Source: Boletus sp. NGJ
Lineage: Eukaryota; Basidiomycota; Agaricomycetes; Boletales; Boletaceae
Assembly (NCBI GenBank): GCA_019096195.1
Contig: JAGTXK010000103.1
Span: 372,001-436,000, forward strand
DNA: 64,000 bases
Direction of reading: 5' to 3'
The notes below the pieces were generated by a model, which saw only the letters and a list, made by a program, of their open reading frames with translations, was not told the DNA's origin and did not search any database. How positions within the stretch are numbered: the first letter of the stretch is position 1; every line of letters begins with the position of its first letter. Below, in pieces: positions 1 to 64,000 of this stretch. Position numbers and translations under genes: made by a program.

Positions 1-515
1 TCTTTGCGTACCTGCTTGAGCGTCGGGCGATGGTGATGTACGGTGTCGACCATCATTAAACCTGATAGCGACCACGGCACCGCGCTCGAGTGGCTCACAA
101 GGAACCAGCTACACCGAGTGGTTAGTATCAAGACCAGAGATGGTGCAACCCCTCAGATCTTTTGGCCGTGTTGGAAGATAATTTTTTGCCAGGAGTGCCT
201 GACATGGATGTAGGCGTGTGAAAACCGATTCAGATGAACTTCTTAGAAGTATACCGAGCCAACTGACGCTCAAGGTCTTCCAGTCGTTCCAAGCTGTGGA
301 TGAGACCTACAAGACGCACCATAAACGAGTCCTGGTGGCGGTATGGTCAGGACTCACGCTGTGCAAGCTGCCCGCGACCTTGTGAATGTATCTCCGAAGC
401 GATCACACGAGCACCACCACGAATATTTAAGTAATAAGACCTTTTTCCTTCTTTTCCATTCTCAAACAATTTCCAGAGTCTTACTCTAGGCTACTTTCCG
501 AGGCTCCACTTGAAG
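1..515. other. No gene seen; upstream region of the F-box gene
   Basis: I see no convincing coding frame or RNA gene here. The last ~100 bases are AT-rich and pyrimidine-rich and probably hold the promoter and 5' leader of the gene that starts at 516. Confidence 0.5.
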
Positions 516-2174
516 ATGCATGATGTCCTACTCATATCGGAGATCTGCCGAGAAATATGCGGAGTGTTGGACCAATCATCTCTCCCTGTAATAGCGCGGA
601 CTTGTCGCGCACTCCACGACCCAGCTCTAGACGAGTTGTGGAGGGACATGTACAGCATTTACCCCTTCGTGCATCTCTTGACCCAGGCTACGCCCGAGGA
701 GAGCCAACAGGCAAGTCCAAGTTCTTGCCCTTTGTCCACACCAATCTAAATTCGGTGCTACCGGCAGACTTCTATTCGGTGTCTAACTCCGCAGCAATGG
801 ATGACGCTGCGCAAATATTCAGCACGCACCCGAGCGCTCTACATGTGCATGATCGACGACGCACCCTATTTCGACCGATTTCCATGTCTCTCAAACCCAC
901 CTGATCCCGACTCCTTCTTCCCGAACTTGCGAACCATCGCATGGTATCCTGACAATCACTTGGCAATGCTACCCTTTCTTCACTTCCTGTGTGGGCCTGC
1001 ATTAACATCGCTATCTGCGGAGTTCGCTACTGACTCAGCTAGTCTTGCAATGGTGGCGGGTTTGGGAATTATTTGTCCAAACATCACCGACATATCGATT
1101 TCCGCGTCAAGCGAAACTCTTAGCGATGATCTGGCGAATGCGCTGTCGACGTCAATCTGTCACTGGAAAGACCTCAAACACGTTTCATGTGATGACCTCA
1201 CAATCTCAGCTATGGAACACCTTAGTCAAGCGAGGAACTTGGAGTCGTTGACTGCGTGTGCCTCCGGGCGCATATCGTCATTTTCTCAAGCCCTCGGTGT
1301 GCAAGAACTGTCTTTCCCCCGCCTCCAACACCTTCACTTATACACGGGACTATTGTCGACGACAACTGTTTGTTTTAGGGGTCTTCGCCTAGCATTGAAT
1401 GAGTTCAGGCTCGATCTCTTCGATGCAAAAGATGTGTTTTCCGGCTCGTCTTGTTTGCGGGAATTATTCACAGCACTCGTGGAGGCTTGTTCGCATGCTT
1501 CTCTCACGAAGCTGTATCTCTGCGTTATCTGTCCATATTTCCCGTCCCCAGCTTCGGTCGCAACGATACGCGACATCAGACCTCTCTTCAATTTCACCAA
1601 CCTCCGAGTTGTTTCTCTGGAGGGACTCTCCACATTCACATTAGACGACGACGACATTGCAGAGCTAGTGTCTACTTGGCCAGGCATCGAAGAACTCGTG
1701 CTCTCGACGTACGTGGATCATCCCAACGCGTCCCTGCCAACCTTCCAGTCACTCCTCCGTTTGGTCCGCTCTTGCCCCAAACTAAGGGCGCTCTCGCTCG
1801 TCGTTGACATGACAAAATTAGTCACACCATCCCTTTGCGTGGTTGGATGTGACGTACGTTCAGACAATCTACAGGATCTTTGCCTCGGAAATTCCCCGAT
1901 CGGTTCGCCCACCGCCGTCGCTCACATGTTGCACAGTCTCTGTCCTGCATTAACACAAGTTGATTTGAGCGTATGGAATAAGGAACCCCTGAACCGGCTT
2001 CCTCGGCGAGATCGGTACGAGACGTATTGGGGAACAGTGAACATCGAGCTTCAAAATTTGAGGGGGATAGACACGAGGCAAGTGAGTCTTGATTCATTTC
2101 CACAGTTGCGTTTCCGTTGTTCTGATCCCGAATTAGTGCCGACCATTAATTGGTGGTCTAGACTAGTAATTTAG
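516..2174 (+). CDS. F-box / leucine-rich-repeat-like protein, 2 exons
   Basis: The N-terminus (MHDVLLISEICREI, then CRALHDPALDELW) matches the F-box style of basidiomycete proteins, in which a short F-box recruits an SCF ubiquitin ligase through Skp1. The rest, about 450 residues, is rich in Leu with irregular LRR-like units (for example LRVVSLEGL and CPKLRALSLVV) that would bind the substrate. The first ATG in frame is 516. A stop interrupts the frame near 747, so an intron is required. The best model removes 711-794, which keeps phase 0 and joins PEESQQ to QWMTLRKYSARTRAL, the usual 'RaRRVR' region of such proteins. Its donor is GC (CAG|GCAAGT) and its acceptor is GCAG, so this is a GC-AG intron. 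Substrate unknown. Such genes are highly multiplied in Agaricomycetes. Confidence 0.75.
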
Positions 2175-3097
2175 ACGGAGACCAGCTTTTTATTTCATTC
2201 CGATACTTATAGCACACCATTTATTTGTAGGTCCTCTCACGGTGTGGGACTTACTGAAACCGCGCGTTTCAGTACAAATATAATCCTTCGATCCGACTTT
2301 GAAACGGCAGGATCTATCATCTCCGTGCACATTCTTGCAGGGATTCTCTTGTGACCCCAGAGAAATATGTATCTTCCATCGCCTCCCTGAACCCTTATCC
2401 AGCCCACGCTGATCTGTGACCAGAAATTCTCACTTCTTCTGAGCCAGGGCAGTGCGTCGATGACTCGCACATATTTCTTTCGACAGTGTAGGTGTTGATC
2501 AGCTTCAAGAACCTCGCAAGAGCATTTCAGCTCGACACGGTCTCATTTCCTCTACCTCGCTTCCTCGGCAGGACAACAAAAGCGCGGAGGTAATCTTCGA
2601 GAACTTTCCTTTTGTGCGTCAGCGCTATAAGGAGGTCATCTTCAGCGACTCGACGTTGTGCGTTGGTTGCGTGATGGCATGGAGGGGTCATTTAGAGCTA
2701 TTGAGTGACCATGGGACGCATGGAAAGGCCATCTTCGATCGCAAGTTCAATTCATGTCGACGACACGCCCCGTAACATGTAAGGTCGTGTGCATGAATAC
2801 GGCCTCCCTCAGGCTACGCTGGCATGTCTCGTCGGCAAATGATGTACACCGAGAACGAGTAAGCAAAGCCGATGGTCATCGTGCCAAGCAGGCAGAAGAC
2901 GTGAACCCGGCTGTGTCATGCACGCTAATTACGATTGGACAAAAAATAAACCAGTTGCCTTGCACCTCATAAGTTTTTGAAATGCAAGCGGAACCCCGTG
3001 CGTGATTTTTACAGCAAATGGATCCAGGATGGAATCTGGCAGCGGAGTTGAACGACAGAAATACATTACGGTTCTAGGAAACGATATGTTGGTCCCC
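2175..3097. other. Intergenic, no gene recognised
   Basis: This holds the 3' flank of the F-box gene and, from the other side, the 3' flank of the VPS3844-like gene. Short open frames exist on both strands but show no family motif, no sensible start context and no continuation by splicing. Confidence 0.5.
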
Positions 3098-4283
3098 TCA
3101 TTCTCTCCGCACTCCCCCGGCAACACCACCCGTCAGGATGCTCGGCAGTTCATGGTCGTTAATTGCATACAGCAAGGACACAGAACCGCCCATCAGCAAA
3201 ATCAGGGTGATCACGGTACCAGTGATCAAGACGAATGGGCTAGGAAGATCGTGTTGGGACGGACAGCAAGACACAACAAGCCGAGAAAGAAACCCACCCG
3301 CTAACGTCCCTCCGCTCGCACATCTCACCTGCCCAATTCTGGACTTTGCCTGCTTCGCTGATGGTGGTCGTACAGGCACAGACGAAACATTCCTGTCCTG
3401 CACGTGTTGTATTTGTGCACTGTCCGTGTCCAGAGCAATCGTTCGTCACATCGGTGCAGGCAAGCAAGGAGCTGAAACAAGACGAGAGCGCTTTTACGGG
3501 CTGAAGAGAAGGTGTGACCTCGGCAGACTGATCAGCAAGTAGAGGGTTCCTTCTCTGAATGCTCGGCGCATGCGTCACCAATGCGAAGTGAACCAACTTG
3601 TCGGCCAGCGCGGCCTCGATGACAGCCTGCAAGGTTTGGATGGCGAGTTTGTATTGTTCGCTGGACGTGCCATACGACGCTGCGAGCTTGGGGATGCCTG
3701 ACAACTCGAGCGCCGCAAAACGATCAGACCCGGGTGTCGAGTCGAGGTAGTCTACGAGAGTCGACATTTCGGCCAAAAATGCTTCGTTGGCCGGTGTTGG
3801 GGCAGAAAAGATATCGAGCATATGAGGGATGCCTTGGATCGGGATGGAAGGTCCACTGGCCACATACGTGTATACATGCGAAGCGCGTCGACTACATGTC
3901 TTGAGAAACGATGGTAGTGATTGCGATTGGAATTCTGAGAACGAAAACGATTGCTTCAACGTCGACGGAACAATGTCTGTACTGAAATGAGTGGAAATCG
4001 GGCAGGACGTTCATGCCACCTACCATGAGCATATGCTTCGTCAACGAGTAACAGCAAGGCACTCTGGTCGCCTTGCCCCACGAATTCGCGTTCCCTCAAC
4101 AAATGGTTCAACCGCCCTGGCTGATTGACGGCCTCAAACTGTTCGAGGCCAAGGTGAGCTGCTAGGACAAGATTTGCCTGCTGCGGAGAGAGGCGAGATG
4201 GAAGAGATTCTGGTGGATTGAGAAAAACCGTAGCAGCCTGCGAAAGGCTGAAGAAGAGGAAAGTTGCTAGCAGTCTATACATC
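3098..4283 (-). CDS. VPS3844 (DUF3844)-type vacuolar sorting membrane protein
   Basis: Type I membrane protein. The signal peptide starts at the ATG at 4283 (MYRLLATFLFFSLSQA). A lumenal domain of ~290 residues follows, then a Cys-rich DUF3844 module (CSGHGQC, CFVCACTT, then GEMCERRDVSG). One transmembrane segment (PFVLITGTVITLILLMGG) lies near the end, before a short tail. Two introns are needed. The first joins EAYAHG to STDIVPSTLKQSF with donor GTGGCA. The second sits just before the membrane segment (GG|GTGGGT...CTAG|C), so the module and helix become contiguous. Family knowledge: the conserved C-terminus defines a fungal ER/vacuolar-sorting protein family of poorly known mechanism. An upstream in-frame TTG is not used. 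The gene is convergent with the F-box gene. Confidence 0.8.
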
Positions 4284-5784
4284 CTGGCCAACACCAGACT
4301 CGGCTACGAACGTCGAGGAGAATAACTAGTTCGTGTTGACGCCTGTTTGTTATACCCACTTTGCCCACTCAGCCAATCATACATCGACTACTCAACCAAG
4401 AAATTTATCCACAACATTCACAGCTCGCCATCCGGAGCCTGAGAGGACAGTTGCACCTCACCTGGACCGGGTGGCTTCTTGAAATCAACTTCCCCAACGG
4501 CCAGAAATCCTAAGCTTTCGGTGGGCCCAGATGCCGCCAGCCAACCTGATTACGATTACGCACTCGTCTGAGTCACGCAAAAGTTGGGGTGAGTATGGAC
4601 TAACTTCAAAGGATGCGATACCTCTTTGTGACAGTAGCAGCCAATTTTCCATTCCACCCAACCCCCCGCCATAGACGGCCTGCGGTTGGATGGATGCACC
4701 CGCGACGCTAACCCCGGACCCAATCCCATCGGGAACTTTCGAGGCAGAGTTCGATCTAGCCGGCAAGAATTAGCTCAGGGACGTGCACGAATACAGACAT
4801 GCCCCACTTTGAATGATGCAGGATATGCGACATGCTCGCAGCTCGCAGGAGTGTCCATCCGTGAGGGTTCAGGTATTCAAGTGGCAGCCAATGCTACTCT
4901 AACTTGGACCCACTACAGAATCAATCACCGGAAATAACTCGACACGAGGGCGAAGGCATGCACCTCGAACGAGATTGTTGAACGTGTTCGGCTTAACACA
5001 AGGTTTCAGCTGGTTATCAGTTGTACGGTTCGTGCAATTCAATTATGATACAGTTAGTCCTAAAGAGGGTGGAATGGAAGAACTACCACTTTTGTTCACA
5101 GGCTTACCACTGATATACGTTGCCCCACAGCGGCCCAGTGAAGTTCTCGGCAAGCAACCAAACGCTTTTTGTTGTAAAATGGGCCCGACGCACTGGGTCA
5201 ACACGACCCCAGATCCGCCGGGAATTGAGAACAAACTCGTCTTGAGACAGGGCATTACGCCAACCTTTTACATTACGATTGGGCTCCCCTGCTGGTTCGG
5301 CGCGGGCGCTATCTGCCAAACCCCGCAGGGCGTATCGGTAACACGGTTTATGTAAGTACCTCAGCACCTCACCCCAGTAGCAGTTCTGTAACGTATGACG
5401 TTTACAAGTATTGGGAATGATGATCAGAAGGAAAGAAATAGAAAATAGAGAAGCAAGATAATTAACCTTCTTCGCTTGCCCAGAGATAACATCTTTGTTC
5501 CGACTTACAAGGGATTATGCGAACGTGACAATGTCTACAGATATTTATCAGACCGCTTCCCGAATCCCCGCATGACGTTTGATTGAACATCTTGCCTTAC
5601 ATACACCGTTATCAACTGGAGCAGAATCTCCAGCGACCGTATCTGTATCGATGATTGTACTATTGGCTCCCAAAGATCAGCTCAGAGCTGGAGCTGCGGT
5701 GGTGATGTGGTCTGTGCGTGGGAACCCCCAACTTGATGCCCTGCTGAGTTTGAATTTGCAAGCTTGTCCTGTTAGTCATTGAAC
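4284..5784. other. Intergenic; possible decayed secreted-protein gene
   Basis: On the + strand, 4440-5360 holds short coding-like pieces (LHLTWTG near 4450; ITITHSSESRKSW near 4545; CDSSSQFSIPPNPPP near 4625; VKFSASNQTLFVVKWA near 5135). They resemble the 'LTWTGG..PY' beta-sandwich secreted proteins common in basidiomycetes. They lie in different frames with stops between, and I could not join them with good splice sites. This is probably a relic, or a multi-exon gene I cannot resolve. Confidence 0.25.
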
Positions 5785-5792
5785 TATAAAAG
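5785..5792 (+). promoter_or_regulatory. TATA box of TOA1
   Basis: TATAAAAG lies 63 bp before the TOA1 start codon and is followed by a pyrimidine-rich leader. The match to the TATA consensus is perfect. The assignment rests on spacing only. Confidence 0.5.
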
Positions 5793-5854
5793 CTCCCTCT
5801 CTGCCTCCCACCACCTCCTGTTTGCTGTACCTGACACTGTCGGCGTCGTTCACA

Positions 5855-7086
5855 ATGTCGAATAAGATTGTGGTGAGCTGCTCGCCCGACCTTGGTTGTA
5901 GTAGTCCAGTCAGGTAACAGAGAAATTTTTGAGCCTTCCATCTACCGCGCTGTCATAGACGAAGTCATTGCCGCCATTAAGCCCGAATTCGACGAATATG
6001 GCGTTAGCGAAGACGTCCTAGCTGAATTGCAACATGTGAGTGGTCGTTGATCCGTTGGTTGAGTGTTTGATTTGGGTTGGGTTGACCGTTCCCTCCCGTA
6101 GAAATGGCAAAGCAAAGTCGTTGCTTCACACGTCGCTGAGTTTGAGCCGCAACCACCGCAGGCTGCTCAGCATCATCCCGTTTACCCGCCTCATCCGATT
6201 CACATGATGCAGCATCATCCACACTATCCGGCTCCTCACAACCCATACGTGTCTCCCGCGCAACAACCGTCAGCACAAGTGAAAACTGAACCTGTGGATA
6301 GTCGGTACATCTTGAGTGGTCCTCCTGGGATGTCGCCCTACGCGCTGCCCCCTCTTCCTGGGCCTCAGCTAAACGGGGTGAAACCACCTGCATATCCGGG
6401 GGGGCAGCAGGGGGTATTATCTTTCTCCCCTCACCCACCGCATCTTGCGCGTCCCGCGGCTGTCCCGCGGCCATATATCCCTCCGGTACCGGCGGCCGCG
6501 GCCTCGCAACATGCCCCAGCTTCCACAGCAGCGGCAACAACACAGCAATCCGCTCCGTCTAATCAGACCACTCAACCTGCGGCCGCACCTCAGCCAGTGG
6601 CACAGGCAGCACGTCCAGCAGGTCAACAGATTCCTCAAGTCGACGGGCCCTCCATTTCGGATTCGGAATCACCATCCCCTCCGCCGAGTCAATCATATGC
6701 ACCTCACCCCTCCCACCCATCATTACCTCAACCCATGCAAATATCTAGTACGTCTCAAGCAGGGGATGAAGCAATAAACAGCGACTTGGATGACTCTGAC
6801 ACGGAGGGCGAGGAGGATGCAGAAGAAGGTGGCCAAGGAGATACCGACATCGTGTTCTGCACTTACGACAAGGTTTATTCACACGCTGAACCATATTTAT
6901 CGTCAGTCTCACTTAAGCATGGCAGGTCGGACGAGTGAAGAACAAGTGGAAATGTATCCTGAAGGACGGCATGATCCACATCAATGGCAAAGACTACCTA
7001 TTTACCAAATGCACGGGGTAAGAATCCGTTTGGTGCTTCTTGGCGAGCGATCTCTCAAACCATTCTGCAGTGAATTTGAATGGTAG
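5855..7086 (+). CDS. TOA1: Transcription initiation factor IIA large subunit (TFIIA alpha/beta)
   Basis: RNA polymerase II general factor; with Toa2 it stabilises TBP on the TATA box. Five exons: 5855-5872, 5934-6035, 6102-6872, 6926-7017 and 7071-7086. The N-terminal alpha four-helix region reads MSNKIV + PSIYRAVIDEVIAAI, then EFDEYGVSEDVLAEL and KWQSKV. A long Pro/Gln/His/Ala-rich linker follows, then an acidic stretch (DSDTEGEEDAEEGG). The conserved C-terminal beta-barrel strand is split over three exons: DIVFCTYDK, VGRVKNKWKCILKDGMIHI, then KDYLFTKCTGEFEW. All splice junctions restore the family sequence exactly, so the gene looks intact. The linker is where metazoan TFIIA is cut; no such site can be called here. 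Confidence 0.95.
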
Positions 7087-9884
7087 TCGTGCTCTTGGCA
7101 CTTTTTCCTGGGACCACGGTCGTTAGATTATCTGCATTGCGCATCGCTATTCTGCACATTTAAGTCATTACTCATCAGTGAGATCGTCGCTTATCATGTA
7201 CAATAGTAATACCATCCCATCATCATGCAGCGAAGGTCGAGATGATGCTCTGTGTGACAGACAGTCAGCAATCCCGAGAATTCTACCTTTACCCCTCTTG
7301 CAACGACCCGTTCCACGTCGTGCGTGACGACAGATCAAATTCTGTATACCATCTCCCCGCGGAAGTGTAAATCGTCCGAAACATCGCGCGAGAACTACCA
7401 AGGGTCGTTGGTGTCAAAACATCAACATCAAATCTCCGAGTCGATAGGCTCTCGATATCTTCAAGTTTGTGGGTCCGCGCAAACACACTTGTAATCTCGC
7501 TTCGCACTCGGTTGTCTGACACCACTGGAATGCGTGCTTCAAGTTGGGGAGGGTCGACGGCGAACAAGAGGTAGGAACGCATCGTTCATCTGTCCGGCAA
7601 CAACGGCAACCGATGGGGCACGATGACCTGACGTAGAACAAACGCACTCGACACGTGAAGAAACTCGAAGATCAGTTGAATTCCTACGACTGAATGTCCC
7701 CAACCCACACGTGTTATGCACTCACATCAAACGATTTTTTTGTTGGCAAGAGTTGTTTGGTCGGTTTGCCTTGGCCCCGTACTAGCCAATCAAATGCTAG
7801 TGAGGATGTTAACACGGGATCTACGGGGATCTGCATGACCATGCTCGCTGATCAGCCGACGTGTGACCAACAAGTTACAACAACAACTTCAACAACAACA
7901 ACGAAAAAGTCAGAGGCCTCACCGATTTCATATCAGATGGCATCGTGGAACAGAATTTACTCCAGAGACGTTCTCGAACCCTTGTTTCATCCTCGCAACC
8001 GACACGGATGAAAAACACGCGGTAAGAAGAGGGTGTTGGGCCGCACAAACGTAGCTCGTTGACGTTGTTCTATTCACTGATTCCCATTCGCTCGCGCCAT
8101 GTTTGGAGCTGTGGGTCTAGCATGAGCCTAGGCTGCCTCGCAAATGCCTCGTGTGGGGGGGGGAGAACGGTTATGAAAATCGGGGGCCTGGAGGAGTCCA
8201 TAAGAGACGTAGGGACGAAGAGTACTGCTACGGTCAACTCGACATTTTTCGCTGGCGGGACGCTTTCGAAATTGGAAATGAAATTTCCCGTTCGAAAGCG
8301 TCCTGCAGCTGGGAAGAAACACTGCCTCCTTCCGCGACCAGTTCCAAGAAGGGGGACATGAGCACCATGCAATGGATCGACTGACGCCCGCGAAGATGTC
8401 CGAAGGTTACCAATTCTAGGAGGCAAGTAATGAAAAGGGAGACAGGCTGCGATGAGAGAACCGACCAGGTAGGAGGGGGACGAAGTGGGTCGCTGGGTCC
8501 AGGCATCCCATTTTTTCATAGAGTTATCCGCCGATCGCCCAAAAGAAGATGTCCTTCACGTTTGCACCGTTCAGGTGAGTATTGATGCCCGGAATGATCC
8601 GCACAAGTCCATTTAAAGCTCGCGTCTGCAGATAGAACGGATAAGATCTCCAGCCGCTTCACATCGAGGGTACTTGACTCATAGGCTCAACAAAAGAAAC
8701 AAGGTTGGGGGTTCCCCGGCTTGTTGTGGAAAGCACGGCCTTAATCACCCAATCAGCAAACCCGGAGCGGAGGATGCTAAGGTGGTGGAACTTTGCTGAC
8801 ATATTGACAAAAATAGCGCCGTGTAACCCTGAGGGAAGCAAGGTTCTCATGGATATACAGGATCAGGCGGACGAACATCTTGCCTTCCCGGCTTGTACCC
8901 GCATGGGCATTGGAACAATCAGCTGTTAAACCCACTCGGCCATTCTCAGGCGAAGCGTTTCCCCTTTGATCCACGGGTGAAGATGAGCATGCCACGCGGG
9001 ACGAAATTGGTGCCGGATTATGGAAGGAGCGGTGAGTATTAGAAATTGAGCTTCGTCCATACGTCTGAAACCTGAAGGCCTGATACCGTCCCCATTGATT
9101 TAAATGGGGTGGGATAACGTCGAAGTTCGGGTCTTGAACGGTGCCGTCGATAAGAGGGTACAGATCACGAAACGGAAGCAACTGAAAGGATAACGCACCG
9201 CGGCTTTGTAATATTGAGTGCCTGGGAGGGTCACATTGATTCGACGCAAGTTACTAGAGAGGACCATTATTTCCCTCTGCGCTGGTTATCTAGAAACGTG
9301 ATGATCGTCATTTGCTTGATGGCTCGGTGCTGCCACGGCATCTGCGACCGTCCCGATAGGAAGATCTAGCGAAGGGTCGATATCACAGCGCCTAGGTTTG
9401 GCAATCGTATGGAAGGACCGGGTTAGCAGGAACATTTCAGAGCTGTGGGTGCGCCCAGACAACAGTTAACGTTGGCGTGGTTATACCTACCGACCGGGGT
9501 AGGAAGATGATGTGATGACGGACCTGAATTTATCTGTAATTGGAGTCAACGTATATGGCGGAAACAATACACAAGATTTTTGCATTTCGTCAGTGGGTAC
9601 AATTAAGCCAAATGCATAGCAATTGTTCACAGAACACGGGAAGCATTTAGTGTAGTTAGAGTACAAAAAAAAACTGGTCGTCCTACAGAGATTGGCTAGA
9701 ACATTCAGATTCTGGTCACCTCTGTAAGCCATCTCCTGAATCGGAAGGACATATCAAGACACTCTCCATGCATTGCCTTCGCTATTGCGGGTACCCGTTG
9801 TCGTGATTGCAAGCACTGTCGCTTTGTAGGCTAAGAGAGCAAGATAATTTATCACCGCTGCACGGGATAAGAATCCGAAAATAG
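7087..9884. other. 2.8-kb region with no resolvable gene; possible decayed F-box-like gene on the minus strand
   Basis: On the minus strand, about 9290 down to 8650 reads pieces such as NLRRINVTLPGTQYYK, NQWGRYQAFRFQTYG and AWHAHLHPWIKGETLRLRM, then LPSGLHGAIFVNMSAKF. They recall the LRR part of basidiomycete F-box proteins ('HWsRWrsf.l.tY...'). They change frame and contain stops. A further minus-strand open stretch at 7582-7289 (SYLLFAVDPPQLEARIPVV...) could belong to the same relic. No start, F-box or full set of splice sites was found. A GTT/CAA microsatellite lies near 7870-7905. The call is weak. Confidence 0.25.
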
Positions 9885-11443
9885 TCACCCGGACCGTGAT
9901 CCTAATGACCGCAGAGCCATATCGTCGACGGGGTTTCTGCGGTACGGGCGTCGCTGCAAAGAATGAAGTGGCGCAAGATCCACCCTGGACGATCCGATGG
10001 CACCTGCAGAATCCTCTGAAGTTCTCACCGCATAAAGTTGAGTGGGGAGTTCAGAGCGAAATAGCTGAGCAGGTGGTGGAAGAGAGATCTGAGAGTAATG
10101 GTTATGGGGGGATTGTGTGATTGCAGTTGGATGTGCGTTGGATGTGAGTATGTTTTCCTCTTGACCCGTATCGGGAATTGGTTGAAACATACCAACCGTA
10201 GATGGGGGTCGATCAAAATTTGAAGTAGATTCATGTACAGAGCTCGAATAAGTACAAGCTAACTCAGGTCGATACTGTGCACCCCTGTCTTCAACAGAAG
10301 AGCTGGTTGGTGCTGCAGCAGCAGGGCGGGATTGGGGGGCGGGATGGAGGATGGACGAATACTCAGCAGACCGACCCTGATCAAGAGTGACTCTCCGGTC
10401 TCTGCTCGGAGCATTGGATTGAGAATCAGGAATGCCCGGTAAAGATGAACGACGAAATTTGTACTCGATGTCCTCGGCCTCAGGTCTCAATGGGGGTAGT
10501 GTATGAAGGATTCCAAGAGACGGGAGGGGCGGAGGCACGGAGTATTGCGGCATTTCGGGAGAATGGTGGAAAGCAGGAGGATGGGAAGCCTGTGGACTAA
10601 CCCGATAAGGTTCCTGGGTGAACGTTGGTGGTGACGGCCCTGGGTAAGGGGTAGGTTGGGAAGGATATGCTGCAGGGAATGGGGCGTATGTTCGCGACAC
10701 GGAAGAGGGTACTTTATTAAAGACGTCCGTGCGGGCACGAGTATCATCCCCCTTGCGATTCTTGCTGACGCGGGTGCTCTGGAAGGTTCCCTCTGGCACC
10801 ACGAGCTCAGCAACGCCAGGAATATCGTCGATAGTACCGAGCTGGTCGACGGTTGCTTGTGTGAAATATGCAGCTATTCTGGATCAGGAAAAGACATACA
10901 ACAAATGTGTGGTTGAGAACTTACTCAGGTGCCATTTTCGGCGACCCTTTTCTGTTTCGACCCAAACTGAGTATGTTTGCTTTACTAAAGGGTCCCAGTC
11001 TCGCGGGGGTTGCTTATCGGAAGTGCTGAATCAGAACTACTGAGGCAAAAGAAACACATTTATTTGAGGACATATAGTTACCCCGAGTGACCCGCATCTG
11101 GAGGCGGGGTGTATTTTTCGTAGTAAAAGAGAAATTCCTGCAAATACAAAAATGAGCGGCTGCATGTGTCAATGGTAATAAAATGAGACCGCACGTCTCG
11201 CACGCGGGAGGGGCTCCAACGACGACCTTCAGTGAAGCGCTCGATGCCGAGACCGGTAATTTCAGTATGGGGACCCCTTTCCTCCCAGGCATAGACACAA
11301 CCTGAACGCAAGGCAAGGCGCTCGTCTGCGTCAAGCCGCCTGGTGATCATGGGCAGTACACGGCGTTGGACAGCATAGAAGATCTTGTGCGCGTCACGGG
11401 TTGAGCGGATACGAACATTGGTGCTAGTTGGGCACTGCTGCAT
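9885..11443 (-). CDS. Gti1/Pac2-family (WOPR domain) transcription regulator, copy 1
   Basis: WOPR proteins (S. pombe Gti1/Pac2, Candida Wor1, Histoplasma Ryp1) bind DNA through a bipartite WOPRa/WOPRb fold and switch development or nutrient programmes. Exons: 11443-11195, 11137-11082, 11039-10925 and 10873-9885. WOPRa: TRDAHKIFYAVQ, MITRRLDADERLALRSG, YAWEERGP, then RFTEGRRWSPSRVRD and EFLFYYEK. WOPRb: LVKQTYSVWVE, GRRKWHL + TAYFTQATVDQLGTIDD. The C-terminus (~300 residues) is Pro/Ser/Tyr-rich and probably disordered, as in the family. It begins with a basic patch (VSKNRKGDDTRAR). The intron after WHL leaves one base, so the acceptor must be the AATAG at 10874. A paralogue lies upstream on the same strand (13510-14664). 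Confidence 0.9.
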
Positions 11444-13509
11444 TTGTGCGTCAGTTGGGCAAGAGAGATAGTGAATGGGGGGGGAGAGGCGGGGAGGGGA
11501 GAAGGAGCGAATGAAGGAGTATATATTCTATCCGAGATCTGGTGAGGGGGAGGAGTCTATTTGGTAATTTAGTTTGGTAATTAATTAAACTATTTTCTAA
11601 CCCAGTAGGCAGCGGCTGTAGATGCGATGACCAGATTTTATCAGAAAACTGTCAAAGGAAAAGGAGATACTACTATGATAATTACCGCAAGCAGCCGCAA
11701 CCTTATTGGTGCAATTGACCCAAAAGGTTGGTCGTCAATCTCGATTGCTGCCCGAAACTCTATCACTTTATTACAACTTAGATAAACCACCCAAACAACG
11801 AAAAAAAAAAGTATTTCTCTGCGCATGATCCACTGAATTCAGAGGGTCACACTAGTATCCACATCCTGAGCCCTGTCCTCATCACCCCTCCCGGCATACT
11901 CCGGCCCTCCCCTTCATACCCACCGCTTCTTCGCCCTCACCCTGAAGATCGGTCAACTTGCCAAACATAACAGCATGGAAAGTCCCGCGATCACCGGCCA
12001 GAATACATCATTGAACCAGACTCTTCAATTGAGGGATGCGGCTGTGAAATCCCTTTTGTACTTATCAGATCACCTATTCTCTTACAGCCAGTTACCTATA
12101 ATCTTGATGACTTGATCCGAGTACTTCTTGTACCCTTTCAGATTTAATCTTTCCAGCGTACATGTGCATCCAACCGCAGTTGATCCTGCCGTCCCTAGCT
12201 GCGTTCTCAAGACCCCCCCCCGCGGTTTTCGATGCGCCACTCTGCTTGCTATCGACACGTTGTTACGCATGACGTGCAGGTTCCTCTCACTCCACTGCTG
12301 ATGCAGATGCCCCCGGCCCCGTCTCTCAGCGATCCCCTGCTAAAACGTTTAACTACGCTAATTCTCAATCAAATTTCCGTTTCTTACTAATCCACGTCAC
12401 CAGTCCTCCGCCCAACCTCGCGCTTTACTGCACACTTATCAATACGCACGTTGTGCGCTGTACCCTTGTTTCACGTGGTCCTCGGCACCTCGCGAACGTT
12501 GGGCTCGCTCAAACCAAAGGGATCCTTGTTATGGGAAGATGCATATCCTATTCTCCTCCCCCAATCATCTCTATCCCCATTCAACTCGATTCCCTGACCG
12601 CCGTTCATAATAAGATACCACTTTCCCATGGTCAATCCCAACATACCACAACAATCGTATCTTGGTTACGGGGACGTTGCTTTTTATTGCTGTAGCGCCT
12701 CGGCTTCATTTCTCCTTGGTTCCTAACGCCGTCCTCTTCTCAAACGTGTACATTCCGACCAAACTCTTCTCGGCCACTCAGAATTCTAGAATAAGCTGTC
12801 TTCTCATCAGGGCTGGATGGGCAGAGCCATCTGTATATGGATGAACCCGTCCTCAAATTGTGAGACTCCGTATCGTGATACTTTTGGACACCTAAACTTT
12901 GATATCGCATAGCTCTCAACACTTTTTTCATCTGCGCTGACTAAATCCAAACTCTGAACCGTGGACTCATTATGGGCGTTCCCTCATCAAGATGAGATGC
13001 GCTCCTGTGGCGTGGAGTGCTCACATAACCTATCTTGCAGGGAATCCTCTGAGTCAGCATTCTCGACTGGCATGCAGGCCCATCGGGTACAGGATGACAG
13101 CAGATAAGTACGCACGCTGGTCATTCCAACGTTCATATTTGAATGGAGCGACAGGAGTGGATTACACATGACGATCGCCACCACTTGGCGAACGGCAAAC
13201 TCACCGCCCAGCCAAATTAGTCCAGCGCGGTCTCATCGACATCGGTGGCCGAGGAGTGGAGTGGGGTGTCACTTCTGCCGACATGCCTTATGCTTGTATA
13301 CAGCGACTGCAACCGTGTGGTCCCACTAAGACTACAGAATCATACATGGTTCCACATCCTGTCTAATGAATACAAATGTACCAAGAAGAGAAAGCCTAGG
13401 AGACGGACGAAGCAAGAGAGTCCAATCAGAGTTGACACAGCATAGCGATGATGATAAACGTGTATGGTCTCGTGTGTGGCCAGAGTGTGTCCGAAATAGA
13501 GAAAGGAAA
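11444..13509. other. Long 5' region between the two WOPR genes
   Basis: About 2 kb without a convincing gene. Just upstream of copy 1 the + strand is almost pure purine (11455-11520), a pyrimidine tract on the sense strand, followed by a TATATATT stretch at ~11521 that could be its TATA element. The rest is CT-rich. WOPR genes such as WOR1 are known for unusually long upstream regions, so this may be regulatory. That is inference. Confidence 0.4.
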
Positions 13510-14664
13510 TCAAGTCAGGGTAGGGTAGAGGGTCATGAGTATTTCCTCGTCCACTGGGTGCCTTCGGGGAGGAGGAAGATTTTGAAGGTAAACTAGGGGT
13601 GCAAGCGTTTGCCCTTTTCGTTCCAAGCTCGTTGGCTGGCGGGGTGCGTCACCACTTGGTACGGAAATTGACATCGTGCTCTGGAATACTGGATTGAACG
13701 GGTGTGGCGGTGAAGGGTAGGGAGCAAATTGTTGATGAGACGGCGCATGGCTTCCCTGCTCGTCTCTGTGCGCACGGTGCCGAGGCGGGTGGCGAGCGCT
13801 CCTGTATTTTCCAGGCGGAACGTTGAGCCGGGCAAGTTCGGATATTTCGGACACCGTCCGCAGGCTATCGGCCGTGTCTGGGGTGAAGTACGCGACTATA
13901 AGACTCGTTTAGCGCGAGACGACGATCCTGAAGCAAAATCGACACACTTAGATGCCATTTCCGACGTCCCCGTGGCGTCTCGACGTATACAGAATACGTT
14001 TGTTTCACAAGTGAGGAGCGCACTGGTTCCTGACGGCGAGAATTGTGTGGGTGAGATCCAGAGCCGAGGCTAGGAAACGAGGTGGGCCGCCTAGAAGCAG
14101 GCAGAAGACAATCAACGAACGTGGTATCTGAATCTGAGTTCGGGTCTATATCAATTGGCCCTGGACCTTTCTCTTGATAAAACAGGAATTCCTAGAAACC
14201 CTTGAGCTGAGGCGGCTCGGCGAACATGCTGAAACGAGCTCACGTCTCGGACACGACTAGGGCCCCATCTATTTGCAAAATCGGTAAATGCGAATCATGG
14301 GCTCGTGAGATAACTTGCCTCTTGCCGTCCGTCCATCTTTCAATGCCGAGCTACGACTCCGGTTTGAGAAATGACTGAGGTGGTGGCTTGACCAATGTAC
14401 TCACCCCTGTTGCTTCTGGGTTGGGCCCGCGCTCTTCCCAGACAAAGACGCTGCCGGATGTAATCGCCCTTCTCTCCTCTGTATCCAAACGTCTGGTCAC
14501 CATTGGTAGTACATCGACCGCTACCGCGTGAAATATGACCTGGGCATCTTGGGGTGATCTGTGACGAGGAGTTGGAATCCATGTTTTTTTTTTTGGGGGG
14601 GGAGGGGAATAGCTTGAATATGGACGTACCGTACACGAAGTCTCGTACAGGTAGGCCGCTGCAT
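13510..14664 (-). CDS. Gti1/Pac2-family (WOPR domain) transcription regulator, copy 2
   Basis: Tandem paralogue of the gene at 9885-11443. It starts at the ATG at 14664 (MQRPTCTRLRVR) and continues SPQDAQVIFHAVAVDVLPM, TRRLDTEERRAITSG, VFVWEERGPNPEATG, LGIERWTDGKR, WGPSRVRD and EFLFYQEKGPG. WOPRb: LVKQTYSVYVETPRGRRKW, HL + IAYFTPDTADSLRTVSE. Exons include 14664-14630, 14558-14405, 14350-14319 (32 nt), 14268-14244 (25 nt) and one from 14191. The intron 14318-14269 uses a GC donor (AG|GCAAGT) and an AG acceptor; no GT alternative keeps KR|WGPSRV. The two introns after VRD and after WHL are shared with copy 1; the other three are absent there. The C-terminal tail is shorter (~100 residues) than in copy 1. 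Confidence 0.85.
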
Positions 14665-15204
14665 CCTCAATCGCTGAAAGACGGAAATGCGTTGCGCGTG
14701 GTAGACGTACGAGTGAGAAGAGGTGGGTTTAATGAGCCTAGAATCCGGGTTGTACGACTGGGTGAGAATCATCCGACGCTGCTCTCGCAGGCGTCAGCGA
14801 GGTATTTGGATGGGGGTAAAGATACACGGGAGAAAGGCAGGAACCGTTAACTTGTCCTTAAATATCAGTGGACCAAGCCTATTTAACGATACCGGGGCGC
14901 TTACCTTTAGCTTTAACTGTTAGCGTGATGTAAAACGGCTGATGGTCGGTTGTGTGAGAAGGGCCTGATGGGAAAACTGGCCGCATTTTGCAAACGCTCA
15001 TTGGTAGATCACCGAAAGGGACCGCAGCAGGTGGGTAGCTAATAGAGTTTTAGGGACCCCACCGAGCCTCCAATGGAACGGATGTGTTACGCTCTCCTTA
15101 TTCGCTACATAAGTAACCGAGGAGGTGGGCTGCGACGTTGCGAACATCGCGGCAATCTCACAGCACACAATTCACAAATTAGAGCAACTTAAAAACAGTG
15201 CAAA
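14665..15204. other. Intergenic, divergent promoter region
   Basis: This lies between the start of WOPR copy 2 (minus) and the small ORF at 15205 (plus). No gene is recognised. It probably holds both promoters. Confidence 0.4.
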
Positions 15205-15438
15205 ATGAATCCATGCAGTCAATCTGTCAAGGTCGCGGATACAATTCAAATGTTCTTCCGATCAGCGACTCGCCGTGTCTTCACGACGGAAGCAACTTGC
15301 GAGGACACTCGTAAGCTGAGTTACACTGGCGCTATCAACCCAGTTCGATGGCAGTCAGCTCCGCGCAGGCATGGATATCCTAGATTCGCGCCAGCACCGC
15401 CTAAACAAGTTGTGGTTGGGGCTAAGCCTTGGCGATGA
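15205..15438 (+). CDS. Small hypothetical protein (77 aa), possibly mitochondrial
   Basis: A single uninterrupted frame from an ATG with A-rich context (GCAAA ATG). The protein is basic, with Arg/Ser-rich segments near the N-terminus (MFFRSATRRVFTTEA) typical of a mitochondrial presequence, and ends PKQVVVGAKPWR. I recognise no family. It lies 240 bp before the cysteinyl-tRNA synthetase gene on the same strand. It could be a real small protein or chance. Confidence 0.45.
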   Translation: MNPCSQSVKVADTIQMFFRSATRRVFTTEATCEDTRKLSYTGAINPVRWQSAPRRHGYPRFAPAPPKQVVVGAKPWR

Positions 15439-15678
15439 ACGATAATTAATTGGAAAGCTTAATTACGCACTGGAATCTGTGCAAATACTTTTTCTGATGT
15501 AGGTGGAGGAAGAGTGCACTTGTTTTGAGTTTAATTGTGTGGGTTAACCCGTTATTACGTCAGCGACGGCCATTTCGATTTCTTCTTGACTCGGATGATT
15601 AGGTGGCGAGTCAGTCCTGGCCCACTCGCTCTTTGTCGCGTATATCTCCCAAGGCGCTTGAGCTCTACTTTTCAGAAC

Positions 15679-18601
15679 ATGTCCGTCCAGCAGCCTGCTT
15701 GGAATGTCCCGACCCGCCAGATAGAAGAGCCTGTCCTGAAGGTCTTCAACTCCTTGACGAAGACCAAGGTATGTTTGACCATCCATCTACGATATCCAGT
15801 GGCCTTCACATCTACATAGACGGAGTTCGTCCCGAGAAATGGACGCCTTGTCAAATGGTATAACTGCGGGCCTACGGTATACGACGCCTCTCACATGGGT
15901 CATGCAAGGTCGGCCGTGTTCGATCGAGTCGCGATGGCTTTTCCCTAACAATTCTTGAAGAAACTATGTCACCCAAGACGTTATCCGCAGAATCATCTCA
16001 GATTATTTTGGCTATGATGTTCACTTTGTCATGAATATAACCGACATCGATGACAAGGTATGTCCCCAGTTTTCTGCATCTTCGCGTTCCTGATGCGGAA
16101 AAGATTATCCTACGAGCGCGTCAAAGCCATCTTTTCGAGAACTTCCGTGCTCAAACGTCTTCGCTCACTCCTGACCTTCTCACCAAAGTGCAAGATGCCT
16201 GGCGGTCGCATGTCTTGGACAAAGTATCCAAAGGGCTACCAGACAACATCAAGCCTACCGCGGAAACCCTACACATACTGTGGCCACAAATCGAAGCTCT
16301 TCGAGACAACAAGATTCAAAAAGCCGAGTGCCTGAAGCGGGACGAAAAGTTTGAGATGAATCTTGGCACTGCTGTGGGTTCTTTCCCCTTTGTACCCATC
16401 AGGCCTCCGACCATGCACCGCAGATTCGTACAGCTTCAGCACTATCAGGTGCTCAGAAAGGCCAAAAAGATAGAGAATCTGCCTTAATTCTATTAGACGA
16501 GTCCCGAGACATACTGTCAGCATTTCTAGACAACGAGGTGATGATATTCCAGTTAGATCGGTACACAAAGCTGACAATTCTGCGTAGTTGAGGGACACGG
16601 TGACCGATCCGTCTATCTTTCGCTCACTAGCCGCTTTCTGGGAGGATCAGTTTTTCAAGGATATGGATCGTCTGCGGGTTCGGAAACCTGACACGTTGAC
16701 ACGGGTGACGGAGTATGTTCCAGAAATCGTAGAATTCGTGAAACGTGTTATGGGAAATGGCTATGCTTATGAGCATGAAGGCAGCGTGTATTTTGACACC
16801 GTTGTCTTCGACTCCTCGGAGAATCATACTTACGCGAAATTAGAACCTTGGAGCAAAGGGAATAGAGAATTACTTGCAGAAGGAGAAGGTTGGTCCTTGA
16901 AATTTTTGACATAAATTCTGGAAATGACATATATATCCGTACAGGTGCACTCTCGATCACTACCGGCAAACGTTCCGCATCAGATTTCGCCTTGTGGAAA
17001 GCATCAAAGCCCGGGGAACCCTCATGGCCGTCACCATGGGGTCCTGGTCGTCCTGGCTGGCATATTGAATGTTCGGTAATGGCCAGTGCAATATTTGGTG
17101 ACAACATGGACATACATTCGGGTGGGATCGATCTTGCATTTCCGCACCACGATAACGAGATGGCACAATCCGAGGTGAGACAGTAACTCCGCGGCCCGAG
17201 ACGTCCAACTTTCTCAAATTGCATAGGCATACCACGAGTGCAGCGCGTGGGTCAACTATTTCATCCACACAGGCCACCTGCACATCGAGGGTCTCAAGAT
17301 GAGCAAATCATTGAAGAACTTCATTACCATTGACGTGGGGCTCGTGGTTTTTGCCGCCTAAATCGTCTATTGAAGTGTAATCCGATATCAGGACATCCTA
17401 CAAAGGTTTACCCCGCGTCAACTTCGCCTGGCATTCTTATTACAATTATGGAATGCCAAAGTGGATTTTTCCGAGTCACTCATGATAGGCGAAGTAAAAA
17501 CGATCGAGACCACTTTCAACGTACGCGTGGCGATGATGTCGAAGTGTGTATATCTGATATCTTTGTAGAACTTCTTCGTGACAGTGAAAGCTCTGCTGTT
17601 GGCCAACGAGGGGAAATCGGATGGATATCATCACTACGAAGAACCTGAACGGGATCTCACGAATGGGTAATGATGATCTCGACCTCCCCCTTATCACATC
17701 TCACGCGCAAATTCTTTCAGGCTTAATGAGAGCAAGTTAGCGTTCCGTTCCGCACTTTGCGACTCCTTTAATACCCCTGAGGCTCTCAAAATACTGCGCG
17801 ATTTGGTCTCGCGCACGAACGTTTATATCAACACCCGCGCAAAGTCCCTGAACGTTGCCTTGGTCGAGCGATCGGCCCGATGGGTGGGTGACATGTTGCG
17901 GCTCTTTGGCCTCGGAGAAGGGGAGAAGCTTGAACTAGGTTGGGGGCAAGAGACTACAAGCGATGCGAATGCTGCCAACGTAAGCATCCACACCTTCACG
18001 ATATCTTTGTCTCAACCACATCCGTGCTAGAGGGAAGAACTTTTACTTCCATATCTTCGCATACTGTCCTCCTTCAGGGATGGTGTCCGACAATTGACCA
18101 TCGCCAAAGGAGATGATTCCTTGAGGGAGATCTTGAAACTTTGTGATCGTCTTCGCGACGAAGACTTAGTCCCGTTGGGCGTGGCACTGGACGACCAAGA
18201 AGGTATCACGTCCAGTTTTACACTCGTACCCACGCTAAGGCCTCTCCTCAGATGGTAAAGCCCTCGTCAAACTGGTTCCTTCGTCGGAGCTGATCAAGGC
18301 CCGTGACGAGAAGCGGCAGAAGCTCGAGGCTCAAGCAGCCAGGAAGGCAGCATTGGCGCAAGCAGGACAAGATAAACGCCTTGCGAAACTGGAAAAGGGT
18401 CGTACACCCCCCGAAGAGCTCTTCAAACCGCCAAACGTCCCCGAGGGCCAATACAGCCAATGGAACGAACAAGGCGTTCCTACAGCTGATGGCGAGGGTG
18501 GGAAGCTGAGTAAAACCCAAGAAAAGAAGCTATCGAAACAGTGGGCTGAGCAGAAGAAATTACACGAGGAGTTTTTGACGTGGCAGCAACAGCAACAATA
18601 G
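15679..18601 (+). CDS. CRS1: Cysteinyl-tRNA synthetase, eukaryotic cytosolic type
   Basis: Class Ia synthetase that charges tRNA-Cys. Reading from the ATG at 15679: [39 protein letters not shown] with the HIGH-type motif HMGH at 15892-15903, [10 protein letters not shown], zinc-site features [10 protein letters not shown] and [12 protein letters not shown], and the KMSKS motif at 17296-17310 ([14 protein letters not shown]). A eukaryote-specific insert after DIDDK (16056-16480) and a charged C-terminal extension ([33 protein letters not shown]) are both present. I count about 11 exons, and all junctions I checked restore conserved sequence (for example [34 protein letters not shown]). It looks intact. 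No mitochondrial presequence is obvious at this start. A GTG-started frame just upstream is not supported. Confidence 0.95.
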
Positions 18602-18669
18602 CAACTTTCTCGTCCGAGGGGACACGTACATATATCTTTCAAATATACAGTAGATCACAAGTTCAGTTG

Positions 18670-19505
18670 TTACCAATCGCACCCCTTCACAATCAGATCG
18701 GCGATGGTTTCTAATCCAAACTTATCCTGTTCGTCGAACCCACCCAACACGAGGCAATCCAGATCCAGAACCCCCAATACTACTTGATCATTTCCGTTCT
18801 GTAAAATCAGGGGACAGACGATCTCACTTTTAGTCTCTCCATCACAGGCGACGTGGCCTGGGTACTCGTCCACATTCGGGACGATCACGATTTTTTGTTG
18901 TAAGAATGCGTCAGCACACACGCCTCGGCCGCGGTCTGGCGAGAGACTGATAAATTGACATGCAGGCTGTCCACAGAACGGCCCCAAAAAGAGCGTGTTC
19001 TCATCTGTCGTCGCGGTGCTTTGATTTCTCGAAGGTACCCCGCCAAAACGGGGTTTAGGGAAAAGGGACGAGATGAGGTAGAATCCTGTAATCATGCTGT
19101 CAGAAAGCGGGGATCTACGTACGGCCTAGACCGCTTTATGTGCGTCGCGCATCGATGGAAACACCGCCTGAGTGAGATGGGATCGAGAAGCGACCGCAAC
19201 AAAGGACCAAAGAAGCGCGAACAGAGCGGACGAAAATGCGGCTCACCACACCAGTTCACAGCACGATCGCCATTTCCGAAATGAGGCGTGAAAGCGAGGA
19301 GGGCATTGTATATCAGAGAAGATGCGTTGGCCAGGTTTGTCACCTGAAAATGACCTTGGTATTCGACATCAATTGACACGGGTGCACGCCATACCCAATG
19401 TCTTTGGTCTACCAGCAAGTACTGTAACTGGTCACGGACGTGGATCCAAAATTCGGCCTTTGAAGTGATCTCTGGAGGGACAAGCGACGAATCTGCGTGG
19501 GGCAT
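18670..19505 (-). CDS. Free methionine-(R)-sulfoxide reductase (GAF domain)
   Basis: Homologue of yeast YKL069W; it reduces free Met-R-sulfoxide in the cytosol. Single GAF domain with all three conserved cysteines in context: GPFCGQPACQFI, RGRGVCADAF and HVACDGETKSEIV. N-terminus MPHADSSLVPPEITSKAEFW, then RHWVTNLANASSLIYNALL and VNWCGFYLISSLF. Three exons. The first intron removes a stretch between HW and VTNLANASS. The second (about 160 nt, longer than its neighbours) splits the Gly of WCGFY. An in-frame ATG at 19547 would add 14 residues, but the MPHADSS start fits the family better. Convergent with CysRS, with only 68 bp between stops. Confidence 0.9.
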
Positions 19506-19665
19506 GTTGCAATTGGTGTTCAAAGATAAGATCTTGCCGTGACTCATAAGTATTGCTGCTTATGTAAGTAGGAGGCTACGCAGCGTGGCACAAGTGATAC
19601 TTGCTCTCAACCATACCGTTTAGACGTAAGAAGACGGCCCCTCCTACTTTTCTAATGTGCACTGG

Positions 19666-20747
19666 ATGCTCGAGTTCGACGAGTACGATCAGATACTCGT
19701 CACAAATCCATTTGCAGACGATGGCTCTACAGTATCGTCAAGTAACAATCACGATGCCTTCATCACCCACAGACTCAACTCCTCGTCGGAACACCACCCT
19801 CTTCGTAGCCCATCCGTTTCGCCGGCGCGTCGCTGTAATATGCCGAGCATACCATCCGTCACTGTTATCGACAGTGAAGGCGAGATGCAACCTAGGTTGA
19901 CGAGCCTGCTGAGCTCAGACGGATTGTCCGTCGAAGTAGCTGCCGAGGAAGACCGGACTGCCGCTAGCGAGGTACCTTGCAGTGGCAGCGACACCATCAT
20001 ACACCCCGTTCGTCCATTCCATCATGTGACTTTCATATCGCTCATTCTTCTATTCAATCACAGGTCGGCTCCAACGACTCTTTTGCTGGCGTTGCCCTCC
20101 GCTATGGGGTTTCTATCGCAGCCCTTCGTCGTGCCAACCAATTATGGCCATCCGACCCAATCCATCTCCGCACGGAGCTCTTCATTCCGCACGGGGATAC
20201 TCTTCGCGCCAGCAACAAGCCCACGCGCAGTCCGAGTACGGACACGGCTATACGATCCACGGTCGAACCATCATTGAATTTGTCCCCCGATTTCGTCGCG
20301 TCCTCCTTCGTTGCTGCACGGAATATGATTGTTTCTGTGCTTCCGGCACGTATATCCATGGAATCATTAAGCTCGAAGGCAAGCGCGAGCGAGGACCATG
20401 AGTTGGATGACTTTCAAAAAGCTCGCGCACACAAGATACCGGCCACCGAGACTCTTTTCGCTGAAGAAGGGTACGAACTCTCCAGTATGACCGCTCCACA
20501 CGCACAATATAAGCGGCCTGGGGTTCCACTCTCGTCGCAGGTTCCGTATCCGTCCCCCAATAAACACCTGGACGACAATCACATAACCCCTGCCGATAAC
20601 TTGCGTTCGCGGTCTATCACTTCGTTACCCAGCGTCTCACTTGAGCGGCTGTCTCGTGCGCAGCCTTTTGCTGTCTCTCCAGTGCGCACGTCGCAGCTGG
20701 AGCCGGAACCTGCCATGGAATTGCCTGTCCGGTGTCCCCGCATTTAA
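19666..20747 (+). CDS. Intracellular-type LysM domain protein
   Basis: About 341 residues in two exons (19666-20007 and 20064-20747; intron in phase 0 with the weak donor GTTCGT). Joining them gives TIIHPVGSNDSFAGVALRYGV, then SIAALRRANQLWPSDPIHLRTELFIP, a canonical LysM module (residues ~110-155) of the LYSMD/eukaryotic cytosolic type. There is no signal peptide, so it is unlike secreted chitin-binding LysM effectors. The remainder is Ser/Pro-rich and probably disordered. The frame has a stop at 19627, so the ATG at 19666 (MLEFDEYDQIL) is the first usable start unless there is an upstream exon. It diverges from the reductase gene. Role unknown; family members have been linked to oxidation resistance. 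Confidence 0.75.
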
Positions 20748-21072
20748 CGATCATCATTAATCATTTTTGGACTGACGGTGCACAACATCAGAATCAAGTA
20801 GACCATAATGCGCGTTACTGTTATTTATCAACTATTGTCATATAGATGATGCTTCTTGGTGCCAGAACGTTTGTTTAGTTGATATCCTCGAAGCGGCTCA
20901 GTCATCTCTTCCCTCTGGCCTCAGGCTTCAAGCCGTTGGGTCTTCCTTGACTTTGGCGTTGGCAAAGATTCATCTTCTGTTCTTCGCCTGACGAAGCCTA
21001 ATATTCTGGCATAATACTCCGAGCCTAAACGTTGTCTTTCTACCTCCAGACGCTCCTAGGCTCATCCGTACA
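20748..21072. other. Intergenic, promoter of the Sec61 fragment
   Basis: No gene is seen. CT-rich leader immediately before the Sec61 start codon. Confidence 0.4.
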
Positions 21073-22230
21073 ATGAGCGGGTGTAAGTCACCCTTTCTCC
21101 TACGTGATGTAGATTTGCTAACTACCTTCTTCTGAAGTTCGGTTTTTGAATCTCGTCCGATCTTTCCTTCCACTTCTGCTCGAAGTCTCTTCCCCAGACC
21201 GCAAGGTACGTGACCAACAGCGTTCAACAATTCTATTTCTCATTTTCCGCCAGGTACCATTCAACCAAAAGCTACTATGGACCGCGGTAACGCTCCTTAT
21301 TTTCTTGGTCTGTTTCCAAGTCTCGCTCTATGGAATCATGTCCTCCGACTCGGCCGACCCTCTGTACTGGATGCGTGTCATCCTTGCTTCAAATCGTGGT
21401 ACACTCATGGAACTCGGTATCAGTCCAATTATCACTAGTGGAGTGATCATGCAGCTCTTGGCTAGTGCAAACTTGATCGAAGTTGACTTTAGCTTGAAGG
21501 GAGATCGTGCTCTTTTCGGTGGTGCACAGAAATGTGGGTCTTTACCTTGGGCTACCCGAACATTGAAAATGTTTTGCTGACCGAAATTTTAGTGTTCGCT
21601 CTCATTATCGCTCTCGGTCAGGCTACTGTCTATGTCCTCACCGGTCTTTACGGGCAACCCAAGGGTTTAAGCGCTGGTATTTGTTTGTTGCTCGTCATTC
21701 AGCTTATCGCCGCAGCTCTCATCGTCATTTTGCTTGATGAGCTCCCCCAGAAGGGTTACGGTCTTGGCTCCGGTATCTCTCTATTCATTGCTACCAACAT
21801 TCGCGAAACCATCATCTGGAAGGCATTCTCCCCGACGACTGTCAACACCGGTCGTGGTCAAGAGTTCGAAGGTGCAGTTGTTGCCCTCTTCCACCTCTGC
21901 TTCACCTGGGACGACAAGGGTCGTGCGCTGCGCGAGGCCTTCTGGCGAGACCGTCTCCCGAACATAATGAACTTGATTGCCACTGCTGTCGCCTTTGCCG
22001 TTGTTATTTACTTGCAAGGCTTCTGCATTGAAATCCCTGTCAAGAGCAACCGCTTCCGTGGGCAACGTGGCTCGTATCCTGTAAAACTCTTCTACACATT
22101 CTACATGCCCATCATGCTCCAGTCTGCCCTTACTTCCAATGTCTTCATCATCCCCTGTGAGAACTGGTTCTCGGCTGGTACCCTCAGATCTCAACCCAGC
22201 GGGTTTCGGATGCTCAGATCTTACATTTAT
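21073..22230 (+). pseudogene. SEC61: Sec61 alpha translocon subunit, 5' half only (truncated)
   Basis: Sec61 alpha forms the ER protein-conducting channel. Exons: 21073-21082, 21138-21205, 21254-21534 and one from about 21592. They give [112 protein letters not shown]-type [17 protein letters not shown] and [13 protein letters not shown]. The next family block (SQML... LLGVW..., to the C-terminus, roughly the last 40% with TM7-10) is missing. A possible donor (T|GTGAGA) follows FII, but by ~22231 the sequence is repeat DNA and the missing exons do not reappear in the window. The upstream part has no damage, so the break is recent or an assembly join. As the gene is essential, an intact copy must exist elsewhere. 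Confidence 0.9.
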
Positions 22231-23440
22231 AGGCATCTAATCTAATTGGGTAAGGGTTACTATAGAGTACTGGTAGCACCAACATGTACAAATGTGCACA
22301 TGTGTTAGTGGCACATATGTGAAGGCATCGTAATGAAACCACCCTACAGACACAAGTGCAAATGCAGAACAAACAATGTGTAATGTGCAGCAACACACAC
22401 AAATGTGCAGATGCACTTGTGGCACAAGTGTGAAAGCAAAACATGTACACCATTGATAACAGATAAACCAACTGACCATGCCTGCATCAGTAAAAACAGG
22501 ACTAACTGTCCAGTGCTGTCCAGTGCTGTCCAGTACTGGACAGTAACATAGTGCTCATAGTGAGTGTTCAACTGGATAGTGGTTTGATAGTACTAAGACA
22601 GTGTCTCATACTCTATTCATAGTATGGCCAGGTTATGAGACATCCTAGGGCATGCTAGGGTGGGTTCAACCCTTACCCTAGGGTTACCTGAACCCTATTC
22701 TAGGGTTTAAATATACATGGCATGTCATATGCATAAGGTAAAGGAGATGTAAGGGTCACAATATTGATGTAGGCTTGATTGCTAGGCTTGCAAGTACTAG
22801 GTACTCCAGTGCAGGATTACATATTGAATAGTGTAGATGTGTAGGTTACTGTGGTGTGCATCTTTAAAATGCTTTCTAATACCTATAATCCATTGTCTTT
22901 TTCCACAGACAGAATCTAGTTCCCAAGTTGATAACACTTATGCAAATTAATCCTACACTGTTGAGTGGGCTTTGGGAGCCAGAGGTGCATACATGGCACT
23001 GCCACAATGCTGAAACATGGCTTGCCATCCTGGACGGCGAGCACTGGACCGCTATGCACGAAATGATCTACCTACTATAAGGGGTCAACTGGTTATGTGA
23101 TATTGCTCGCCGTCCTGGACAGTAAGCCCAGATAGTTTTAAGTGAGACAATATGTTTACTATGATGGGCAAACCTGTCACCTAACAGAGCTCTGCATCAA
23201 CGCTACACAGTGAGGCGAGCTTTCTTGCTAAGTGTACATAGTTGGCCAAGTAAAATACCGTGGCTGGATTATTTCACACTTGTATATACTAGTAATAACC
23301 CCTACTACCGTTTAGCACTTTCATGCATATAGAGTGACATGTGGCGCACATGTAATATTCCAGCCACAATCACATGACGCTCCGTCCTGGACGGCGAGTG
23401 TGTGTTAGGTGTGCGTGGGAACTTTTTCCATACACGGTCA
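22231..23440. mobile_element. Old, CpG-depleted copy of the palindromic element's terminus plus flanking repeat
   Basis: It starts ATCTAATCTAATTGGGTAAG, the same terminal sequence as the inner element at 23925 and its mirror near 30232. The first ~130 bp align with the inner terminus but differ mainly by C-to-T and G-to-A changes, with CpGs gone. Further in there are three CTGTCCAGTG-type repeats (22510-22545), a few TAGGG-like units (22670-22710) and scattered copies of a palindromic motif (CCGTCCTGGACGGCGAG near 23026 and 23385; CTCGCCGTCCTGGAC near 23105). No intact ORF. Its right terminus was not found. Confidence 0.6.
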
Positions 23441-23914
23441 TCTTGCATGGCCTCCGTCCGGGACGGCGAGCTGGTGTGTGGCAGCAGCTAACTCTATGGG
23501 GCGAGTGTAAGACATAATAATATTACATATAATAATGATCTATGCAAGGCTCTCCGTCCGGGAAGGCGAGCTGGTGTGTGGCAGCGGCTAACTCTATGGG
23601 GCGAGTGTAAGGCATAATAATATTACATATAATAATGATCTATGCAAGGCTCTCCGTCCGGGAAGGCGAGCTGGTGTGTGGCAGCGGCTAACTCTATGGG
23701 GCGAGTGTAAGGCATAATAATATTACATATAATAATGATCTATGCAAGGCTCTCCGTCCGGGAAGGCGAGCTGGTGTGTGGCAGCGGCTAACTCTATGGG
23801 GCGAGTGTAAGGCATAATAATATTACACATAATAATGATCTATGCAAGGCTCTCCGTCCGGGAAGGCGAGCTGGTGTGTGGCAGTGGCTAACTCTATGGG
23901 GCGAGTGTAAGACA
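23441..23914 (+). repeat. 100-bp tandem array, 4.7 copies
   Basis: Units begin at 23441, 23541, 23641, 23741 and 23841, with an exact period of 100 bp. Each holds CTCCGTCCGGGAAGGCGAG, CTCTATGGGGCGAGTG and an AT-rich half (AATAATATTACATATAATAA). The first unit is the most diverged and keeps the better palindrome (CCGTCCGGGACGGCGAG). The inner three are almost identical, which suggests recent unequal exchange. The last is cut short by the giant inverted repeat at about 23915-23921. Confidence 0.9.
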
Positions 23915-24052
23915 CATTTTAAGGGATCTAATCTAATTGGGTAAGGGCTACCATAGGGTACAGGTAACATCAACATAGCAAACCACGCACATGCGCCAAT
24001 GGCGCATGTGCGCGTCCACAACAACATCGCAATAAAACATGAACAATCGAGT

Positions 24053-24523
24053 GTTGATAACGACGACTGCGGCATAAACGATGAACAGATGAAAACGAGG
24101 AATATGTTGAGTGTAGTTATACAGCGCGCACATGCGCGCATGGCGCATGTGCGTGTGAAATAAGCAACAACAACAAGACACATGTTTCACATTTATACGA
24201 CAAACACGCCGATGCGCCATGAGAGCATCTGCTCAGTTGATAGGTGTGTCGTACTGAGGCGGTGCTTGTTCCTGCGCCATGTGCGCATGTGCGCGGGACG
24301 CGCACAAGACCTACAGTACGACACACCTATCAACTGAGCAGATGCTCTCATGGCGCATCGGCGTGTTTGTCGTATAAATGTGAAACATGTGTCTTGTTGT
24401 TGTTGCTTATTTCACACGCACATGCGCCATGCGCGCATGTGCGCGCTGTATAACTACACTCAACATATTCCTCGTTTTCATCTGTTCATCGTTTATGCCG
24501 CAGTCGTCGTTATCAACACTCGA
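24053..24523. repeat. Nested inverted repeat (hairpin) in the left arm
   Basis: About 205 bp (24053-24258) recur inverted at 24317-24523 around a ~58-bp tip. The sequence holds CGCACATGCGC / GCGCATGTGCG blocks that are themselves palindromic, and GTACGACACACCTATCAACT beside the tip. A second pair sits in the right arm (about 29622-30108). Four copies in all, so hairpins sit inside a hairpin. Open frames here (rich in Cys, His and Met) are by-products of the repeat and I do not call them genes. Confidence 0.85.
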
Positions 24524-25913
24524 CAATGGCGTCGTTGTCATCTGCGCCTGGAATGCATTGCATTCCTCTTTTCACATACATGTCCTGTGTACATTATTTT
24601 AGTACCTTATATTTACACTCTGAAGGGTTCAAATCACCTCTACGCTCACGTATCATTCCTCCCGATTTTCACTGAGAACAGTGCTCGTGTGTACTTCTCC
24701 CAATACCATTCCGGTACAACTACATATTCAGTGTATTCATTCATTCTAAATACATCAGTGGCTCTCATTGGAAAACACTACAACTTCACCTCGTCATGCT
24801 ATTTCATTCAGCCCGCTCAAATTGTCACAAAAGGTTGGTTTTCCCTTAGTATTCACTTCGATTTTACTAGTCTCGTCGCCTTCCTAACATAACTTGGTAG
24901 GTTTTCTTCCATGCATACACTCCACACAACAACTCCACCACTCCTTTCCTTTCACTTCCTGTCTTTCCATTTCCTTATCGTGCTTCCTATTTCATAACAG
25001 TTATTGCTTCCTCAGCTCCACTCTCTTGTCCACCTTCTCTTTATTCATTTCTACCATTCAGTACCAAAGTATGCCATTTCATTGAATTATTGGTCTGTTG
25101 GAAAAATCTACACATGATATTTTCTTAATGGCGGTGCACCACAGATTCTGTGTGCAGTGTGGGTGTTGGATGTCCTAGTTCAACTGTCAGCGGTACCAGA
25201 GGAATTCAGAGGGGGGAAGAGCCAGAAACAGACAGTAAGTTTACACAAGAACCTTTTTAAAGCTCAGCAAATTTACCTGTCCTTGGGACGGCATTATTGG
25301 TCATGCTAGTATTTACCCAACATGGTAATGATAATATACAATTAACATGGCTGCAGAAGGGTTGGCAGTGGGTGGTGGTATCAACATCTTCATTCACTGC
25401 AGAATGTAAGTTGGGTGGGGCCCAGGACCAACAATTCACACAGACTAATACAGTCAACATGCAGTTTCCACTCAAGGTAGTACTAAATAATTACATATCT
25501 CTTGTTCTGAATCCATCTGGTTGATCTTCTTAGACTGAAAGTGGAACATGCCTTGTGTGACAATTGACTCATACCAGGACTTGTTGGAGTAGCAGTGTCG
25601 TCACAAATAACCTTTCAGGCAACAAGCATGATTTAGAACGCAGAGATGAATTGGTGGTAACTCAGTGCAAGTCAGTCTATTAGGGCACAGTGGACTTAGT
25701 GAGCATAGTCATGTGCAAATTCAAATACCAAATAACCTTATTTCTCACCCTCTCCAGAAGTGGCTGGAAGATAACACTTGTAAACTTCATCAGCCACAGT
25801 GGTAAATCTGCAGCATGAATGGCAGAGTTCAGACATACAAGAAAATAAAATATTATTTGTGCATCGTAGAGATTATCTCAATGTCAAAAAAAATTGGATA
25901 GCTTTGCAGTCAC

Positions 25914-26325
25914 ATGCCAGTGTCTGCTCAATCTTCAGAAACCCCTAGCCTCTCTACCATATGTGATAGGGCTCAAGAAATCTTCTCCAAAAGACCATGT
26001 CTCTGGCACTTAAAAATTGCTGAAGCATTCCTAAAGGGGGACCAAGATATAGTATACATTGCCCAGCAAGACACTTACCTTTTGGTTACCTCTGCTGTTT
26101 CACCCAAGAGGCATCCAAATAGTAGTGACCCCCCTTAATCAACTCAGTCAGCAAAATATGGACTCCCTACAGAAGGCTGGCATTCAAAGCATTGCAATCA
26201 ATGCTGAAACAGCCTCTTGGGACAACTTCCAAGTCAGTATTGACACTTATTGGCACAAAAGCAATAGAGACTTACTAGTAATCCTTTAGGCAATAGAAAA
26301 CCTTGAATATCGTGCTGTAATAGTG
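25914..26325 (+). pseudogene. RecQ-like DEAD/H helicase fragment (left arm)
   Basis: Reads RAQEIFSKRPCLWHLKIAEA, FLKGDQDIVYIA, then in another frame KTLTFWLPLLFHPRGIQIVV, TPLNQLSQQNMDSLQKAGIQ and AIENLEYRAVIV. This is the N-terminal RecA-like lobe of the RecQ-type helicases scattered through Agaricomycete genomes: Q-motif region, motif I (degenerate here: the expected TGMGKT is disrupted just before KTLTFW) and motif Ia (TPLNQL). The frame breaks between DIVYIA and KTLTFW, there is a stop before AIENL, and the DEAH box onward is missing. It runs straight into the LINE fragment. Confidence 0.7.
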
Positions 26326-27001
26326 GTGAGGCAGCTTTTCTGATCTTGTTGAGGTGTTTGTTGACCGGGGCATGTGTGGTGCAGAGCTGGAATAGGATGG
26401 ATGTGTGGCTTTTTGGAAGACCGTCAATCAGTTTTAAGAATTTTGGTGAGGGGAGTGATGGGTCGACCTTGTCAGCCAGCGCAGCTCATGGTGACATCTG
26501 GAAAATCTTTCAATGTAGTAGTTTTGTGGCGGCAGTGAACGATTGCTTTTTAGCTGATTTGCTTGTTGGGAGTGTTCTCGCAGCATTCCTATGTTTTAGG
26601 ACTTTGGATAGATGCATGGGGTGCAGTGTTGCGCCTTTGGCCGCCTCCTTGGCCTCCACATCCACTTCCGGGAATGCTGGAGTGGCCCGGAGTCCATCAT
26701 AGTATAATCTCCTCTGCCTCGATGGTCTTTAGCGCTGATGGAAAAGGTCCATTAGGTAGTGCCCTGGTTTTGACCTGAATGCCCTGGCCGCCACTATTGC
26801 TGCTCTGTGGTTGATGCCCAGCGGCACCATTCTCACCCTTTGCTCTCCTCGTAGGAGTTCCGCCGCTAAAACCATACCTACTTCCTCGCCTTCAAACACC
26901 GCATGTTCCTTCTCTGTCCCCAGGTGGAATTTTAAAGTCTTCTTTGCCACCCCTCCTCTCCGGAGTATTGCCGCCGCGCCTATCTTTCCTCGTACTCCGA
27001 C
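26326..27001 (-). mobile_element. LINE (Tad-like) 3' fragment, left copy
   Basis: Minus-strand copy of the fragment described at 27002-27677, joined head to head with it at the palindrome centre. It lacks 13 bp within the region that follows GHYLMDLFH. The junction with the helicase fragment near 26310-26326 falls in a short stretch that reads sensibly for both partners, consistent with microhomology. Confidence 0.7.
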
Positions 27002-27677
27002 GTCGGAGTACGAGGAAAGATAGGCGCGGCGGCAATACTCCGGAGAGGAGGGGTGGCAAAGAAGACTTTAAAATTCCACCTGGGGACAGAGAAGGAACAT
27101 GCGGTGTTTGAAGGCGAGGAAGTAGGTATGGTTTTAGCGGCGGAACTCCTACGAGGAGAGCAAAGGGTGAGAATGGTGCCGCTGGGCATCAACCACAGAG
27201 CAGCAATAGTGGCGGCCAGGGCATTCAGGTCAAAACCAGGGCACTACCTAATGGACCTTTTCCATCACGCCCTAATTGAAGCGCTAAAGACCATCGAGGC
27301 AGAGGAGATTATACTATGATGGACTCCGGGCCACTCCAGCATTCCCGGAAGTGGATGTGGAGGCCAAGGAGGCGGCCAAAGGCGCAACACTGCACCCCAT
27401 GCATCTATCCAAAGTCCTAAAACATAGGAATGCTGCGAGAACACTCCCAACAAGCAAATCAGCTAAAAAGCAATCGTTCACTGCCGCCACAAAACTACTA
27501 CATTGAAAGATTTTCCAGATGTCACCATGAGCTGCGCTGGCTGACAAGGTCGACCCATCACTCCCCTCACCAAAATTCTTAAAACTGATTGACGGTCTTC
27601 CAAAAAGCCACACATCCATCCTATTCCAGCTCTGCACCACACATGCCCCGGTCAACAAACACCTCAACAAGATCAGA
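27002..27677 (+). mobile_element. LINE (Tad-like) 3' fragment with RNase H remnant, right copy
   Basis: From about 27016 it reads IGAAAILRRGG, KKTLKFHLGTEKEHAVFEGE, EVGMVLAAELLRGEQRVRMV, then INHRAAIVAARAFRSKPGHY, the RNase H fold seen at the C-terminus of fungal Tad1-clade LINE polyproteins. The motif usually written 'vDNQAAI' is INHRAAI here. A downstream remnant in shifted frames matches the family tail (TPGHSSIPG, KILKTDWRSSKKPHIHPIPA, then TPQQDQKS). The reverse transcriptase and the 5' part are absent, so the copy is 5'-truncated as LINE insertions often are. The 5' truncation point is the palindrome centre. Confidence 0.7.
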
Positions 27678-28102
27678 AAAGCTGCCTCACCACTATTACA
27701 GCACGATATTCAAGGTTTTCTATTGCCTAAAGGATTACTAGTAAGTCTCTATTGCTTTTGTGCCAATAAGTGTCAATACTGACTTGGAAGTTGTCCCAAG
27801 AGGCTGTTTCAGCATTGATTGCAATGCTTTGAATGCCAGCCTTCTGTAGGGAGTCCATATTTTGCTGACTGAGTTGATTAAGGGGGGTCACTACTATTTG
27901 GATGCCTCTTGGGTGAAACAGCAGAGGTAACCAAAAGGTAAGTGTCTTGCTGGGCAATGTATACTATATCTTGGTCCCCCTTTAGGAATGCTTCAGCAAT
28001 TTTTAAGTGCCAGAGACATGGTCTTTTGGAGAAGATTTCTTGAGCCCTATCACATATGGTAGAGAGGCTAGGGGTTTCTGAAGATTGAGCAGACACTGGC
28101 AT
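27678..28102 (-). pseudogene. RecQ-like helicase fragment (right arm, mirror copy)
   Basis: Reverse-complement copy of the fragment at 25914-26325, with the same breaks. The fragment was therefore already broken before the arms were duplicated. Confidence 0.7.
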
Positions 28103-30236
28103 GTGACTGCAAAGCTATCCAATTTTTTTTGACATTGAGATAATCTCTACGATGCACAAATAATATTTTATTTTCTTGTATGTCTGAACTCTGCCATTCA
28201 TGCTGCAGATTTACCACTGTGGCTGATGAAGTTTACAAGTGTTATCTTCCAGCCACTTCTGGAGAGGGTGAGAAATAAGGTTATTTGGTATTTGAATTTG
28301 CACATGACTATGCTCACTAAGTCCACTGTGCCCTAATAGACTGACTTGACCTCTCCAGCTGCGGATGGGAAGGAGCCTGAGCATACATCCTGCATAGGAT
28401 GAAATTTCACTCCTCAGTCACTTTTGCCACCCTCACTCTCTTACAGTGCCTCAAGGCTTGATTTCAAACTGCTGAAAAATCACTGAGTTACCACCAATTC
28501 ATCTCTGCGTTCTAAATCATGCTTGTTGCCTGAAAGGTTATTTGTGACGACACTGCTACTCCAACAAGTCCTGGTATGAGTCAATTGTCACACAAGGCAT
28601 GTTCCACTTTCAGTCTAAGAAGATCAACCAGATGGATTCAGAACAAGAGATATGTAATTATTTAGTACTACCTTGAGTGGAAACTGCATGTTGACTGTAT
28701 TAGTCTGTGTGAATTGTTGGTCCTGGGCCCCACCCAACTTACATTCTGCAGTGAATGAAGATGTTGATACCACCACCCACTGCCAACCCTTCTGCAGCCA
28801 TGTTAATTGTATATTATCATTACCATGTTGGGTAAATACTAGCATGACCAATAATGCCGTCCCAAGGACAGGTAAATTTGCTGAGCTTTAAAAAGGTTCT
28901 TGTGTAAACTTACTGTCTGTTTCTGGCTCTTCCCCCCTCTGAATTCCTCTGGTACCGCTGACAGTTGAACTAGGACATCCAACACCCACACTGCACACAG
29001 AATCTGTGGTGCACCGCCATTAAGAAAATATCATGTGTAGATTTTTCCAACAGACCAATAATTCAATGAAATGGCATACTTTGGTACTGAATGGTAGAAA
29101 TGAATAAAGAGAAGGTGGACAAGAGAGTGGAGCTGAGGAAGCAATAACTGTTATGAAATAGGAAGCACGATAAGGAAATGGAAAGACAGGAAGTGAAAGG
29201 AAAGGAGTGGTGGAGTTGTTGTGTGGAGTGTATGCATGGAAGAAAACCTACCAAGTTATGTTAGGAAGGCGACGAGACTAGTAAAATCGAAGTGAATACT
29301 AAGGGAAAAGCAACCTTTTGTGACAATTTGAGCGGGCTGAATGAAATAGCATGACGAGGTGAAGTTGTAGTGTTTTCCAATGAGAGCCACTGATGTATTT
29401 AGAATGAATGAATACACTGAATATGTAGTTGTACCGGAATGGTATTGGGAGAAGTACACACGAGCACTGTTCTCAGTGAAAATCGGGAGGAATGATACGT
29501 GAGCGTAGAGGTGATTTGAACCCTTCAGAGTGTAAATATAAGGTACTAAAATAATGTACACAGGACATGTATGTGAAAAGAGGAATGCAATGCATTCCAG
29601 GCGCAGATGACAACGACGCCATTGTCGAGTGTTGATAACGACGACTGCGGCATAAACGATGAACAGATGAAAACGAGGAATATGTTGAGTGTAGTTATAC
29701 AGCGCGCACATGCGCGCATGGCGCATGTGCGTGTGAAATAAGCAACAACAACAAGACACATGTTTCACATTTATACGACAAACACGCCGATGCGCCATGA
29801 GAGCATCTGCTCAGTTGATAGGTGTGTCGTACTATAGGACAGGCGCGTCCCATGCGCACATGTGCACATGTGCGCGGGAAACAAACAACAAACAAGACCT
29901 CAGTACGACACACCTATCAACTGAGCAGATGCTCTCATGGCGCATCGGCGTGTTTGTCGTATAAATGTGAAACATGTGTCTTGTTGTTGTTGCTTATTTC
30001 ACACGCACATGCGCCATGCGCGCATGTGCGCGCTGTATAACTACACTCAACATATTCCTCGTTTTCATCTGTTCATCGTTTATGCCGCAGTCGTCGTTAT
30101 CAACACTCGATTGTTCATGTTTTATTGCGATGTTGTTGTGGACGCGCACATGCGCCATTGGCGCATGTGCGTGGTTTGCTATGTTGATGTTACCTGTACC
30201 CTATGGTAGCCCTTACCCAATTAGATTAGATCCCTT

Positions 30237-30534
30237 AAAATATTACGTAAGTGGTCTAGACTGATCCCGGAGATAGCCGAAAGAAGCATCGGACCGAAGA
30301 CCCGAAACGGCCCGACTCGGTTACTGCAATACCCGGCTCGGCAATTTAATTACCGTTAGCCGTGAGAAACTTCTCACGCAGAAGCGCAACCGGAAAGATC
30401 CGAGTGTTACCGGCAAGATCCGGCTTTAATTTCCGCTGCGTCTATCTCCGCTCTCCCACGTTATATTAATGGTCCGTGCGCGACTCTTTCTTGTATAAAT
30501 ACAGGTAAGAGTTATGAAATACTTTTCTCTATTC
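30237..30534 (+). mobile_element. LTR-like fossil fragment upstream of the ribozyme
   Basis: Immediately outside the palindrome the composition changes to CCG/GGC-rich sequence (GATCCCGGAGATAGCCGAAAG, CCCGGCTCGGCAATTTAATT) typical of fungal LTRs. A TATAAAT at 30494-30500 follows, ~35 bp before the hammerhead. No internal coding region of a retroelement is attached, so it looks like a solo or truncated LTR fossil. Family not determined. The lack of a matching second copy in the window prevents dating. Confidence 0.45.
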
Positions 30535-30611
30535 GCCAGAGGTCTGATGAGTCCCCGGACGAAATAGGTGGCAATGGAAGCGGTCGCCCCATCGCCTATT
30601 ACCTATCTGGC
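30535..30611 (+). ncRNA. Hammerhead ribozyme, type I (self-cleaving RNA)
   Basis: All core nucleotides are present. C3-A9 = CUGAUGA at 30544-30550. Stem II GUCC/GGAC at 30551-30560 (minimal loop). GAAA at 30561-30564. The cleavage triplet AUU is at 30598-30600, with predicted cleavage after 30600. Stem I pairs 30535-30543 (GCCAGAGGU) with 30601-30611 (ACCUAUCUGGC) in nine pairs with a two-base AU bulge. Stem III starts A30564-U30599 and continues for about eight pairs (AUAGGUGG / the 3' strand ending GCCUAU, with G-U wobbles), then an internal bulge and a loop. Stem I is the open helix, hence type I. A TATA-like box ~40 bp upstream suggests it is transcribed near the 5' end of an element RNA, as in retrozymes and Penelope-like elements. 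Confidence 0.85.
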
Positions 30612-30836
30612 ACCATCCCACTCCTATCCCCCTCGCACAGCTCGCTTCGCTCGCTGTGCTCGGCCCCCCTTACCACCGGTAACACCTCGCCTCGCTGCTT
30701 TGTGGCTCGGCTTGGCTCCCTAATCCCTTGCCGAGGCAAAAGTGTTATTGCATTACCGCCAGTAATGCCTCGCCTCACCGCTTCGCAGCTCAGCTCGGCT
30801 CCCTGACCCTGGGCCATACTACTGCTGGCATCAACT
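30612..30836 (+). repeat. GC-rich direct repeats after the ribozyme
   Basis: Two diverged ~60-bp direct repeats (about 30668-30728 and 30754-30813). They share ACCTCGCCTCGCTGC / GCCTCGCCTCACCGC and GGCTTGGCTCCCT / AGCTCGGCTCCCT. They are preceded by a short hairpin (GCACAGC...GCTGTGC, 30635-30660). No coding content. Probably part of the same fossil element as the ribozyme. Confidence 0.6.
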
Positions 30837-31230
30837 TCTATTCCACTGTGACAGTGGATTCAGTGAGTTAAAATTGAGTGAGTCCAAGTCACCAAATATC
30901 ATTGCATTTCCACCCACTGGAATCCAATGAATACCTAATGATTCATTGAATCACTGAATATCATTGTATTTATACACACTGGAATCCAATGAACCATCAA
31001 AACTTAGTGTATCAGTGAAATTCAAATGATACTACACAAGTCAATGAAACTCATTGCATTTCGAGCCATTGAATTTCTGATGGTACACTGAAATTTGGTA
31101 AATCGGTGAAACCCACTGTATAATATTGCAGTGAGTCAATGAAATGAACTACATCAACATTCAGAGAGTTTTCCTCTGAATATTCGACAACCATTGTATT
31201 TTGGACTGAATATAACCGGATTTACTACTC
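30837..31230. repeat. AT-rich ~61-bp tandem repeat block
   Basis: Units such as AATATCATTGCATTTCCACC and AATATCATTGTATTTATACA, each with CACTGGAATCCAATGAA, recur every ~61 bp around 30894-31020. They then decay into shorter pieces with TCAATGAAA and ATTGCATTT. Non-coding; origin unknown. The block ends just before the IST2 promoter. Confidence 0.6.
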
Positions 31231-31443
31231 ACAGTGCGATCACGTCAAACGGGTGTACCATACTCTGTTGAGACATGTTTGGCATCGTATGTAAGACACA
31301 CAAGGAATTTTCGGTATACTTATGTGCGGTAAATGCCTCGTTGATTTGGCCATGTACCGTGGGAGTCGGGGTGGCCTTGTCGACGAACTACACCCTTCAC
31401 GCGGCAGATTCATTCATACCGGTGCCAGCCGGAACCACATAGA

Positions 31444-33874
31444 ATGCCCCCACACGTCGATGTCGTTGTCGTCTTTCGGGCAGCTTTAAAACACACCCCG
31501 CTATCCAAGGAGCACGCACGAAAAATTGCAGCAAGAGCAGAACGACAATATACAGCGCTCGTGGATACACTTATGCGGGCAGGCCTGCATGCTGTCGGGC
31601 GCCGTGGGGAGAATCAAGACCAGCTGCTCGTCCTGGTCACCTGCCCACCTGATCTCCTCGTTCGATTAGTACATTGCGAGCGGTCAGTTGTACCTTGATT
31701 TGTGGGATAACCGGCTAACCTCACGTTTTTCAATCACGGATGCTTATTCCATCTTAGATATTCCGACTTCTTATACGGTCTTCCTATGTCGAAGCTCCCT
31801 TCCGCAGAAGCAGACCTCGATTCTGCCCCGCTCTCCTCCGCGGATCGCGTACGGCTCGTGCACTCCTATCTCACATCGACCCCACAGGATGGCGGTCTGG
31901 GAATCATGCCGGGTTGCAAAGAATGGGACCTCGTCCAATCTGTCATGGCGCTCCACAATCATGAATTCAACGAGCAGTGGATACGATTGTGGACACGGCA
32001 TAGGATAGCTTCGGTCGAACTCGAAAAAGTGCGAGATCAGGTGCGTTCCGGCGGCTCTTTCTCTCCCAGCGAAGTTGAGCTGACCGAGGAGTTAGTTTGG
32101 CGACTCTATCGCCCTCTATTTCTTCTTCCTGACTGCATATACACGCGCCTTGATTTTCCCCTCGGTACTCGGGGTCCTTTTTTATTTCTTTGGCACACCA
32201 TATTCTGTCATCTATTCAACACTCTTATTCATATGGTCCATTGTGTTTGTCGAATGGTGGCGTCTTCAAGAACGCATCCTTTCCGTTCGATGGTGTACAC
32301 GTGGATCTTTTCGAGTGGAGAAGCGAAGGGCAGATTACATTCCTGGTTTCCCTTGGTGGAGAAAAGAGGCCAGAAAGCTGGCAAGCATACCCGTCATATT
32401 ACTGTTTGCCATTGCCCTTTCCATTGTTTTGACAGGCGTGTTCATCCTGGAAGCATTTGTGACTCAGCTATACAAGGGTCCTGGCCATCGCATTGTAGTA
32501 AGTCCTCTCGGATGGCCCATGTTCCGACTTCTAATCCCAGATATTCTCCTAAAGGCTTTCAGTCCGACTCTTCTCTTCACAGCGCTGGTGCCACAACTGC
32601 TTGGAGTATACAAGGCTAGCGCGAAGCGGTATACGGACTGGGAGAATCACGCACACCAATCCAGTCACGCAAGTTCCTTCAGCATCAAAGTATTCACTCT
32701 ATCGGCTATCAACGCTTACCTTAATCTCGTGCTTTCTGCGTTCGTCTATGTCCCATTTGGAGAAAGGGTAATGTCCCTCGTCCAGTACCACCTTTTCTCT
32801 GCTCCACAAGGAGCAACGACCGCGATCCTTGAAAAGTTCAATATCGATACAAATTATACATTGAAGTTTGGCTTGGGGCCCAGGGGAGCAATAATGCAGG
32901 CGGTTGCAGGGAGGTTGCCCGCGCAAAACCTGTTCGAAGCGGACACTACTCGTGCGCGACTCAATCTAAATCCTTCGAGGTTACAAGAGCAGATGTTTGC
33001 GTTCTCGGTTACTACTCAAGTCATGGACAACATCCAGGATATTTTTTTGCCATTTGTAATGCGAGCCATCGGATCGTTCCGTGCTGGAAAAGGTTTCAGG
33101 AACGGGAGCGGGAAAGGAATTGGGAAGAAGAAACGGGTCGCTTTTGACGATGAACCAGCTGGACAAGCCCGCGACGACGTGCGGACACGAGAAGAGCGCG
33201 AGTTCCTAGAGATCGTGCGGAGCGAAGTATCCCTTCCCGACTATGATATTTTCGACGATTATAGCGAGATGGTGACACAATTTGGATACGTCGCGCTATG
33301 GTCGACGATATGGCCCCTGGCACCGCTCATGTCGCTCCTGAACAACTACATCGAAGCGCGCTCGGACGCGTTCAAGATCGCTGTGCATGTGAGACGACCG
33401 ATTCCAGTGCGCACCGACACCATTGGTCCATGGTTTGAGTTGCTCTCATTCTTGGTGTGGCTCTCTTCCATAACAAACTCAGCGTTGGTGTACATGTTCC
33501 GTACACCATTCAACGGATTGGCTGCAGAGCATGAGAGCTTTCCGGAAGACCATGTGTATGCGGCGACAAAGGATTTGCTCATCTCAGCGATGTTAGTCGC
33601 ACTTCTCGCCTCGCACGCGTACTTTGTGCTGCGTGCCGTCGTGAGACGGACGCTCGAGCATACGATATGGAGAGGCAGCCAAGAGATGAAGGAGTCGGAT
33701 CGGGTGGAGCGAGAACTCAAGGAGAAGTACCTCGCCCAGTGCCCCCCGACCCCGCTGCCGAGCCCACTCGACTCGCAACAATCGGTCGGCGAGCAAGACG
33801 GGGATGACTGGGCATCCTTTTGGGCGACCGACGAGGGACTGGAGGAAATTCGGAAACCATGCAAAGATGCATGA
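31444..33874 (+). CDS. IST2: Anoctamin/TMEM16-family protein, Ist2-like
   Basis: Fungal Ist2 is an ER membrane protein of the TMEM16 fold that tethers ER to plasma membrane; fungal relatives also act as lipid scramblases. N-terminal cytosolic domain MPPHVDVVVVFRAALKH, then HCER|YSDFLYGLP (intron with donor CG|GTCAGT). The anoctamin signature FGDSIALYFFFLTAYTRALI follows an intron after VRDQ. About ten hydrophobic segments come next, including GVLFYFFGTPYSVIYSTLLF, then FSPTLLFTALVPQLLGVY, VTQFGYVALWSTIWPLAPL and SLLNNYIEARSDAFK, the conserved region around the Ca/lipid groove. Basic insert GKGIGKKKRVAFDDE. The intron 32498-32554 is 57 nt and has no stop, so retention would add 19 residues in frame. 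No long basic C-terminal tail like that of yeast Ist2 is seen. Confidence 0.9.
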
Positions 33875-34209
33875 CGATCCTTGCTAATACGGGGTCAGTG
33901 AGTCGGAATCCTGCTGGATTTGAACGTAGGTTATATAGTCTGCTTGAGTAAACTCTTTTCTTGATCTCTTTGTCTTATCTTCTAGCCACCTAGCACAGTC
34001 AGTGTCCATGTCGAGCGCTGCATTTTGGCTTTGTCCTTCTTGTTTTCAATTATCCGTGCATATATACACAACATCTCCTGTATCCTACAAGACCAGCCTT
34101 TTTTTCCAGAACGCAGCAATAATGCTTTTGCAGACGTAGCAAAACATCTGAAATTCGCATTTCGATGGGTATCAATCCAAGTCGTTCAGTCGTCAGGTAC
34201 TTATTGTGT

Positions 34210-36794
34210 TCAAGCTCTACTCTTGCCATGATCCACAGTCGCGCACCTCTCCCAAGGCAAGACCTCGCCACGATCTGACACCCCTTGGATATAAAACCTT
34301 ACCTCACCCCGCTCGTCCCAGCCAGTGGGGAAACACACGTTCTCCACATAAAACCTGTTCGCACGCCCATCGAGACCCGTAGTGCCGACAAACACCGCGC
34401 TGGCGGGGTCCGCATGCTCAGAGCAGTCCAGCGACACAGCATAGATGTTGAAATAGACAAAGGTGGGGAAGCGGTAGGCAGGCGTGTCTTGCAGGACCCA
34501 CGCTGGGATGGTAGATTCCTCGTCGTCAACACGGACATCAATGGAGGTGAGTGTGGATGCGGTGTCCCACGAGAGGACGCCCTCGAGGGTGTTGGCTGCG
34601 TGCGGGGCGGGAGTGAACTTGGCCCCAGTGGTGGAAGGCGTGCCGACGGACTCAAATTCAGAGGGCGGTGTGGGGTATACGGCGAGCTGGCCCAGGGAGA
34701 GGGAGCATGTCACCTCGGAAGAAGAATCCCTGGGTTTGATACCGATGAGGAAACCTATCGCAACCGACGCAGTGTTCTGGGTCGTGGTGGAAGTGAAGCG
34801 GATGGTCTGCTGTGTCCATCCATGTAGCAGATCAGAAACAATGGCTTGACCGACGGTCAAGTCCCCGCTGCTGTTCTCTTCCTTCGACAGAGATTTGGCA
34901 TACATGTGCGATTCGAATTCGATGCCGTCGCCCACTGTGGTTTTGTACACGACGCGTGCTTCAAACTCTCGGGTGGTCACAGCGAGGGATTGGATGGGTA
35001 ACCAGATGGATTTGACGGTCTCTTCTGATTTGGTTCCCGCGTACGTGAGGGTCAATCTAAGCGAGTTTCCTCCATTATAGCCATCCGTCATGTCGAGGGT
35101 AGTTGACGCAGTGAGAGCAGCTGAATCCTCCTGCTGAGTGACACCTTGCCAGGAAGGAGTGGGCCATGGCCAGACAAGATTACCGATCGAGCTTTGCTTA
35201 TCGATGTCCGTCCACCCCACCTTTGTCTCCAGAACCTTCTTCCCCTCAACGAACCAGGAGTAACCGACGCCAGGAGAAAAGTAGGTATAGAATGCAAAGT
35301 TGGAGGGATCAGGGAGTGGCAGGTCTTGGAAGAATGCAGTCATGGGCTGAAAGGTGCCCTCCGGAGAATCCGGGACAGGAATAACCTCTCCAGGTTTGAG
35401 GGGACCAAACCACAGCTTCCGTTCGTTGTCCCACCACTCATTCCAGTTTTGTGCTGGATTTGTTGTTGCTGCCTCCCAAGTCCATCCCGGCCCGAAGAGG
35501 GCAGTGCCGATTCCCCGGGGGCTGGTGTAGGTAATAGCGCGGTAGCAGCAGAAACCACTATTACCGTATTGACCACGACCGGGCCAGACATCAACGCCTG
35601 CGTAGATGCTTTGAAGGGTCTTGGTTGCGGCGAAGCAAGGTGTATCGGCCGAAGCATTGGGACTCGGGGCTGGGCATTTAAGATTCGTGATATATTGTAT
35701 CATCGAATCTGAAGTTTGGGGCAACCACTAGCATATCACTCAGGACCTCGTGAACCATGCAGTCGCATAGGTGCTCACCCAATAGTTGGTGAAAAGTGTG
35801 TCAGACGCAAGGAAGAATGGTAGATTGAAAGCATTCAATCTATTTTGGTAGGATATTGAGCCATTGTATATCACACTGTCGTACCTAATTTACCATGTGA
35901 TTGTCACCACATTGTCAGGACACCTGCCAAGCTAACCACTTACCACATAACTTGCGCGTGAGGGCCAACTTTAGCTCGGAGTTCTGTTCTGAGTAACAAC
36001 ATCCATGCGGCCAGAGCACGAGCATGATGAGTATTGTACGGAAGAATAGACTCGAAGTTTAGCAGATATCCGTCGAAACCACGCTGGTGTGCTAACTCGG
36101 CAAGGAGGACTGCGTAACGTTTGGAAATGGGTATCTTGTTATCCGTGACTACGCAATTGGCGCGGCCGACAATAAGTTGAAGGCAATCCGGCTCAGCATC
36201 GAAGCCCTCGAATATCCTTTAGGAAGATTCGTCAGTGGAATGATGCACTCGATCGTGCTCACAATGTGCCCAGTATCCTCGTGCCTTGCTTATGCGCGGC
36301 GTTAACCCATCCTGACGGAGGGACGGTAAACCGGTGGTGCGAGAAACTGCATACTCGGTCGTTAGTCACCTCCGCGATGGAGACCAACGTACTAAACAAA
36401 TACGTCGCAGAGCGACCAAAAATTGAAGGTATAGCACAACCCCGAAGGAGACTCGGTATATCCACCCTATCCAGAAATGATGTTAAGTTACTGTTGTCCC
36501 GGGTCCTCCGATCGGACAGGACAGTAGTATATGTTATCCACTGACTCTATAATCGTGGCAAACCTGAGCGACAGATCAGAGGAAATCGCACAACTGGGGC
36601 TAGAATTTCTGTCCTACCAGTAACTTTCCCCTACTGTCTGACTGATCATCGATGTAGGGACGAGGCTGATAAGGCAATACTCCGGACAACTTATCGTGAG
36701 GCTTAGAGAACCATGTATCAAGCTCAGCGAGAGACTTGAAGTGGGGTGCTTCATCTCTAACGAGATCTGAATGACCCTCTCCACGCAATGGCAT
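34210..36794 (-). CDS. Endo-beta-N-acetylglucosaminidase, GH85 (ENGase)
   Basis: Cleaves the chitobiose core of N-glycans; without a signal peptide it is the cytosolic type that processes free oligosaccharides and misfolded glycoproteins. Starts MPLRGEGHSDLVRDEAPHF, KSLAELDTWFSKPHDKL, CHDYR|GGYTESPSGLCYTFNFWS, LCDVFVYFSHHRFTVPPSGW and INAAH-type VNAAHKQGTRILGTLIFEG. The catalytic Asn/Glu pair sits in RGFDGYLLNFESIL (codons near 36051-36059). Then YDSVIYNGSISYQNRLNAF, NYW|WLPQTSDSM, IYAGVDVWPGRGQYGNSGF and a C-terminal beta-rich domain to the stop at 34210. About seven exons; junctions restore family motifs. Divergent from RNA14 with only 160 bp between start codons. Confidence 0.9.
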
Positions 36795-36954
36795 GTTGGA
36801 TAGTTGTACTAAGATGTGGCTGTGATAAATCGGTCGGGGTTGAACGTCTGAACGTTGAGGGAGCGTGGGAAACGGTAACCCCTCAGGTTGCAAGACTTCG
36901 GGAAACCTACGACCTTCCCTTTGAAACGTTTTTCGACGGTTCCACTTGACGGAA
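36795..36954. promoter_or_regulatory. 160-bp divergent promoter, ENGase / RNA14
   Basis: The two start codons face away from each other with 160 bp between. Promoter elements were not resolved. The compactness suggests shared control, which is inference. Confidence 0.5.
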
Positions 36955-39900
36955 ATGTCTGACCAGCAAGACATAAAAAACGATAACGGAACCCCTACGG
37001 AAATCGCCTCTCAAGATGTCTACAACTCAAACGGTGACAAGACCCAGCCTGCCGAGGAAATTTTGAATGCTCTCAACGCGCTCAACCCAAAGACCGTCTC
37101 CAATGCCACCCAAAACGGCCATGGGCTTGACCTTGTTCAGCAAGAGGTGTCGCAGGACTCCCAGCAAGACCCACCTTCTGAGTGGCATGCGCTCCGCGAG
37201 AAATTGCGTGAACATCCGCAAGACCCGGAAGGCTGGAACAAGCTTGTCGACATCGCCGAAAATGCTGGTGACCTTGACCAGATTAAACAGACCTATGAAG
37301 CCTTGCTTGAAACGTACCCGAACACGGTATGATGTCTTTCCACCATCTTCAAGCAGTGTGGTTTGACGAAAGTCCGAATCAAGTCCTCGGCCCAAATCGC
37401 GTATCTCAATCACTTTTTGAGCCCCGGTCTATTCCAGTACGCCGAAGAATTGTTCAAGAGATTCTTAAGAACTTCACCACTAGTTGATCTCTGGAAGTTT
37501 TATCTCACCTATGTCAGGTCAGTCACGAGCGCAGCTCACGTCCGACATGAACAGCACATTGAACGATTCTTTTCAGACGAGTGAATACATCTCCAACCAG
37601 TCGGGAAGCAGTCAGTAGGGCATACGAATTCGCACTTAATCGTATCGGTCAAGACAAGGATAGCGGTGAGATATGGAGCGATTACATCCAATTTCTCAGA
37701 GCCGGAGAGGTACGTCTGACATTACTCTAATTAAGTCAAACTTAGACCGGATCCTAGACAACGACTACTTGGGAGGAGCAGCAAAAGATGGATGCGCTTC
37801 GTAAGGTCTATCACCGAGCTGTGCAGATTCCGCTTGAAAATGTTGAAAAGCTCTGGTCTGAGCTTGAGACGTTCGAAAACTCGTTGAATAAAATCACGGT
37901 ATGACGCGTTCTTGAGTTGTTCGAACTCCACTCACAACTCACCAGGCTAAAAAATTTATGACTGATCTGTCTCCATCATACATGCAAGCCCGAACTGTGC
38001 TCCGTCAACTGCAGAGGCACCTTGGACCTTTGTTTCCGCCCCCTCCAGCATCGTCGACATCGCGACCACCCATATACTTGCCCCCGGTTCCAACATTTAA
38101 TGCAGCCGAGAGAGCTCTTGTAGGTTCTTGGAAAACCTATTTGAAATGGGAGGATAGCAATCCGCTCGAGTTCGAGGAGAAAGACAAAGCTACGCTGGTC
38201 TCCCGCATCCAAGGAGTTTATCGTAAGGCAGTCATCCGCATGCGATACTACAGCGAGATATGGTAATGTCTTGCTTTGAACATCATTTTCGTGTCGCTCA
38301 TGCGATGAATTACAGGTACATGGCATTTGTGTGGACCACCAGTATCGGTAAGCAGGAGGAAGCGCTTGAACATCCTCAAAGCTGGTATGGAAGCCAACCC
38401 TACGAGTTTTCTTCTGCATTTTGCGTACGCCGAAGCGCAAGAAGGCCGCAAGGAGTACGGCGAAGTGACTGCGACGTTCGACAAGCTTCTTGACACTCTA
38501 CGTGTTGAACTCGAAGAGCTTGAGAGTCGAGTGAATTCAGCCAATTCGTCGTTCTCGTCTGATGCATCTGGTCGTACTGCGCCTGTGGGAGTTCCGAATG
38601 TTTCTGGTACTTCGCTGATGGGGTTCACGGAGGCGGGAATGGCGTCAACCAATTCGTCTTTCGCCACGCAGGTTTCCGACGAGAAACCACCTAAATCAAA
38701 AGAGCTGCAAGAGCGTCGGACAGAGTATGGACTTGTTTGGATCATGTATATTCGATACGCTCGTCGTGCGCATGACCTCAAGACATTCCGGGCAGTATTT
38801 GCCAAAGCTCGCAAGGATCGCTGGACACCCTGGGAAGTCTACGAAGCAGCAGGTATGTGTGTGTGTGAGGGTGTAATGAACTGCAAAGTTGATGAACATC
38901 AACAGCCCTGATGGAGTATCACTGCAATAAAGACGGCGGGATGGGAGTTGCGTCTCGTATCTTTGAGAAAGGTCTGGAAAGTTTTGGTGACGAGATTGAA
39001 TTCGTGTTGAGATATCTTGGCTTCTTGATATCCGTCAATGACGATAACAGTAAGTGGTTCTCAACTCATAGTTCACGATGACTTTGACCATGGTTACGCC
39101 CTAGATGCCCGAGCGCTGTTTGAACGAGTTATCCCAACGTTTTCCGTTGAGCGCGCTCGGCCGCTTTGGGAAAGGTGGGCACGTTATGAATATCAATTTG
39201 GCGATCTCGAAGCTGCACAGAAGCTTGAGAAGCGTATCGCTGAAGTTTATCCAACGGGTGTGTTCCGTTCTGTCGTTATACAGACGGAGCTAACGAACAT
39301 TGCCATAGATCCCCCAATCAAGCGCTTTGCACAGCGACACACATATCTCGGCACAGATGCTATTGCAGCGAGGGACCTTGGATTTGCTATGGCAGGTCGT
39401 CAGCCAACCGGAGCCTCGTCTTCCACTTCGTCTATTGAGAAACGTACAGATTCCTTGCTGTCAATTACGTCCGCCGCACATATGCCGCCAACCCAGCCAC
39501 CTCCGAAGAGGCAGCCCTCGCCTGAGCTGAAGCGTCGGGAAGAATCCGTCAAGCCAGAATTTGCCCCACCCGCAAAACGTGCAAGGCCGATGTCCCCACC
39601 TCGCGACAGAGACCGCGACAGGTTCTCTGATGGACCAAGGAGACGCTTTGGTAGCCCGGCAGCGTGGGAGAAAGATCGAGATAGGGAGCCTCATCCTATG
39701 AAAAGAGACAGAGAACCCGATGACAAATCAACTACGTTACCTGCTGTGCTATCGTGGTTTGTCGGACAATTGCCAAATCCAGCATCCTTTGATGGTCAGT
39801 GCTGTCCCCTTGACTGTCGTTCGGCTATTACAAAAGGAAATTGACTCGTGTCGGGTGTTTTTCTCGTTTTGTTTTCGTAGGACCCATATTCAGGACAGAC

Positions 39901-40105
39901 GATCTTATGATGCTGTTCCGAAATGCTGTCATTCCGAGCGCTACGCGGCGACCAAGCCCACCGCCTCCGCCGCCTCCGCCACGTATGTAGCAGCTTGTTC
40001 TTTTCATTTGACATGCTGTGACACTGACTCGGTTTCATAGGTGGGCGTCCACCCCCAGATTACGGGCCATACCAAGGACCCGGAGGAGGTCGTCGTCGGT
40101 ACTAG
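36955..40105 (+). CDS. RNA14: mRNA 3'-end processing protein Rna14 (CstF-77 homologue)
   Basis: Scaffold of cleavage factor IA; its HAT repeats bind Rna15 and Pcf11. Acidic/Asn-rich N-terminus ([20 protein letters not shown]), then HAT repeats: [94 protein letters not shown], then [53 protein letters not shown] and [20 protein letters not shown]. The C-terminal Suf region and tail ([25 protein letters not shown]) end in the conserved monkeytail-like segment and GRRRY. About 10 exons, and all the introns I checked keep frame. Intact. Confidence 0.93.
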
Positions 40106-40862
40106 CCCGCTTAATTCTCGTGTCTTTTCCTTCGCATTCCCCGTTCATCACTTATTATCTGCTACTTTTTCGCATTCAGTGAGGCTCGTTTCGAATTGCT
40201 CAATTAATGCCACCGGAGTCCCGGAGATTGGCAGTTACCCGTCCGAGTTCACGAGCGACTACCAGTACCATAAATAGGATATGAACGTGCAAGCCAAGTT
40301 CTTGGTTGATGCTGTGGGTAGTGCGAGACCGCCAAAGCTAGCTTGATCATCAGTGGCTAGTACAGCAAGCTGGCTTCGGGCGCAGCGAGTTAGGAGATGC
40401 CTGAACAATCATCAGTCCGACATCAGGAGAAAGCTTTTCGGCGAAAGCATGCGCAACATTGGCAGATTGAATCGAGCTCAGCAGAGCAGGAAGGAGAAAA
40501 AATAGACCTAGATCTATGGGTGTCGTACAACGCAGTGGCTGCTCGAGTATGGGGTATTCCATATCAAACAGACTTGCAAGGTCTCAGATATCTAACACGG
40601 GACAATTAGACGGGAAGCGAAGAGACATACGTTCTACAAACATGTAACATAATAAACATTGTAAGGAGGCGAGAGCAAGGTAACATGATGAAGACGCGAG
40701 ACTTGGGAAGGCTTCAAAACTCAACAAAGTTGCTGTGACATCGTAGCTGTCTTGATGGCGGAGCTAGATGTTCTATGCGAGTGGGACAGCAAGTGACACC
40801 GGACAACATCAAAGTAGAACCTGCGTCCCCTCCCCTCCACCCATGTAATTGGGATGGTCCGA
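40106..40862. other. Intergenic 3' region
   Basis: Lies between the convergent 3' ends of RNA14 and the zinc-finger-like gene. Open frames on both strands near 40350-40610 show no motif. Nothing else is supported. Confidence 0.4.
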
Positions 40863-41339
40863 TCAGGCACGGCGATATTGGTTATGGTTTTGGTACTGGG
40901 TTTGGTGGTAACCGCCTGCGCCATGAGCGGCTGGGAGGTGCGGCTGGGGCTGTTGATACTGATTGTTTTGCTGCACAGAGTATGGTGTAAACATCTCTGT
41001 AAGTAGCGCTGCGGCGCCACAAACAAAGGAGTGGCGAGACAACTCTGCCTGGGATGTGAAAGGGTGTCCGCATCGAGGGCACCTTGAATTGCCGTAGGCG
41101 TGTCCAAATGGAGGGAGAGTGCCGATGATAGTGCCATGCTCGTAGTACCCCATGAACCCTTTGGAAGTAACGGACGGTTGGCAAGACTGGTACTGGTCCT
41201 GCTGGGCTCTTCCCCGATGCTGGGAGGCGTCAATTGGAGTGATTGGCGTAGGAACTCCGATATTGTGATGTCCAGAAGGTATACGATGACGGGCAGGATC
41301 AGAACTCCCGGTTGTCCGTCTGTTGAAGTAAGATGGCAT
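40863..41339 (-). CDS. Hypothetical protein with one CX2C...HX4C zinc-finger-like motif
   Basis: About 158 residues from the ATG at 41339 (MPSYFNRRTTGSSDPARH). The only recognisable element is SRCPRCGHPFTSQAELSRH followed by SFVCG. This has two Cys, then His and Cys at spacing close to a C2HC/C2H2 finger. The C-terminus is rich in Gln, His, Tyr and Asn (QQNNQYQQPQPHLPAAHGAG) and probably disordered. One open exon; an additional upstream exon is possible because the frame stays open to 41456. It may be a nucleic-acid-binding or adaptor protein; function unknown. Confidence 0.55.
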   Translation of the reverse strand: MPSYFNRRTTGSSDPARHRIPSGHHNIGVPTPITPIDASQHRGRAQQDQYQSCQPSVTSKGFMGYYEHGTIIGTLPPFGHAYGNSRCPRCGHPFTSQAELSRHSFVCGAAALLTEMFTPYSVQQNNQYQQPQPHLPAAHGAGGYHQTQYQNHNQYRRA

Positions 41340-42186
41340 TTTGTTAGAGAGAATCCAGAAAGTAATCGCTGCTCCGTAGAGGACACGAACCTCAAGTGGT
41401 ATATATATGTTTTTGGAGGGACAATACGACCCATCTGTGGATATGGACCGGACCAATGGGTCACAGTTCCAGTAGGTACGAAGTCAGCAAACCAAATTTT
41501 GCGGCGATCACGACAAAATCTCACCTGCATTGCGAAAGTGGCTACCTCTACTTGTGACCCCGTGTTCGACGGGAAACCGATGGTTACTTTACTGGATTAC
41601 CAAAAAAAAATGCTATTCTGGTGGTGACACTGGACTTCTGTCGCACTAACCGTTTAAGACCCAAACATAGTCAGCGCTGATATATTACTGTAATATATTA
41701 ATCGAGCATCGATCAGACACTTGATCCCCTTGTTTATACACTTGAGTCATAATGAGCTGTACTACGCCCTTGTTTAAATTCAATGAAGGTTAGTATAAAA
41801 CCAAGTGATCGGATTTCAAAGTGTTTCGCCACATGCCACGGAATATCTGAAAGTCAAACGTCAAACGCCTGCCTACTCGCCGCTGACATTGGAGATGGTT
41901 CTACCCAAGCATGGTTAGTAGTCGACCCATTCTCCGGGCCTCATTCAGACGCAGCCTGCTGTTTCCGAGAACCGTTCAGTTGATGAGGCTGTCATGCTGT
42001 CAGACATCTGAACTGAGCTAAAATTAGATCATGGTGAAAAAAACCAAGTAGTTCCGAAATCTAACATAACTGATTCAGAATTTCAGATTGGTGCTAACGA
42101 CGAGTCTTAGCCATCATCAATTGGTGCATGGGAGGGCCGCTGATCAGAAACTGATTCAGGAGCACAGCGTTCATGGAAGGTGCCGG
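41340..42186. other. Intergenic, no gene seen
   Basis: No coding frame with family motifs. AT-rich stretch near 41680-41720. Upstream region of the zinc-finger-like gene. Confidence 0.4.
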
Positions 42187-42454
42187 TAACACAACGCAAA
42201 AATCAATATTTAGGACGGGTCTGAATGTTGTATGAAATGGGAAAATTGCAGTTAAAATTTAGTCTTGACATTTTGTGGCACTTAAACTTGAAGTTTAGAC
42301 ATAGATTAGGCAAAAGCTTGAAGTTTAGATATAGATTAGGCAAAATGTTCAAGTTTAAGTGCTGTGAAAATGTCAGGCTTGAATTTTAACTGCAATCTTC
42401 ACATTTCATACAACATTCAGACCTATCATAAATATTGGTTTTTGTGTTGTGTAA
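42187..42454. mobile_element. MITE with ~105-bp terminal inverted repeats and TAA target duplication
   Basis: The element 42190-42451 (262 bp) begins CACAACGCAAAAATCAATAT and ends with its imperfect inverse (ATATTGGTTTTTGTGTTGTG). The inverted repeats extend ~105 bp (for example TGAATGTTGTATGAAATG versus CATTTCATACAACATTCA). The centre holds two ~30-bp direct copies (GTTTAGACATAGATTAGG and GTTTAGATATAGATTAGG). TAA is present on both sides (42187-42189, 42452-42454), matching the TWA target of PIF/Harbinger elements. No coding capacity; non-autonomous. Confidence 0.85.
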
Positions 42455-43441
42455 GTCACAGCGCATTGCGACTGTGAGACTGACTAATAATTACCAGAAC
42501 CGGTACCGAAAGTAAGTACTGAACGTTATATTCAAAGCTACCAAAGCGCGGTCACAAAGAGGAAGATTTCCTGGCCCGAGTCCTGCCGAACGACGATGGT
42601 GATTCAGCCTACATTGACTAACGCTCAGGGAGGTCTCCTAGCTTGACAGTACCCAGCAAGCAATCAGGCCAAGCTTGTCTGCTAGACCTCAGACTCGCAG
42701 TAAACTCGAAGAACAGCCCGCCTAATTTCCTCGTAGGCAGCACAAACTTCACTACAGCATCCTGCCGTCTATTGTCGCATTCTAATTAGTTTTTCCAGGG
42801 TGCCTATTCTCCCCTCTCGATATCGCAGATGTCGAAATGGACATAGTCTTTAATCAATGTGAATACGACTCAAGTTGAGCTGTGGGAAACTCGTAGTTCA
42901 GTCCACGGTGTACCCTGTTCACACGCTGAAAAAAAGTCAAGATTCTGCAACTCCCGGAAACCTTGTATTTTGGTCACGCACTTTACTGACATTAGATAAG
43001 AAGATACATTGGCAATCGTGATTTAGGTCCTCACCGCTGCCAAGTCAACCCATAGGCTCGACTTATCGTTGTTCCGTGTCAGGTTCTCGGAATATGGCTT
43101 GCACCCCTGCCAAAGCGTATGTCACCAGACCCCAGACCCAGCTCCCTGGCTAGTCGGCGAGAAGCAACCCGTGTACTGATATACCTCACGGGGACATCAA
43201 GTGGCCCCGCGGTCCTCAAGTTGCGGAAGTTATGTATTGGCTTTCGTCTTCCACGGATGATTCGTCGCTGCTCGTCAGCAGACCTTGCATCCCGCATCCA
43301 CCCCGCCCCATGTGACCAGAACGGCAAACCCGTGTCCATCGAGCGTACTCTCGTATTTATTGTCCTAAGTCATGAAATCGGATTCCTCGCTATTCCATCA
43401 CGTCCACACCAGCAACTACCCGAGTAGCGCCTGACGAGCAG
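42455..43441. other. Intergenic, no gene seen
   Basis: A GC-richer stretch at 43079-43430 has open frames on both strands but no motif. Probably the upstream region of the sugar transporter. Confidence 0.4.
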
Positions 43442-45909
43442 ATGTCCTCCGAGGAGAAAACTCAGCCGGAAGAAATTGAAAACAATAGTCTTCGGATTGA
43501 TGAGGCTGCGGTTGCCTCCTATGCACCCTCTTTGCGAGGACGCATGCTCACTGCCGCCATTGCTTTTGTGGCTGGAACTGGGTTCACACTTTTCGGGTAG
43601 GATACCCTATGCCGAATCTCGTCGACTGACTTCCTGGTTCGACTAGGTATGACCAAGGGGTTATGTCAGCACTACTTACGGCCAACCAGGTTAGTTCGCC
43701 ATGTTACTTTGTTTCCAGACTCTAATGATCCGATCAGTTTGAAGCGATGTTTCCCGAAGTGGTCGTCGAAGCAAGTCACCCAAATCATGCAACATTGCAG
43801 AGTTTTACTATTGCTATATATGTTTGTCTCTGAGCTCCTTTTCGTGTCGAGGTTTGAACATATTCAACAGGAAGTCGGTTGTCTTTTCGGCGCGGTATCA
43901 AATCTTTGGGTTGGAGACAAGCTTGGTCGACGCAGAACGCTCATTTTCGGGGGCTCCATCATGCTAATAGGAGCTATTCTCCAGGCGACGTCATATAGCT
44001 TCGCACAATTGATATTCGCTCGTATTTTCACGGGGTTAGGAAATGGTTTAATTGTGCGTCGCCTGGGCAAGTGTTACACGCTGAGATGTCTCACCGTATG
44101 CAACAGACTTCTACCGTTCCAACTTATCACGCAGAAATGTCACCAGCAGCAAAGCGGGGAAGGTTGATCATGATCGAAGGAACAATGATCGTGTTCGGTG
44201 TGACAGTAGCGTACGTTCCAAGATACATCTGTAGCTTCTCAACTCAGACTGATGCCAATTATACAGTTATGTGCGTCATTTCGCATGTAGTCGCGATGGG
44301 ACGATCTCACTAATCCTCTCGTTAGTGGGTGGACTTTGCTTTGTACGTACTATCTTTTCGAGAAATTCGGAACAAGGAGACATGATGAGCGACAGATACT
44401 TCGTAACCTGGTCCTCGGCACAATGGAGAGTTCCGCTGGCACTGCAGATCATTCTCGAAATCATCATAGTTACTTGCATAGGTTTCGTGAGTGTCGCATT
44501 GCGTCTACGCGAATTTGATCTGAAAACCATTATCATCTGTACAGCTTCCCGAATCTCCTAGATGGTGGGTTTATCCATTTGTGGTGTTGTCATTCCCTTA
44601 ACCGTGCAGTAGGCTAGTGAAGCACGGTCACCATGCGCAAGCTGTCGCAGTCATCTCAGCCATGGAAAACAAACCTATTTCCGATGCTGAAGTTCAGCGG
44701 ACATACTACGGCATTCGGGAAGCTGTTGCGGTGGAGCTTTCCGGTTCAGGTGACAGCAAAGCATCGCTCAGAGAGCTTTTGACCGGCGGACGTAGTCAGA
44801 ACCTCCGAAGAACTGTAATTGCCATTGTGTGCCAGGCGATGCAACAACTAACAGGGATCAATCTTGTCACTTAGTAAGATTCAATACATGCTAAAAGAAT
44901 TATGCTGATTCCCTGACCGGAACACCCTCATCAGCTATGCGGTATGACGGTTTCCGACCGCCACGGGTTATGTTGTCGCTGATCTAATCATTTCCAGACC
45001 CTTTTGTTCCAGAGTTTGGGGTTGTCAGATGTGAACGCACGGATCGTGGCGGGGTGCAATGGCATAGAATACTTACTCGCCTCATTCATCGCCTATGCAC
45101 TCATCGACCGTGTTGGGCGACGGATGCTGATGCTGATTGGCACATTTGGGCAATGTATTGTGATGCTTCTCCTGGCCATTCTCGGTAGCATCAACAATGG
45201 GGCAGCGCAGATTATGAGCGTTATCTTGCTGTTTGGGTTCAATACGTTCTTTGCGATCGGGTGGCTCGGTATGGCGTGGTTGTACGTGAGTGTTGATTCA
45301 TTTGCCCGCTTGAACAACTGGGTATTGATGCTCTGTTGCTCACAAACCATTTCTGTTGTAGTGTGCCGAGCTTTCTGGATTAAGAACAAGGGCGCCGACG
45401 AACGCGCTAAGTACTGGTATTTGACGAGAGCCCGTTTCGATTTGCTCTCGCTGACAAATCCCTTTGTAGCGTCTAATTGGACGTTCAACTTCGTGGTCGT
45501 GATGGTCGTTGGCCCGTCGTTCAAGAATATCTCATGGAGGACCTATATAGTGTTCGCAGCGCTCAATGCTGCCATCCTTCCAGTGGTGTATTTCTTTTTC
45601 CCGGAGACAGGTGGAAGATCACTCGAAGGTGAGCGCTTGAGCATCCAACCACAGCAAAACGCTCTTTCGATGAGACTCGCCTGAAGGAGACGAAGGCTGA
45701 TTCATTTTCATCCAGATCTCGACGTTGTATTTGCTCTGGCTTATAATGAAGGATTAGATCCCGTAAAGGTTTCGCTCAGGAAGGACATTCCTCTTGCTGG
45801 CTCTCCCGAAGCAGACGAAATCCTCGGTGTCGACCCGGTGCGATGGACCGCAGGCAAGGGCACGCCAATGAGTACACCCCACAGCGAGCAATCACAAACC
45901 GTGCTCTAG
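43442..45909 (+). CDS. MFS sugar transporter (hexose/lactose permease type)
   Basis: Plasma-membrane sugar:H+ symporter family, 12 helices. Start MSSEEKTQPEEIENNSLRID. Signatures in order: FGYDQGVMSALLTANQFEAM (TM1), VGCLFGAVSNLWVGDKLGRR with the RXGRR-type loop, IFTGLGNGLITSTVPTYHAE, MSPAAKRGRLIMIEGTMIVF, WSSAQWRVPLALQI, FLPESPRWLVKHGHHAQA (PESPRWL motif), GINLVTYYATLLFQSLGLS, LIDRVGRRMLML, LYCAELSGLRTRAPTNAL, TSNWTFNFVVVMVV and FFFPETGGRSLED. About 11 introns; all of those I checked restore motif sequence, so the gene appears functional. In the region between TM6 and the PESPR motif, splicing must remove several short introns. The exact sugar cannot be told. Confidence 0.9.
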
Positions 45910-46772
45910 ATCTCGTTGGAAATTGCCAAATTTGTCACCCACTCACTGACTTGTTGGTCGTAGATTGTGTACTTTGGTTGTAGCTTTTTGCGTTATATCT
46001 GACGATTTGCATCAGACTTCATCGGAAACCAGAGTACGGGGCAAAGTGGCTGCTAGATATATCTCGCACTGATTCATCATATAAGAATTTGTGGATCGAT
46101 ATGAGAAACAATTCAGGACGAATACAGTCCTTTCTCTCCTTTCGCTTACCCTGTTCGGGTCCAGCACGTCCATTTGCCCAAATCCTCTGTGGGGCATGGA
46201 AGTAGCATGAAGACTCAGAAGCCTGGAGTAATGTCCAGCGTATATTGAGCGTAGTCCTCAGACTAACTTGACACAAATAAAAGCCCGCCACCAACTCACA
46301 AAACGGTCCGGCATGACGGAACAACTTGCATCCTTTCCGTAGTTCTCATGAGAAATGGGGATGGGGTCCGGGTTCGGTTGAAACTGGTCGGCGCCGAAGA
46401 ACAGTGCGCGACATTGGCTGTCTCGTGTAGTATGAAGAACAACGAGTACTTGTATCCTGGTATCCAAGTTCTGTCAGCATGACAATAATTTTGTCGAGCT
46501 CAGTGAATGGACTGGCGAGATATTTCTGAATAGGTTGATGCGAACACAAGTTTGATCATCGACACGTTCAAGCCGGCCCGATCGGAGTTACTAGCCAATT
46601 TGTTACTTATCTCCCACATGACACCGCTTGCTTGACAAAATCGCTCGGATCGGGTCTAACTCTGTTGGCACAAGACCTGCCTTGTTCCCCTCTATCACCC
46701 TGTCGGCAGTTAGATCAAGTCCCACTGTCTGCTTCGAATTCAACACGCACGATAGAACCAGTGAACGCCAAA
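45910..46772. other. Intergenic, promoter of the MCH1-like gene
   Basis: 860 bp with no supported gene. The two neighbouring transporters are on the same strand but unrelated. Confidence 0.4.
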
Positions 46773-48859
46773 ATGTCAGCACCATCACACAAAATGCTCA
46801 GCATATCCCGGATCGTGACGCTCCTTGGATCCATCCTCGTCGCGTTGAGCTCTGGAACTAATTATGTGGGTAACTTGGTTCTACAGTGGTAAAAGCCACA
46901 CTAACCGAGAGTGACTGGGTTCGAACAGATATACTCTGGTGCGTCGTTCTTCGCTCTCGAACCTCCGCTCCCATGAACATTCCCGCCAGCCTATGCACCT
47001 CAGCTCGGTGCTCGCCTTCGAGTATCACACACGCAACTTAATATCATCGGTCTCGCAGGAAATAGTATGGGTTACTATACCTCTCTAGCCCTCGGTTAAT
47101 ATATTCACAGTGGGCGTATACACCTCCGGCCCTGTCTGGGGTCGTATCGTCGACCGCAAGGGCCCGCGAATCCCGCTCATCGGTGCCTCAATCTGTCTCT
47201 TCGTCGGTTACTTGGGTATAAAACAAATGTATGACGATGGCATAGGCAATGACGCGACTGTTTCCGTGCTCCATTTCGCATTACTGGTGACGTGCGGCTT
47301 CATGACAGGCTTGGGGGGGAATGCGGGGCTTGGCGCCGCTATCAACACGACCGCAAAGAGTTTCCCGTCCAGTGCTGTATGTGCTCTTTCCCTTCCGTCT
47401 TCTATATTTATGCCGATTACACGTAGCTAATGTTCCTCAGCGTGCCACTACCACTGGTCTTGTTCTGTCGGGTTTCGGGCTCTCGGCTTTCTGGTTCTCC
47501 CTGCTTGCCCACACACTCTTCCCTGGGAATATATCTGCCTTCCTATTAATCCTCGCTCTCGGAACAGCTATCCCGATGCTCATAGGTCTATTCATCGTCA
47601 AGCCTGTTCCTCTACCTCCGACGAGTTTGAACGCGCAGGACGAAACCACGATCGAGGGGTACGATCCCATCCCGAGCGGAGATACTGTTGTTTTTATGGA
47701 GGAATCGCAGCTAGCGTCAGATTCTGAGGTGGATGCTGAGGTGGATGTAGATTCGGTACCGCTCCTATCACATGAGCAGGAACAAAGCTCGTATCAGGTT
47801 CCTGTTCTGCCCTCCGCTGTCAAGTCGAACCTTCCAGTGAGCTTGCACCATGAAATAAGTGTCGGGGATAAAGACGGGTTGCCGGACATTCACGGAAAAG
47901 GACTATGGCTCACTCCAGACTTCTACCTTATCTTCACAATCATGGGAATATGTGGGTAGCTAATGCTACGGATCTCTGAAATTAACGCTCATTTTCCTTT
48001 GCGTAGGTAGCGGCACTGGTCTTATGTGTCAGTGCATTTGACTTTTTCGGAGCTGTTCCAACTCATTCTCCCTCGATAGACATAAACAACGTTGGTTCAA
48101 TCTCGCAAGCGCTTTACGCCAAAGCACATACAGTCTATGATGATGTTGAAGCCTCCAAGTGGCAAGCTACTCAAGTATCTATTCTGAGTTTAGGAAACTT
48201 CGCAGGACGCGTTCTAATTGGTGAAGTCTTTGCATCTCTCACTTGTCTAAACCTAACCACCTATGTCCCAGGATTAATTTCGGATTTTGCGCACACCCGT
48301 CTTCACCTTCCACGTGCCTACTGTCTCTGCATCGTCTCATTCCTTTTCATCATTTCCCAAACGAGTGCGATCATTGTCTCCTCCGTTGAGACATTGTGGA
48401 TAGCGACTCTTTTGTTGGGACTTGCATACGGATCTTTGTTCGGGAGCTACCCAACAATCATGATCGAGTGGTTTGGGCTGGGTAGGTCCATTTTTCCGTG
48501 GGTGATAGCTTGATGTGCATCAACTCATGTTCCCTACGCCAGCTCACTTCTCTGAGAACTGGGGTTATGTCTCCTTCTCGCCCGTCCTCGGGGGTAACCT
48601 TTTCTCCCTTATGTTTGGGCGCAACCTCGACACCCACGCGACACTGGGTACGCGTGTCCGATCGTTTATCAGCTTGGTATCGCGCGAGTTACCCTCAGAG
48701 CATCAATGTTTTGATGGGAAGGCATGTTACTTGGGGAGTTTACAGGTGACACTTGTTGCGTGCATCGTGTCCCTCGGGTTGAGCTGGTGGGCTGGGATTA
48801 GAGACGGGCAGAAGATTAAGGATAGAAATGCGAGCGTTAGAAGGCAAAACATGATATAG
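46773..48859 (+). CDS. MCH1: MFS monocarboxylate-transporter-like protein, Mch1/nodulin-like
   Basis: Vacuolar-membrane MFS protein family; the substrate of yeast Mch1 is not established. Reads MSAPSHKMLSISRIVTLLGS, LSSGTNYIYSAYAPQLGARL, QLNIIGLAGNMGVYTSGPVW, GRIVDRKGPRIPLIGASICL and TGLGGNAGLGAAINTTAKSF, then TTTGLVLSGFGLSAFWFSLL. A long acidic central loop follows (SDSEVDAEVDVDSVPLLSHE). The second half has SGTG, INNVGSISQALYA, LSLGNFAGRVLIGLISDFAH and LLLGLAYGSLFGSYPTIMIE, then WFGL|AHFSENWGYVSFSPVL. The N-terminal part needs a 10-nt microexon at 46929-46938 encoding IYS plus one base. End at 48859 (RRQNMI). Family assignment firm; orthology to MCH1 probable. Confidence 0.88.
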
Positions 48860-49241
48860 GTGAATTCTAATCTATCTTCCTGGGGTGGGCCATCATGGAA
48901 CCTTTTGTTCGTCCGCAGAGGCTCCTAAGTATTGCATTGCTACTTAAGCCTAAAATCCAGCCCAGTAATTGGTGCCTCTTTTGACGACAGTCACTGACAT
49001 ACCGTATCTTTGTCCGACTCACTGAACATGACACCTTACTGCCACCACTTCAGACCGCTTCGAAGAGTTCCTACTGTACATGATGGCGTAAGAAAAGGAA
49101 AAGTGCACCATAGTTATAAAATTAACGAAACCATGGACGGCAATAAGTGCACCCATGGAAACACCAAGTTGACACCTTTGTGCCAGATAAGATTTTGAGC
49201 TTCCAACTGCCTGCAAGCTCGGCGCCACAGACAAACGACAA
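48860..49241. other. Convergent 3' intergenic region
   Basis: Lies between the stops of the MCH1-like gene (+) and Hrp1 (-). No further feature supported. Confidence 0.4.
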
Positions 49242-51306
49242 TCACGACCGTGCATAAGGGTGGTAGCTGTGCTGACCACGTTGGCCAGCACGCTGTGGCC
49301 CCCCTGCGCCCCCCTGAGCACCTCGAGGTCCGCGGGGTACATTGGGGCCCAAGCCACTTGGGCCAGTCGGTGCACAGCCCTGCATCATCGCCTGCCCTCC
49401 TCTCCCCATTCCACCTCCCATCCCAGGACCGCCGCCGCCGCTCATGGCACCACCTCCCATACCACCTCCCATACCACCGCTCATTCCCCTACCCATGCCT
49501 CCCATGCCTCCAGCATACCCGCTTGTGCCCATCCCACCACCCATCCCACCCATCATTGGGTTCATGCCCATGCCACTCATCATACCGCCTGCACCAGCCA
49601 TCTGGAACATCCTCGTATACAGCTGTGCCAGTGCCTGTGGGTCGAAGGGCGTGTTTCCCGATGGAGTCCCGCCAATGGGGGCGTTGGCTTGAACGGCAGG
49701 GAAATTAACACCACCACCAGTCTGCCCATTGAAACCACCGCCCGCCACTACCCCACTCCCACCAGCACCAGCGCGAGGGCCCGCGAATTGTTGTGGCGCA
49801 CCGTCCTCTTGGAAGTGGTCTCGTTGATACCGCGGTTGGGCCAATTTTACGTCGATCTGGAGTCACAACGTCAACTACCGCGTCATGTTCGGCAAAGCGT
49901 CGAAACCTACCAGTTTACCATCAATTTGTAGGTTACCAAAACCAAGGAAAGGTTGGACGTTGGTATCCTCAAAGGAAACAAAGCCGAAACCTTTGCTTCG
50001 CCCCGTCTCGCGGTCGAGCATAACCGTCGAATCGATGACTTTGCCAAACTGAGAGAAGAATTCACGCATAGATTCCGACGTCACGCTGCCTGCAAGGCCA
50101 CCAATGAACAACTTCGTCGCTCGTTGATGCTCCTGTCGTGGTATTGCCCGTTTAGGATCAATCTTCAGTCCACGTAGGAAAAACGCATATAAGCCAAACG
50201 TAATCCACACAGTAAATACAGCAATGTACGTACAATCTTGCCATCCAGGAAGTGTTCCCGTACCATCACTGCGTTAACGCTCGCCGGATCTTCAAACGTC
50301 AAGAAGGCGAAACACCGCGACCGCCCAGCAGCATCGCGCATGATTGTACATGCATCTACTTTACCGAACTGCGAAAAGTAGTTCCTGAGAGAGTCTGGTA
50401 CGGAGAGACAATGATTTTAGTACTACTTGACGGTTACAGCAAGATTAATGACTGTATAAGTACCGTCGGTTGTATCCCAGTTGAGCCCGCCAATGAACAT
50501 CTTGCTATAGATAGTAATCCGAGTTTGACACGCGTATAGGATGAACGCCGTAGACGATGGAGATATAGAAAAAGCAAGGTTGCTATTAGTTATCTGTAAA
50601 GGACAGGAGACGTTATGACAGAGGAGAAATGAAGAACACGCTACTGTCTCTCGAGGGTTGTTTTTAGCCTAGTTTAGACTAGACTGTACGCTAGAGCTAG
50701 CCTAGTCCTAGTCGACAGACTTCCGAGTAGCTAGGCGAGACGACGACGGACCGACTACACTTTTACTTGACGACAACCCAGCAATACCGACGAGCGCAGT
50801 AACGAGACAGAACTAGCTTTCATGATCAGTGCGACAACTGCGACAACTCACCCTTCATCCTTCATTTCTGAGGGCCGTATGCTGCGCTCCGGCATATGAG
50901 GACGATCATACGAGCCAGAATGCGAAGCGTCTACTGAATAATCCGATGGTTGCTGGTACGTGGGAATTTGTTGTGGCGCATTTTGCGGTGAGGAGCCTAA
51001 TTGCGCTGACGATGTAGTGTAGTCGTCATTGGATTCGATATATTCGGGCTTTATCGGCTGAGGAGCGGGAGTAGTTACTTTTGGTTCATGCTTGACCTCA
51101 GAGAGTTTCGCAGATGGAGGGGCCGGAGTTTCTGGAGGTACCTCGGTTTTGAGGTCTTCTGTTTTGAGTTCGTGTGATTCGACAGCAGACGCGAATTCTG
51201 CCTCGTCGTTTCCGTAGAGATCTACCAAAGAGGTGTTAGGTAGACAAAAAGGAAGTCTGAATACAGAATACCCACCACCGTAGAGGTCAGCGTCAAGTTC
51301 AGACAT
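49242..51306 (-). CDS. HRP1: RNA-binding protein Hrp1/Nab4-like (two RRMs, cleavage factor IB)
   Basis: Nuclear hnRNP-type protein that binds the efficiency element of pre-mRNA 3' ends and works with cleavage factor IA (Rna14/Rna15). N-terminus MSELDADLYG + DLYGNDEAEFASAVESHELK, then a low-complexity stretch rich in Pro/Gln/Ser. RRM1: KMFIGGLNWDTTDDSLRNYF (RNP2) and RSRCFAFLTFEDP (RNP1). RRM2: TKLFIGGLAGSVTSESMREF and RSKGFGFVSFEDT. Between them DPKRAIPR, the conserved linker of this family. C-terminal Gly/Met-rich tail (GMNPMMGGMGGGMGTSGYAG), ending YHPYARS. Exon 2 ends at 50852 and exon 3 starts at 50504, so the second intron is 347 nt, about six times the local norm, and carries a CTAG cluster. 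Confidence 0.92.
50669..50734 (-). promoter_or_regulatory. Cluster of seven CTAG (UAG) motifs in the long HRP1 intron
   Basis: CTAG occurs at 50669, 50679, 50691, 50697, 50702, 50708 and 50731, all inside the 347-nt intron. Each gives a UAG in the transcript. Proteins with RRMs of the Hrp1/Musashi/DAZAP1 group recognise UAG-containing RNA, so self-binding is possible. That is inference; the clustering itself is seen directly. Confidence 0.35.
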
Positions 51307-51560
51307 GGAGTCACTGTTGGACGTGGTGGTAAAGGTCAGAGATGAAAAAGCGAGAACTGTGCATTAGTCATCGTGAAAAGTTCGCACGGTACTTCCCGCG
51401 TCGGCCCGATGTTGAGTCATTCGGGGGTAAATTCCGAGGTAAATTTCCTCTAATTCCTGCCCCTCCCATTCAGTATGATCTTGATATTCCCGGTTCTCGT
51501 CACGGTCTTGCCAATTTTTTGATCACCATTGGGGAGTGCCAGTGTTGATCTGCAACATCC

Positions 51561-52458
51561 ATGCAAGACAAGGTGGTCATCGGGATACTGGGCAAGTGGC
51601 GTCGCCTCTTCTGCCAAGAGAAACCTTTGACGGTTCATCATCAGCTCTTCAAGGGGCATTCTCAGAGCATGAGACTGCTCTCCGAAAAACATCCTCGCCG
51701 ATCAAGGTTTGCCCGCTCCTAGTACGCACCCCTGCCGATCTCGCAAAGTGCGACGGCTTGGTCATACCAGGTGGAGGCAAGTGCCATGTTGTCTGGTTGA
51801 TGTTCGCATTTCTCACACTCTACAGAGTCGACAACGATCGCTCTTCTGGCCAACCTTGCAGGGCTCCTGCAGCCACTCAGAGAGTTCACCAAGACAAAAC
51901 CGATCTGGGGTACTTGTGCGGGTGCGATCCTCCTGGCACAGTCTGTGGAGAATCCAAAAAAGGGTGGACAAGAGTTGTTGAATGGGATGACTATCACTGT
52001 TGCGCGCAACGGCTGGGGCTCCCAGGTTCGTCGCCTTAATGTGTGATTGCACGACTTGGATCATCTTTATTTAGGTGGGCTCTTTCGAGGCACCATTAAC
52101 TGTTGAAGGACTGTCAAACTCGCACAATACTTTCATTGGTATCTTCATTCGTGCACCCGTATGTATCTTTTACCCCTATGTGCCATGCTCGGTCGCACCA
52201 GATAGTCTTCAGGTCATCAAAGAAATAAATTCATCGCCCGACCAACCGCCGATACGCGTTATTGCGCGTCTGCCTCCTGGGGTAGTCCCAAAGTCAGAAG
52301 CAATTATGCCCCTAGATAATGAAGATGATCCACGAAGAATAGTTGCCGTCCAACAGGGAAATCATCTACTCACGACGTTTCATCCTGAATTAACAAAGGA
52401 TGGGAGATTCCACGAGTATTTCGTTCGGGCTTGCGTGTTGCCTTTACTTTCTCGCTGA
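51561..52458 (+). CDS. SNO1: Pyridoxal 5'-phosphate synthase glutaminase subunit (Sno1/PdxT)
   Basis: Glutamine amidotransferase that feeds ammonia to Snz1/PdxS in vitamin B6 synthesis. [10 protein letters not shown] + [40 protein letters not shown] + [37 protein letters not shown] with the nucleophile Cys, [15 protein letters not shown] + [27 protein letters not shown] with the His and Glu of the triad, and end [12 protein letters not shown]. Five exons. Introns 51592-51644 and 51777-51825 both use GC donors (GCAAGT) with AG acceptors; only these donors give the invariant ILALQGAF and PGGEST. The third intron (after GSQ) and the fourth (after RAP) are GT-AG. Intact. Confidence 0.93.
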
Positions 52459-53370
52459 CTCGTTTCCTTGGTTGTGGTGTTACTGCTCCGACAGTGTTTC
52501 CCTCTTGCATACACGCGAAACAATGCATTCTAGAGCAACAAATATAGATTTCATTTTACATGCTCTCTGCCCAGAGCCATTCCTTGATAGGCAAGGATCA
52601 ATCGATCGTTGGGCTCGGTGATGTGTTTGCAGCCAATTAGTCGCTTCTGTTAAGATTGTATAGACTATACCTACGATGACCATCTGGCAGGATCGTATGT
52701 CCTGTTCGGCCACTTTCCTCGCATCAAAAAGCACAATCGACTTGCAAGCGACTTTTCCTTGACATTGGCATATGCTAAAGGTGAAGGGAGATCTAAGGGG
52801 GAAACGGATAGTAAGACTGAGATAAAGGCTAAAGTTAACAGCGACGTGCGAGCTAAGAGGTAGCATAGCGTTGTAATTTCTTTAGTTAGGGATACTTATC
52901 GAGACTCTGATAGGCCTCATAACAAAGAGAAGGTCTATTTTCCATCGTTGAGAACGACACCGCCATGTTCGTAGAAGTCTGGACATCCTATAATATGGTT
53001 TTAGGGCGGCGTTTCAAAGGTTTCACCTACTCGTTCTGTCAGTAAGTATGGTCGAACAGTCACGGTTAGCCTGGTCGGCATTGCATTGTCAGCCGCTCAC
53101 TGGCGGCCACACTCAGTGAACATCGGTGCGTGCAACCAAGCTCAATGAGAAAAACATGGGCAGGACTGAGCAATGTAGGAGTAGGACCCTACGCCAACTT
53201 TCACACTTTCACAAGTATTACCCACCTATCCCCTGTGGGGCCGGACCCGAGTAGCATGTTCGGGTGCTAATAATACCGCATTGAATCTACCGGTGCGTTA
53301 TCGTGGGGCGTCCCACCTTCTTTTCTTTTAACAGCTTCCCCAGCGAGCTCGTTCAAGTTCTACGTTGAAG
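52459..53370. other. Intergenic, promoter of the carboxypeptidase gene
   Basis: 3' flank of SNO1 and upstream region of the next gene. Open frames on the minus strand lack motifs. No RNA gene seen. Confidence 0.4.
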
Positions 53371-55779
53371 ATGGTCGTACTCGCCACAGCATTTGTGGCG
53401 TTTCTCGTGGCTGCTAGCACTGCAGGTGCGCGGATGATGCGCAAGGAGGACCTCAGGGCGCGTCAAGCAGAGGCCGCAAAGCGATGGCAGCACGGCCCTG
53501 GGCCTGCCACCTTGCACTCAACTAACGTCAAACGAAGCGGTGTGCAAAATATCACATTCACGAATCCCAAGGCATCCGGTGAGTTTGGGATGGTTGTGGT
53601 CATCGGTCGTAATTTACGTCATCCCTGATCCTGATAGAGTTTTGGGTCGACGGGACTGCCCTTCCGCTGGTCGATTTTGATGTCGGACCCAGTTGGGCTG
53701 GTCTGTTGCCCATCAGTAACGATCCGAACGAGACGCGCCAGGTATGGTGGAAATTTGGTGCTTATGTCACCGAGTTCGCGGGATGTTGATCTTTCGATAT
53801 CTAGCTCTTCTTCTGGTTCTTCCCTCCGGGTCCTGAAGGGAGCCTCGATGACCTCATCTTTTGGTACGGTGTTTATCCTAATAAACGGATTTGAAGTAGA
53901 TATTTGGTTTAGGACGAACGGCGGCCCCGGGTGCTCTTCGCTCGAGGGTCTTCTCCAAGAGAACGGGGTCAGTCTTCCATCCCGACTTCATTCCGCGTTT
54001 TAATGTCCTCACTTAGCCCCTTTCGTGGTCCTGGGGCCAAGCACAAGCCACGGTCAACGAACACAGCTGGACGAACCTCTCCTCTGTTCTCTGGGTCGAG
54101 CAACCCGTTGGCACGGGTTTTTCACAGGGGACTCCAGACATCGAGAACGAGGACCAACTGGCCGAACAGCTTGTCGGGCTTTATGCGACAGTTCCTTGAA
54201 GTATTCTACGAACTGAAGGGAAAGAAACTCTGGCTGACAGGCGAAAGTGTGAGCATCTCACCCTTGTTTTGTTGGGATGGGCAACTCAGGGATAATGTTT
54301 TGGCTAGTATGCTGGCACTTATGTTCCTTGTGAGTTGCATGAATAGACGTGATCCCAAGCAAGACTCATCGTTCGTAGACATTGCAAACTATATCTATGA
54401 GAACCCGACTCTCTTGGATCTTTCTCTTCAAGGAATTTGGATTTGTGATCGTGCGTGCTCATCGGTTGTTGAGGTATTCATGTTTGAATGACATCATCCA
54501 GCATCGCTTTCGTGGAATGTCGTGCAAGAAGAGATCCCTGCAGTGGACTTTGTACACAAATATCAAGGCCTGTTTTCTTTCAAGTAAGATCGTCTCATCT
54601 CCGACAGTTCTCCCATTCCGTTCTCACACTCAACCTCACACCAGCCAAAGTTATCTCGGGTACCTCGATCAGAAAGCTGCTACCTGCAATTACGCGAACT
54701 ATGTTTCCACCTACGTGACGTATCCACCACAAGGATTCCTTCCTCTTCCAGGAGACTCTACTGAGTTTGCGGATGGATGCGACGTCTGGGACGACATCTT
54801 CAACAACGCGTTGATAATCAACCCGGCATTCGACGTCTATCGTATCTGGGATACGGCAAGTTATGGAGTGTCATTGAACGACAAAAACTAACATATACAC
54901 AGTATCCGATTTTGTGGGACGTCCTTGGCTTCCCGTAAGGCTTTCTCACACTCTATTGGCTTTTCCCTACTAAGAACTAACGTGGCGTATAGAGGTTCCT
55001 TCCCGCAGCAACAATCACCCATTTATTTCAACCTCCAAGAAGTCAAAGAAGTGATTCATGCACCTATCGACACGGAATGGACCGAGTGCTCCAACATCAA
55101 CGTGTTCCCGAACGGAGACCAGAGCTTACCACCCGCCTTTATGGTCCTCCCGAGCGTGATCGAGAAGAACGTGCGGACTGTGATCGTGCATGGGTTGGCT
55201 GATTTCATATTGATCGCTGAAGGGTACGTCTTGCCGAATCCTTTACCTCTTCAAGCCATGCGGTTGCGGTATTGACGTTACGTTGTTCAGGACGCGCATC
55301 GTGATCCAAAAGTAAGTCCGGCGTTGGCACCAAGTATCGTACCGCAAAAAAAAAAAAATGCAACGTATGATTGGCTAACGTACTCTACCACCGTTGGGCA
55401 CAAACAGTATGACGTGTACGTCTCTGCCTCGACACTGCATTCAGATGTCATTTCATTTTTGACGACGCGTTTCTTTTCCAGGGAACGGGTTGCAAGGGTT
55501 CCAGACCCCGATCGCCAACGATAGCTTCATCGTCGACGGTATCGGCGCATTTGGCAGCATGCATTCGGAACGCGGATTGACCTACATTGAAGTCGATCTC
55601 AGTGGACATATGGTACCGCAGTTTTCACCCGTGGTGAGTTTTTTTTTTTTTGGCGGGGGGACGAGGGCAGGGCTTGGAAGCGTCGTCGGATGTGGCTAAT
55701 TCATTTGTTGCTTGATGTATCAACACAGGCCGCTTTCCAGATCATGCAGTACTTGATGGGTTTTAGGGATACGCCATAG
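53371..55779 (+). CDS. Secreted serine carboxypeptidase (S10 family)
   Basis: Signal peptide MVVLATAFVAFLVAASTAGA and a propeptide-like stretch, then FWVDGTALPLVDFDVGPSWA, NDPNETRQ + LFFWFFPPGPEGSLDDLIFW and TNGGPGCSSLEGLLQENG (substrate-binding motif). The catalytic Ser lies in GES|YAGTY, the Asp in VIVHGLADFILIAEGTR and the His in EVDLSGHMVPQFSP; all three are present. Ends YLMGFRDTP at 55779. Around 13 exons, including an 8-nt microexon at 55408-55415 that, with its neighbours, encodes QNMTWNG. Several N-glycosylation sequons (NET, NMT, NDS). Extracellular or vacuolar peptide digestion is likely. Intact. Confidence 0.92.
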
Positions 55780-56265
55780 AAAGGGGTGGTGTGGTTATAG
55801 ACGTTGTCCAGCGTAGCGACGCCAGTGGGACTCGAAAGGAGGCAATGATATCTGGACCAAATGTATTAAACACGACTGCCAGTGTGCGTGTCCAGCAGAA
55901 AAGAGGGAAGGTACGATTTGGGTGTATGCAGATACAAATCGTAGAGGCTACAGACAGGGCTGCGCGTATGAGGAAGAGAGAAGCGAGATAGATACCGAGT
56001 GTGTCAAAGGAGCGCTGTCACAGGTCGACGTGTGGTCATGTCTCAGTCCTTGAACGAATCCGAGCAGAAGTGCAAGAAAAAAAGAGAAAGCGAGGGGGCG
56101 TTGAGATACCGTACTACGGAAGTCCCGCGGGTCCTGGAAACACGCCCGCAAGGCGTGACATAAATGAAATCTTCCCATTCGATCGACTCGATCGAGAACG
56201 CACGTCTAAGAGCAGTTGAATCGTCGAGGCGACGGGATTTGGGGGGGGGGGGGTCAGACGTGGAC
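55780..56265. other. Intergenic with poly-G tract
   Basis: No gene recognised. A run of 13 G lies at 56241-56253. Confidence 0.4.
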
Positions 56266-56602
56266 TCACACAACGAAAAAGATGGCCGAGGTTGCGACCG
56301 CGGTGCTGAACAGCAGCGCGTGGACGCTGCTCAGATGGTGTGACGCGCTATTGCTTTGAACGAGCGGTGTGGCGGTGGACGTCTAGGTTAGGAGTGCGTG
56401 AGTGTTGTCCTGTGCAATGGCACGCGTGAATACGTACGCTGTCCGCGGTAATCAGACCATCGACGACAGGAGTCGGAACCGCGTCGCTGACTGCATTACC
56501 AGAAGCAGACAGAGACGCGTCCAATACTTGCAAGTCCGGCCTTCCAAACTGTGGTACGGCAGAAACTGAACAAGGTAAAAACGTCGTCGAGATGAGGAAT
56601 AT
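56266..56602 (-). CDS. Possible small secreted or GPI-anchored protein (5' end unresolved)
   Basis: Two exons can be joined: 56602-56438 and 56382-56266 (donor GTACGT, acceptor CTAG, phase 0). They read IFLISTTFLPCSVSA, a signal-peptide-like start, then VPQFGRPDLQVLDASLSASG, VDGLITADS|TSTATPLVQS and a hydrophobic tail LLFSTAVATSAIFFVV before the stop. This is the layout of a GPI-attachment signal. An upstream exon (LPLVALLCT, ending ~56650) fits in phase but has no ATG, so the start is unknown. No family recognised. Confidence 0.4.
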
Positions 56603-57139
56603 CTGCCAGTGTCAGACTAGCAGAATCGCTGAGTTGCCTGACGTCATCACGGTGCACAACAAGGCGACGAGTGGAAGAGGATCATCTTCACGGTTTTGCG
56701 GTGTCCGGCGAGTGAAGGGGGAGGGCCAGCTTTGAGGGCGGCGAGAAGTGGAGAAAACGTCGGGATACGAAGCGAGACTTGATCGACGGTCGGTCACACA
56801 CACAGGTGGAGCGAGCTGGAGAGACACTCGGATTGCGGGACCGTTTTATACGCGCTGCTGCACGGGCTTTTAGTATACAAGGAGCAGCATATAAGGAATA
56901 GAGCGCAGTCAGCGCGCAACGAGAAGAGTGATTAAATAAAGATAGAATGAGGGGATCGAGAGGGTTTATGAGAGAACTCGCCGATCCGGACCACCGTGAG
57001 GCTGGGACAAGGAAAGAGAGCCGGGGGTAGTACGTACTTAGGAAGAATCTAAATTCAGACTCCGGGTGACGGCTGACATACCTCCTGTCTCACTCTTCCT
57101 GAACATTCGCTACACGGTCAGGAGCATATCTCAATGCTG

Positions 57140-57560
57140 TTTAAATGTAAACGTTCCGGTGGCAAACAGCAGGAACTGCCCCAGAATTCTACTCCCGGTA
57201 GAGGGCGACTACGAGAAGAACACCAACACCAATGGCAAGATCAGCTTCACCACTTGAGGGAACTAATATTAAATAATTCTGCTCATTGCAAATGATGCAC
57301 AGTCATGGACCCTCAATTGCACCAGGGCTCTACCACTGGTGAGGGTGAGGTCAACCACGAAAACATTAAAGACAACATCAACAGTAATGATCTTGTTCGC
57401 TATTTGAGGGAATCGACACTAATTCTGCTCATCACAAAGAATGCAAAGTCACACACCCTCAGCCCCAGAGCTCTGCCCATGGCAAGGTTGACTACAAGAA
57501 AATCGAGGACAACATCAAGAATAAGCTTTGCCTTTGGAGGGAACCTTTTCAACACCGCCA
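57140..57560 (+). repeat. Diverged ~130-bp direct repeats
   Basis: Two to three diverged copies share CTCTACCACTGGTGAGGGTG / GCTCTGCCCATGGCAAGGTT and ACAACATCAACAGTAATGAT / ACAACATCAAGAATAAGC. Each ends near TTGAGGGAA. Translated units resemble each other (GEVNHENIKDNI and GKVDYKKIEDNI) but sit in different frames, so no gene is called. Confidence 0.5.
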
Positions 57561-57759
57561 TCCCAACGATTCTTGTCCTATTATTCTGATGCTTGTTGTG
57601 GAATGAGCCCATGTGGTCACAATCCCCCGTAGCATACGGTGAGCCTGCTTGCAAAAGGCCCAACATGTATGGCTGATCCCGTGGTGGGCCTGAGATATAT
57701 GAGGCCCATGAGACACGGTTGGGCCCAGCTGAGATGGACATACATAGGATATGGAAGGG

Positions 57760-58720
57760 CCTGGAAAGGGTGAATAAATGAAGTGTCGATATAAATAAAA
57801 GGGCCTCGAGTGGGGTGAGTGTGACCGACATCGATGGATACGAGGGGCACCGAATGGGGTGGGTGTTACTGAGTGCCGATGAATACGAGGGGACTGCACG
57901 GGGTAGGCATCACTCACCTCAATTCACAAGAGGGGACTGGACAGGGTGGGTGTGACGGAATGCCGTGGCATACAAGGGCACTGGACAGGGTAGGAATTGC
58001 TCATCTCAATGGATATGAAGGGGCCGAGCAGTGTGAATGTGAGCAACTGCCGATGTATATGAGTACACTGAGCAGGGTGGGTATCACTTACCTTGATGTA
58101 TATGGGGGGACTGTGCAGGGTGAGTGGGACTGACTGCCGATGCATATGAGGGGACCGGACAGGGTAGGCATTGTCTAACTTGATGCATACAGGGGGACCG
58201 AGCAGTGTGAGTGTGGCTGACTGCCGATGCACACGAGTACACCGGGCAGGGTGGGTATCACTTTCCTCAATGTATACAGGGGGACCGTGCAGGGTGAGTG
58301 GGTCTGACTGCTGATTCATATGAGGGCACCGGACAGGGTAGGCATCGTCTAACTTGATGCATACGGGGGGACCATGCAGTGTGAGTGTGACCGACTACCG
58401 ATGCACACAAGTACACTGAGCAGGGTGGGTATCACCTGCCTTGATGTATACAGGGGGACTGTGCAGGGTGAGTGGGACTGACTGCCGATGTATACGAGGG
58501 CACCGGACAGGGTAGGCATCATCTACCTTGATGTATATGGGGGACCGAGCAGTGTGAGTGTGGCTGACTGTATACGGAGGGACCATGTAGGGTGAGTGTG
58601 GCCAAGTGCTAATGCATATGGAGGCACCGAGCAGAGTAGACATCGCTTACAGTGATGTATACGGGGGGACTGAACAGTGTGAGTGTGACTGAGCACCGAT
58701 GCATATGATGGCACCGGACA
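57760..58720. repeat. Minisatellite, ~43-44-bp unit with ~173-bp higher-order period
   Basis: About 22 diverged units of the form GATGCATACAGGGGGACCG + GCAGGGTGAGTG + TGACTGCC. Every fourth unit matches best: the 'ACCGGACAGGGTAGGCAT' unit recurs near 58152, 58325 and 58498. Neither 43/44 nor 173 is a multiple of 3, so the long minus-strand frames through the array (repeating HRQS, LTL and GPP) are by-products. Confidence 0.85.
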
Positions 58721-60103
58721 GGCTGGGTGAAAGGAACTTGCAATGAACAGAAGAAAGAAACCTAGACCCAATATCTGAGGCGTTGCTAACCAAAGCAATA
58801 TGCGACAGAGAGAAGGGCAATTTCAAGGCTAAGCGAAACATGGTACTCTACCGGCTACTTATATACTACTGATAGTGGTGCACGGACCATGCTGTGCTGT
58901 GATGTCGTGGGTACTGGGTATGACATCACAGGAACGGGAAAGTGTTAGTGTCCAATAGCAAAAAGGAGAAATGATGGAATGAGATGCATGTGGTATACGC
59001 ATGTAAGTGAAATGTAGTCCGGAGCGCTCTAGGCGTGGCTACGTATGATATATTGAAGGGAAACTGATAAATAGGAGGCGAGGCGAAAGGGGAAATCTAA
59101 GTAGAGGGCTTCCGGAGGGTTCTGGGGGTGGTTCTGGTCGGAATGCTCGGGATACTTGGAATGCTCAGGGGTCAGAGTGTTCGGAATATGTATCCTGATA
59201 AATAACTTGGTGATCTAGCGTGGCTTGATCAGTACTTGGGGCGGTATGCGATGGATGATCTACGGCATGAGCCAGGGATCGGGGATCAAGCGGGGGAGTC
59301 AAGGATCTGGAGGCGAACTCCTGATTAGTACTTGTGTAGTGTACCAAGTGCTGCTTCAGGTATGTCTACGGGTCTTGTGTGGATACCGAGTGCTGCTTCA
59401 GATATGTCCACAGGGTGTGGCAGTTTAGAGGCATGCAGGCCTATGCTTGTGGCGATGAACACCGGGGTTAGCCGTGGGGCTACTTGGTGTTGTAGTGTGA
59501 CAGGTACAACGAGGGTACTACCAATGAAGGTGTATGTAGGTGTAGTCGATGGTGTGGTGTATTGTATGAGGGAGGATATGACAAGTAACTACTCTAGGTG
59601 TATGCGAGGTGAGGCTAGGGTGGAGTTTGGTTGGTGTAGGTGAAGGTATCGTCTGTAGGTAGTGCAGGAGTGTAGTGGGGGTGGTGATAAATAGTAGGTA
59701 TCAATAGTGATTGTTTCACTGGGCCTCATGTACCGGGCTGCATATGATGGTCCCAAGCTGAGTGGGTGGGACCGACGGCTGTGTAGGTCTTGATAATATG
59801 CTAAGGGCTCTGAGTAATGTGAGCGAGTGAGACTGAGACCTCTTTCACATATGATTTATATAGTATCTATGTCATTTTATACATGCTGCTTTTGGATATA
59901 ATCTAACATGTCTAACAACCTAACCTGGGTCTGGAAAAGTTCCATCCTCCACCATGAAGCTTGAATGAATGACTCCATGGCCATTTCCATCCCCACCTGA
60001 GCTAGTGGATGTTCGATTGGACAATGCCAAACTCTCATTGACCCCTGCACCATGCTATCGACCATAGCAGCATTTGCAAACACTGCAGATCTCATCAGAG
60101 TTT
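58721..60103. other. Degenerate repeat-rich intergenic region
   Basis: No gene. It holds a short direct repeat (CAAGTGCTGCTTCAGGTATG near 59347 and a close copy near 59387) and GT/GA-rich stretches. A minus-strand open frame at 60095-59877 (ESFIQASWWRMELFQTQV) may be a leftover of a transposable element protein, but it cannot be assigned. Confidence 0.4.
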
Positions 60104-63100
60104 TGTTGTATTATTTTCATATGGACTACGGTACAAACAGACTCGGTTAGATCCGTATTACAAAATCATGTAGATAACCTTCATCTCGATGTGACTCTAC
60201 ACCTCAGTCACTGACTCTATCCAGTACTGAGGTGAGATCCATCTATCATTACTTTACACCTTGTACTCATATATTATAGTGTACTTCTATAGGTGTGGAA
60301 TACACTAGTCACTGACTCTATCCAGTACTGAGTGTACTTCTACAGATTATGAGCCCCATGCTCTAATCGTGAGAAAAACTCATAAACGATGTGCATATAT
60401 TCACCATAATGAGTACTACAACATCTGAGGAGATTAAGCTGCCCAAGCTTGACACGTCCGGTAAGGAGTGGGCCATTTGGAAGGTCCAACTCCAGGTGGT
60501 TGTAGCCAGTCAAGGACTTAGTGGGTACCTCAACGGCACGAAACCCATAGATCCAGCAGTTGGAAAACCGAGCGGATGGATGACAACAACTCCGGATGAG
60601 GTGAAAGTGGTCATGGAATATATCAAGGACCTGACAACATGGGTCAAGAAGGATGCTAAAGTCCAACATATCATCGCCAATACGCTCCCTAACTCCCTTT
60701 TCATTTGACTGGTCAACAAGACAAGTGCTTCTGAATACTTCACAAGATTGAGCGCTCTCTTTGAACAGCGCTCTATTGTAGTCGGTGCAGAGATGCGTCG
60801 ACAGTTAGGCGAGCTGAAACTGAAGGACGGTGGGGACACACGTGCGCATATTGACAAAATTATTGCAATGCGCGAAGAGCTTGCATCGATCAGACGGCCA
60901 GTGTCTGATGACAACCTCTTTAACATCATATATGTGTCACTCCCTCGTTCCTACAACCCTGGCTTAGCATCACTTTCGTCTACCATGCGCCTACAGCAAA
61001 AGACCATTACTCCTGATGACCTGATGGATATTGTCTTGGAAGAGTATGACAGACTCACTCTTCAAGATGGCGGCAAATCCAAAGGCAAAAGTTTGTCACT
61101 GGAAGATTCTGTTTTTGGAGTGGATGTGTCTAAGCGAAAAGGATCTCATCAGAAATTCCTTGGTTCCTGTAACAACTGTGGTTGGACTGGGCACAAAATT
61201 GGCAATTGCTGGAAGGAAGGTGGTGGAAAGGCTGGGCAAGCCCCCAAAGGATGGAAACCTCGCAGAAAGAAATCTAAAGACAAAGACTCAAAGAATGGGA
61301 AAGGTTCTACCTTAGCGCATGCAGCAGATCAGCCTTGTGCAGTGGTCCAGCCCGGCTGCATGTGGCTCGCCTCCCTGGACATTGTTCACAACAGTAAAGC
61401 TTCTCTTGCACACATAGACACAGCGAGTGTTCCCAAGTTATACAACAGTGGAGCATTGCAACACCTTTCTCCTTCATGCAAACATTTTGTCAACTTCATT
61501 TCCATTCCACCTAAGCCTGTTGCACTGGATAACAATGTGACATGTTCCTGTATAATCAACCCTGTTTGATTATAGGACTAGCAGGACTTGAGGGGAAAAT
61601 ACCTCCAGAGGCCCAATGATTCCTCCGACTGGGGACTGCTGCTAGCTTTAGGAGCGGGTAACAGCAATGAAGCTGCACAAGTGTGCAGTGATGAGGAAGA
61701 TGATCACTAGCACAAGGGTGATCACCTCCAGAGTGGGAGTGAGGCTTCTGAGGTGAAGTGGAACCGGTAGCAGGAGAAGCTAGTAGATTACATGGGAAGG
61801 AGTGTAGATCTAGGTTAGAGTTACATGAAGAGCCCGTGCCCCTTTATATAGGCCATGCCCATCTAGGGCAGGCTTCGTATCGTATATGGTAATCGTAAGT
61901 CGCAGACTAAAGATTACCATAAAGGGATCTAAGCATCAGTCAAATGGAGATTTGGAATACTAAGCTGTGTGCAAGAGAACACAGCCGAAGAGGCAATGTC
62001 TATGATTGAGTCAGAAAGAGATGAAAGGCATGTATCAATGAAATAGAAAGGCAGTGTCCAAACTAAACAGGTAACTTCCTAGAAAGGGAGTTCCTGATGG
62101 GGCAATGCCTAAGTTGGTGTTGCAGGGGAATCCCTGGTCTGAGTTGAAGAACAAGTCGTCCCATAGTCCTATGGGGGGTGAAGAAAGAGGAAAAGATGTA
62201 CTCCCTTCAGTAACTGTAATAAAGCCTATCCGAGGAGCTGACAATGGCACTTTTAACACAATTGGGAAAGGCGACTTACCTATATATCTTCCAAATGGAT
62301 CCTCTCAAACTCACATCCTCTTGAAAGACATGTTATATGCACCAAGCATGCATGTTACCCTGGTATCTATTGGTCGTCTTACCCAAGCGGGATGTCGTGT
62401 GGTCTTCAATGGACCCACCTGTCAGATCTTTGATGCACATAAAAAGCTTCTTGGGGAAGTTAGCATCACGAATGGTCTGTATTGTACACAACACACATAC
62501 CAAATCCTGACCGCAGCGGTCATGAAAGATGAAGAACAGGTTACCATGGAAGACCTCCATGCCCATTTATCGCACATTGGTATTTCCACCATTCATGAAA
62601 TGCTGTCAAAAGGGATGATCTTGGGCATCACATTACATCTGGACCACACTGATATGGGCCAATGCGTTGCTTGTGAATACAGAAAAGCAGTATGCAAACC
62701 TATCGGTACCACTCGTGAGCCTACCCATACAATGGCACTTGGTGACGAAATACATACCAACGTATGGGGCCCATCCCCTGTCCAAACACCTGGAAAATGG
62801 AGCTACTATTGCTCATTTACAGATGACCATACCCGCTATACACATGTCAGTCTATTATTTGTGAAATCAGACATGTTTTTCGCTTACCTGGAGTTCAAGT
62901 CTTGGCTGAAGATGCAACATGGCATCTCTGTCAAACAGCTTTGTTCTGACCATGGGGGGGAGTACCTATCCAATGAATTTTCTTGTCACTTGAATTGCAG
63001 CGGGACAGAACAAAAACTTACCACCCATGACACACCTCAACATAATGGCATTGCGGAATGACTGAACCGAACCCTAGTGGAACGCATACGCACTATCTTG

Positions 63101-64000
63101 CATGCAAGTGGACTACTAAAGATGCTGTGAGGAGAAGCTCTTTTACACGTTGTGTGGGTTAAAAACAGATCAGCGACTCAAGTGCTAGATGGCAAAACAC
63201 CGTACGAAATGCTATACAGAAAGAAACCTCACCTTAGGGACTTGCCAGTCTGGGGTTCAAAGTGCTGGGTCCTGGACCGCTCTGGATCAAAGCTGGATGA
63301 CCGCGCTATTGAAGGTCACTGGGTAGGATATGACTTCGGAATCAACGGCGCACCGAATCTACTTGCCAGATTGACACGCAGTTGTTATTGAGCGCAATGT
63401 CACCTTCAAACGCCACGATAAATTTTCGTCAATTCATTTCGAAAATCCTAGCGACAACGATCAGCGCATGTCACCTGCCAAGTCCAAACCTGATGCACCT
63501 GTCCCTGTCCAAGCCCCCACACCCACACTCGAGAAACGACCTGTCGACCATCTGGGTGACGATTTCGAGAGTTCAAATCCAGACAGCAAGCAACTGCGAC
63601 GCTCAAGTCGTCAGCGCTTTGACTCGATGTACATCCGCATGTTGCGAGGCGGAGAGGGGACTCACGACGGATGAACGGACAACCAAGTCTTGCCTAAAGG
63701 GATGCACATAGTCGAGGGCGCAGTTGAACATGCCTCAACGGCATGCGAATTCAATGACTCAGGAGCAGTGTTTGCACTGCTGACTGGAAGTGCGGATGCA
63801 GAAGGACTCGAACCGGCGACTATTGATGAAGCCAAAAAGCGACCTGATTGGCCCAAGTGGGAAGAAGCGATCAACGCTGAATTGAAAAGTCTTGACGACG
63901 CACACACCTGGAATGTTGTTGAACGTCCCCGAAACACCAACGTTGTAAGCTGCAAATGGGTCTTCAAGATAAAGAAGAACTCAGCGGGCGAAATCGACAA
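60104..64000 (+). mobile_element. Ty1/copia retrotransposon fossil (broken, extends past the window)
   Basis: Likely 5' LTR 60104-60343 (TG...CA, ~240 bp, with two copies of CACTGACTCTATCCAGTACT). A primer-binding site near 60347-60363 (TTATGAGCCCCATGCTC) is complementary to the anticodon half of initiator Met-tRNA, a priming mode known for Copia elements. Order of parts: Gag-like region with a CCHC zinc knuckle (CNNCGWTGHKIGNC near 61170), protease/GAG-pre-integrase region, integrase, then the start of reverse transcriptase at the window edge, which is Copia order. The coding part carries several breaks and one large insertion. The 3' part and second LTR lie outside, so age cannot be measured. 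It appears old but still recognisable. Confidence 0.85.
61571..62215. repeat. ~0.65-kb insertion inside the copia fossil
   Basis: Between the protease region and the following coding region lies ~650 bp without Copia similarity. It holds TTTATATAGG near 61842 and direct TGGTAATCGTAAG / GATTACCATA pieces. It resembles a promoter-bearing LTR-type fragment of another element. Family and exact ends are uncertain. Confidence 0.45.

Follow-up and report, generated by a model that had tools for sequence, protein, structure and literature searches.

A hammerhead ribozyme overlapping a predicted intron in the pseudo-LTR of a probable Penelope-like element of Boletus

Introduction

What does a self-cleaving RNA motif do inside a repeated piece of fungal DNA? 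The question is raised by positions 30535–30611 of a 64-kb stretch of the Boletus sp. NGJ genome (64,000 nucleotides, hereafter the window), in which the original prediction had recognized a complete type I hammerhead ribozyme within an LTR-like fossil. Hammerheads are established in Penelope-like retroelements (PMC11167929 and, in excerpts, PMC6155905, PMC7761336 and PMC6431247), and their role there and in Terminon elements has been called unknown (PMC7761336, excerpt). Penelope-like elements that lack an endonuclease, those of fungi included, prime at exposed chromosome ends and carry telomere repeats at truncated 5' ends (PMC3846280, excerpt). Pseudo-LTRs are also described as containing introns (PMC11722881, excerpt).

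Results

Judged from its sequence, the motif at 30535–30611 (plus strand) is a real hammerhead, and every part named for it is present. The window copy reads, in order, CUGAUGA, stem II as GUC(CCCG)GAC, GAAA, stem III and an AUU triplet, with a predicted cut at 30600/30601; the invariant type I core CUGAUGA / GAAA / NUH lies between three stems, stem I being open. Stem I pairs GCCAGAGGU with ACC-UA-UCUGGC through nine pairs and a two-nucleotide UA bulge, and stem III forms eight unbroken pairs in one register, in agreement with the nine and about eight pairs expected. A generic type I architecture scan of both strands of the window returned this single match, against none in 100 simulated first-order windows. 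Covariance models and folding energies did not favour the motif. No Rfam family reached its gathering score in the window; the best match at 30535–30611 was Hammerhead_3 (21.2 bits against a gathering score of 48.5, E 0.25), and RF00163 gave 0 matches genome-wide, and likewise 0 in the control genomes. Left unconstrained, the window hammerhead folds into a different structure (−27.2 kcal/mol, z −1.15), and 23 of 200 shuffles are as stable; in folds computed without tertiary contacts, the hammerhead-constrained form lies 1.8 to 6.8 kcal/mol above the free one in 8/8 variants. Because Rfam rejects the motif and folding energies favour another structure, the case for the hammerhead rests on copies, conservation and co-change.

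Copies are numerous. In the source genome itself (32.8 Mb, 141 contigs), positions 30200–30640 gave 58 matches, some of which span only an adjoining transposon end, and the core was found at 37 sites with up to two mismatches, 34 of them exact. A pattern search of 20 fetched stretches and the window yielded 35 hammerheads of nine kinds. The repeated LTR-like unit thus held up. Twelve of the 35 are letter-identical and the window copy is among them, so that the label of fossil, by sequence, did not, even though this copy lies mid-contig and its CCCTAA end has decayed to CCCTTA. The host unit, which we call unit A, occupies 30240–30674 (plus strand), as delimited by BLAST of 30240–31400 against the 20 fetched stretches, where copies end at query positions 433–437; array copies carry a 5' leader, of which the window unit lacks about 55 nt. 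The TATA-like box claimed upstream was found in this repeated unit, as TATAAATA at 30494–30501 (plus strand). Downstream of the ribozyme, a hairpin with GCACAGC/GCTGTGC arms (30635–30659, plus strand) stands ahead of the CCCTAA end. Its arms co-vary between copies, and 0 of 20000 arm shuffles reached native pairing over 13 versions, a comparison in which the arms were chosen from predicted folds, favouring the native pairing. The final CCCCCCTTACC at 30664–30674 (plus strand) is a decayed form of the unit A end CCCCCCTAACC seen in other copies.

Conservation was measured on 22 of the 24 distinct unit A copies (28 in all), two decayed copies in locus L026 being left out. Mean per-site diversity outside the ribozyme is 0.131 over these full copies of the 435-bp unit; it is 0 at 30535–30563, 0.022 in the 3' strand of stem I (30601–30611) and 0.207 in stem III. 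The core is the longest invariant run (30534–30571, 38 nt), followed by 30380–30406, 30594–30610, 30409–30423, 30494–30506 and 30331–30342; the first of these is a 27-nt block on the plus strand upstream of both the ribozyme and the TATA-like box, and the box itself lies within 30494–30506. The stem III arms vary while their pairing is largely kept, and we regard this as moderate support for the modelled helix: 884 of 40320 permuted pairings match the native set or better it, and native arms average −12.1 kcal/mol against −11.2 for swapped ones. This comparison, like the folding, used eight of the nine distinct ribozymes, the decayed L026 one being left out. Stem I is invariant and stem II nearly so, and neither is informative on compensating change. 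The expectation of many copies was borne out by the 37 core sites; that of compensating changes has moderate support in stem III. Loss of the core without compensation, which would have spoken against the ribozyme, was confined to four decayed copies (two in L026, one each in L027 and L028).

To what kind of element does unit A belong? At L025 the order is unit A, an ORF of 1282 open codons, a 3'UTR, CCCTAA and unit A again; a single ORF is thus flanked by units in full or partial tandem, as with pseudo-LTRs, in an element of about 5 kb in which no extra genes were seen. PADLOC reverse transcriptase models match the YIDD region of the ORF (best E 6.1e-7), and by eye we take the ORF to contain reverse transcriptase and Penelope-type motifs. 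A Pfam scan of five ORFs found no reverse transcriptase and no GIY-YIG or other endonuclease, though a highly diverged domain could escape it; PDB searches with the ORF gave no reverse transcriptase among the matches, and NCBIfam gave only Drt3a (E 0.015). Pfam RVT_1 has at least 150 scored matches in the genome, none of which, among the matches listed, falls within the fetched array stretches. The ORF matches on eight contigs, seven with unit A, the eighth match being of 27 residues. In collections with few fungi, two ribozyme patterns and the reverse transcriptase had no match in viral_contigs, and the reverse transcriptase no confirmed relative in genome_contigs. An LTR retrotransposon was rejected: the five ORFs tested with Pfam gave no gag, integrase or Pfam-type reverse transcriptase between the repeats.

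The unit is attached to telomere repeats. Of the 35 hammerheads, 32 have CCCTAA within 90 nt downstream, a frequency to be set beside 31 in 5000 pieces drawn at random from the window, and two adjoining CCCTAA units follow 24 of the 35, against 2 of 5000; the three exceptions are one hammerhead in L015, one in L017 and the window copy with its CCCTTA. By hand sorting of 21 unit A starts, 11 follow the 3'UTR tail of the ORF element, six follow unit B (described below), three follow unit A and one is at a contig edge; an identical repeat tract including (CCCTAA)3 is present in 9 of the 11 starts behind the ORF 3'UTR tail. Units A also stand in tandem at about 490–500 bp. Arrays with these telomere-repeat joints are often near contig ends, those on contig C20 and the window copy being internal. 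Orientation was counted by hand on the 17 contigs other than that of the window: unit A has its 5' end towards the nearer contig end on 11, points away on 4 and is mixed on 2, but repeats are in any case places where contigs break. Contig ends showed no long telomere arrays, and the only perfect 36-nt arrays lie inside contig C107. We assign a probability of roughly 0.8 to the reading that an endonuclease-less Penelope-like element, one attaching to chromosome ends, carries the hammerhead in its pseudo-LTR. The proposed link with Penelope-like elements is supported, the unit being best read as a pseudo-LTR joined to telomere repeats and not as the neighbour of an LTR retrotransposon. The fungal clade of endonuclease-less telomeric Penelope-like elements is Coprina.

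The window copy lies mid-contig, 402 kb into a contig of 867.5 kb, between a transposon end and two 5'-truncated unit B tails (about 30670–30725 and about 30726–30812, plus strand; 30670–30812 together). It may be the remnant of an array, or may have been relocated there. The transposon-like neighbour, at 23916–30241 with no strand assigned, is about 6.3 kb long with long inverted repeats ending in ATTTTAAGGG / CCCTTAAAAT, and its right end abuts unit A; in the fetched arrays the right end of this type of element often adjoins truncated unit A or B copies. A tandem repeat of about 100 bp fills 23480–23915, directly to its left. Farther off, at 60709–63061 of the window, open frames look like parts of a Ty1/copia-type element, with fragments of gag and of integrase.

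Unit B shares the arrays with unit A. It is about 932 bp long and noncoding (when one unit was scanned, no open frame exceeded 79 codons), and carries a type III hammerhead: RF00008 scores 43 bits against a gathering score of 48.5, with a genome-wide E of 5.8e-7; ten of the copies matched are complete, and an eleventh is interrupted where its contig stops. By pattern, the fetched loci hold 17 intact copies of this hammerhead and one mosaic. Tandem units B, each with its type III hammerhead, extend over L020:555-3442 on C107, possibly as a telomeric retrozyme-like unit. Three further pieces, L016:4582-4646, L020:3487-3610 and L024:3955-4068, interleave unit A and unit B sequence at the level of single letters; they are probably assembly mixtures and were excluded from the type I copies.

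Where do copies of unit A begin? Among 60 BLAST pieces that reach the 3' part of the unit, 23 start at 30240–30242, 20 are unit B tails and 17 are scattered; none of the 60 starts at the cleavage site 30601, the nearest being 30606, in L017. The RNAs behind the surviving copies therefore do not look ribozyme-cut, and the suggestion that the element circularizes or trims its RNA draws no support from copy ends, which fall at CCCTAA and not at the cleavage site.

The ribozyme core is overlapped by a predicted 63-nt GT-AG intron at 30505–30567 (plus strand), with donor CAG/GTAAGA and acceptor AAATAG/GTGG; in one copy elsewhere in the genome, 65 nt are missing from this stretch. CTGAT at 30544–30548, inside both the core and the predicted intron, fits the branch-site consensus. 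A GTRNG donor, in five hexamer versions, follows TATAAATACAG 63–66 nt above the acceptor in 33/33 copies with a readable acceptor, although these copies are related and do not amount to 33 independent facts; the search gave 36 matches, the others being the copy that lacks the stretch, a decayed L026 copy with a donor and an unrelated window match. As the TATA-like box is only 3 nt above the donor, a transcript that uses this donor must start further up. The shortened copy, L020:8741-8954, serves an ORF copy on C107 as its 5' pseudo-LTR and is identical over the aligned part to L020:3766-4194 bar the 65 missing nucleotides. The loss can be placed as GTACGT...ATAG, and GGT at both ends allows four equivalent placements, one of them GT-AG. 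A deletion through GGT microhomology is possible and would fit as well as splicing. The shortened form was found at one genomic place only, and a control search with the pattern reversed likewise matched once, at a different place.

Discussion

Based on these observations, we propose a model in which the element seeds its own addition to chromosome ends. In the element RNA, CCCUAA repeats would occur twice, once where the ORF 3'UTR ends and once at the 3' terminus of the pseudo-LTR. A chromosome whose TTAGGG 3' end is exposed could pair with CCCUAA and prime reverse transcription at the telomere, and copies would be added one behind another, often 5'-truncated, with telomere repeats between them. 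The window copy would be the mid-contig remnant of such an array. What, then, of the ribozyme? An unspliced RNA that cleaved itself would lose either its capped 5' end or the 3' tail with CCCUAA. Splicing would discard the 5' half of stem I along with CUGAUGA, stem II and GAAA, leaving an RNA unable to cut itself. Because the catalytic core overlaps the predicted intron, splicing and self-cutting would exclude each other. This suggests, tentatively, a splicing-controlled switch: the core lies in an intron, CUGAU serves also as branch site, the transcript either cuts or splices, both forms can be reverse-transcribed onto chromosome ends and the noncoding type III partner shares the machinery. 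We regard this extension as somewhat unlikely, the GGT at both ends of the 65-nt loss having lowered its odds. Should the stretch be an intron, at least one spliced RNA has gone through reverse transcription, and the ribozyme is lost on splicing.

Alternatively, the hammerhead might never need to cut, and would act by its fold, offering the CCCUAA below it to the telomere overhang as a pairing partner; such a role has been proposed for the Terminons of rotifers (PMC6431247, excerpt). In 32 of the 35 copies ribozyme, hairpin and CCCTAA follow one another in this order over 90 nt or less, in line with such a role, and mutants of the ribozyme of PAc, a Penelope-like element of Anolis, insert in vitro nonetheless (PMC11167929), which parallels the uncut-looking copy starts found here. 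However, a fold does not need every catalytic base, yet the core and GAAA are invariant in the 22 copies, and we consider a purely structural role unlikely.

A retrozyme would account for other features of the arrays. Solo units A and tandem units B would be noncoding elements whose hammerheads cut multimers to unit length; the ligated circles, bearing CCCUAA and primed at telomeres, would give tandem copies. In L020, unit B recurs at spacings of 933, 931 and 933 bp, every joint shows CCCTAACCC and the unit has a type III hammerhead; these features are consistent with this, as are the size of unit B, which resembles the 600–1000 nt of plant retrozymes (PMC6155905, excerpt), and the tandem spacing of unit A. 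Against it, unit A pieces never start at 30601, the nearest start being one of the 17 scattered ones; insertion 3' ends lie below the ribozyme; and two of the three units in L020 are identical, which plain tandem duplication fits too. Such a cycle seems distinctly improbable. It is very doubtful that the stretch is kept only for intron signals around a vestigial, inactive hammerhead: donor, branch-like site and acceptor do overlap the conserved run and the minimum free energy favours another fold, but intron signals do not account for invariant stems I and II, the 3' strand of stem I is nearly invariant outside the intron, and stem III changes with its pairing largely kept.

The reading as an endonuclease-less Penelope-like element finds close parallels. 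The telomere-associated Penelope-like elements of fungi and rotifers (Athena) share a reverse transcriptase without detected endonuclease, head-to-tail copies and telomere repeats at truncated 5' ends as well as at 3' ends (PMC3846280, excerpt). A pseudo-LTR hammerhead overlapping an intron-like stretch is not mentioned for them in the available part of that account. Terminons of bdelloid rotifers likewise have, at the 3' end, a hammerhead followed by C-rich telomere-complementary repeats (PMC6431247 and PMC12477314, excerpts); the Boletus element differs in its length of about 5 kb, its apparent lack of extra genes and its long stem III. PAc has a type I hammerhead in a pseudo-LTR just ahead of the ORF (PMC11167929). 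Hammerheads of animal Penelope-like elements are described as minimal, without helix III or tertiary contacts (PMC7761336, excerpt), whereas stem III is long here. Plant retrozymes resemble unit B, which is noncoding, about 932 bp, tandem and equipped with a type III hammerhead, but unit B has CCCTAA ends. Cervera and De la Pena reportedly described, in 2014, hammerheads with stable monomer folds in fungal Penelope-like elements. In Pleurotus ostreatus, another basidiomycete, five Hammerhead_3 matches of 55 nt are on record as annotation, three of the five on one scaffold (PMC5040776, excerpt); the unit B matches are type III and 55 nt long as well. In the part of the literature covered, neither an intron overlapping the core of a hammerhead nor a type III hammerhead in a telomeric unit was described, which argues weakly for novelty.

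Hammerheads in Penelope-like elements and telomeric Penelope-like elements in fungi are both known; the arrangement described here makes a clear and cheap prediction. The overlap of core and intron offers a simple, testable answer to how a self-cutting motif can be kept ahead of a reverse transcriptase gene while the protein is still made. The arrays also give a look at what is probably a retroelement with a telomere-like seed of its own, adding itself to chromosome ends. Some of them, in L013/L014 (C50), L011 and L009 (C20), are head-to-head mirror arrays, with 98.9% identity over 4857, 92.2% over 7812 and 97.9% over 1402 bases, and these may reflect end fusion, fold-back or an assembly join.
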